Shown: piece after piece, positions 1 through 34,314 of the stretch
How the letters are laid out: each line of letters starts with the position of its first letter
Position numbering within the stretch: position 1 is the stretch's first letter
Origin: Deltaproteobacteria bacterium
GTDB taxonomy: Bacteria; Desulfobacterota; Deferrimicrobia; Deferrimicrobiales; Deferrimicrobiaceae
Assembly: GCA_020346465.1 (NCBI GenBank)
Contig: CP070783.1
Coordinates: 1,006,272-1,040,585 of the forward strand
Length of the DNA: 34,314 nucleotides
Direction of reading: 5' to 3'
Position numbers and translations under genes: made by a program
The notes under the pieces: model-generated
Database searches by the model: none
Told to the model about the DNA's origin: nothing
Seen by the model: the letters and a program-made list of their open reading frames with translations, nothing else

Positions 1-2
1 GC

Positions 3-473
3 CTCCCCTTCGCCCCCGAGTCGTTCGACCGCGTCACCTGCCGCATCGCGCCGCACCATTTCCCGGACCTTGCGGCTGCCGTGGGGGAGATCCTGCGGGT
101 CACGCGCACCGGGGGGCTGGTCGGCATCATCGACAGCGTGGTGCCGGACGACCCGGCCCTGGACGCGTTCCTGAACGGGGTCGAGAAGGTGCGCGACCCT
201 TCGCACGTGCGAAGCTACCGGATCGAGGAATGGAACGAGATCCTCGAGCCGGCGGGCCTGTTCCTCCTGCATCTCTCCCGCGCGTGGAAGGAGCACCCGT
301 TCCCGGAATGGGTGGCCCGCACCGGCCAGCCGCCGGAAGTGCAGCGGGAAATCGAATCCCTGTTCCTCACGGCGTTCCCGCGGGCCCGGGAGTACTACCG
401 CGTCCGGGTCGAAAACGGGCGGGTGGTCTCCTACTCCGACGAGAAGGGGATCTTCGTCGGGAGGAAGGAGTAG
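3..473 (+). CDS. SAM-dependent methyltransferase, class I (5' truncated)
   Basis: C-terminal ~156 residues of a class I SAM-dependent methyltransferase; the reading frame is already open at base 3, so the start lies outside the window. The visible part begins with LPFAPESFDRVTCRIAPHHF, the post-motif segment of the Methyltransf_11/UbiE type in which an FD/DRV strand is followed by the acceptor-loop region. It continues with a motif-III-like strand (EILRVTRTGGLVGIID). The N-terminal SAM-binding GxGxG motif is missing only because of the window edge. A GTG at 81 could look like a start, but the homologous residues upstream argue against it. The substrate cannot be told from this fragment. A GC-rich stem-loop follows the stop codon before the metal ATPase gene. 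Confidence 0.75.
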   Translation, partial: LPFAPESFDRVTCRIAPHHFPDLAAAVGEILRVTRTGGLVGIIDSVVPDDPALDAFLNGVEKVRDPSHVRSYRIEEWNEILEPAGLFLLHLSRAWKEHPFPEWVARTGQPPEVQREIESLFLTAFPRAREYYRVRVENGRVVSYSDEKGIFVGRKE

Positions 474-514
474 CCCCGCAGATCTCTCCCTATCCGGAGG
501 GGCGCAATGACCGG

Positions 515-553
515 CCCCGCCCCCTCGGAGGGGCCCCCTCCGAGGGAGCGGGG
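515..553. terminator. Strong GC-rich stem-loop between methyltransferase and P-type ATPase genes
   Basis: Perfect 11-bp inverted repeat (CCCTCGGAGGG at 522-532, CCCTCCGAGGG at 536-546) with a 3-base loop. After a single C/A mismatch it is extended by a further 6 bp (CCCCGC 515-520, GCGGGG 548-553). There is no T-tract, so this is not a textbook intrinsic terminator. Its position just after the stop codon at 473 suggests 3'-end formation or mRNA stabilisation. A REP-like dispersed element is the alternative. Confidence 0.45.
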
Positions 554-659
554 TCGCCTGCATCCTTCCCCCGGGTATCAGGTGGTGCATCGGTACGGCG
601 CACGCCGCAGACGCCCCTCCGCGAAATGGGGAAGGCGAGGAAGTACCGCGCCGTCTTCC

Positions 660-668
660 TGTTACTAT
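660..668 (+). promoter_or_regulatory. Possible extended -10 promoter of the P-type ATPase gene
   Basis: TG-T-TACTAT at 660-668 fits an extended -10 element (TGnTATAAT). No convincing -35 is visible. A start site about 7 bases downstream would fall on the second in-frame ATG of the ATPase gene (676), giving a leaderless transcript. Suggestive only. Confidence 0.3.
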
Positions 669-2826
669 GGAAGGGATGGATTCCGACCGGCAGATCACCG
701 TCTCGCGGATCTTCGTCCCCGCGATGGATTGCCCGGACGAGGAGAAGGAGATCCGGACCGCCCTGGCGCGTCTGAAGGGCGTGGAGGAGATCGTCGTTCA
801 CCTCTTCTCCCGTCAGGTCGAGGTCCGCCACCGGTGCGCTCTCGAGGAGATCCTCACCGCGCTTCGCGCCATCGGCATGGAAGGCCGGCCGCTGGGCGGA
901 GCGCTCCGCCACGCCGACATCCCCGAGGCGGTGAAAGCGCCGCTTCTCGCGTTCTGGGTCTCCGCCGCGCTCCTCTGCGCGGGGGCGCTCCTGTTCCTCT
1001 CCTCCCCTTCCTCCCCCTGGCCGGGATGGCTCTTCCTCGCCGCGATTCTCGCCGGTGGCGGCCGGATCGCCGCACAGGGCGCCAGGGAGATCCGGAACCG
1101 GTCCCTGGGGATGAATGCCCTCATGACGATTTCGATCGGCGGAGCAACCCTGATGGGGGAGTGGGCCGAGGCCGGGGTCGTCGTCTCCCTCTATGCCCTG
1201 GCCAACGTTCTCGAGGCCCGGAGTCTCGACCGCGCGCGGAAGGCGACCGCGGACCTTTTCACCTTCGCCCCGGAATCCGCCGTCGTCCGCGTGGGGGGGG
1301 TGGGGGGACGGGAGAAGGCCGTCCCCGCCGAGGAGGTCCGCGAGGGGGACATCCTCGTCATACGCCCGGGGCAGCGCGTCCCGGTGGACGCGACGGTGTA
1401 CAAGGGCGTCTCGGACCTGAACGAGTCCGTGCTGACCGGGGAGTCCGCGCCCGTGGAGAAGGGGGAGGGGGATCCGCTCTACGCGGGCACCGTGAACGGG
1501 AGGAGCCTCCTGCTGGCCGAGGCGTTGCGCCCGCTGTCGGAATCGACCATCGCGCTGATCCTGCGCAGGGTGGAGGAGGCCCAGGCGAGGAAAGCCCCGA
1601 TCCAGACGTTCATGGAAACGTTCGCGGCGGCGTACACGCCCGCCGTCCTTGCCGCGGCCCTCCTCGTGGGAATCGTTCCTCCCGCGCTGGGGCTCGGCGC
1701 CCTGGGCGTGTGGGCCTACCGGGCGCTCGTCCTCCTGGTCATCGCCTGTCCCTGCGCGATCGTCCTGGCCGCCCCCGTCGTCACGGTCACCGCTCTCACC
1801 CGGGCGACCCGCGACGGGATCCTGGTCAAGGGTGCGAGCCACCTCGAGGCGCTCGGGAAGGTGCATTCGGTCGCGTTCGACAAGACGGGAACCCTGACCC
1901 GCGGGAAGCTCCGGGTGACCCGGGTTGTGGCGGCGGACGGGTTCGACGAGGCGGAGGTCGTGCGGATGGCGGGAGCGGTGGAGGCGGGCTCGGCGCACCC
2001 CGCCGCGGAGGCGGTCCGGCACGAGGCGCGCCGGAGGGGGATCGCGCAGGCGGCCCGGGGGACGCTCGCGCGGACGTTTACGGTTCTCGAGGGGCGGGGC
2101 GTCTCGGCGGAGGTGGAAGGGAGACGGGTGTACGTCGGGAACTCCCGGCTGTTCGAGGAGATCGGCTCTTCTTTCGGCGCGACGGGATTGCCGCAATCCG
2201 CCGGGGGGGAGGAGGCTTCCCGGACGATCACCCTCGTGGGGACGGAACAGGGGATCGCCGGGTTCCTCGAAATGGAGGACGAGGTCCGGCCCGAGGCGGG
2301 GGAGGCGGTGCGTTCGCTTGCATCCCTCGGGGTGAGGCACGTCGTCATGCTCACCGGGGACCGCGACGACGTCGCCCGGGCGGCGGGGGAAGCCGTCGGC
2401 ATCGAAGAGGTGCTCTCCGGCCTCCTGCCGGACGACAAGCTGCGGAAGGTGGAGGCGCTGGTCGCCTCTTACGGGACGGTGGCCATGGTGGGGGACGGCG
2501 TAAACGACGCCCCTGCGCTCGCCCTGGCATCCGTCGGCATCGCGATGGGGGCCGCCGGCTCCCCGGCGGCGATCGAGACGGCCGACGTGGCGCTGATGGC
2601 CGAGGACCTCCGGAAGGTTCCGGAGGCGGTCGTCCTGGGGCGCCGCATGGTCTCGGTGATCCGGCAGAACGTGGTCGCATCCCTGGCGATCAAGGCCGGC
2701 TTCCTCGTCGCGGCGGTATCCGGGTACGCCACCCTCTGGATGGCCGTGGCAGCCGACATGGGAACGACGCTGCTCGTCATCGGAAACGGCATGCGTCTGT
2801 TGAAAAAGACCGAACGCCCGGTGTGA
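667..2826 (+). CDS. cadA: Heavy-metal translocating P1B-type ATPase (Zn/Cd/Pb exporter type)
   Basis: 719-residue inner-membrane ATPase predicted to pump divalent soft metals (Zn2+/Cd2+/Pb2+) out of the cytoplasm. An N-terminal HMA-like domain carries MDCPDEE (Cys22), a one-Cys-plus-acid variant of the usual CxxC that is common in CadA/ZntA proteins. Actuator TGES lies at 257-260, the membrane CPC at 361-363, the phosphorylated Asp of DKTGT at 405, an HP motif (SAHPAA) follows, and the hinge GDGVND spans 609-614. The last helix contains ADMGTTLLV; its Asp is the group P1B-2 signature, arguing against a copper pump. ATG 667 has no Shine-Dalgarno sequence; ATG 676, just downstream of an extended -10-like motif, is an equally good start. 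An MFS gene begins 7 bases after the stop, so the two are probably co-transcribed. The symbol is by type; zntA would be equally apt. Confidence 0.93.
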   Translation: MEGMDSDRQITVSRIFVPAMDCPDEEKEIRTALARLKGVEEIVVHLFSRQVEVRHRCALEEILTALRAIGMEGRPLGGALRHADIPEAVKAPLLAFWVSAALLCAGALLFLSSPSSPWPGWLFLAAILAGGGRIAAQGAREIRNRSLGMNALMTISIGGATLMGEWAEAGVVVSLYALANVLEARSLDRARKATADLFTFAPESAVVRVGGVGGREKAVPAEEVREGDILVIRPGQRVPVDATVYKGVSDLNESVLTGESAPVEKGEGDPLYAGTVNGRSLLLAEALRPLSESTIALILRRVEEAQARKAPIQTFMETFAAAYTPAVLAAALLVGIVPPALGLGALGVWAYRALVLLVIACPCAIVLAAPVVTVTALTRATRDGILVKGASHLEALGKVHSVAFDKTGTLTRGKLRVTRVVAADGFDEAEVVRMAGAVEAGSAHPAAEAVRHEARRRGIAQAARGTLARTFTVLEGRGVSAEVEGRRVYVGNSRLFEEIGSSFGATGLPQSAGGEEASRTITLVGTEQGIAGFLEMEDEVRPEAGEAVRSLASLGVRHVVMLTGDRDDVARAAGEAVGIEEVLSGLLPDDKLRKVEALVASYGTVAMVGDGVNDAPALALASVGIAMGAAGSPAAIETADVALMAEDLRKVPEAVVLGRRMVSVIRQNVVASLAIKAGFLVAAVSGYATLWMAVAADMGTTLLVIGNGMRLLKKTERPV

Positions 2827-2833
2827 CGCACCG

Positions 2834-4024
2834 ATGGCCCGCACCCGCCTCCCCCGCAACGTCATCGCTCTCGGGGTTGTCTCCCTTCTCACCGACTTCT
2901 CCAGCGACATGATCTATCCCCTGCTGCCGGTCTTCCTCACGGCCACGCTCGGCGCGGGGCCCGCCGTCCTCGGGATCATCGAGGGAGTGGCGGAGGCCAC
3001 CGCCTCGCTCCTGAAGCTGTTTTCGGGCGCCTGGTCGGACAGGGTCGGAAAGAAGAAGCCGCTCGTGGTCGCGGGGTACCTCCTCTCCTCGGTGGCAAGG
3101 CCGCTGATGGGATTCGCCTCCGCCTGGGTGCACGTGCTCGCGGTGCGCTTCTCCGACCGGATCGGCAAGGGGATCCGCAGCTCCCCCCGGGACGCCCTCA
3201 TCGCCGCCTCCGTCCCGGCGGAGGACCGGGGGCGCGCGTACGGACTGCACCGGGCGATGGACCACCTGGGGGCCGTCTTCGGCCCCTTCGCCGCGTTCCT
3301 GCTCCTCGCCGGCGCGGGGCTTTCCTACCGCTCCGTCTTCTTCCTTGCCGCGGTCCCCGGCGCGGCCGCCGTCGTCGCACTCCTGTTCTTCGTGCGGGAC
3401 GACGGGGCGCGGAAGTCCCCGCCCGGAGCGGGATTCGTGCTCACCGGGGGGCTTCCTCCCGCCTTCCGGCGCTACCTGATCATCGTCTCCCTGTTCACCC
3501 TCGGGAACGCGAGCGACTCCTTCCTGATCCTGCGGGCGGTCGACTCGGGGGTGCCCGCCGCCTGGGTCCCGCTGCTCTGGGGGGCGTTCCACGTCGTGAA
3601 GTCGTCCTTCTCCACCTACGCGGGAATCCTCTCCGACCGGTGGAGCAGAAAACGGATCATCGTTGCGGGGTGGATGGTGTACGCGGCGACCTACACGCTC
3701 TGGGGAATCGTGGAGGGGGCCGCCTGGATGGTGACGCTCTTCCTCGTGTACGGGCTCTACTCGGCGGCCACCGAGGGCGCCGAGCGCGCCTTCGTCGCCG
3801 ACTTCGTCCCGCCGCAGCGGCGGGGGACCGCCTTCGGGTGGTTCCACCTCGCCGTGGGGCTGTCCGCCCTTCCTGCGAGCGTCCTGTTCGGCCTGTTGTG
3901 GGGTGCCTTCGGTCCGCGTGCGGCCTTCGGCGTGAGCGCGGGGCTCGCGGTCGTCGCGTCCGCGCTTCTGCTCCTGCTCAGCCCCCCCAGCGCACCTGCG
4001 GAGAGCGGCCCGGCGCCTCGATGA
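2834..4024 (+). CDS. Major facilitator superfamily transporter
   Basis: 396-residue, 12-helix inner-membrane MFS permease. The N-terminal half opens with LTDFSSDMIYPLLPVFL. The cytoplasmic loop SDRIGKGIRSSPRDALIAAS is the motif-A-like loop of the MFS group often annotated simply as MFS transporter in Deltaproteobacteria. A second such loop, LSDRWSRKRIIVAG, begins the C-terminal half. The gene starts 7 bases after the metal ATPase and probably shares its transcript, which hints at drug or metal efflux. No substrate-specific residues can be read. Its last 47 bases overlap the 3' end of the convergent minus-strand gene (3978-5024). Confidence 0.85.
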   Translation: MARTRLPRNVIALGVVSLLTDFSSDMIYPLLPVFLTATLGAGPAVLGIIEGVAEATASLLKLFSGAWSDRVGKKKPLVVAGYLLSSVARPLMGFASAWVHVLAVRFSDRIGKGIRSSPRDALIAASVPAEDRGRAYGLHRAMDHLGAVFGPFAAFLLLAGAGLSYRSVFFLAAVPGAAAVVALLFFVRDDGARKSPPGAGFVLTGGLPPAFRRYLIIVSLFTLGNASDSFLILRAVDSGVPAAWVPLLWGAFHVVKSSFSTYAGILSDRWSRKRIIVAGWMVYAATYTLWGIVEGAAWMVTLFLVYGLYSAATEGAERAFVADFVPPQRRGTAFGWFHLAVGLSALPASVLFGLLWGAFGPRAAFGVSAGLAVVASALLLLLSPPSAPAESGPAPR

Positions 4025-5024
4025 CCCGCAGGACGAAGGGGCGCCGGCGGCCCGGAACCTCCCCGAACCGGAGGTCGGAAAAGAGCAGGGTAACGTTCCC
4101 GCCGGCGTGGAAGGTCTGCACCACCGGGAAGCGGGCAAACCACAGGTACGTCTGCACGTCGGGGATGTTCTCCACAGCCCTGACCGCCGGTACGTCCCGG
4201 CCCCTGTGCACGCGCTGCTTCCAGGCCACCGCGCCGGACAACGGGTCCACCTCGGCCCGGAGATACGTCTTCCCGTCGTCGATGAATCCGTTCCACGCGA
4301 ACGGCCCCGCCGGAAACGGATACTTCCCCGGGTGATCCGGGATCGGCAGGTTCGGCAACCCGCTGTCCCCCGGTTGCGCCCACGCATCGCCGACCAGCCG
4401 GAACATCGCCAGGCCGTCTCCGATGTCGACCTCGGGGAGGCGGGGCAGCGCCGCGGCGGAGACCACCGGGACCCCTTGGCTCTCCGCCGCTCTCCGGACC
4501 GCGTCCTCCGCCCGGAAATGCAGGAAGGTCGCGAAGGCCACGTAGACGCACAAGCCCATGATCGCCGCCCGCGCCGGTGCGGTCCGGCGGCGCGACAGAG
4601 AAAGACCCGTCACGACGATCCCCGTGAAGACCAGATCCACGACAAACAGGAGGTCGAAGGAGACCCGGGCATCGGTAAACGGCTGGAAGATCTGCGTCCC
4701 GTAGGAATTGAGCAGGTCCAGGGCGACGTGCGAGAGCTGGCCGAGGAGCGCCAGGAGGTAGAGCTTCTTCAGGTCCTTCCACTTCCCGAACCGGTAGAGA
4801 AGCAGGGCGATCAGCAGGGAGGTCACGGCGATGCCGGCGAACCCGTGGGACAGTCCCCGGTGAAGGCGGAGATAGCTCTCGCTCCCGAGAAGGGACGTCA
4901 CGTTGTCGGCATCGGGCAGGAGCGACCCCACGACCACCGCCGCCGTCGCCTCCCGCCTGCCGCTCTCCGAGGGGAGGGCCCGGGAGATCAGCCACCCCGT
5001 GAGTCCGTGGGTCACCGTGTCCAT
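3978..5024 (-). CDS. YdjM-like membrane protein (DUF457, putative metal-dependent hydrolase)
   Basis: 348-residue protein starting MDTVTHGLTGWLISRAL with an HRGLSHG motif near residue 55. Both are hallmarks of the YdjM/DUF457 family of multi-helix membrane proteins annotated as putative metal-dependent hydrolases. The conserved His and Asp residues (TVTHG, DADN, HRGLSH, SHVALDLLNSYG) sit at membrane faces. About four or five helices occupy the first ~190 residues. The C-terminal ~150 residues form a soluble, probably periplasmic domain, a common extension in longer members. The gene lies 12 bases downstream of fumC on the same strand, so it is likely read from the same transcript. The biochemical role is not established. 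Confidence 0.8.
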   Translation of the reverse strand: MDTVTHGLTGWLISRALPSESGRREATAAVVVGSLLPDADNVTSLLGSESYLRLHRGLSHGFAGIAVTSLLIALLLYRFGKWKDLKKLYLLALLGQLSHVALDLLNSYGTQIFQPFTDARVSFDLLFVVDLVFTGIVVTGLSLSRRRTAPARAAIMGLCVYVAFATFLHFRAEDAVRRAAESQGVPVVSAAALPRLPEVDIGDGLAMFRLVGDAWAQPGDSGLPNLPIPDHPGKYPFPAGPFAWNGFIDDGKTYLRAEVDPLSGAVAWKQRVHRGRDVPAVRAVENIPDVQTYLWFARFPVVQTFHAGGNVTLLFSDLRFGEVPGRRRPFVLRVIEAPGRSPQVRWGG

Positions 5025-5036
5025 ATAAGGTCGGGA

Positions 5037-6419
5037 TTATATCATGGTGCGGGGGTCAAGAATCTTCTCGATCTCATCTTCCGGCAGCACCTTCTTCTCC
5101 CGGAGAACGGCACGGATCGTCCTGCCCGTGTGGTACGCCTCGTGGGCCAGATCCGCCGCCCTGTCGTAGCCGATCCTCGCCGCCAGGGGGGTCACCATCG
5201 CAAGGCTCTGCTCGATCAGCTCCCCGCACCGCTTCCGGTTCGGGGTGATCCCCGCGACGCACCGCCCGGCGAGCAGGCCGGTCGCCGAGGAGAGAAGCCC
5301 GATCGACTCCAGAAGGTTCCGCGCCATGACCGGGAGCATGACGTTGAGCTCCAGGACCCCGAGCGAGCCGCCGAGGGTCACGACCGCGTCGTTGCCGATC
5401 ACCTGCGCAGACACCTGGATCGCCATCTCCAGCATGACCGGGTTCACCTTCCCCGGCATGATGGAGGAGCCCGGCTGCAGCGACGGAAGGTCGATCTCCC
5501 CGATCCCGCACCGGGGGCCGGAGGACAGGAGGCGGATGTCGTGGGAGATCTTCATCAGGGAGGCGGCAACCCCCTTGAGCGCGCCGCTGGCCGCGACGAG
5601 CGGGTCCTGCGCCCCCATCGCCTCGAACCGGTTCTCCACGGGGCGAAAGGGAATCCCGGTGGCGGCGGCGATCGCGGCGATCGTCCTCGCGCCGAACTCC
5701 GGGTGGGCGTTCAGCCCCGTCCCGACCGCCGTCCCCCCGAGGGGAAGCTCCTCGAGTTCGGCGAAGACGGCGCGCACCCGCCGGATGCCGTGACCGGCCT
5801 GCGCGGCGTACCCGGAGAACTCCTGCCCCAGCGTAACCGGGACGGCGTCCTGCAGGTGGGTCCTCCCGATCTTCAGGACGTCGGAAAGCTCCTCCGCCTT
5901 GGCCGACAGGGCGTCCCGCAGGGACGAAAGGGCCGGCAAAAGGCGCCCCGACAGCTCCCGCCGCGCGGCGATCCGGATCGCCGAGGGGATCACGTCGTTG
6001 CTGGACTGGCACCGGTTCACGTGGTCGTTGGGGTGGACGGGGGAGTTGCTCCCGAAGGGCTTCCCCAGAAGCTCGTTGGCCCGGTTGGCGAGCACCTCGT
6101 TGACGTTCATGTTCGTCGAGGTCCCCGAGCCGGTCTGGAAGACGTCGAGGAGGAACTGGTCGTCGAACGTTCCCTCCAGCACCTCGCGCGCGGCCCGCGA
6201 GATCGCCTCCGCCAGGGGAGGGTCGAGCAGCGAAAGGCCCGCGTTCACCTCGGCGCCGAATCCCTTGATCATCGCGGCGGCGTACACGACCGGCAGCGGC
6301 ATCCGAACGCCGCTCACCGGGAAGTTCTCGAAGGCCCGCTGCGTCTGCGCCCCGTAGTACGCCTTCGCCGGGACCCGGACCTCCCCCATCGAGTCCTTTT
6401 CCGTGCGATATTCCCCCAT
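5037..6419 (-). CDS. fumC: Class II fumarate hydratase
   Basis: 460-residue iron-independent fumarase (fumarate + H2O to L-malate), a homotetrameric TCA-cycle enzyme of the aspartase/fumarase superfamily. The N-terminus has DSMGEVRVPAKAYYGAQTQR. The active-site blocks are GSGTSTNMNVNEVLANRA, THLQDAVPVTLGQEFSGYA and the superfamily signature GSSIMPGKVNP near residues 317-326, whose Ser acts as the catalytic base. Length matches the family (~460). Aspartase is the main alternative; the overall pattern, particularly the ENFPVSG and HPND segments, favours fumarase. The ATG is preceded by GGAGGAG at good spacing. The carbonic anhydrase gene lies 109 bases upstream on the same strand. Confidence 0.93.
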   Translation of the reverse strand: MGEYRTEKDSMGEVRVPAKAYYGAQTQRAFENFPVSGVRMPLPVVYAAAMIKGFGAEVNAGLSLLDPPLAEAISRAAREVLEGTFDDQFLLDVFQTGSGTSTNMNVNEVLANRANELLGKPFGSNSPVHPNDHVNRCQSSNDVIPSAIRIAARRELSGRLLPALSSLRDALSAKAEELSDVLKIGRTHLQDAVPVTLGQEFSGYAAQAGHGIRRVRAVFAELEELPLGGTAVGTGLNAHPEFGARTIAAIAAATGIPFRPVENRFEAMGAQDPLVAASGALKGVAASLMKISHDIRLLSSGPRCGIGEIDLPSLQPGSSIMPGKVNPVMLEMAIQVSAQVIGNDAVVTLGGSLGVLELNVMLPVMARNLLESIGLLSSATGLLAGRCVAGITPNRKRCGELIEQSLAMVTPLAARIGYDRAADLAHEAYHTGRTIRAVLREKKVLPEDEIEKILDPRTMI

Positions 6420-6475
6420 CTCCGGCTCCTCCGCAGATTCGATTCCCCGCAGGGTCCTCCGGTTTCCTCTCCTAT

Positions 6476-6492
6476 TCGGGGACGTTCTTAAA
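6476..6492 (-). repeat. Dispersed 17-base motif, copy 1
   Basis: Read on the minus strand this is TTTAAGAACGTCCCCGA. It matches 16 of 17 bases of a plus-strand copy at 11602-11618. It lies in the 109-base gap between the carbonic anhydrase and fumarase genes. It may be a remnant of a transposon end or REP-like element; two copies in one window are weak evidence. Confidence 0.3.
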
Positions 6493-6528
6493 CTTTTTAA
6501 TGCGGATGGGGTTCCCTTCGACGAACGG

Positions 6529-7170
6529 CTATCCCTCCCCGTTGGAGATCGGCTCGTACTGGCCCACGTCGGGGGAGTAGCGGAAGACCGTTCCGGTGCC
6601 GATTTCGAAGAACCAGGCGTGGACGTGAAGCCGCCCCTTCCGGGCCGCCTCCTGGACGACGGGGTAGGTGCGCAGGTTCTCCATCTGGACCAGGACGTTC
6701 TCCTGGGAGGTCACCGCGAACTTCTTCTCCCCGGACATCCCGGGATAGTTGGCCGAGACCACCTCGAGCGTCCGCTCCCCGTTCCGCAGCCACTCCGCGA
6801 GATGGGGCGTGTCGGCAAAGTGGCTCCGGTCCTTGTGGAGGGCCTTCATCGCCCCGCAGTCGGAGTGGCCGCAGACGACGATGTCCCGGACGTGCAGATG
6901 CACGACGGCGTATTCGACGGCGGCGGCGACCCCCGTCCCGTCGAGGACGTTCTCCGTGTACGGCGGGACGAAGTTCCCGATGTTCCGGTAGATGAACAGG
7001 TCCCCCGGTTGGCCATGGGTGATCAGCGTGGGGACCACGCGGGAGTCGCAGCAGGTGATGAACAGCGCCTCCGGGAACTGGCCGTGCTCGGCCAGCCTCT
7101 GGTAAAGGCCCTTTTGCTCGCCCCAGTACTGGCTCCGGAACCGGTGGATCCCCGTGATCAGCTTCTCCAA
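6529..7170 (-). CDS. Beta-class carbonic anhydrase
   Basis: 213-residue cytoplasmic zinc enzyme interconverting CO2 and bicarbonate. Zinc ligands are visible: Cys40 and the Asp42/Arg44 dyad in CCDSR, then His102 and Cys105 in CGHSDCG. The open frame extends far upstream, antisense to norC, but homology begins at LEKLITGIHRFRSQYW. I therefore place the start at a TTG (7168-7170), about 6 bases after a strong GGGGGAGG ribosome site; no in-frame ATG is suitable. The gene is divergent from norC, with 177 bases between them. Probable job: bicarbonate supply for carboxylations, and perhaps pH balance. Confidence 0.92.
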   Translation of the reverse strand: MEKLITGIHRFRSQYWGEQKGLYQRLAEHGQFPEALFITCCDSRVVPTLITHGQPGDLFIYRNIGNFVPPYTENVLDGTGVAAAVEYAVVHLHVRDIVVCGHSDCGAMKALHKDRSHFADTPHLAEWLRNGERTLEVVSANYPGMSGEKKFAVTSQENVLVQMENLRTYPVVQEAARKGRLHVHAWFFEIGTGTVFRYSPDVGQYEPISNGEG

Positions 7171-7258
7171 AGTCCACCTCCCCCAGGGATGGGTTTGTGG
7201 TTCAATAGTACCGGGGAAACTCCATTCGCTCAAACCGGATTTTCCCCGGCGGGGGCGC

Positions 7259-7272
7259 TTGACGTACGTCAA
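7259..7272. promoter_or_regulatory. CRP/FNR-family operator (DNR/NNR/FNR type) upstream of norC
   Basis: Perfect 14-bp palindrome TTGACGTACGTCAA, matching the TTGAY-N4-RTCAA consensus of FNR and the NO-responsive DNR/NNR regulators. Its centre is 41.5 bases upstream of a start site predicted from the -10-like CATAGT at 7295-7300. That is the standard class II activator arrangement. It predicts that the norCB operon is induced by low oxygen and/or NO. The regulator gene is not in the window. Confidence 0.75.
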
Positions 7273-7294
7273 TGCGATCGGGGCGCGGAGGATC

Positions 7295-7300
7295 CATAGT
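7295..7300 (+). promoter_or_regulatory. -10 element of the norC promoter (CATAGT)
   Basis: CATAGT matches TATAAT at 4 of 6 positions. It lies where a -10 should be if transcription starts at about 7307, with the FNR-type palindrome replacing the -35 box. The 5' leader would be ~41 bases, carrying AAAGGAGG ahead of the ATG at 7348. Confidence 0.5.
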
Positions 7301-7347
7301 GGACCCGGTTCGCCAGAGAAACCCGGAAAGGAAAAGGAGGTAGCCGG

Positions 7348-8049
7348 ATGACCAAGAAGACCGCCTTCTGGATCTTTCTGCTCGGCACGCTCTCCTCGGC
7401 GGTCCTGTTCCTCGCGGCCACGTGGGACACCCACCGGCAGGTGGAGACCCTGTCGAACGTGGACAAGCTGTCCGAACAGGTCGTGGCGGGGAAACGGACC
7501 TTCGAGAAGTACAACTGCAACGACTGCCACACGATCCTGGGCTTCGGCGGCTACTACGCCCCCGACCTGACCAAGGTGGTGCAGCGCATCGGGGCCGACG
7601 GGATCCGGTACCGGGTGAAAAGCCCCGAGCTGGCCTTCGCCAACTCGTGGAGGAAGATGCCCAACCTGAATGTCTCCGATGCCGAGATCGAGGACCTGAT
7701 CGCCTTCTTCACCTGGGTGGGGGAGATCAACAACAACGACTGGCCCCCCCAGGACAGCAAGAAACGGCTGTCCCGGGGCGAGCAGGCCATGGTGGCCACG
7801 GTGGGGGTGTCGCCCGGTGCCGCGGTCTTCCAGACGAAGGGGTGCATGAACTGCCATGCCCTCAACGGAACGGGGGGGACCTTCGGACCCGCTCTGGACA
7901 CGATCGGGCGGGAACTTTCCGCGGCGGAGATCCGGACGTACGTCCGCGACCCGAAAAGCGTCGACCCGAAGTCGATGATGCCGGCGCAGACGGGGCTTTC
8001 CGACCGGGAGCTCGAGGAAGTGGCGAAATTCCTTTCCAATCGAAAATGA
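7348..8049 (+). CDS. norC: Nitric oxide reductase subunit C with an additional C-terminal cytochrome c domain
   Basis: 233-residue membrane-anchored cytochrome c. One N-terminal helix (residues ~6-25) is followed by the NorC-type domain with heme motif CNDCH (57-61), the family context GFGGYYAPDLTKV and the axial-Met region WRKMPN. NorC is normally ~150 residues with one heme. Here a second class I cytochrome c domain follows, with heme motif CMNCH (166-170) and a likely Met ligand in SMMPAQTGL. It should pass electrons from a donor through heme 2 and heme 1 to the heme b/FeB site in NorB, in the periplasm. norB starts 10 bases downstream. A strong AAAGGAGG ribosome site precedes the ATG, with an FNR-type operator upstream. 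Confidence 0.88.
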   Translation: MTKKTAFWIFLLGTLSSAVLFLAATWDTHRQVETLSNVDKLSEQVVAGKRTFEKYNCNDCHTILGFGGYYAPDLTKVVQRIGADGIRYRVKSPELAFANSWRKMPNLNVSDAEIEDLIAFFTWVGEINNNDWPPQDSKKRLSRGEQAMVATVGVSPGAAVFQTKGCMNCHALNGTGGTFGPALDTIGRELSAAEIRTYVRDPKSVDPKSMMPAQTGLSDRELEEVAKFLSNRK

Positions 8050-8059
8050 GGAGGCCCTG

Positions 8060-9388
8060 ATGGAATACCGTTCCCAGAAAATCGCCTACTGGTACTTCGT
8101 GGCGGCGCTTCCGCTGTTCGTCCTGCAGGTTTTCCTGGGGCTTTATCTCGGCAGCAGCTACGCCTTCACCATCCCGCAGGAGATCGTGGACGTATTCTCC
8201 TTCGCCACGGCGCGGTCGATGCACACCAATCTCCTGGTCCTGTGGATGCTGCTGGGCTTCATGGGGGGCGCGTACTATATCGTGCCCGAGGAGACGCAAT
8301 CGGAGATCTACTCCCCGGGCCTGGCCTACTTCCAGCTCGTCGCCCTGCTGGTCACCGGCGTCGTCGCGCTGATCGGCTTCTTTTTCGGGTGGACGCAGGG
8401 ACGCCCCCTCCTGGAGATCCCCCGGCCGCTCGACCTCGTGGTGGTCGTCGGGGCGCTGATCTTCCTGTTCAACATCGGGATGACGATGCTGAAAGCGAAC
8501 CGGTGGACCGTCATCCAGGGAACGCTCCTGGGCGGCCTGGTCTTCCTCGCCCTCCTCTACCTGTTCGGAATCCCCTTCTACAGGAACGAGGTGATCGACT
8601 GGTACTACTGGTGGTGGGTGATCCACCTCTGGGTGGAAGGGGCGTGGGAGCTCGTCACGGGGGCCATCCTGGCGTTCATCCTGATGAAGCTCACCGGGGT
8701 GGACCGGCACGTCGTGGAGAAGTGGCTCTACGTCGAGATCGGCCTCTTCATGTTCACGGGGATCGCCGGGACCGGGCACCACTACTACTGGATCGGCGCC
8801 CCCCGCTACTGGCTCTGGATCGGCGGGATCTTCTCGGCGCTCGAGCCGCTCCCGATCCTGCTCATGGTCATCGACACGATGCTGCACGTCAAGGAGCGCA
8901 AGACGCAGATCGTCAACCCGCTCGTCTGGACGTACGCGATCGGCTGCGCCGTCTTCCACATGATCGGCGCCGGGGTGTGGGGCTTCGCGCACACGCTCCC
9001 GCAGATCAACTACTACACGCACGGCTCCCAGGTCACCGTCTCCCACGGCCACCTGGCGTTCTTCGGCGCCTACGCCCTGCTGAACCTGACGACCTTCTAC
9101 TTCGCGATGCCGAAGCTGAAAGGGATCGAGGTCTTCGATGACCGGCGCGGAAAGATCGGGTTCTGGACGATGAACGTCGCGATGATGATCATGGGGCTCA
9201 CGTTCGGCGTGGCCGGGGTCCTGCAGGCGTACATCGAGAGGGTGCTCGGGATGGGGTACATGACGGCCCAGTCGTACATGCGGCTGTGGATGCTGGTGAC
9301 CATCGTCGCGGGGGTCTTCTTCCTGGCCGGGCTGCTCACCACCGTCACGGATCTGCTCACCCTGAGGCCCGCCAAGCAGGAGGCATGA
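8060..9388 (+). CDS. norB: Cytochrome c-dependent nitric oxide reductase, catalytic subunit
   Basis: 442-residue, ~12-helix heme-copper-oxidase superfamily protein that reduces 2 NO to N2O. The cNOR ligand set is complete. Low-spin heme His55 (RSMHTN) pairs with His331. FeB ligands are His189, His240 and His241, with Glu193 (HLWVEGAWE). Glu197 and Glu262 (SALEP) are the conserved acidic residues, and His329 (SHGH) is the heme b3 ligand. The Glu at position 193, a hallmark of NorB, separates it from cbb3 oxidase CcoN. The sequence closely follows classical NorB (YWWWVIHLWVEG, GTGHHYYWIG). The maturation genes norQ and norD are absent nearby. The next gene encodes a shortened relative of the same superfamily. 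Confidence 0.93.
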   Translation: MEYRSQKIAYWYFVAALPLFVLQVFLGLYLGSSYAFTIPQEIVDVFSFATARSMHTNLLVLWMLLGFMGGAYYIVPEETQSEIYSPGLAYFQLVALLVTGVVALIGFFFGWTQGRPLLEIPRPLDLVVVVGALIFLFNIGMTMLKANRWTVIQGTLLGGLVFLALLYLFGIPFYRNEVIDWYYWWWVIHLWVEGAWELVTGAILAFILMKLTGVDRHVVEKWLYVEIGLFMFTGIAGTGHHYYWIGAPRYWLWIGGIFSALEPLPILLMVIDTMLHVKERKTQIVNPLVWTYAIGCAVFHMIGAGVWGFAHTLPQINYYTHGSQVTVSHGHLAFFGAYALLNLTTFYFAMPKLKGIEVFDDRRGKIGFWTMNVAMMIMGLTFGVAGVLQAYIERVLGMGYMTAQSYMRLWMLVTIVAGVFFLAGLLTTVTDLLTLRPAKQEA

Positions 9389-9466
9389 GGGAGCGCCGGG
9401 GGGGGGGTGAATCTTTCCCCGCGGCCGGAAAATCTAACGGGGGAGGGAGGAGACGCTCGAGGCGAG

Positions 9467-9513
9467 CGGGGACACCCTTTTTTCTCCCGACGAGCACCCC
9501 GGGAGTGTCCCCG
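9467..9513 (+). other. Nested intercistronic stem-loop between norB and the DUF1858 fusion gene
   Basis: The outer stem pairs CGGGGACA (9467-9474) with TGTCCCCG (9506-9513). The inner stem pairs CTCCCG (9484-9489) with CGGGAG (9500-9505). The 5' strand of the interior contains a T6 run. The structure ends 4 bases before the AAGGAGG ribosome site of the next gene, so it could tune processing or translation of the distal genes relative to norCB. Confidence 0.4.
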
Positions 9514-9526
9514 GTAAGGAGGAACG

Positions 9527-10480
9527 ATGGATCGGTACACCAAGGCATTCGTTGTCGCTTCACTCGCGTATTTCCTCCTGGCGGCCGTGCTGGGCGCCTG
9601 GATGGGGTCCGCCACGCCCGCGGGGTGGGTTCCGTTCGCCCACATCCATTTCAACCTGCTGGGCTTCATGTCGATGATGATCTTCGGCGTGGGGTACTTC
9701 ATCCTCCCCCGGTTCAACGGCCGTACCCTGCACTGGCCTTCGTGGGTCCCGCTCCACTTCTACGTGGCCAACATCGGCCTGATCGGAATGGTCGCCACGG
9801 CGCCGGAGCGCCCCTCGACGGGGTTCGCCCTCTTCGCCGGACTGTCGGTCGTGTCGGTGGCGATGTTCGTGATCAACCTCGGCGCGACGATGCTCATCGC
9901 GCCGGCGGTGGAGGAGGAAGAGGAGGAGATTCCCGCGCGTCCGCAGGCGCCGCCTGCCCCGCCCCCCCCTTCTTCCCCGCAGGTGGATATCCACCCCGAC
10001 ATGCGGGTGGGGGAGATCCTGACCCGGTGGCCCCAGACGGTGGAGGTCTTCGTGGCGAACGGGTTCGCCTCCCTGGGGAACCCGGAGCACCGGGAGCAGG
10101 TGAAGCAGATCCCCATCACGCTCCGGATGGCGTGCCAGCGGCACAACGTCGACCTCGAGCCGATGGTCGCAAGGCTTGCCGCCGCGGCCGGGGGAGAGCC
10201 CCGGGCGGCAGCGGCCGGCGGGGGGGCGGGGACAGGCCCCTCCGGAGGGGGGGGCCGCAGGGGAGGGCTCTCCCGCGGGGAGCCGATCCGCCCGGACAGC
10301 GTCCTCGGCGATATCCTCGCCGCGTATCCGGAGACGGAGAAGGTGTTCAAGCGGTATTACGGGGCGGGCTGCTTCTCCTGCCCCGGCCAGGCGACCGAAA
10401 GCGTCAAGCAGAGCGCGATGATGCACAACGTGAACGAGAAGGAGATCCTGACGGAGCTGAACCGGGCGGCCGGTTTCTGA
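9527..10480 (+). CDS. Heme-copper-oxidase-like membrane domain fused to two DUF1858 domains
   Basis: 317-residue fusion. Residues ~1-130 form four helices resembling a shortened subunit I of NOR/cbb3 oxidases; FAHIHFNLLGFMSMMIFG keeps two His and resembles the low-spin heme helix of NorB. After an acidic and Pro-rich linker (~131-152) comes a DUF1858 domain (~156-215) lacking the cysteine pair. A Gly-rich linker follows, then a second DUF1858 domain (~256-317) with CFSC (Cys282/Cys285). DUF1858 occurs with hybrid-cluster proteins and ScdA/RIC-like nitrosative-stress proteins. Its position after norB suggests a role in NO handling, such as sensing or redox coupling to NOR, or helping NOR assembly in place of NorQD. 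Function unproven. AAGGAGG precedes the ATG. Confidence 0.8.
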   Translation: MDRYTKAFVVASLAYFLLAAVLGAWMGSATPAGWVPFAHIHFNLLGFMSMMIFGVGYFILPRFNGRTLHWPSWVPLHFYVANIGLIGMVATAPERPSTGFALFAGLSVVSVAMFVINLGATMLIAPAVEEEEEEIPARPQAPPAPPPPSSPQVDIHPDMRVGEILTRWPQTVEVFVANGFASLGNPEHREQVKQIPITLRMACQRHNVDLEPMVARLAAAAGGEPRAAAAGGGAGTGPSGGGGRRGGLSRGEPIRPDSVLGDILAAYPETEKVFKRYYGAGCFSCPGQATESVKQSAMMHNVNEKEILTELNRAAGF

Positions 10481-10512
10481 AGCGCCCCGTCCCGGATCCT
10501 ACGGAGGGTGCG

Positions 10513-10914
10513 ATGATCGATCGGATGCAGGAACTGCTCGAGGCGGAACGCGCGGGGGTGCAGTGCCTCTCGGCGATGGCGGACGAGGCCCCGGAGGGGG
10601 AGAAGAAGGATTTCCTCCTGTTCCTCCGGAACGAGGAGGGGCGGTTCTGCACCGGGCTGCACCGCCTCATCGAGGAGAGGGGGGGAACCCCCAACGACCG
10701 GGTCGGATCGTTCGTGGACAAGGTCCTCGCCCTCGCGGGGGAGGCCGAGCGGCTCAGGCTCCTCTTGAAGGGGCAGGCGTGGGTCGTCCGCAAGATCGAC
10801 GAGATTCCGGCCGCGGAGAGGACCCCGGGGGAAAAGGCGTTCTTCGACGAGATGCGCGAGGCGCACGTGGTCAACATCGAGGCGTGCCGGAAATACCTCC
10901 CCGCGGGGGGATGA
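10513..10914 (+). CDS. Small ferritin-like four-helix protein (DUF6306-like)
   Basis: 133-residue, fully helical soluble protein, starting at the ATG that follows GGAGGGTGCG. Blocks such as ELLEAERAGVQCL, FLRNEEGRFCTGLHRLIEE, GQAWVVRKIDEI and EAHVVNIEACRKYL resemble what I know of the DUF6306 ferritin-like family. Glu/His residues are spaced as in di-iron four-helix bundles (ExxER, EEGRFxxxLH, EAHxxNIE), but metal binding is not demonstrated. It lies 32 bases after the DUF1858 fusion gene and is the last gene of the NOR cluster. By context it may protect against or repair NO or iron damage. Confidence 0.7.
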   Translation: MIDRMQELLEAERAGVQCLSAMADEAPEGEKKDFLLFLRNEEGRFCTGLHRLIEERGGTPNDRVGSFVDKVLALAGEAERLRLLLKGQAWVVRKIDEIPAAERTPGEKAFFDEMREAHVVNIEACRKYLPAGG

Positions 10915-10992
10915 CGCTGCCGCGAATCCGATCCCTGCGACCTGTCAACCGTCGGGTTTCCCCGTGGCCGTTCCCTCTGGCGAAAGGCCTTT

Positions 10993-11007
10993 GGCTCGCG
11001 GGGGCTT
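10993..11007 (-). repeat. Short repeat flanking the cupin gene, copy 1 (inverted)
   Basis: Reads AAGCCCCCGCGAGCC on the minus strand. It nearly matches AAGTCCCCCCGCGAGCC at 11554-11570 on the plus strand, so the cupin gene is bracketed by inverted copies. The sequence is simple and GC-rich, so chance similarity is possible. The rest of the 234-base gap (10915-11148) shows no gene or RNA that I recognise. Confidence 0.2.
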
Positions 11008-11148
11008 CCCCTCCGCTACGCTCGACGCAATCGAAGACCCCCTCCGAGGCGGCGAAGCCACTCTGGACGCCTTAACGACGGGCGCTCGCGCTCCGGTCCC
11101 GGTGACGTGGTATGCTGTCAGAAAATATCCGAATCCGGAGGAGACGCC

Positions 11149-11502
11149 ATGCACACGGCGAAGTGGAGCGACATCGAGGGAAAGGCGGTCACCGACCCCG
11201 GCGCGGAGGGCGTCACCATCCGGGTCCTGATGGGGGACAACGTCGGGGCGCCCACCTTCACGATGCGGCACTTCGAGATCGCCCCCGGTGGACGCACCCC
11301 CTTTCACGCCCACGCGTGGGAGCACGAGGTCTACATCCTCTCCGGCAGGGGGAAGGTCCGGCAAAAGGACGGGGAACGGGAGGTGGGACCGGGCTCCTTC
11401 GTCTACGTGCCCGGAGACGAGGAGCACAACTTCGCCAACGCCGGCGATACGCCCTTCACCTTCCTGTGCGTGATCCCCGCCAGCCTGCCCTGTATCAAGT
11501 AG
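11149..11502 (+). CDS. Single-domain cupin protein
   Basis: 117-residue small beta-barrel protein. Cupin motif 1 is GGRTPFHAHAWEHEVYIL (the two His and the Glu as metal ligands) and motif 2 is PGSFVYVPGDEEHNF (the last His). Family members bind Fe, Mn or Zn and act as small dioxygenases, isomerases or sensors; the substrate cannot be told. A good CCGGAGGAG ribosome site precedes the ATG. It is separated from the NOR cluster by 234 bases and converges on the ACIII operon, so it is probably its own unit. Confidence 0.85.
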   Translation: MHTAKWSDIEGKAVTDPGAEGVTIRVLMGDNVGAPTFTMRHFEIAPGGRTPFHAHAWEHEVYILSGRGKVRQKDGEREVGPGSFVYVPGDEEHNFANAGDTPFTFLCVIPASLPCIK

Positions 11503-11545
11503 TCCCCCCTGCAAGGGGCGATACGCCACCGGGACTCCAGGCGAT

Positions 11546-11570
11546 GCGGGGGCAAGTCCCCCCGCGAGCC
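11546..11570. other. GC-rich hairpin between the converging cupin and ACIII genes
   Basis: GCGGGGG (11546-11552) pairs with CCCCCGC (11559-11565) around a 6-base loop, in the 147-base gap between two converging genes. It has no T-tract. It may serve as a transcription end structure for either strand. The segment 11554-11570 is also the second copy of the short repeat at 10993-11007. Confidence 0.35.
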
Positions 11571-11601
11571 GGGGTCCCGGGTCCCCTGCGAAAGGAAAAC
11601 G

Positions 11602-11618
11602 TTCAAGAACGTCCCCGA
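11602..11618 (+). repeat. Dispersed 17-base motif, copy 2
   Basis: TTCAAGAACGTCCCCGA, 16 of 17 bases identical to the minus-strand copy at 6476-6492. Both copies are intergenic. Confidence 0.3.
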
Positions 11619-11649
11619 TGGGGTGACTTCATGGGCAGGTGACCCCGCG

Positions 11650-12681
11650 CTACGCTTTGAGGACGGTTCCCCCCGCCTCTTTCTTCATCACGCCGTGGAC
11701 AAAGAGAATCAGGAGAGCAAGGAAGTTGATCGCCGTCGCCAGCGGGTGCAGGGAAACGACGGGGGCAAGATAGACGAACCGTTCGACCAGGATCCCCAGC
11801 AGGATGGAAACGGACACGGCGAACACGACGAACGGGTTCGTCTTTGACCTGCCGGGCAGCAGGACGAGGAACGGGATGAAGAAGTAGAGGGCGAGGATCG
11901 ACAGGGAAAGTTCCCGCAGGGGCGACGAGGTTACCCTCGCCAGAAGATAACTCACCTCCTCGGGGAGATTCCCGTACCAGATCACGAGGAACTGGGCGAA
12001 AAAGAGCCCCACCCACAGAATGCTGAACCCGAACAGGAGGATGGCGATGTCTTTCAGGTCGGAGCGGCCTCCCGGCTCGTGGGTCGGTACGGGCCTTCCG
12101 TGGAGAAACGCGTAGAGGATGCCCGACAGGGCGAATCCCCCGAACAGGGATTCGATGAAGAAATAGCCTCCCATCAGCGTGTTGATCCACGGATACGCCA
12201 GCGACATGACCCAGTCGAACGCCATGAGGGACTGGGAGACGACGAAAACGAAGAGATAGATGCCGGCGAACCGCTCCCTCCCCTCCTCGTCCCGGTGGGA
12301 AGCGATGGCGAACCTTCTCGCCGCAAGGTAGGCGAGCAGCAGCAGGACGAAATTTCTCCCGACGAAAAACCCCTTGTCGAACCAGAGCCCCTCCCTGCCG
12401 ATCCAGGGATAGGAATCCACGAAGGGCGTGAGGAACAGGAAGAGGACCGAGACGAACAGCAGGAGGGGATGGACCGAGAGCAGCTCCCTCTTCACGGAGG
12501 CCACCCACTTGGCCTTGATCAGGGTGCATGCCGCCACGACGGCGATGCAGCCCTCGATGACCGCCGCCCAGAACAGGAGGGTCAGAAGGAGCGAGCCGCC
12601 GTCCTTGGCCAGGGGGCCGAACTGGGTGAGCGCCACGATCCCCCCCGCGAGGACGAACAGGACGATCCGGCCGCCCGTCAT
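11650..12681 (-). CDS. actF: ACIII subunit ActF (NrfD-like quinone-binding membrane subunit 2)
   Basis: 343-residue, ~10-helix membrane protein of the NrfD/PsrC type, the second and smaller quinol-interacting membrane subunit of alternative complex III (quinol:cytochrome c/electron-acceptor oxidoreductase). Family-like segments include SLMAFDWVMSLAYPW, GGYFFIESLFGGFAL and ILVERFVYLAP. Its ATG overlaps the actD stop by 4 bases (ATGA), so translation is coupled. It is the last gene of the operon. ActF is usually nearer 400 residues, so this copy is slightly short, mainly at the N-terminus. Confidence 0.85.
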   Translation of the reverse strand: MTGGRIVLFVLAGGIVALTQFGPLAKDGGSLLLTLLFWAAVIEGCIAVVAACTLIKAKWVASVKRELLSVHPLLLFVSVLFLFLTPFVDSYPWIGREGLWFDKGFFVGRNFVLLLLAYLAARRFAIASHRDEEGRERFAGIYLFVFVVSQSLMAFDWVMSLAYPWINTLMGGYFFIESLFGGFALSGILYAFLHGRPVPTHEPGGRSDLKDIAILLFGFSILWVGLFFAQFLVIWYGNLPEEVSYLLARVTSSPLRELSLSILALYFFIPFLVLLPGRSKTNPFVVFAVSVSILLGILVERFVYLAPVVSLHPLATAINFLALLILFVHGVMKKEAGGTVLKA

Positions 12682-13133
12682 CTCCGGGAACCCCTTCCTT
12701 CCGTCTCCCCCGGCTCCACGGTGATCACGAACGCGTTCCCGAACTCCTCCTTCGGAACGACGCCGAACACGCTCGGCAGACGGGCAAGGAGAAGAAACCC
12801 GAAAAACGTCGACAGGGCCCCGAACAGGATCGTCAGGGCGAAGGCGATGATGACGAACGGCGGGAGGGAGACGATCGGCTTCCCCCCGACGATGAGCGGC
12901 CAGCTGAGGGAGGTCAGGATCGTGAAGGCGAACCCCGTAGCCGTGCCGCTCGCGGCGCCCAGGAGAGCGAAGTTTTTCACCTTCGCCGGCTTTGGCGGCA
13001 GGATCTCGTCCACCTCGTGGACGTAAAAAGGGGTTTCCACCCGGATCCTTTCCTGCGGAACCCCTTCCCGGGCGAGGTCGCGAAGGGCCGAAAGGAATTC
13101 CTCCCTGTCCTGGAACATCATCCGATTCTCCAT
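12678..13133 (-). CDS. actD: ACIII subunit ActD (DUF3341)
   Basis: 151-residue protein with a soluble N-terminal ~60 residues, an EILPPKP linker and two helices (~65-90 and ~100-128). This is the architecture of DUF3341/ActD, a peripheral membrane subunit of alternative complex III. The open frame extends further upstream across actC, but the ATG at 13133 shares one base with the actC stop (TGATG) and the homology begins there. The C-terminus overlaps actF by 4 bases. ActD carries no cofactor. Confidence 0.85.
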   Translation of the reverse strand: MENRMMFQDREEFLSALRDLAREGVPQERIRVETPFYVHEVDEILPPKPAKVKNFALLGAASGTATGFAFTILTSLSWPLIVGGKPIVSLPPFVIIAFALTILFGALSTFFGFLLLARLPSVFGVVPKEEFGNAFVITVEPGETEGRGSRR

Positions 13134-14428
13134 CAGAGGTGCTCCTTGATTTCCGTGATCGACAGCACGGGCAAGGTCTTCAGGAAAAGCAGGTAGGCCG
13201 TGAAGAACAGCCCGAAGCTCCCCAGGGTGATCCCCACCTCGACGATGCTGGGGGAGTACGTCCCCCACGCGTACGGGTCGAAATCCCGGGCAAGGGAGGA
13301 GACGATGATCACGAACCGCTCCACCCACATGCCCACGTTCACCAGCAGGGAGAGGACGAACAGGAATACGACGTTGCGGCGCAGGCCCCGGACGAACAGC
13401 GTCAGGGGGGCGAGGGAATTGCAGAAGATCATGATCCAGAACATCACGCTGTAGTCGCCCAGGGCCCGGTACCGGAACGTCTCCATCTCGAAGGGGTTCC
13501 CGCTGTACCAGGCGAGGGCGAACTCGACCACGTAGGAGTAGGTCACGATGAGGGAGGTGAACAGGAGGATCTTCGCGATGCTCTCGAAATGGTCGTCGGT
13601 GATGTACCGGTCGAGGGCCAGGATCTTGCGCATGGGGACGACGAGGGTGATGACCATCGCCGTGCCGGAGAAGATCGCCCCGGCCACGAAATAGGGGGCG
13701 AAGATGGTGGTGTGCCACCCGGGGATGATGCTCATGGCGAAGTCCCACGAGACGACGGAGTGGACGGACGCCACCAGGGGGGTGGCGAAGGCGGCCAGGA
13801 ACAGGTAGAGCTGGTTGTAGTTCTTCCACTGCCTTCTCGTCCCCGTCCATCCGAGAGAGAGAAGCCCGTAGATCCGTTTCGCCGCACCCTCCTTGTACCT
13901 CCGCGCGATGGCGAAATCGGGGATCAGCCCCACGTAGAAGAAGACGACGCTCACGGTGAGATACGTGCTCACGGCGAAGACGTCCCAGACGAGAGGGGAC
14001 CGGAAATTCACCCAGAGCATCCGCTGCGTCGGATAGGGGAAGAGGTAGTAGAACTTCCAGGTCCGGCCGAGGTGGATCAGGGGGAACAGTCCCGCGGCGA
14101 GCAGCGCGAAAACGGTCATCGCCTCGGCGGGACGGTTGAAGCTGGTGCGGAACCGGGCGCGGAACAGGAACAGGACCGCCGAGATCAGCGTCCCCGAGTG
14201 GGCGATGCCGACCCAGAAGACGAAATTCGTGATGTAGACCCCCCAGCCCACGGGATTCATGAGTCCCGACACCCCCATGCCGGTCATCATCTGGTAACCC
14301 CATAATCCGAGGAGGCAGAGAAAGAGGGTGGCGGAGCATCCGAGGGCCGCAAGATACCCGATCCCCGGCTTCTTCATCGCGGAGAGGACGTCCTGCTCCA
14401 CCCGGGCCAGTTTGTCGGGTTTATCCAT
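13133..14428 (-). CDS. actC: ACIII subunit ActC (NrfD-like quinol-binding membrane subunit)
   Basis: 431-residue, ten-helix NrfD/PsrC-family integral membrane subunit and the main quinol-oxidising subunit of alternative complex III. Family segments include NPVGWGVYITNFVFWVGIAH, SVHSVVSWDFAMSIIPGWH (the His/Asp-rich quinol-site loop) and NVGMWVERFVII. I chose ATG 14428, which has GGGAGGAAG upstream and overlaps the actB stop by 8 bases. A GTG/ATG-type start 33 bases earlier would add 11 unconserved residues. It should pass electrons from quinol to the Fe-S domain of ActB. Confidence 0.9.
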   Translation of the reverse strand: MDKPDKLARVEQDVLSAMKKPGIGYLAALGCSATLFLCLLGLWGYQMMTGMGVSGLMNPVGWGVYITNFVFWVGIAHSGTLISAVLFLFRARFRTSFNRPAEAMTVFALLAAGLFPLIHLGRTWKFYYLFPYPTQRMLWVNFRSPLVWDVFAVSTYLTVSVVFFYVGLIPDFAIARRYKEGAAKRIYGLLSLGWTGTRRQWKNYNQLYLFLAAFATPLVASVHSVVSWDFAMSIIPGWHTTIFAPYFVAGAIFSGTAMVITLVVPMRKILALDRYITDDHFESIAKILLFTSLIVTYSYVVEFALAWYSGNPFEMETFRYRALGDYSVMFWIMIFCNSLAPLTLFVRGLRRNVVFLFVLSLLVNVGMWVERFVIIVSSLARDFDPYAWGTYSPSIVEVGITLGSFGLFFTAYLLFLKTLPVLSITEIKEHL

Positions 14429-17252
14429 GGCTCTTCCTCCCGGGACCGCCTTTCCCTCCACTCAGATAGTACACGGAAGGATCCGTTCCCAGGCCCTCGA
14501 AAACCCGGTAGACCCTCCCGGAGTGCGAAAGCCGGTACACCCCCGACTCCGGGTCGAGGAGGTTGCCGAACGTGATGGCGCCGGTGGGGCAGCTCTGGGC
14601 GCAGGCGGTGGTTACCTCCCCGTCCCGGACCTTCCGGGACCCGTCCTTCGCCTTGTCCTTGGCGGCGCGGATCCGCTGAATGCAGAAGGTGCACTTCTCC
14701 ATGACTCCCGGGCCCCGGGCCTCCAGTTCGGGGTTGAGCATCCGGTTCAGCGGCTTTTCCCACCGGTGCCAGAACCAGTTGAACCGCCTCACCTTGTAGG
14801 GGCAGTTGTTCGAGCAGTACCTCGTCCCCACGCACCGGTTGTACACCTGGACGTTCAACCCCTCGGGGTTGTGATAGGCGGCGTACACCGGGCACACCGT
14901 CTCGCAGGGCGCGGCATGGCACTGCTGGCAGAGCATCGGGAGGAACTCGACGTCTCCCGTCTCGCCGTAGAAGGGCTCGATCCGGAGCCACGACATCTCC
15001 CGCCCCTTCAGGTGGTCCTTCTTCCCGACGACGGGCACGTTGTTCTCGATGTAGCAGGCGGCGACGCACGCGGAACATCCGTTGCACAGCGCGAGATCGA
15101 TGACCATGGCCCACCGGTACTTTTCGTGCGAGTGTTCCGGGTAGAGGCTTTCCCTCCCGTGGTGATGCTTTTCGTCCTTGTGGGAGGGATCGGGGACAAG
15201 CCCCCTGCCCCGCTGGGACGGGGAGCCGGAGAGAATGGGGATGGCCGCCGTTTTCCCGGATTTCGCGATCCCGACCGCCTCGATGTACTCGACCGCGCCG
15301 CCCGTCCGCTCCTCCCTCCGGAGAGGGGGGGAATCGACGAAGTCGCGACAGGCCACGACGACCCCCTCCGCCAGGCCGGGCTGGATTTTCACCGGAAACC
15401 GCTGCGACCAGTCGCCCGACGAGACGGTTACCTCCTCCCGGTCCTTCAGGCCCGAGGCTTTCGCCGTCCCCGGGGAAACCGAGAGCCAGCTCCCGTAGGA
15501 GATGGTGGTCAGGGGGTCGGGGATCTCGGAGAGGAGCGGCAACCCGCGGCTCCGACCGTCGAAGGTCCGCAGGGACGGGGCCAGCACGAGAACGGGACCG
15601 GCCATTTCCCTCCCCGTGGCGTTCTGCCCCTTGAATAGAGAGGCCGCTTTCCGCCCGTCGAGGGAGACACGCTTCCCGGGGAGGGATTCCTCGACAAATC
15701 CGGTCTTCAGGAGCGCGTCTCTTCCCTGTTCCCCGAACCGTCTCGTCCACTCCCCGAACAGGTAATCCCGGTATCCCGCCGCGGTCCCCTTTCCCGAACC
15801 CTCGCCCATGATCCGGAGCAGCATGTCGCCCTCGGAGAGCGTGTCGTGCAGGGGCTCCAGCGCCGGTTTGACGAGGGAGAGAACCCCCCGTCTCGGCTCG
15901 ACATCCCCCCACGACTCGAGGGCATGGGAAAGGGGAAGGATCAGGCCGGCCTCCCGCATCGTCTCATCGAAGAGATCGCCGATCGCGACCGACAGCATCG
16001 CTTTCCCGAGATTCTCCCGGAAGGCGTATCTCCCCGGAAGGGAGAAGACGGGGTTCGTCCGGGACAGGAACAGGACCCCGACCTTTCCCCTTTCCAGCCG
16101 GGCGGAGAGATCTTCCATGTCCCGAAAGGTCCCTACCCGTTCGTCGTTCTCCCTCCCCGCGAAATCGACGAGCCCCGGGATCGCCCCCGTGACCCACTGG
16201 ATCATGCCCGCCGCGGCCGCCACCCCGAGACCGCCCGGGTGGGCGGTGGAAACGCCGCCGGCGATCACCAGGGGGCGCCTCGCATGCGCAATGCGGTCGC
16301 AAACCTCCTTGAGCGTATCGGCCGGGATCCCCGTGGCCTCCGATGCGCGCCCGGCGGACATCCGGGGGAGGCTGCCCGCAACCTCCGCGGGGAGCCCCTT
16401 CTTTCCGGCCCTCTTTTCCAGAAGCTGCCGAAGCACATACAAGAGGAAGATCGTCTCCCGGCCCGGAGATACGACGATCCTCCTGTCGGCATTCGCGCCG
16501 GTGAGCGACAGATGGGGCTCCGCGTGCACCCAAAGGAATCCCCCCTCGCCCCTTGCCCTGGACACCTGCCGGGCATAGGAAACGGGGCTTACGTGCGTCT
16601 CGAGGATATCCGCCCCGACCGTCAGGAGGAAATCGGCGTTCTCGATCCGGTACCGCGGAACCTCGCGCTGTCCGAAGAGAAGACCGTTGGCCTCTTTTAC
16701 CGCGGAATGGGAATAGACCTCGAATTCGGGAAGCCTTTCGACCTCCCGCGTCCGGCAGAACGAATCGATCAGCCGGGAAAGGGAGCCGGAGGTCCGTCCG
16801 GACAGGAAGAGGTTCGTCCGCCCTTCGCGGCGGGAAGCGGCCAGCGATTCCGAGACGAGGGCGAGCGCCTTCTCCCAGGAAATCCCCTGGAACTTCCCCC
16901 CGCCGTTCCGCAGCATGGGGCTTGCGATCCTCTTCGGGTGATACAGGCGGGTTATGGAAGACTGCCCGCGGATGCACAACCCCCCGTCGCTTACCGGGTG
17001 CCCCGGAGATCCCTCGAGCTTTACCGGCCACCCGTACCGCAGCGTAACCGACACGCCGCATCCGGCGGGGCACTCCGCGCACGTGGACGGGGAATATGTC
17101 GCCTCGCCGGGGATGACCCCCTCTTCCGGGGGGAGAACGTAGGAGATGAACGTTTTCGACCCCTTCGGGGATCCGCAGGAGGACAAAAGGGTGGAGCCCG
17201 ACACCCCCCCCATGATTCTCAGGAAATCCCTTCGCTTCAGCCGTCGCATCAT
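14421..17252 (-). CDS. actB: ACIII subunit ActB (molybdopterin-like domain fused to Fe-S domain)
   Basis: 943-residue periplasmic subunit of alternative complex III. The N-terminus has a Tat motif (RRDFLR, 7-12) and a lipobox ending in Cys26 (LLSSC), so it is probably exported folded and lipid-anchored. Residues ~50-650 resemble a molybdopterin oxidoreductase. From ~710 an NrfC/PsrB-like ferredoxin domain follows: CNGCSACVAAC (from Cys723), CQQCHAAPCETVCP, CVGTRYCSNNCP and CTFCIQ with CAQSCPTG. This suits three [4Fe-4S] clusters and one [3Fe-4S]. The N-terminal Cys58/61/65/93 set typical of true Mo enzymes is kept, although characterised ActB proteins are thought to lack Mo there. A His-rich linker (HKDEKHHH) joins the halves. 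It starts 11 bases after the actA stop. Confidence 0.92.
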   Translation of the reverse strand: MMRRLKRRDFLRIMGGVSGSTLLSSCGSPKGSKTFISYVLPPEEGVIPGEATYSPSTCAECPAGCGVSVTLRYGWPVKLEGSPGHPVSDGGLCIRGQSSITRLYHPKRIASPMLRNGGGKFQGISWEKALALVSESLAASRREGRTNLFLSGRTSGSLSRLIDSFCRTREVERLPEFEVYSHSAVKEANGLLFGQREVPRYRIENADFLLTVGADILETHVSPVSYARQVSRARGEGGFLWVHAEPHLSLTGANADRRIVVSPGRETIFLLYVLRQLLEKRAGKKGLPAEVAGSLPRMSAGRASEATGIPADTLKEVCDRIAHARRPLVIAGGVSTAHPGGLGVAAAAGMIQWVTGAIPGLVDFAGRENDERVGTFRDMEDLSARLERGKVGVLFLSRTNPVFSLPGRYAFRENLGKAMLSVAIGDLFDETMREAGLILPLSHALESWGDVEPRRGVLSLVKPALEPLHDTLSEGDMLLRIMGEGSGKGTAAGYRDYLFGEWTRRFGEQGRDALLKTGFVEESLPGKRVSLDGRKAASLFKGQNATGREMAGPVLVLAPSLRTFDGRSRGLPLLSEIPDPLTTISYGSWLSVSPGTAKASGLKDREEVTVSSGDWSQRFPVKIQPGLAEGVVVACRDFVDSPPLRREERTGGAVEYIEAVGIAKSGKTAAIPILSGSPSQRGRGLVPDPSHKDEKHHHGRESLYPEHSHEKYRWAMVIDLALCNGCSACVAACYIENNVPVVGKKDHLKGREMSWLRIEPFYGETGDVEFLPMLCQQCHAAPCETVCPVYAAYHNPEGLNVQVYNRCVGTRYCSNNCPYKVRRFNWFWHRWEKPLNRMLNPELEARGPGVMEKCTFCIQRIRAAKDKAKDGSRKVRDGEVTTACAQSCPTGAITFGNLLDPESGVYRLSHSGRVYRVFEGLGTDPSVYYLSGGKGGPGRKSHG

Positions 17253-17263
17253 CGCCGTTCCTC

Positions 17264-17818
17264 TTACTTATGGCAGGTGGCGCAGTCCAGGGACGCGCCC
17301 CGGACCCTGTGGCACGAAACGCACCATCCCATTTTCAGCGAGCCCACCTTGCGGACCTTTTTCATCGCCCCCACCTTCCCGTGGCACTCCGAGCAGTCCA
17401 CCTGCGCCTTGACATGCCTCTTGTGGGAAAAGTAGACGTGCTCCGGCAGGGAATAGACCCGGTTCCACTCCACGGGCCGTTTCTCCTCGTAGTGCCTCGC
17501 GAGCTTCCGGATCTCCTCCCTCTCCGTCGCGATCGCAGTATGGCAGGACATGCACTTCTCCAGGGGAGGAGCGCCCGCGTGCCTCGATCGGTCGACGAAG
17601 ATGTGGCAGAAATTGCAGGGCAGGTTCAGTTTCGACACGTGGATCGTGTGGGGGAAGGCGATCGGCTGGTCCGGCGCCAGCCCCGCGCGATACCAGGAGA
17701 TCCCAAGGGCCGCCAAGGCCAGGAGAAGGACCCCGAAATAGGCCGTCACGGCGAGAAGGATTGCCGGTTTTCGCACGGTTTTCTCCACCCTCTGCTCCGC
17801 CGCCGGGGAATGGGTCAC
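17264..17818 (-). CDS. actA: ACIII subunit ActA (pentaheme cytochrome c)
   Basis: 184-residue cytochrome with one N-terminal membrane anchor (ILLAVTAYFGVLLLALAALG). It has five heme motifs, in order CNFCH, CMSCH, CSECH, CVSCH and CATCH, as in ActA of alternative complex III. It is the periplasmic electron outlet of the complex. The open frame runs upstream, but the likely start is GTG 17818, whose GTGA overlaps the stop of the preceding gene by 4 bases with GGGGG just before it. Histidines FPHTIH and FSHKRH can supply distal ligands. Confidence 0.88.
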   Translation of the reverse strand: MTHSPAAEQRVEKTVRKPAILLAVTAYFGVLLLALAALGISWYRAGLAPDQPIAFPHTIHVSKLNLPCNFCHIFVDRSRHAGAPPLEKCMSCHTAIATEREEIRKLARHYEEKRPVEWNRVYSLPEHVYFSHKRHVKAQVDCSECHGKVGAMKKVRKVGSLKMGWCVSCHRVRGASLDCATCHK

Positions 17819-19119
17819 GGCGACCCCCCGGCTTTGGCCTTTTCGATCAGGTACCGGGCCACGGCGTCGATCTCCTCCTCCGGGAGCCCGAGCCTGGGCA
17901 TCGACGGGAGGTCCGGGTTCACCTTGACCGGGTTCCGGATGAATCCTTTCAGCTTCTCCGCGTCGCCTGCGTATTTCGGCACCACTTCGTTTAACGGCGG
18001 ACCGACGACCCGGATGTCGAACCGGTGACATCCCGCGCAGCTCTTTTCGAACACGACCTTCCCCGCATCCCCGGCAACCCGGTCGGCGGCCGCAGGTTTC
18101 TCCCGGTGCTTTTCGTCCGCATGGACCAGCTCGGCCACAGGTGCCTGCATGTGCAGGAAGGCGATTTGGTCCTGGTAGGCGTTTCCGACCGCCGCGTCGT
18201 CGCGCAGAAGGATCACGAGGAAGATCAGGACGAACAGGAACGCCACCCGCGCGCCCGGCCCGCCTTCCCCCTTCCGGTCGGACAGGAAAAGGGTCAGGCA
18301 CGCCGCAAGCGAAAGAAGAACGACGACCGCCGAAGAGACGAACACTTCCGCCGAGAGCGCAATGTCCGGGAGGGTCACCAGGTCCAACAGCAAAAACACG
18401 GGGAGGACAAGGGTCGCGAGAATGGCAAGGTTCGCGCCGAACCGCTGGACCAACTCCCGGTACGCGGCTTCCGCCCCCTCATCCCCTTCCGCCGGCCGGC
18501 CGCAGAGAAGGAGGATCGCCCCGCCGGTCATCCCGAAGAAGAAGGCGAGGAACAGGAGAAATTTCACCACGCCGTGCCAGGAGAGGAAAAACCGGACCTG
18601 CTTCTGGAGAAGAGGCAGCTTCCCGGGATTGAACAGGATTCCGTACCCGGCGGAAAAGAGGAAAACCGCGAGGATCACCGCCAGCAGGCCGGCGGCGCCG
18701 GTGGCGGCAGACATCGGGGAAAGGTCCAACGCGCGGCCCCGGGCCGACCGGTACGAGGAAAGAAGGGCGAACCCGGAGAGGAGGACCGCGAGGATCACGA
18801 CCCAGAATTGCCAGGGCAGCGGGGATGCGTCGAAGAGGACCCGCGCGTAGATGAACCAGACGAGCAGCGGGGGGACGAGGCCGAACATGAAAAGGGCCGA
18901 TTTGCTCATCAGGACGGTCCCCATCAGCTCCTGCGAGAAGCGCAGATAGGACGGGTCCCGTTTTTCCTTTCCCAGAAAGTTCAGGAGGAGAGAGACGGCC
19001 GATCCTCCGATGAGGAGCCCGAGAAAGGGGAGATGGAGAAACAGGACGAGGAACAGACCGTGCCGGAGGAGCAGGTAAAACTGCGGGGAAAGCGGTTGCA
19101 GATTCCCCAAGGAAACCAT
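17815..19119 (-). CDS. Polytopic membrane protein with C-terminal monoheme cytochrome c (ACIII-associated)
   Basis: 434-residue protein that opens the ACIII operon. Residues ~15-310 hold eight or nine predicted helices with no family I can name confidently; the start (FYLLLRHGLFLVLFLHLPF) has a cytochrome b/CydA-like feel with His in the first helix. Residues ~340-434 form a class I cytochrome c domain with CAGCH (Cys361, Cys364, His365) and a likely Met ligand in LPSMPRLGL. Most ACIII operons have a separate small monoheme ActE; this fusion may replace it while tethering the heme to the membrane. The 4-base overlap with actA supports tight co-expression. The weak GAGG ribosome site is about 7 bases from the ATG. 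Confidence 0.75.
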   Translation of the reverse strand: MVSLGNLQPLSPQFYLLLRHGLFLVLFLHLPFLGLLIGGSAVSLLLNFLGKEKRDPSYLRFSQELMGTVLMSKSALFMFGLVPPLLVWFIYARVLFDASPLPWQFWVVILAVLLSGFALLSSYRSARGRALDLSPMSAATGAAGLLAVILAVFLFSAGYGILFNPGKLPLLQKQVRFFLSWHGVVKFLLFLAFFFGMTGGAILLLCGRPAEGDEGAEAAYRELVQRFGANLAILATLVLPVFLLLDLVTLPDIALSAEVFVSSAVVVLLSLAACLTLFLSDRKGEGGPGARVAFLFVLIFLVILLRDDAAVGNAYQDQIAFLHMQAPVAELVHADEKHREKPAAADRVAGDAGKVVFEKSCAGCHRFDIRVVGPPLNEVVPKYAGDAEKLKGFIRNPVKVNPDLPSMPRLGLPEEEIDAVARYLIEKAKAGGSP

Positions 19120-19362
19120 TCAGGCCTCGTCTCCGGGAGAATTCCTTTCCTGCATCAACCGGTGAGATGCCATGCGCACCCGGGGGTCGGAAAATGTTCC
19201 CCGGAACGGAATCTTGCTCCGGGCAGTCGATCCTGTCAGTAAAAATCGGATTGGGTTACTATAGTGGAATTCGATGCACCGTTCAAATCATTTGTCCACG
19301 GTCCGGGCGCCGGGGAAGAGCCCTTTTGTACAACACCGCAACGGTGCAGGAGGAAAGCGCCG

Positions 19363-20094
19363 ATGTGCCGCATGCTGGCCTTCACCTCGGAAACGCCCCG
19401 GGACATCGCGCCGTACCTGGCGCACCTTGCGCGGCTCTCCGTCCACGGGAACCTGGTGGACCGGTGGGAGAAGCGCTCCGGAGGGAACCACCCGGACGGA
19501 TGGGGGGTCTCCTTTCGCGAGGAGGGGGAAACACGGCTGCTCCGGAGCGGGGAGCCCGCCGCCGCAGACCCCTCGCTGGCCAGGGTCCGGGGACGCGCGG
19601 ACCGCTTCCTCGGGCACGTCCGCTACGCCTCCGACACGGAAACGGTCAACGCCGCCAACTCCCACCCGTTCCTCGTGCGGGGGATCGCCCTCGCCCACAA
19701 CGGGACGTTCCGGGGGAGGATCGGGGAGGAGGCGGGGAGGCGCAAGGTGAGCGACACCCTCGTGTTCCTCGAATCCCTGGCGGAGCGATGGACGGAAAGG
19801 AGTTCCGCCGGACTGTGCGAAGCGCTGTCGCGGATGCTGGGGGACGCGGAACTCGTGGGGGCGTTCTCCGCCGCGAACATGCTGATTGCGGCCGGGGAGG
19901 CGGTCTTCGCCCTCCGGAAATACCGCAAGGACGAGGGGTATTACACGCTCTTCCTGCGGGCCGAACCCGGCCTGGCCATCGCGGCGAGCGAGCCGCTGGA
20001 CGACTCCCCCGGGTGGCGCCCGCTCGCGAACGGGGAACTCGTCGACCTGCGCCTCCCGAGCCCGCTCTCCCTCTTCCTCTCCTCTCCGGGGTGA
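19363..20094 (+). CDS. Class II glutamine amidotransferase (YafJ/EgtC-like)
   Basis: 243-residue Ntn-hydrolase. The start at ATG 19363, preceded by GCAGGAGGAAAGC, puts the catalytic Cys at position 2 (MCRMLAF) as in all class II glutamine amidotransferases; longer upstream starts would bury this residue. Other blocks are NHPDGWGVSF, HVRYAS and the Asn/Gly-bearing AHNGTF, which forms the glutamine pocket. Stand-alone members such as YafJ have unclear acceptors. The stop codon is a few bases from the start of the threonine aldolase gene. Confidence 0.87.
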   Translation: MCRMLAFTSETPRDIAPYLAHLARLSVHGNLVDRWEKRSGGNHPDGWGVSFREEGETRLLRSGEPAAADPSLARVRGRADRFLGHVRYASDTETVNAANSHPFLVRGIALAHNGTFRGRIGEEAGRRKVSDTLVFLESLAERWTERSSAGLCEALSRMLGDAELVGAFSAANMLIAAGEAVFALRKYRKDEGYYTLFLRAEPGLAIAASEPLDDSPGWRPLANGELVDLRLPSPLSLFLSSPG

Positions 20095-20099
20095 CCACC

Positions 20100-21149
20100 G
20101 TGACGGCTCCCGTGGACCTGCGATCCGACACCGTCACGCTCCCCTCCGCGGGGATGCGGAAGGCGATGACCCGCGCGAAGGTCGGCGACTCGCAGCGGGG
20201 GGAGGACCCTTCCGTGCGGGCGCTGGAGGAGCACGCCGCCTCCCTGTTCGGCAAGGAGGCGGCCCTCTTCGTCCCCTCCGGGACGATGGGGAACCTGGTC
20301 GCGGTGGCGTCGTGGACCCGGCCGGGAGACATCGTCGTCGCCTCCGCGGCGTCCCACATCGCGGGGCGCGAGGGGCCGGGGATCTCGAACCTCGCCGCCG
20401 TCGCGATCCTGGGGATCGACGCCCCCCGCGGGATCTTCACGGCGGACGACGTCTCCGGGGCGATCGCGTCGGCCCCGCTGCGCAGCAGGGCGAACGTGCG
20501 CCTGGTGACCGCGGAGAACACGCACAACGCGGGCGGGGGGGCGGTCTTCCCCATCACGTCCCTGCGGCGGATCCGCTCCGTCTGCCGCAAGGCCGGCATC
20601 CCGGTCCACATCGACGGGTCCCGGATCTTCAACGCCTCGGTCGCCTCCGGGGTGCCGCCCGCGGAGTACGGGAAGGTCTGCCAATCCCTGATGTTCTGCC
20701 TTTCCAAGGGGCTGGGGGCGCCCGTCGGGTCGATCGTCACGGGCACGAGGGAATTCGTGGAAGAGGCGAGGAACGTGGGGTACCGGGTCGGGGGGGGGAT
20801 GCGGCAGGCCGGGATCGTCGCCGCCGGGGGGCTCTACGCGCTGCGGAACAACGTCCGGCGCCTCGCCGAGGACCACGCGAACGCGAAAACGCTCGCCCGC
20901 GCGCTCGCGGAGATCCCCGGTATCGAGGTGGTCAACTCCCCCGTGGAGACGAACATCCTCCTGTTCCGGTGGGCAACGCCCTCCGTGTCCCTCCCCGAAT
21001 TCCAGGAGGCGCTGCGCGGGAAGGGCGTGCTCGTCGACGACCGGGCGTTTCCGCGCTTCCGGGCGGTCACCCATCTGGGGATCGGGAAACAGGAGATCGC
21101 CCGGGCCATCCGGGCATTCCGGGATGTCTTCGGGAGGGCAGGCGCGTAG
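20100..21149 (+). CDS. ltaE: Low-specificity L-threonine aldolase
   Basis: 349-residue PLP-dependent fold-type I enzyme cleaving L-threonine or allo-threonine to glycine and acetaldehyde. The N-terminal DLRSDTVTLPSAGMRKAM and GEDPSVRALEE are family signatures. The PLP lysine is Lys203 in MFCLSKGLGAPVGS, and the cofactor Asp is in HIDGSRIFNA. GTG 20100 with GGGGTGA at good spacing is my choice. GTG 20091 overlaps the upstream stop by 4 bases and is an alternative adding three residues. Co-transcribed with the amidotransferase. Confidence 0.9.
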   Translation: MTAPVDLRSDTVTLPSAGMRKAMTRAKVGDSQRGEDPSVRALEEHAASLFGKEAALFVPSGTMGNLVAVASWTRPGDIVVASAASHIAGREGPGISNLAAVAILGIDAPRGIFTADDVSGAIASAPLRSRANVRLVTAENTHNAGGGAVFPITSLRRIRSVCRKAGIPVHIDGSRIFNASVASGVPPAEYGKVCQSLMFCLSKGLGAPVGSIVTGTREFVEEARNVGYRVGGGMRQAGIVAAGGLYALRNNVRRLAEDHANAKTLARALAEIPGIEVVNSPVETNILLFRWATPSVSLPEFQEALRGKGVLVDDRAFPRFRAVTHLGIGKQEIARAIRAFRDVFGRAGA

Positions 21150-21167
21150 GAGGCGTACCGCCCGGCT

Positions 21168-21443
21168 CTAGTGGGACCGCTCCTTCGAGCCGCGGGCGAT
21201 GTCCTCGGCCACCTCTCCCACCGTCTGCTTCATCATCCGGTCCGTGATCTGTTTCGCGCTGTCGCCCGGGGAGGCCATCTTGGAGACCCAGTTTCCCCCT
21301 TTCCGGATGAATCCGCCCCCGCCTCCCACCTGCCTCGTCACTTTCCCGCCGCAGTGGGGGCATTTTTTGAGCTCCGGCGCCGTGATCCTCTGCTCCCTCT
21401 CGAACTCGCCGCACTTTCCGCACTTGTATTCGTAGGTCGGCAC
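21168..21443 (-). CDS. FmdB-family zinc ribbon protein
   Basis: 91-residue protein beginning PTYEYKCGKCG with a second CPHCG pair (Cys8/11 and Cys28/31). This is the FmdB/CxxC_CxxC_SSSS zinc ribbon, followed by a Gly-rich stretch and a charged C-terminal helix. The start is GTG 21443 behind GGGGGGGACGAC. The family is widespread and its role is mostly regulatory or unknown. It converges on ltaE with an 18-base gap. Confidence 0.88.
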   Translation of the reverse strand: MPTYEYKCGKCGEFEREQRITAPELKKCPHCGGKVTRQVGGGGGFIRKGGNWVSKMASPGDSAKQITDRMMKQTVGEVAEDIARGSKERSH

Positions 21444-21676
21444 GTCGTCCCCCCCGTGTCGTTGCGCAATGGGTGCATTATCGCACGATCCCTCCCGCCG
21501 GTGCCACACGGATCGGTGCAACGGCTCCCCCACGGTGCGGACAGGAATGGCTGCGCATCCTCGGAGAGGCACCCGTTGCAGGGGACCCACCGGTCGGAAA
21601 GTGTCCGGGACATGTTCCCTGCCGGGCCGGATCGTGGATAATGGAGAGAAAAAACTTTCCGGGAAGGTGACGCCGC

Positions 21677-22879
21677 TTGCCCCTGTTCCTCATCGTCTTC
21701 TTCGTGAGCCTCGGATGCGTCCACGCGTACGCGCTCCTCAAGGCCAAATCGGCCCTCGGGTTCGGGTGGGGAACCGCGGCGCTCCTCGCGCCGCTCCTCG
21801 TCGCGCTCACCTGCGCCCCGCTGATCATCTATTTCCTCGCGAAGCAGGGGATGGAGGGGGCGGCCCGGGCCGCCTCCTGGGTCGGGTACACCTGGCTGGG
21901 CCTTCTCTTCTTCTTCCTCTGGACGAACCTTGCCGTCGACCTGGTCAACCTCGTCCTCCGCGTGGCGGGGGCGGTCTCGGGGAGGGGGATCCACGCGTTC
22001 CTGATCGCCGGGAAGGCGCCGTTCCTCACCCTCGTCTTCCTCTCCCTGGCGCTGGGGACCTACTCGTTCTTCGAGGCCCGGGAGATCCGCATCGAGCGGG
22101 TCCGGATCCTCACCGACAAGCTCCCCGCCTCCGCTCCGCGCCTGCGCGTCGCCCAGATCTCCGACGTCCACCTCGGCCTGCTCGTGCGGCACCGGAAGGC
22201 GGAGAGGATCGCCGAGGCGATCCGCCGGGCCGATCCCGACATCCTCGTCTCCACGGGGGACCTGGTGGATGCGGAGATCAACCACCTCGAGGGGCTGGCC
22301 GAGATCTTCGGGGAGATCCGCCCCCCCCTCGGGAAATACGCCGTCACCGGGAATCACGAGTTCTACGCCGGGATCGACCAGGCGATCCTGTTCACGCGGC
22401 GGGCGGGGTTCCTGGTTCTCCGGGGGGAGGCCGTCACGGTGGGGGATCTCCTGCGCGTCGCGGGCGTGGACGATCCCGCGGGAGATCCCACGGGAGCGAG
22501 GCTCGGCGGCAACGTCAGACGTCGGGAGGGGGCGGTGCTGGGGGGAGAGCCCTCCCCGCTCTTCACGATCCTGCTCAAGCACCGCCCGCAGCTGTCCCGG
22601 GAGTCGCGGGGCCTGTTCGACCTCCAGCTCAGCGGCCACACGCACAGGGGACAGATCTTCCCGTTCCGCTACGCGGTCGCGCGCGTCTACCCGAACCTGG
22701 CGGGACTGTTTCCCCTGGGGGGATCCTTTCTCTACACCAGCCCCGGGACGGGGACCTGGGGGCCCCCGATGCGGTTCCTCTCCCCTCCCGCGGTGACCGT
22801 CATCGACATCGAGCGCGGGGCGGGGCCCGGGGTCGCAGACCCGGTCCCGGCCGTCCCCTCCCTTGCGGGAAGCGGCTGA
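21677..22879 (+). CDS. Membrane-anchored metallophosphoesterase (YkuE-like)
   Basis: 400-residue protein with four N-terminal helices (residues ~1-135) followed by a calcineurin-like phosphoesterase domain. Metal-binding blocks are ISDVHLG, STGDLVD, VTGNHEF, LLKHRP and LSGHTHRGQ, together giving the full dinuclear metal set. Related YkuE-type proteins act on phospholipid- or nucleotide-type phosphodiesters outside the membrane; the substrate here is unknown. The start is a TTG behind GGGAAGGTGA; no better in-frame ATG lies before the first helix. Confidence 0.88.
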   Translation: MPLFLIVFFVSLGCVHAYALLKAKSALGFGWGTAALLAPLLVALTCAPLIIYFLAKQGMEGAARAASWVGYTWLGLLFFFLWTNLAVDLVNLVLRVAGAVSGRGIHAFLIAGKAPFLTLVFLSLALGTYSFFEAREIRIERVRILTDKLPASAPRLRVAQISDVHLGLLVRHRKAERIAEAIRRADPDILVSTGDLVDAEINHLEGLAEIFGEIRPPLGKYAVTGNHEFYAGIDQAILFTRRAGFLVLRGEAVTVGDLLRVAGVDDPAGDPTGARLGGNVRRREGAVLGGEPSPLFTILLKHRPQLSRESRGLFDLQLSGHTHRGQIFPFRYAVARVYPNLAGLFPLGGSFLYTSPGTGTWGPPMRFLSPPAVTVIDIERGAGPGVADPVPAVPSLAGSG

Positions 22880-22905
22880 CCGCCGATCTCCCGGTCGGGT
22901 ATACT
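22876..22905 (+). promoter_or_regulatory. Sigma-70-type promoter for a leaderless gene
   Basis: The -35-like CTGACC (22876-22881) and -10 TATACT (22900-22905) are separated by 18 bases. Transcription would start at ~22912-22914, on the ATG of the next gene, which has no ribosome site. This predicts a leaderless mRNA. Confidence 0.5.
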
Positions 22906-22913
22906 CTTGACCC

Positions 22914-23756
22914 ATGGGACCGTTTCTTTACGTCACCGACCTGCACGGGGACCGCCGCAAGTACGAGCGGACCCTGTCCCTTGCCGTCGAGACCGGGGCC
23001 TGGCTGGTCCTCAACGGCGGCGACATGTTTCCCCACGGGCGCATGCAAGAGGACCAGGGGGAGTTCCTCCGCGAATTCCTCGACCCCCACTTCGCGAGGT
23101 ACCAGGAGGCGGGAATCCGGTATTTCGGATTCCCCGCGAACGACGACCTCCGCGTCCACGACCCGCTGTTCGACGAGATCTGCTCGCGGTACCCGCTGGT
23201 GGAGAACATCGCCGGCCGGAAGGTCGCGGCGGGCCCTTACGAGTTTCTCGGATTCAACCTGGTGACCGATTTCCCCTTCCGGCTCAAGGACCGGGCCCGG
23301 ATGGACGACGGCGCATTCGCCTTCCCGGCGCAGTTCGGCACCGGGGTCCTCTCCCGGCCCGGGGGGTGGGAGGAGATCCCCGACTGGAAAGCGTACGCGC
23401 GGACCCTCCCCACGATCGAGGAGGAGCTGGCTGCCCTCCCCCCGCCGGGCGACCCGTCCCGGGCCGTCTACGTGATCCACGGCCCCCCCGCGGGGCTCGA
23501 GCTGGACGTCGTCCGGGGGGGGCAGCGGGTCGGCTCCCCCGCCACCGCGCGGTTCATCCGGACGGTCCGGCCGCGCCTGACCCTCCACGGCCACATCCAC
23601 GAGTCCCCCGACGAGAGCGGCGTCTGGATGGGCCGGCTCGGGGAAACGGTGTGCATCCAGCCGGGCCAGTCCGCCTCCGGGCTGTCCGTCGTCGTGGGGG
23701 AGCTGGAGGAGATGCGCTTTGACAGGCGCATCCTCCCGGTCGGCTGCAATGGGTAA
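22914..23756 (+). CDS. Metallophosphoesterase (calcineurin-like)
   Basis: 280-residue soluble phosphoesterase. Metal ligands are visible in VTDLHGD (Asp9, His11), LNGGDMF, PANDD (an Asn-Asp version of GNHD), VIHGPP and LHGHIHES. The family includes archaeal and bacterial proteins annotated only as metallophosphoesterases; no substrate can be assigned. There is no ribosome site ahead of ATG 22914, and a good -10 box ends 8 bases upstream, so it may be translated from a leaderless mRNA. Its 3' end overlaps the aminotransferase start by 8 bases. Confidence 0.85.
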   Translation: MGPFLYVTDLHGDRRKYERTLSLAVETGAWLVLNGGDMFPHGRMQEDQGEFLREFLDPHFARYQEAGIRYFGFPANDDLRVHDPLFDEICSRYPLVENIAGRKVAAGPYEFLGFNLVTDFPFRLKDRARMDDGAFAFPAQFGTGVLSRPGGWEEIPDWKAYARTLPTIEEELAALPPPGDPSRAVYVIHGPPAGLELDVVRGGQRVGSPATARFIRTVRPRLTLHGHIHESPDESGVWMGRLGETVCIQPGQSASGLSVVVGELEEMRFDRRILPVGCNG

Positions 23757-24939
23757 GGGGCCGAAGAGCCGGCCCCTTCGGGCGTCGGACCGCGCCGCCC
23801 GGGTCCAGATGCCGATCATCCCGACGGTCGCGGAGTGGATCGCGCAAACGCCCGGCACGATCTCGCTCGGCCAGGGGGTCGTCCACTACGGGCCTCCGCC
23901 TGCGGCGCTGCGGAAGATCCCGGCCTTCCTGGCCGACCGTGCCCAGCACAAGTACGTCCCCGACGCCGGCCTGCCCCGGCTGCGGAAAGCCTTCGAGGAG
24001 AAGCTGCGGGCCGAGAACGGGATCGACGCCCCGTTCGCCCGGCGGATCCTGGTCACCGCCGGCGCAAACCAGGGGTTCCTCAACGCCCTGCTGTGCATCT
24101 GCGACCCCGGCGACGAGGTCGTCCTGCTCTCCCCCTACTATTTCAACCACGAGATGGCGGCAGGGCTCGCGGGGTGCCGCGCCGTCTGCGTGCCGACGGA
24201 CCGGAACTACCAGCCGCGCCTGGCGAAGGTCGAGGCGGCCATTACCGGGAGGACGCGCGCCGTCGTCACGGTGTCGCCGAACAACCCGTCGGGGGCGGTA
24301 TACCCCCGCGAGACTCTCCTGGCGATCAACCGGCTCTGCGCCGCGCGGGGGATCTACCACATCAGCGACGAGGCGTACGAGTATTTCACGTACGACGGCG
24401 CCGCGCATTTCTCCCCGGGATCCGGGGGGCGGGGGGCGCACACGATCTCGCTGTTCAGCATGTCGAAGTCCTACGGGATGGCGAGCTGGCGGGTGGGGTT
24501 CCTCGTGGTTCCCGAACACCTCTTCGACGACATGATGAAGGTCCAGGACACGGTGATCATCTGCGCGCCCGCGGTCTCGCAGGCCGTGGCGCTGGAGGCG
24601 CTTGCGGCGGGACGAAGGTACTGCCTCCGGCGGCTCCCCGCGATCGCCCGGGTGCGGGAGCGGATGCTCGGCGCGCTTTCCCGCATCCCCGGCCTGTTGA
24701 CGGTCCCCCCTTCCCGGGGGGCCTTCTACTTCCTCGTGAAGGTTCGCTCCGTCATGGACGACCTCACCCTCGCCGAGCGGCTGATCCGGGAGCACAAGGT
24801 CGCGGTCATCCCCGGGGGGACGTTCGGGATCGGGAAGGGGTGCAGCCTGCGCATCTCGTACGGGAATCTCGCGAGCGAGGCGGCCCTCGAGGGGACCAGG
24901 CGCCTTGTCCGCGGCCTGAAAGCGATCCTCGGCGGCTAG
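23749..24939 (+). CDS. PLP-dependent aminotransferase, class I/II
   Basis: 396-residue fold-type I aminotransferase. It has the N-terminal ISLGQGVVHYGPP, the NNPSGAVY block, the Asp/Tyr pair of ISDEAYEYF and the Schiff-base Lys240 in FSMSKSYGMASWRVGF, with the substrate-carboxylate Arg in LRISYG. The length is typical of AspC-like enzymes; the amino acid substrate is uncertain. I chose ATG 23749 because the TTG 30 bases earlier lies deeper in the previous gene. The 8-base overlap with that gene suggests one transcript. It converges on the HD-GYP gene with a 4-base overlap. Confidence 0.88.
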   Translation: MGKGPKSRPLRASDRAARVQMPIIPTVAEWIAQTPGTISLGQGVVHYGPPPAALRKIPAFLADRAQHKYVPDAGLPRLRKAFEEKLRAENGIDAPFARRILVTAGANQGFLNALLCICDPGDEVVLLSPYYFNHEMAAGLAGCRAVCVPTDRNYQPRLAKVEAAITGRTRAVVTVSPNNPSGAVYPRETLLAINRLCAARGIYHISDEAYEYFTYDGAAHFSPGSGGRGAHTISLFSMSKSYGMASWRVGFLVVPEHLFDDMMKVQDTVIICAPAVSQAVALEALAAGRRYCLRRLPAIARVRERMLGALSRIPGLLTVPPSRGAFYFLVKVRSVMDDLTLAERLIREHKVAVIPGGTFGIGKGCSLRISYGNLASEAALEGTRRLVRGLKAILGG

Positions 24940-25853
24940 GCCCGGGGGTCGTCGTCGAGGATGATGCCGTACAGGTTCCCTTCGGGAGGCGTCCCGCGCT
25001 TCTCGAGGGAAACCGTGCACTCTGCCGGGGGCGGCCTCCCCTTCCGGTGGTGCGAAACCAGGGCCTGGACCACTTCCCAGCCGATCCTTCCCTCTTCCGC
25101 CATCTCCGTGATGACCTCGAGGGCCGTGCGGCTGTCGAAGCTCTTCTTCCGGTACGGCCGGGGGGAGATGAGGGCATCGTAGATGTCGCAGGCCGCCACG
25201 ATCTCCACGAACCGCGAGGCGAGGGGGATCCCCCGGGGGTACCCGGACCCGTCGCGGCGTTCGTGGTGGTCCCGGGCGATGACGGCGGCCTGGGTCCCGG
25301 AATCTCCCAGGTAATAGGAAAGGAGGACGTACCCGGCCAGGGTGTGGTGCTCGAGGATCGCGCGCTCGGACCGGCGCAGGTGCGTCCTCTTCGAGAGAAT
25401 GTCCAGGGGGACGCAGATCTTCCCGAAATCGTGGAGAGGGCCCGCCGCCGACTCCTGGACGATCTCCTCGAACCCGTCCAGCATCTTCCGGGCGAGGTGG
25501 CTCGACAGGGCGAACACCACGAGGATGTGGCGATACGTGTAGGACTCGTTCCTTTTGTAGAACGAGAGGGAGTCCAGGACGGGGAGGGGCAGCCGGGTGA
25601 TCTCCAGGAGGCGGAGGAGGCCGCGATACTCCGCATCGCTGCCGAAAATCGTGCGGTAGATCCCCTTCCTGGTCAACGCGACAAGATCCCTGCGGACCGT
25701 GCCGAATTCCATGGCGGGAAAGGAGGGGGAGGTTGCTTCCTTCCCCCGGGAGGAGACCTCCTCGAGGACGCCGTCCGTGAGGGAGGCCCCTTCGGGGAGG
25801 AGTTCCTTCCCGTCGAGCGTGTGGACCGGGTACTGCAGCGTCAGGGCCGCCAC
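24936..25853 (-). CDS. HD-GYP domain protein (putative cyclic-di-GMP phosphodiesterase)
   Basis: 305-residue cytoplasmic protein. The N-terminal ~95 residues have no recognised domain. The HD-GYP domain follows with YTYRHILVV, the metal HD pair in LHDFGK (His141-Asp142), LEHHTLAGY, and the diagnostic DHHERRDGSGYPRG (GYP at 204-206). HD-GYP proteins hydrolyse cyclic-di-GMP or cGAMP-type dinucleotides with a bi- or trinuclear iron/manganese site. The usual receiver domain is absent, so the input is unclear. GTG 25853 is preceded by a strong GGGAGGGAAGG, so I prefer it to ATG 25883, which lacks good spacing. Confidence 0.87.
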   Translation of the reverse strand: MAALTLQYPVHTLDGKELLPEGASLTDGVLEEVSSRGKEATSPSFPAMEFGTVRRDLVALTRKGIYRTIFGSDAEYRGLLRLLEITRLPLPVLDSLSFYKRNESYTYRHILVVFALSSHLARKMLDGFEEIVQESAAGPLHDFGKICVPLDILSKRTHLRRSERAILEHHTLAGYVLLSYYLGDSGTQAAVIARDHHERRDGSGYPRGIPLASRFVEIVAACDIYDALISPRPYRKKSFDSRTALEVITEMAEEGRIGWEVVQALVSHHRKGRPPPAECTVSLEKRGTPPEGNLYGIILDDDPRA

Positions 25854-25892
25854 GGTCCTTCCCTCCCTTCGGGAGCCTGTCATCTTCCGGCA

Positions 25893-25926
25893 TGAGGGGC
25901 GGCCCGGGGAACGGGTCCGCCCCTCA
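25893..25926 (-). terminator. Stem-loop after the multiheme cytochrome operon
   Basis: A perfect 10-bp inverted repeat (TGAGGGGCGG 25893-25902, CCGCCCCTCA 25917-25926) continues, past one bulged T, into 4 more base pairs around a GGGAA loop. It begins 10 bases after the stop of the large cytochrome gene on the minus strand and precedes the HD-GYP gene. There is no T-tract, but the position suits a transcription end or mRNA 3' protection. Confidence 0.55.
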
Positions 25927-25935
25927 CGTGGATCG

Positions 25936-27702
25936 TCAGTACCTCGGGTTGGTCAGAACGGGATCGAGCAACGCCTCGTTGTAGTGGCACCCGGCGTCGT
26001 TCGGGTGGCCGGAGGTGCCGCCGCCGCAGCCCAACGTGATCGGCCGGAACGTCCGGCTCGTCTGGTGGCAGTTCTCGCAGACCGTCCCCGCCGCCGAGGC
26101 GAGAGCATCGGACTGGTGCTCACTCCGCACGTTCGTGCCGTGGGTAAAACCAAGCGGAGCGTAGGCCCGGCTTCCCCCGGAGTCGAAATGGCACGTCGTG
26201 CAGTCCGGGTGACCGGAGATCGGATGGCAGGTAAAGCAGTTCACCACTCCGACGGGAACGGAATGGAACGAGGCCGAAGAGGCGTCCAGCCACCCCGTGG
26301 CGTGCGTCCCGGCCGGAACAACGTCGGCGTGGCACAGGGTGCCGTTGAAGCAGCCGGGCGGCGTCCCCGGCGGGGGAGCCGGAGGCGGCGGTATCGGGGA
26401 GATCGACCCTCCAGCATGGCAGTATGCGCACACAACCGCATTCCCTTCATCGGTGTTCGTATGGACATACGTGTTGTCCGTACGCCAGTCTGCCGGGTGG
26501 GGGTTGATCCCGAGCCCGCCGTGGCATGGGTAGCAGGAGACCCCCGACGAGCCTCCGGCGAAGTTCGACCCGCTCCCGTGGCAGGCCTGGCAGTAGAGGA
26601 ACCCGCTGGTCGATCCGGGCGCCGCCTTCGCGTCGTTCCCGTGGGGCTGGGCCGCAGGGGGCGTCGTCACCCACGCTGTACCGACGGGGTGCGGAACGCC
26701 CGCCTCGTGGCAGAGGGTATTGTTGAAGCAGCCCGGCTCCGTCCCCGGAGGAGGAGCGGGGGGCGGCGGAAGCGGAGAGTTTGCGCCTCCGGTGTGGCAG
26801 TATGCGCACACAGCCGCGTTCCCCTCGTCAACGGTTCTGTGTACGTAGGTGTCCCCCGTGCGCCACTGCGACGGATGGGGAGCGCTCGTCCCGTGGCAGG
26901 GGTAGCAGGATACACCCGTAGGCCCACCCGCAAAGTCCGTTCCCTCCCCGTGACAGACCTGGCAGTAGGCGAACCCGCTGGACGGCCCCGGCGCCGCCTT
27001 CGCGCTGTTCCCGTGCGGTTGGGCCGCGGGGGGAGTCGTCACCCACGCCGGGCCCACCGGGTGCGGAAGCGGGTTCTCGCCGTGGCACAGGGTGCTGTTG
27101 AAGCATCCCGGCGGCGTGCCCGCGGCCGCCGGCGGGGACGGAGGCCCGAGCGGCGAGTTGTTCCCGTTGAGGTGGCACTGGGCGCACACGGACGCGTTCG
27201 CCTCGTCAGTGGTCGAATGGAGATACGCGTCCCCCGTGCGCCATTGCGACGGGTGCGGGGTGGTTCCCGGCCCGCCGTGGCACGAGGCGTTCAGGCAGGC
27301 GACCTCGGCGCCCCCGCCGGAGAAGTCGACGGCGTGGCAGATCTGGCAGGAGACGAAGCCGGAGCTGCCGGGCGCCTTCTTGGCCGAGACGCCGTGCGGC
27401 TGCGGCGCGGGGGCAGCGGCGACCCAGCCCGGAACGGTTCCGTGGTGGCACTCCGCCAGGAAGCACGACTTCCTGGAGATCCCTCCCGCCAGGTCGCTTC
27501 CGTGGCACTCCCGGCACTCCGCGGCAACCGGGAGGGCGTACGCCGGGTGGACCGATAGAAAGCCCGAAGAATGGTTCCCGTTCTGATCGACGAGGGAAGC
27601 CCCCGAGCCCTGCTCGGCGTCGGAGCACCCGGAAGCCAGAAGAACCGGAAGGATCAGGAACAGGATGAACCACAGGGAACGGATTCTCCCATTTGCCGTC
27701 AT
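25936..27702 (-). CDS. Large multiheme cytochrome c lipoprotein (CxxxxCH/CxxCH type, repeat-built)
   Basis: 588-residue secreted cytochrome. The signal peptide ends in a lipobox (LLASGC), so it is probably outer-membrane anchored. I count 12 standard CXXCH motifs, two CX4CH (CFLAECH, CLNASCH) and three CX5CH (CFNSTLCH, CFNNTLCH, CFNGTLCH). Capacity is thus at least 12 and possibly 17 hemes. The middle is three ~105-residue repeats at ~125-residue period, joined by Pro-rich linkers (PPPPAPPPG). This matches the Geobacter CxxxxCH/CxxCH cytochrome type. With the pentaheme lipoprotein and barrel upstream it would be the cell-surface end of an electron conduit. ATG 27702 is 8 bases after GGAG; ATG 27708 is too close to it. 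A stem-loop follows the stop. Confidence 0.88.
   Translation of the reverse strand: MTANGRIRSLWFILFLILPVLLASGCSDAEQGSGASLVDQNGNHSSGFLSVHPAYALPVAAECRECHGSDLAGGISRKSCFLAECHHGTVPGWVAAAPAPQPHGVSAKKAPGSSGFVSCQICHAVDFSGGGAEVACLNASCHGGPGTTPHPSQWRTGDAYLHSTTDEANASVCAQCHLNGNNSPLGPPSPPAAAGTPPGCFNSTLCHGENPLPHPVGPAWVTTPPAAQPHGNSAKAAPGPSSGFAYCQVCHGEGTDFAGGPTGVSCYPCHGTSAPHPSQWRTGDTYVHRTVDEGNAAVCAYCHTGGANSPLPPPPAPPPGTEPGCFNNTLCHEAGVPHPVGTAWVTTPPAAQPHGNDAKAAPGSTSGFLYCQACHGSGSNFAGGSSGVSCYPCHGGLGINPHPADWRTDNTYVHTNTDEGNAVVCAYCHAGGSISPIPPPPAPPPGTPPGCFNGTLCHADVVPAGTHATGWLDASSASFHSVPVGVVNCFTCHPISGHPDCTTCHFDSGGSRAYAPLGFTHGTNVRSEHQSDALASAAGTVCENCHQTSRTFRPITLGCGGGTSGHPNDAGCHYNEALLDPVLTNPRY
26329..26649 (-). repeat. 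Cytochrome repeat unit 3
   Basis: Third in-frame copy of the ~320-base unit (from QPHGNDAKAAPG to CFNGTLCH), with hemes CQACH, CYPCH and CAYCH, a Pro-rich linker and a CX5CH. It lies ~375 bases from the neighbouring copy and is recognisable at the DNA level (for example the TTGAAGCA blocks at 26345, 26723 and 27098). Confidence 0.8.
26707..27021 (-). repeat. Cytochrome repeat unit 2
   Basis: Second copy, from QPHGNSAKAAPG to CFNNTLCH, with hemes CQVCH, CYPCH and CAYCH plus the CX5CH motif. It is very close to copy 3 in sequence, suggesting recent internal duplication. Confidence 0.8.
27081..27402 (-). repeat. Cytochrome repeat unit 1
   Basis: First, most divergent copy, from QPHGVSAKKAPG to CFNSTLCH. 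It has CQICH, CAQCH, a CX4CH (CLNASCH) where the other copies have CYPCH, and the CX5CH motif. Confidence 0.75.
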
Positions 27703-27770
27703 GAGCATCGCTCCTTTACGGGTTCCCGTTTCTCTTCGTTCGCGCGGCGACCTCCGCGCCCGCCCCGCCG

Positions 27771-28238
27771 CTACCGGTGGCAGGCCCTGCATCTGGCGTC
27801 GTTCTTGTTGCCGTGGCACCGGAAGCACGAGCCGGGGTCGAGGCGCCCGTCGATCCGGTGCTGCACGATGTAATCCCCCCGGTGCGGGAGAAGCCGGTCC
27901 GGGCGGTCCCCCATCTTCACATTCGGCTTCAGCTCCTCCTTCCGGGCGTGGCACGTCTGGCAGAAGGCGGGAGCGTGGCACGATGCGCAGAGGTTCTGCC
28001 CCTGCGTCGCGTACATCGCGTGCTGCTGGATGAAGACGAGGGAGTGACTGAACGATTTGTACGGCTTGAGCGCCCCGGTGGAGACGTCGTCGTGGCACTC
28101 CAGGCAGTCGGCCCGTCCGGCGGGCAGTTCCTCCGGGTGCTTCGGGGGAACGGATTCCGTCTGGGACACCATCGAGCACCCTATGAGCATGGCAAGGGCC
28201 ATCGCCCCCGCAACGATCGCAAATGCATTGCGGCGCAT
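27771..28238 (-). CDS. Pentaheme cytochrome c lipoprotein (ExtC-like by architecture)
   Basis: 155-residue lipoprotein cytochrome. The signal peptide ends at LIGCSM (lipid Cys21). Five heme motifs follow: CLECH, CASCH, CQTCH, CFRCH and CRACH. Several extra His residues (FSHSLVFIQQHAMY, LLPHRGDYIVQH) can be distal ligands, giving bis-His hemes. GGAGGGAACTGATC precedes the ATG. It starts 2 bases after the stop of the beta-barrel gene and is followed, after 68 bases, by the large cytochrome. By heme number and order it recalls the five-heme lipoprotein of Geobacter porin-cytochrome operons; that link is from memory, not an alignment. Confidence 0.85.
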   Translation of the reverse strand: MRRNAFAIVAGAMALAMLIGCSMVSQTESVPPKHPEELPAGRADCLECHDDVSTGALKPYKSFSHSLVFIQQHAMYATQGQNLCASCHAPAFCQTCHARKEELKPNVKMGDRPDRLLPHRGDYIVQHRIDGRLDPGSCFRCHGNKNDARCRACHR

Positions 28239-28240
28239 GA

Positions 28241-29551
28241 TCAGTTCCCTCCCGTGGTGGTGCCCAGGTCCAGCGAAGCCCTGATCAGCCCGGCGAAATC
28301 CTTCGAAAACTGCGGGCTGCGGGTGTACGTCAGATCCCCGGATACCTTGAGGTTCGGCAGTACCTGCCACCCGGCGGTCCCCACGACCTGGTAGGCATCG
28401 TCGACCCCGCTGATCGCTTTCTTGTATTGCTGGGTCAGGGCATCCAGGGTGAAGCGCCATATCCCGCGGGTGCAGGTCGCGAAGGCCCGGTACTCGTTGT
28501 ATTCGTTCTCGTCCCGGTCCGCCGAGACGACGGCCGCCGACAGCCCGGCGACGTCCTTCTTGTCGTTATAGGCGTACCGAAGCCCCAGGTCGGCCCGGGT
28601 GGCGTCCCCGGGGTCGTCCCGGTCGTGCCGGATGCTTTTCACCCCCACCTCCACCGTCAGCCCCTCGGTGATCAGGTAGTCCACGACGGCGAACACGCTC
28701 TGGACCTCGTCGGTGTTGTCGAGAGAAGGGGAGAGGAACGCGGGATTGAGGGATGTCTGGAACAGGTCCTTGTAATTGTAATTCTCGTACCCCACCGCCA
28801 CCTCCAGCTTGGTGAAGGGGGACAGGCGGAGGACGTACCGCTGCTGGGCGATCCCGCTGGTGGCGTTGTTGTAGGCGATGCGTCCCAGCAGTTCCACCGG
28901 GGTGAACGGCCTCACCCAGAGGTCCCCCCCGAGGATCTCCCGGTCCTCCCCCTGGAAATCCCCCTTCTCCATGAGGTAGGTGAAGCCGATCTCGGCGAAC
29001 CCCTTCCGGGCATAGAAGACGCGCCCTCCGTAGAGCGAGTCCCCCGTGTCCGTGGAGGTGATCGACTTTTCGACGGGAACCCCTCCGTAAAGGGACAGAC
29101 CGAACCCGGTCGGGGTCGTCGTCTTCAGGAATACCCCGTCCAGGATCTCCGCCGCCACCCCTTCCGTGAAGAAGAAGCGGCCCAGGCGCATCTCCGCGTT
29201 CCCGGTGGGATGGAGGTACTGGAGGTAGGCGCTGCCGATCTCGCCCCCGGACCCTTTGTCATCCGTGTCGTCCGCCAGGTCGAGGCGCCCCCACCCGTAG
29301 AAATGGAAGGCGACCGGCTTTTCGCCCAGGTTGCTCGCGTCCCCGGAGAGATACTCGTACAGGGGCGCGTACTTGTTCTTCTCCCCGCCGACGACCTCCC
29401 TCTCGTAATAGAGCAGGTACGTCCGGGAGGAGAGGGTGATGTCGGCGGCGCGGCAAGGGGCGGGAAGGACGGCTGGGAGGAGGAGAAGAAGGGCAGCGGA
29501 ACACAGGCCCAGTAAAAGGCGCGGGGCGACCCCGTGTCTTGCATCTCGCAT
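28241..29551 (-). CDS. Outer-membrane beta-barrel protein of a porin-cytochrome conduit
   Basis: 436-residue exported protein. The signal peptide is cleaved near PCRAAD. The mature chain alternates short amphipathic strands (TYLLYYEREVV, FHFYGWGRLDL, EMRLGRFFFTEG, RYVLRLSPFTKLEVAVGYENY) with acidic turns, typical of a 16-20-strand barrel. It has no CXXCH motif. As the first gene of a unit with two lipoprotein cytochromes it should form the pore through which hemes cross the outer membrane, like ExtD/OmbB/MtrB-type proteins. I cannot assign it to one of those families by sequence. The C-terminus (RASLDLGTTTGGN) does not end in the classical aromatic residue. Confidence 0.78.
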   Translation of the reverse strand: MRDARHGVAPRLLLGLCSAALLLLLPAVLPAPCRAADITLSSRTYLLYYEREVVGGEKNKYAPLYEYLSGDASNLGEKPVAFHFYGWGRLDLADDTDDKGSGGEIGSAYLQYLHPTGNAEMRLGRFFFTEGVAAEILDGVFLKTTTPTGFGLSLYGGVPVEKSITSTDTGDSLYGGRVFYARKGFAEIGFTYLMEKGDFQGEDREILGGDLWVRPFTPVELLGRIAYNNATSGIAQQRYVLRLSPFTKLEVAVGYENYNYKDLFQTSLNPAFLSPSLDNTDEVQSVFAVVDYLITEGLTVEVGVKSIRHDRDDPGDATRADLGLRYAYNDKKDVAGLSAAVVSADRDENEYNEYRAFATCTRGIWRFTLDALTQQYKKAISGVDDAYQVVGTAGWQVLPNLKVSGDLTYTRSPQFSKDFAGLIRASLDLGTTTGGN

Positions 29552-29570
29552 CGCTTTCTCCCGTCGTGGT

Positions 29571-29582
29571 TTCTTTAAAGAA
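29571..29582. promoter_or_regulatory. 12-bp palindrome upstream of the beta-barrel gene
   Basis: TTCTTTAAAGAA is a perfect palindrome, flanked by GGT and CC, 20 bases upstream of the barrel start in the divergent region to the dsbC-like gene. It is a candidate operator. It is AT-rich in a GC-rich background, but no regulator family can be named from it. Confidence 0.3.
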
Positions 29583-29705
29583 CCAGTCTTCGCCGAACGT
29601 ACCCGGAAAACGGCTCGGGAATCTCTTCAGGCCCGCAAAGCAAGAATGATCGTTCTGCCGGTGGGGCTGGCCTGTTTGGGTCGCGATATCCCATGCAAAG
29701 TGGCT

Positions 29706-29711
29706 TATAAT
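29706..29711 (+). promoter_or_regulatory. -10 element (TATAAT) ahead of the dsbC-like gene
   Basis: Perfect TATAAT, 49 bases before ATG 29761, in an AT-rich patch. No good -35 is visible at 16-19 bases, so an activator or another sigma factor may be involved. Confidence 0.4.
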
Positions 29712-29760
29712 ATAGCATCGCTTTTTTGGGACTCTCAATACAAAAATCGGGAGACGACGC

Positions 29761-30546
29761 ATGCAATTGCATCAGCTGACCCTTACCGCCGCAGCGGTCC
29801 TGCTTCTCGCCTGCCCGACCGCCGCCGGTGCCTTTCCAAAGGAAGCCGCCCCCGCCAAGGAGTGCGCGGAATGCCACACCCTGACCCGGGAGGAGGCGGG
29901 CAAGCTCCTCGGGAAGGTGGCGGACAACGTCATCGGCGTCGTGCCGGGGCCGTTTCCGGGGATCTGGGAGGTGGACGTGGAGAAGGGGGGGAAGAAGTAC
30001 CCCCTCTACCTGGACTACTCCGGGAAATACCTCTTCAACGGCCAGGTCGTCCGGCTGGGCGACATGCAGAACCTGACGGCGCTCCGGTTCACCGACCTGA
30101 ACCGCGTCGACTTCTCCTCGATTCCGCTGGGCGACGCGGTCGTGCTCGGCAGCCCCAAGGCGAACACCCGGGTCATCGTCTTCGACGACCCCGACTGCCC
30201 CTGGTGCAAAAAGCTCCACGGGGAGATCAAGCAGGTCGTGGCGCGCGACCCCGACGTGGCCTTCTTCGTCCTGCTCTATTCCCGGAACAACAACCCCGCG
30301 TCGGTCCAGAAAATTCGCTCGATCGTCTGCGGGAAGAAGAATGCCGCGAAGCTGCTCGACGACGCATTCGCCGGGAAGGAGCTCCCTTCCGCCACGTGCC
30401 AGACGAACGCGGCGGAGGATTCCGCGAAGCTTGCCCGGGGGCTGGGCATCCAGGGAACGCCCGCGCTGGTCCTCTCCGACGGGAGATTGATCCCCGGGTA
30501 CCGGACGGCCGACGCGCTGCTCGCGCTCATCCGCCCGCAGAAATAA
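29761..30546 (+). CDS. DsbC-like thiol-disulfide protein with an N-terminal CXXCH heme motif
   Basis: 261-residue periplasmic protein with a signal peptide (to ~residue 24). Close to the mature N-terminus is ECAECHTLTREEA (Cys35, Cys38, His39), a c-type heme attachment motif. A DsbC-type dimerisation-like region (~45-125) follows, then the thioredoxin fold with active site CPWC (146-149) and the cis-Pro loop GIQGTPALVL. DsbC isomerises or reduces disulfides, including those in apocytochrome heme motifs. A heme on it would be unusual and suggests redox coupling to the cytochrome network. Reduced most likely by the CcdA/DsbD-type gene 14 bases downstream. Confidence 0.85.
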   Translation: MQLHQLTLTAAAVLLLACPTAAGAFPKEAAPAKECAECHTLTREEAGKLLGKVADNVIGVVPGPFPGIWEVDVEKGGKKYPLYLDYSGKYLFNGQVVRLGDMQNLTALRFTDLNRVDFSSIPLGDAVVLGSPKANTRVIVFDDPDCPWCKKLHGEIKQVVARDPDVAFFVLLYSRNNNPASVQKIRSIVCGKKNAAKLLDDAFAGKELPSATCQTNAAEDSAKLARGLGIQGTPALVLSDGRLIPGYRTADALLALIRPQK

Positions 30547-30560
30547 GCCGCACCGGACGA

Positions 30561-31268
30561 ATGCAGAGCCTGCTTTCCTCCTTCGAGACGTATCTGTCCG
30601 CGGGATCCGTCCTCTCTTACGCCGCCGCGTTCGCGGGGGGAGTGCTCATCAGCTTCACGCCGTGCGTCTACCCCGTCCTCCCGATCACGGTCGGGTACAT
30701 CGGGGGAAGAAGCCGGGGGTCGAAGGGGAGGGGCTTTTTCCTGAGCGTGTCCTACGTGCTGGGGATGGCCGTCACCTACGCCGCGCTCGGCACCGTCGCC
30801 GCGCTGACCGGGCGTCTCTTCGGCCAGGCGGCGGCAAGCCCCGTGACCAACGTCGTCGTCGGAACCATCTGCATCCTGATGGCGCTCTCCCTGTTCGACC
30901 TCTTCCACGTGCCGGTCCCCGCGTTCCCTTCGGGGGTCCCCTCCGGGGAGAAACGCCGCGGGATGGTCGGCGCGTTCGGGATCGGGCTGGCGTCCGGACT
31001 CGTGGTGGGGCCCTGCACGGCGCCGGTCATGGGCGCCCTCCTCGTCTACGTGGGGGCGAGGAAGAACGTCCTGTTCGGGACCTCTCTCTTGTTCGTCTTC
31101 GCCCTCGGGATGGGATTCCTGCTGGTCCTCCTCGGGACGTTCTCGGGCCTGCTGGCCAACCTCCCGAAGTCGGGCAGGTGGACGGAAGCCGTCCGGAAAG
31201 GGTTCGGGGTCCTCCTGATCCTCGCGGGGGGATATTTTCTCCTCGAGGCGGGGAAACAGCTCCTGTGA
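30561..31268 (+). CDS. CcdA/DsbD-type membrane thiol-disulfide transporter
   Basis: 235-residue, six-helix inner-membrane protein carrying reducing equivalents from cytoplasmic thioredoxin to the periplasm. The functional cysteines are in FTPCVYPVLP (helix 1) and VGPCTAPVMGALL (helix 4), the DsbD-beta/CcdA pattern. The N- and C-terminal periplasmic domains of full DsbD are absent, so partner proteins must relay the electrons; the flanking DsbC-like and TlpA-like genes fit. It overlaps or directly abuts the next gene. Confidence 0.9.
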   Translation: MQSLLSSFETYLSAGSVLSYAAAFAGGVLISFTPCVYPVLPITVGYIGGRSRGSKGRGFFLSVSYVLGMAVTYAALGTVAALTGRLFGQAAASPVTNVVVGTICILMALSLFDLFHVPVPAFPSGVPSGEKRRGMVGAFGIGLASGLVVGPCTAPVMGALLVYVGARKNVLFGTSLLFVFALGMGFLLVLLGTFSGLLANLPKSGRWTEAVRKGFGVLLILAGGYFLLEAGKQLL

Positions 31269-31288
31269 CGGAAACGAGGATCGGCGGG

Positions 31289-31804
31289 ATGAGACGGATC
31301 GGAAAAGCAGCCCTGGCCACCACCCTGGTCATTCTGGCCATGGCGGCGCCTGGACCGGGAAGGAGCGCTCGCGGCGAACCCTCGCCGGATCGACCCGCCG
31401 CGGGCAGCGCCAGGGAGTGGACGGACTTCACCCTTGAGGACGCCGACGGCAAGCCGGTCTCCCTGGCCCCGCTCATCGGCAAGAGGCCGGTGCTCCTGAT
31501 CTTCTGGGCTACATGGTGCCCCAACTGCAAGGAGGAGGTCCCCGTCGTCAACCGGATGCACAAGGAGCCCGCCAGGAACGGGAACGTGCAGATCCTCGCC
31601 CTGGACTACAAGGAGAGCCCGAAGATTGTCAAGGCCTTCATCGAGGCGAACATGGTGGCGTTTCCCGTCCTTCTCGACAGGAAAGGGAGCGTCGCGAAGG
31701 CGTACAAGGTCGTCGGCGTCCCCACCTACGTTCTCATCGGCCGGGACGGCCGGATCGCGTTCCGGGGACACGTGCTGCCCGAAGTCAATAAGGTTCTCGA
31801 TTAG
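31289..31804 (+). CDS. TlpA/ResA-like periplasmic thioredoxin
   Basis: 171-residue protein with an N-terminal signal/anchor (~residues 6-27), then a TlpA-like AhpC/TSA-Redoxin fold: WTDFTLEDADGKPVSL, active site WCPNC (Cys77/Cys80) and cis-Pro in GVPTYVLIG. TlpA/ResA proteins reduce heme-binding cysteines or metallochaperones in the periplasm. ATG 31289 is chosen. GTG 31265 overlaps the preceding stop by 4 bases and would add eight residues. It converges on the next gene with a 3-4-base overlap. Confidence 0.88.
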   Translation: MRRIGKAALATTLVILAMAAPGPGRSARGEPSPDRPAAGSAREWTDFTLEDADGKPVSLAPLIGKRPVLLIFWATWCPNCKEEVPVVNRMHKEPARNGNVQILALDYKESPKIVKAFIEANMVAFPVLLDRKGSVAKAYKVVGVPTYVLIGRDGRIAFRGHVLPEVNKVLD

Positions 31805-32721
31805 CCCGGCGCGGAAAGCCTTTCCGCGACCTTCGACAGCACCCCCTCCGCCTGGGCTCGGGACATCTTTCCCGACACCCCGAAGTGATACCCGTTCCTC
31901 GACATAAGCCAGAATGCCCCGGAGGGGAGATCGGCCCGGAACAGATCCTTTTCGACCCGGGCAAACCCGGGGAGGGAGCGGGATAGCTTCTCCCGGAACC
32001 GCTCGGGGGGGCCGGCATCCTCCGGCGTGATCAGGATCAGGGTGCCCGCCGTGCCGTCACCCGAGTACTTCGCCTCGTACCCCGGCGCGAGGGCCTCGTA
32101 CCCCAGGACCGCGCGCCTGTGGAAGACGACGCTCCCGCCGACAAGCCCCGCGATCCGGAGCGCTTCCGTCTCCGGGGGAGGGTCGTCCGTCCCCGGGAGC
32201 AGGGCGGAGAGCTCCCGGCCCAGGCTCTCCAGGTCGCTCCGGCCCGCAGTGCGCGAGGCCGCCCGGATCCGCACGAAGTGCCTCCCCTGGAAGAAATCGA
32301 GCGAGGTGTCCGACACGATCGCCTTCGCGGCCCCCACATCCGCGACCTCCTGGTCCGGGAACCGGTGCTGGGAAAAGACGCCGAAGGCGTCGCGGGAGGT
32401 CGCGTGCCGGAACAGCTCGAGACGGACCTCGGCATCTTCCTTTCCCGCGGGCCTGACGATCCCCACCGTCAGTTCCTCGAACCCGTACGGGAGGAAGAGC
32501 TCCGCCTCCCCGTCGATCTCCTCGTACAGATTGGCGGGGCCGAAGGTGCGCGCCGGCTCCGTCGCGGTCCAGGACCGCTTGGCCAGGCGGGGGAAGAGGG
32601 AAGCGTCCCCCTCGTCCTTCAAGGAAACGCCCGCGCACAGCGATCCCGCGAGAAGAAGAGACAGCAGGAACGCCACGGGGAGCGAACGGCCCGGAAACCG
32701 ATTACCCCCTGTCCGGCGCAT
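31801..32721 (-). CDS. Exported protein of unknown function (DUF6599-like)
   Basis: 306-residue secreted protein with a signal peptide (LPVAFLLSLLLAGSLCAG). The mature part has LAKRSWTATEPARTF and LYEEIDGEAELFLPYGFEEL, blocks I associate with DUF6599, a bacterial family without known activity. No catalytic motif or heme site is visible. GGAGGAAGGCG precedes ATG 32721. It starts 11 bases after the stop of the Tat-exported aldo/keto reductase, so the two are likely one operon working in the cell envelope. Confidence 0.72.
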   Translation of the reverse strand: MRRTGGNRFPGRSLPVAFLLSLLLAGSLCAGVSLKDEGDASLFPRLAKRSWTATEPARTFGPANLYEEIDGEAELFLPYGFEELTVGIVRPAGKEDAEVRLELFRHATSRDAFGVFSQHRFPDQEVADVGAAKAIVSDTSLDFFQGRHFVRIRAASRTAGRSDLESLGRELSALLPGTDDPPPETEALRIAGLVGGSVVFHRRAVLGYEALAPGYEAKYSGDGTAGTLILITPEDAGPPERFREKLSRSLPGFARVEKDLFRADLPSGAFWLMSRNGYHFGVSGKMSRAQAEGVLSKVAERLSAPG

Positions 32722-32732
32722 CGCCTTCCTCC

Positions 32733-33911
32733 TCAAGCCAGGAGACCGTGGGCCCGCCGGGCAAGCCGCTTCACGTCGAGTCCGAGCCGGCAGGCGACGG
32801 CGCACGATCCGCAGGAGAGGCACGACCGGGCGAACCGGTCCGGGCCCAGTTCCCGGTAGGACTGGCGGGCGAGGTCCGCCTGGCGGTACCCCTCGAGGTA
32901 GGTGAGGGACCGCAGGACCGACGGGACGTCCACGCCCTGCGGACAGGAGCCCGCGCACTCGCCGCACAGGCCGCAGTGCCGGTCGCCGATCGCGCGGGCA
33001 TACCGGGCCAGGGCCTTTCTCCCCCCCCAGCCGAGCCGCTTCCCGCTCGCCTTCATGTTCTCGTCGACCTGGGCGAAGCTCACCATGGAAGGGATCGTCG
33101 TCGCCACGCCGGGGTTCTCCAGGACCCACGCCAGCGCTGCCTGGTGGGGACTCAGATGGTCTCCGGGGCTGGAGTAGCCGCCCGCCTGCGTCTTCATGGC
33201 GATGATGCCGACACCCGATGCGCCGACCTCGCGGATCGTCGCCGAAAGCCCCTTCCCGGACCCGAAGGCGCTGCGGATCGCCGCCCCGATTCCCTCGTCG
33301 GACCGGAAGTTGTACGCCACGAGGACGGTCCGGTAGAACCCGTGTTTCCGGACGGCCCGGAGGACCGTCTCCTGCCCCTTGTGCGTGGTGACGCCGGGCA
33401 CCCGGATCTTCCCCTGCTCGAGGAGCTTCCTAAGCGCCTCCCGGGCGTCCTCGTTCGTCACTTCCTCTTCCGAGCTGATGCCGTGGAGCTGCATGATGTC
33501 GATGACGTCGGTCTTGAGGGAGCGCAGGCTGTTTTCCACGGACCGGATCATCTCGTCGACGGGGGCGATGTGCACCTTCGACGCGAGCACGACCTTGTCC
33601 CGGATCCCCGCGAGGGCCCGCCCGACGATCCGCTCGTTCTCCCCGCCCATGTAGCAGTCCGCGGTGTCGACGTAGTTCGCCCCGTTCTCGACGGCGTACC
33701 GGATCACGTCCGACTCCCGGGTGATCATGGCGCCCACCCCCACCGTCGCGACGCGGATCCCCGTGGAGCCGAGGACCCTCGTCTCTCCCCCCGGGCCGGG
33801 GGGGGATATGGCGGCAAAGGCCCGCGCCCCGCGGACGACCGGTGCGGCGGCGGCCGCCGCGGCCGCGCAGCCGAACGCCTTGAGGATCTCCCTCCGGCTT
33901 GCGACGCCCAT
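32733..33911 (-). CDS. Tat-exported aldo/keto reductase with C-terminal iron-sulfur domain
   Basis: 392-residue protein. The Tat signal SRREILKAFG precedes an Ala-rich h-region. The aldo/keto reductase barrel shows the tetrad Asp82, Tyr87, Lys112 and His143. The C-terminal ~75 residues carry two ferredoxin-type clusters, CGLCGECAGSCPQGVDV and CLSCGSCAVACRLGLDV. Such Fe-S AKRs are known, but their reductions are mostly undefined. Export through Tat implies that the cofactor is inserted before export. I chose ATG 33911 after GGAGGAACG; the upstream ATG would put 12 extra residues before the signal. Confidence 0.87.
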   Translation of the reverse strand: MGVASRREILKAFGCAAAAAAAAPVVRGARAFAAISPPGPGGETRVLGSTGIRVATVGVGAMITRESDVIRYAVENGANYVDTADCYMGGENERIVGRALAGIRDKVVLASKVHIAPVDEMIRSVENSLRSLKTDVIDIMQLHGISSEEEVTNEDAREALRKLLEQGKIRVPGVTTHKGQETVLRAVRKHGFYRTVLVAYNFRSDEGIGAAIRSAFGSGKGLSATIREVGASGVGIIAMKTQAGGYSSPGDHLSPHQAALAWVLENPGVATTIPSMVSFAQVDENMKASGKRLGWGGRKALARYARAIGDRHCGLCGECAGSCPQGVDVPSVLRSLTYLEGYRQADLARQSYRELGPDRFARSCLSCGSCAVACRLGLDVKRLARRAHGLLA

Positions 33912-33992
33912 CGTTCCTCCTCTCCGGCTGTGATTCTCGTGCCCCATCCACGAATGCCGGTTTATGGTAGTTTACAGGAAGGGAGAACCCGA

Positions 33993-34314
33993 ATGCACCC
34001 CGTCGCCTCCGCCGTCTACCGCCTTGCCCTGGCCCTGTGGGTCGGGGGGATGTCGGTCTTCACCTTCGTGGTGACCCCCGTCATCTTCCGGACGCAGACG
34101 CGGGAAAGCGCGGGGGAGATCGTCGGCGCTCTTTTCCCGGTCTACTTCCGCTTCTGCCTGGGCGCGGTCGTCATCGCCCTCGCGGCCCGGGCCGCCGCCG
34201 GGGAGGCCTTTTCCGGCGTTCGGCAGCTGGCCGGGACCTTTCTCATCGTCCTCTCCCTGGCGATCGTCTCGTACCACACGTTCGGGCTCGCTCCCCGCAT
34301 GGCGGCCGTCCGGG
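33993..34314 (+). CDS. DUF4149-like membrane protein (3' truncated)
   Basis: First 107 residues of a membrane protein that runs out of the window. LALALWVGGMSVFTFVVTPVIF, a second helix (FCLGAVVIALAARAAA) and a third (AGTFLIVLSLAIVSYHTFGL) match the DUF4149/TMEM205-like family of small four-helix proteins. Ribosome site GGAAGGGAG precedes the ATG. It is divergent from the aldo/keto reductase. The function of the family is unknown. Confidence 0.7.
   Translation, partial: MHPVASAVYRLALALWVGGMSVFTFVVTPVIFRTQTRESAGEIVGALFPVYFRFCLGAVVIALAARAAAGEAFSGVRQLAGTFLIVLSLAIVSYHTFGLAPRMAAVR

Follow-up and report, generated by a model that had tools for sequence, protein, structure and literature searches.

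Introduction

Single-unit members of the heme-copper-oxidase homology (HCOH) proteins reportedly consist of four transmembrane (TM) helices, are homologous to heme-copper oxidases (HCOs) and nitric oxide reductases (NORs) and adopt a MAPEG-like fold, as Pei, Li, Kinch and Grishin are said to have set out in 2014 (Protein Sci 23:1220). The available parts of two later papers cite Pei et al. (2014) for HCOH proteins, including those with a single four-helix unit (PMC4602095; PMC11218638), and the available part of one of them draws a comparison between a four-helix homotrimer and both the oxidase core and MAPEG trimers (PMC4602095). We found no function in the literature for any four-helix relative of the HCOs, nor any biochemical evidence of heme, trimer or activity for a member of the four-TM (4TM) family discussed here. 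Other described systems touch on the same themes. The Cys pair (Cys30/31) of the ScdA_N domain in YtfE has been implicated in supplying the di-iron site with electrons (PMC9052748), NnrS is an NO-regulated membrane protein reported to be heme-copper containing (PMC1274295), and a DUF1858 gene of Bradyrhizobium is strongly NnrR-dependent (PMC6710368). In Thermus, the NOR has a third membrane subunit, and three small genes, nsrRST, have been named nearby, while a fourth gene of that cluster goes unmentioned in the available part of the study (PMC5748679).

Here we describe a gene from a 34,314-nucleotide stretch of DNA (the window) that joins a 4TM domain to two DUF1858 domains and lies directly downstream of norCB. 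The 4TM unit and DUF1858 are each known already, and no description of a 4TM-DUF1858 fusion beside a cNOR was found in the literature, the full text of Pei et al. (2014) aside.

The Fused Gene and Its Domains

The fused gene (9527-10480, + strand, ATG start) encodes 317 amino acids. Its GC3 is 0.90, its codon usage is in line with that of the window's genes and dN/dS, calculated against three relatives, is ~0.10-0.32 for each folded domain; the ORF is real and conserved, and purifying selection acts on it. The 4TM domain (9527-9910, + strand), a single HCOH-like unit of the HCO fold according to hhalign, AF2 and Foldseek, has TM helices at residues 3-28, 34-63, 73-90 and 98-123 in the AF2 model, as foreseen in the original prediction for a four-helix N-terminus with FAHIHFNLLGFMSMM, a stretch that was located as well. 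In the model of the domain alone, the second helix starts at residue 35 and the other boundaries are unchanged. Past the TM part, the model spans an acidic/Pro linker (residues ~124-154), the first DUF1858 (D1, 161-220), a Gly-rich linker (~223-254) and the second DUF1858 (D2, 260-314), both linkers lying where that prediction had them.

With 56.9 and 42.9 bits against PF08984, D1 (9989-10159, + strand) and D2 (10298-10468, + strand) are both above the curated cut-off of 32.2 bits, and the solved DUF1858 structures 2k5e and 2k53 come up for the fused protein in a fold search. D2 carries the expected CFSC motif (residues 282-285, codons 10370-10381). D1 had been called Cys-less, and it does lack the CxxC, but a single stray Cys, C203, is kept elsewhere in the domain. 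A D1-like domain without CxxC also precedes the CxxC domain in distant fused homologs from Nitrospinota (L090) and Zixibacteriota (L107). The whole protein reaches 79.3 bits (1.5e-22, cut-off 44.95) with the NCBIfam model TIGR03980, the redox disulfide domain associated with the hybrid cluster protein (Hcp). The proposed redox-disulfide reading of DUF1858 is supported. Hcp can be dismissed as a partner in the window's own genome, where PF03063 has no match.

The RIC/YtfE/ScdA proteins resemble the fused protein in that a small thiol domain of a related type (matches cross between ScdA_N and DUF1858) is attached to a metal site in an NO-stress context. However, the fused protein has no hemerythrin di-iron domain (no hemerythrin match, and 15.8 bits vs. 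204.7 for TIGR03652, the model for RIC/YtfE/ScdA), and its own metal site would be a membrane heme. The likeness to NnrS is that of an NO-regulated membrane protein; membership of the NnrS family was rejected, as Pfam gives no PF05940 match for the window protein at E<=1 and only 5 of 16 relatives match it, weakly (best 0.003).

Relationship of the Four-Helix Domain to Heme-Copper Oxidases

A phmmer search of PDB sequences with the 4TM domain gave no match, and it was profile and fold comparison alone that showed relatedness. In hhalign, the 4TM profile aligns to residues 290-442 of NorB, which are helices 9-12, with 98.1% probability (E 6.6e-14), and H39/H41 fall on the two heme ligands of NorB helix X, H329/H331. 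Another sampling of the family aligns to NorB helices 1-4 (E 2.9e-13), and alignment to two helix sets is expected for a repeated unit. The closest PDB folds of the AF2 model (pLDDT 92.4) are cbb3 oxidase (3mk7_D, TM 0.82), NOR (3o0r_B, TM 0.80) and ba3 oxidase, with MAPEG enzymes ranking after them, all at weak to modest Foldseek E-values (best 0.017) and a probability of 1.00. Searched as a whole, the fused protein matches COX1 below the Pfam threshold and, weakly, positions 339-396 of ccoN in NCBIfam, the helix X region. A structural match to HCOs was looked for and found, and the relationship first suggested from the letters of the sequence is borne out by both hhalign and the Foldseek hits to cbb3 and NOR.

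Eleven positions are invariant in 50 aligned members (H39, H41, G23, G46, G54, Y57, P61, F63, N82, F114, and N117), and helix 2 is the best-conserved stretch among the 50 homologs. The HxH motif, H39-I-H41 (9641-9649, + strand, invariant in 50/50 homologs), holds the predicted heme ligands. The loop between helices 2 and 3 is positively charged, with a mean of 3.3 K/R, which predicts a cytoplasmic location for both termini and for the DUF1858 domains and an HxH that faces outside, as in HCOs. Residue 58 (codon 9698-9700), located where helix 2 meets the cytoplasmic side, is His in nearly all stand-alone 4TM homologs, but L107 and the lineage of the window have Phe there.

The domain shares its helix order, the helix-X HxH and Foldseek TM-scores of 0.80-0.82 with cNOR NorB and cbb3 CcoN (PF00115), but it has 4 helices instead of 12, the FeB/CuB ligands are missing and its chain is without the helix-II or helix-VI/VII ligands. 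An HCO/NOR catalytic subunit has twelve TM helices and, within a single chain, six His as metal ligands; the fused protein has four helices and only two of the ligand positions. The N-terminus had been regarded as a shortened oxidase-like domain; it is instead a complete four-helix unit of the single-unit HCOH kind, belonging to a separate family, and not a truncated oxidase. What sets the window protein apart from single-unit HCOH proteins is its fusion to two DUF1858 domains, its position beside norCB and the F that replaces a near-invariant H at 58.

Distribution of the Family and Its Pairing With DUF1858

The family search returned stand-alone 4TM proteins of ~130-150 aa, along with two-unit (G085) and three-unit (G067, G102) forms. 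At least 80 loci were found, mostly in Nitrospirota/Nitrospira, anammox planctomycetes, Deltaproteobacteria and Nitrospinota, with one Zixibacteriota among the matches listed. The 4TM family is widespread, and fusion to DUF1858 is rare within it. Within the phylum, a sample of 394 genomes served for counting 4TM, DUF1858 and NorB; 4TM is present in 52 of them, fused to DUF1858 in 23 and with a nearby DUF1858 gene on the same contig in 25. Among the matches listed, 4TM and DUF1858 are fused or no more than 1.5 kb apart in 41/80 loci, a frequency of pairing from which the window protein can be understood as a fusion of two usual neighbors. Stand-alone loci often have a gene for a CxxC DUF1858 and then one for a CCGG-type ScdA_N. 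Anammox and many Nitrospirota copies are without a DUF1858 neighbor, so this partner is not universal.

The three-unit tandem proteins, of 415 and 429 aa, are encoded at L034 (3-1250, + strand; G067:C193) and L190 (1782-3071, - strand; G102:C90). HxH occurs in all three units of both, and the units of the G067 protein are 37-40% identical. In the two-unit protein (L035, 2281-3264, + strand; G085), the first unit no longer has the second HxH His. The window's own genome holds a second, divergent 4TM paralog of 144 aa with HVHMLLVGF (L037, 5141-5575, - strand; C1, ~1.212 Mb). At several anammox loci (L078, L087, L095, L103, and others) the gene after 4TM encodes, judged by eye, a BadF/HgdC-type ATPase and not DUF1858. 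Finally, genes for COX1-family proteins of ~450-515 aa lie divergent from 4TM-DUF1858 operons (L123:2932-4371, - strand; also L081, L091, L094, L108, L109, L111, L127, and L129). These proteins have invariant H76, H228, H357, H359, and D282 and no FeB/CuB HH pair, and are possibly an unclassified NOR/oxidase type. At L196 (6442-8813, + strand), a COX1-like gene is followed by what appears by eye to be a protoheme farnesyltransferase-like gene.

Genomic Context and Regulation

The fused gene is preceded by a gene for a norC-like diheme cytochrome c (7348-8049, + strand; Cytochrom_C 3e-18, NorB_cytochrome_c-like 3.6e-8, two CXXCH) and by norB, encoding a cNOR-type catalytic subunit (8060-9388, + strand; COX1 5.7e-67). 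This NorB has H55, H189 with E at +4, H240/H241 and H329/H331, and is 43% identical to Thermus NorB. A terminator between norB and the fused gene, at first suspected by eye, did not turn up in a scan. Downstream are a gene for a DUF6306 four-helix protein (10513-10914, + strand; PF19825 9e-23), which is likely in an operon with the fused gene, and one for a small cupin (11107-11502, + strand; Cupin_2 5.7e-19), whose position downstream of the fused gene is conserved across relatives of the same family.

An FNR/HcpR-type box, the perfect palindrome TTGACGTACGTCAA (7259-7272, + strand), lies 76 bp upstream of the norC start. It equals TTGACnnnnGTCAA, the HcpR consensus (PMC1274295), and the 2.32-Mb genome has no more than 6 TTGACN4GTCAA sites, this one included. 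The norC promoters of relatives carry the same type of box, and a congener without norCB (L006/L152) has a near-identical site (TTGACGTACATCAA) immediately before its fused gene. In G001, G005, G015, and G019 the fused gene sits beside a carbonic anhydrase gene, without norCB and with an FNR/HcpR-type palindrome directly upstream. The pattern TTGA[CT]N4[AG]TCAA was found within 300 bp in 18 of 118 distinct upstream regions; 200 dinucleotide shuffles gave 0.17 on average and never more than 2. A box of the FNR type could also serve a general anaerobic regulator. In most genomes of its own family (10-11 genomes, co-regulated), the fused gene comes immediately after norCB. Co-expression of 4TM-DUF1858-DUF1858 with the cNOR is the best reading.

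Recurrent neighbors of 4TM genes include Crp/FNR regulators, cupins, NifU, ferredoxin, Mrp, YgbA_NO and 12-helix COX1-family proteins. In a Nitrospinae locus (L099), the 4TM gene is divergent from a RIC-type gene (ScdA_N plus hemerythrin) and a DUF6306 gene, and this DUF6306, encoded beside the RIC/YtfE-type gene, is 46% identical to that of the window. In Thermus, a gene for an unnamed 125-aa 4TM protein, 36% identical to the window's, comes after nsrR, a DUF542 gene (nsrS) and a cupin gene (nsrT), and is divergent from norCBH. In Thermus thermophilus SG0.5JP17-16, the 4TM homolog is locus THTHE16_RS11325. The Thermus cluster differs from the window in having separate genes with no fusion and an Rrf2 regulator (NsrR). 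Around Thermus norCBH, the stretch examined has no norQ or norD. The 4TM protein is not the Thermus NorH, to which it has no similarity (BLASTP E 1.6), and common ancestry of the window's cupin with NsrT was discarded as there is no detectable homology. In the nic clusters of Thermus (L054), the 4TM gene (5989-6366, + strand) and a YwiC-like gene (6410-7507, + strand) both follow nsrRST.

The presence of NifU, Mrp, ferredoxin and RIC-type neighbors would suit a platform for Fe-S/heme repair, in which 4TM would hold the DUF1858 pair close to the respiratory complexes of the membrane, any heme being incidental. We consider this quite unlikely, since a mere anchor would not need an invariant HxH or a helix 2 that is the most conserved part of the domain. 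The linkage to Crp/FNR regulators, and to Rrf2/NsrR regulators in Thermus, points toward the main rival, an NO/redox sensor in which the 4TM heme binds NO and alters DUF1858 thiol state or partner binding, with signaling as the output. Purifying selection on the CxxC-less D1, as in a binding rather than a redox domain, also fits this role. However, there is no attached output domain (kinase, cyclase, or DNA-binding), and NO sensing in other bacteria is already a known function of the linked regulators; a sensor is thus unlikely, although it deserves to be kept in mind.

Association With Nitric Oxide Metabolism and NOR

Defining close NorB as E <= 1e-60 to the NorB of the window, we found it in 27/52 genomes with 4TM vs. 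10/342 others (table 27/10/25/332, Fisher 1.9e-19) and, at the level of ~95 families, obtained a table of 8/9/6/72 (p 3.3e-4), with both tests counting related genomes that are phylogenetically non-independent. An association of the homologs with NOR and nitrosative-stress genes was looked for and found, and the suggested link to NO metabolism is strengthened by this cNorB co-occurrence, by the FNR/HcpR-type boxes and by the YgbA_NO, RIC, NsrR and Crp/FNR neighbors.

Close NorB is absent from the genomes of 8/23 fused genes, several genomes, G087 among them, have close NorB but no 4TM match, and some genomes of the window's own family have the fused gene unlinked to norB. A dedicated partner of NOR is not supported by these counts. 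They also bear on the idea of an electron-transfer subunit of cNOR, whose 4TM heme would pass electrons from thiols or quinol to NorC/NorB. Such a subunit would account for the co-regulated position directly downstream of norCB in 10-11 genomes of the family, and the third membrane subunit of Thermus NOR offers a precedent (PMC5748679). That subunit, NorH, is nevertheless without BLAST similarity to the 4TM protein (E 1.6), and a tight NOR subunit is improbable given that the 4TM protein is found without NorB and NorB without 4TM. The same two-way separation leaves unsupported the earlier proposal of a NOR assembly factor that replaces NorQD in FeB-site loading. NorQ (CbbQ_C) is indeed absent from the window's own genome and the gene adjoins norB, but the protein has no metal-chaperone or ATPase feature, and norQ/norD are likewise missing from the stretch examined around norCBH in Thermus; we hold this role to be very improbable.

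Proposed Function

We give an even chance to the reading that the protein binds heme in the membrane and deals with NO, its DUF1858 pair serving as a thiol relay. In this membrane heme protein, the N and C termini would lie on the cytoplasmic side and a 4TM homotrimer would rebuild the threefold oxidase fold, with heme held by HxH pairs of neighboring protomers in the outer membrane half. The 4TM unit probably forms a trimer, by analogy with the homotrimeric MAPEG folds that it matches and with the natural three-unit proteins that have HxH in each unit. The CFSC domain may relay electrons from a cytoplasmic thiol or ferredoxin donor to the heme, much as the ScdA_N Cys pair is implicated in serving the di-iron site of YtfE, or it may alternatively act in sensing or transnitrosation. 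The protein would bind or reduce NO and so shield the membrane and Fe-S/heme proteins, while cNOR clears the bulk.

A more specific and doubtful version is a C3-symmetric four-helix homotrimer with up to three inter-subunit hemes, fed by the CxxC as a thiol-driven NO-binding/-reducing enzyme and resembling the oxidase/NOR unit before its triplication. Were this the case, the three-unit HxH proteins (G067, G102) would be evolutionary intermediates.

Concluding Remarks

Four-helix relatives of the HCOs span anammox bacteria, Nitrospira, Nitrospirota, deltaproteobacterial lineages and Thermus, and the fusion described here puts the 4TM unit and its usual neighbor DUF1858 in one polypeptide, providing a concrete, purifiable test case. 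The question that it poses is whether one third of the oxidase fold, as a trimer, can bind heme and also react with NO. If so, these proteins would add a new element to NO handling by bacteria of the nitrogen cycle and would bear on the origin of oxidases and NO reductases.
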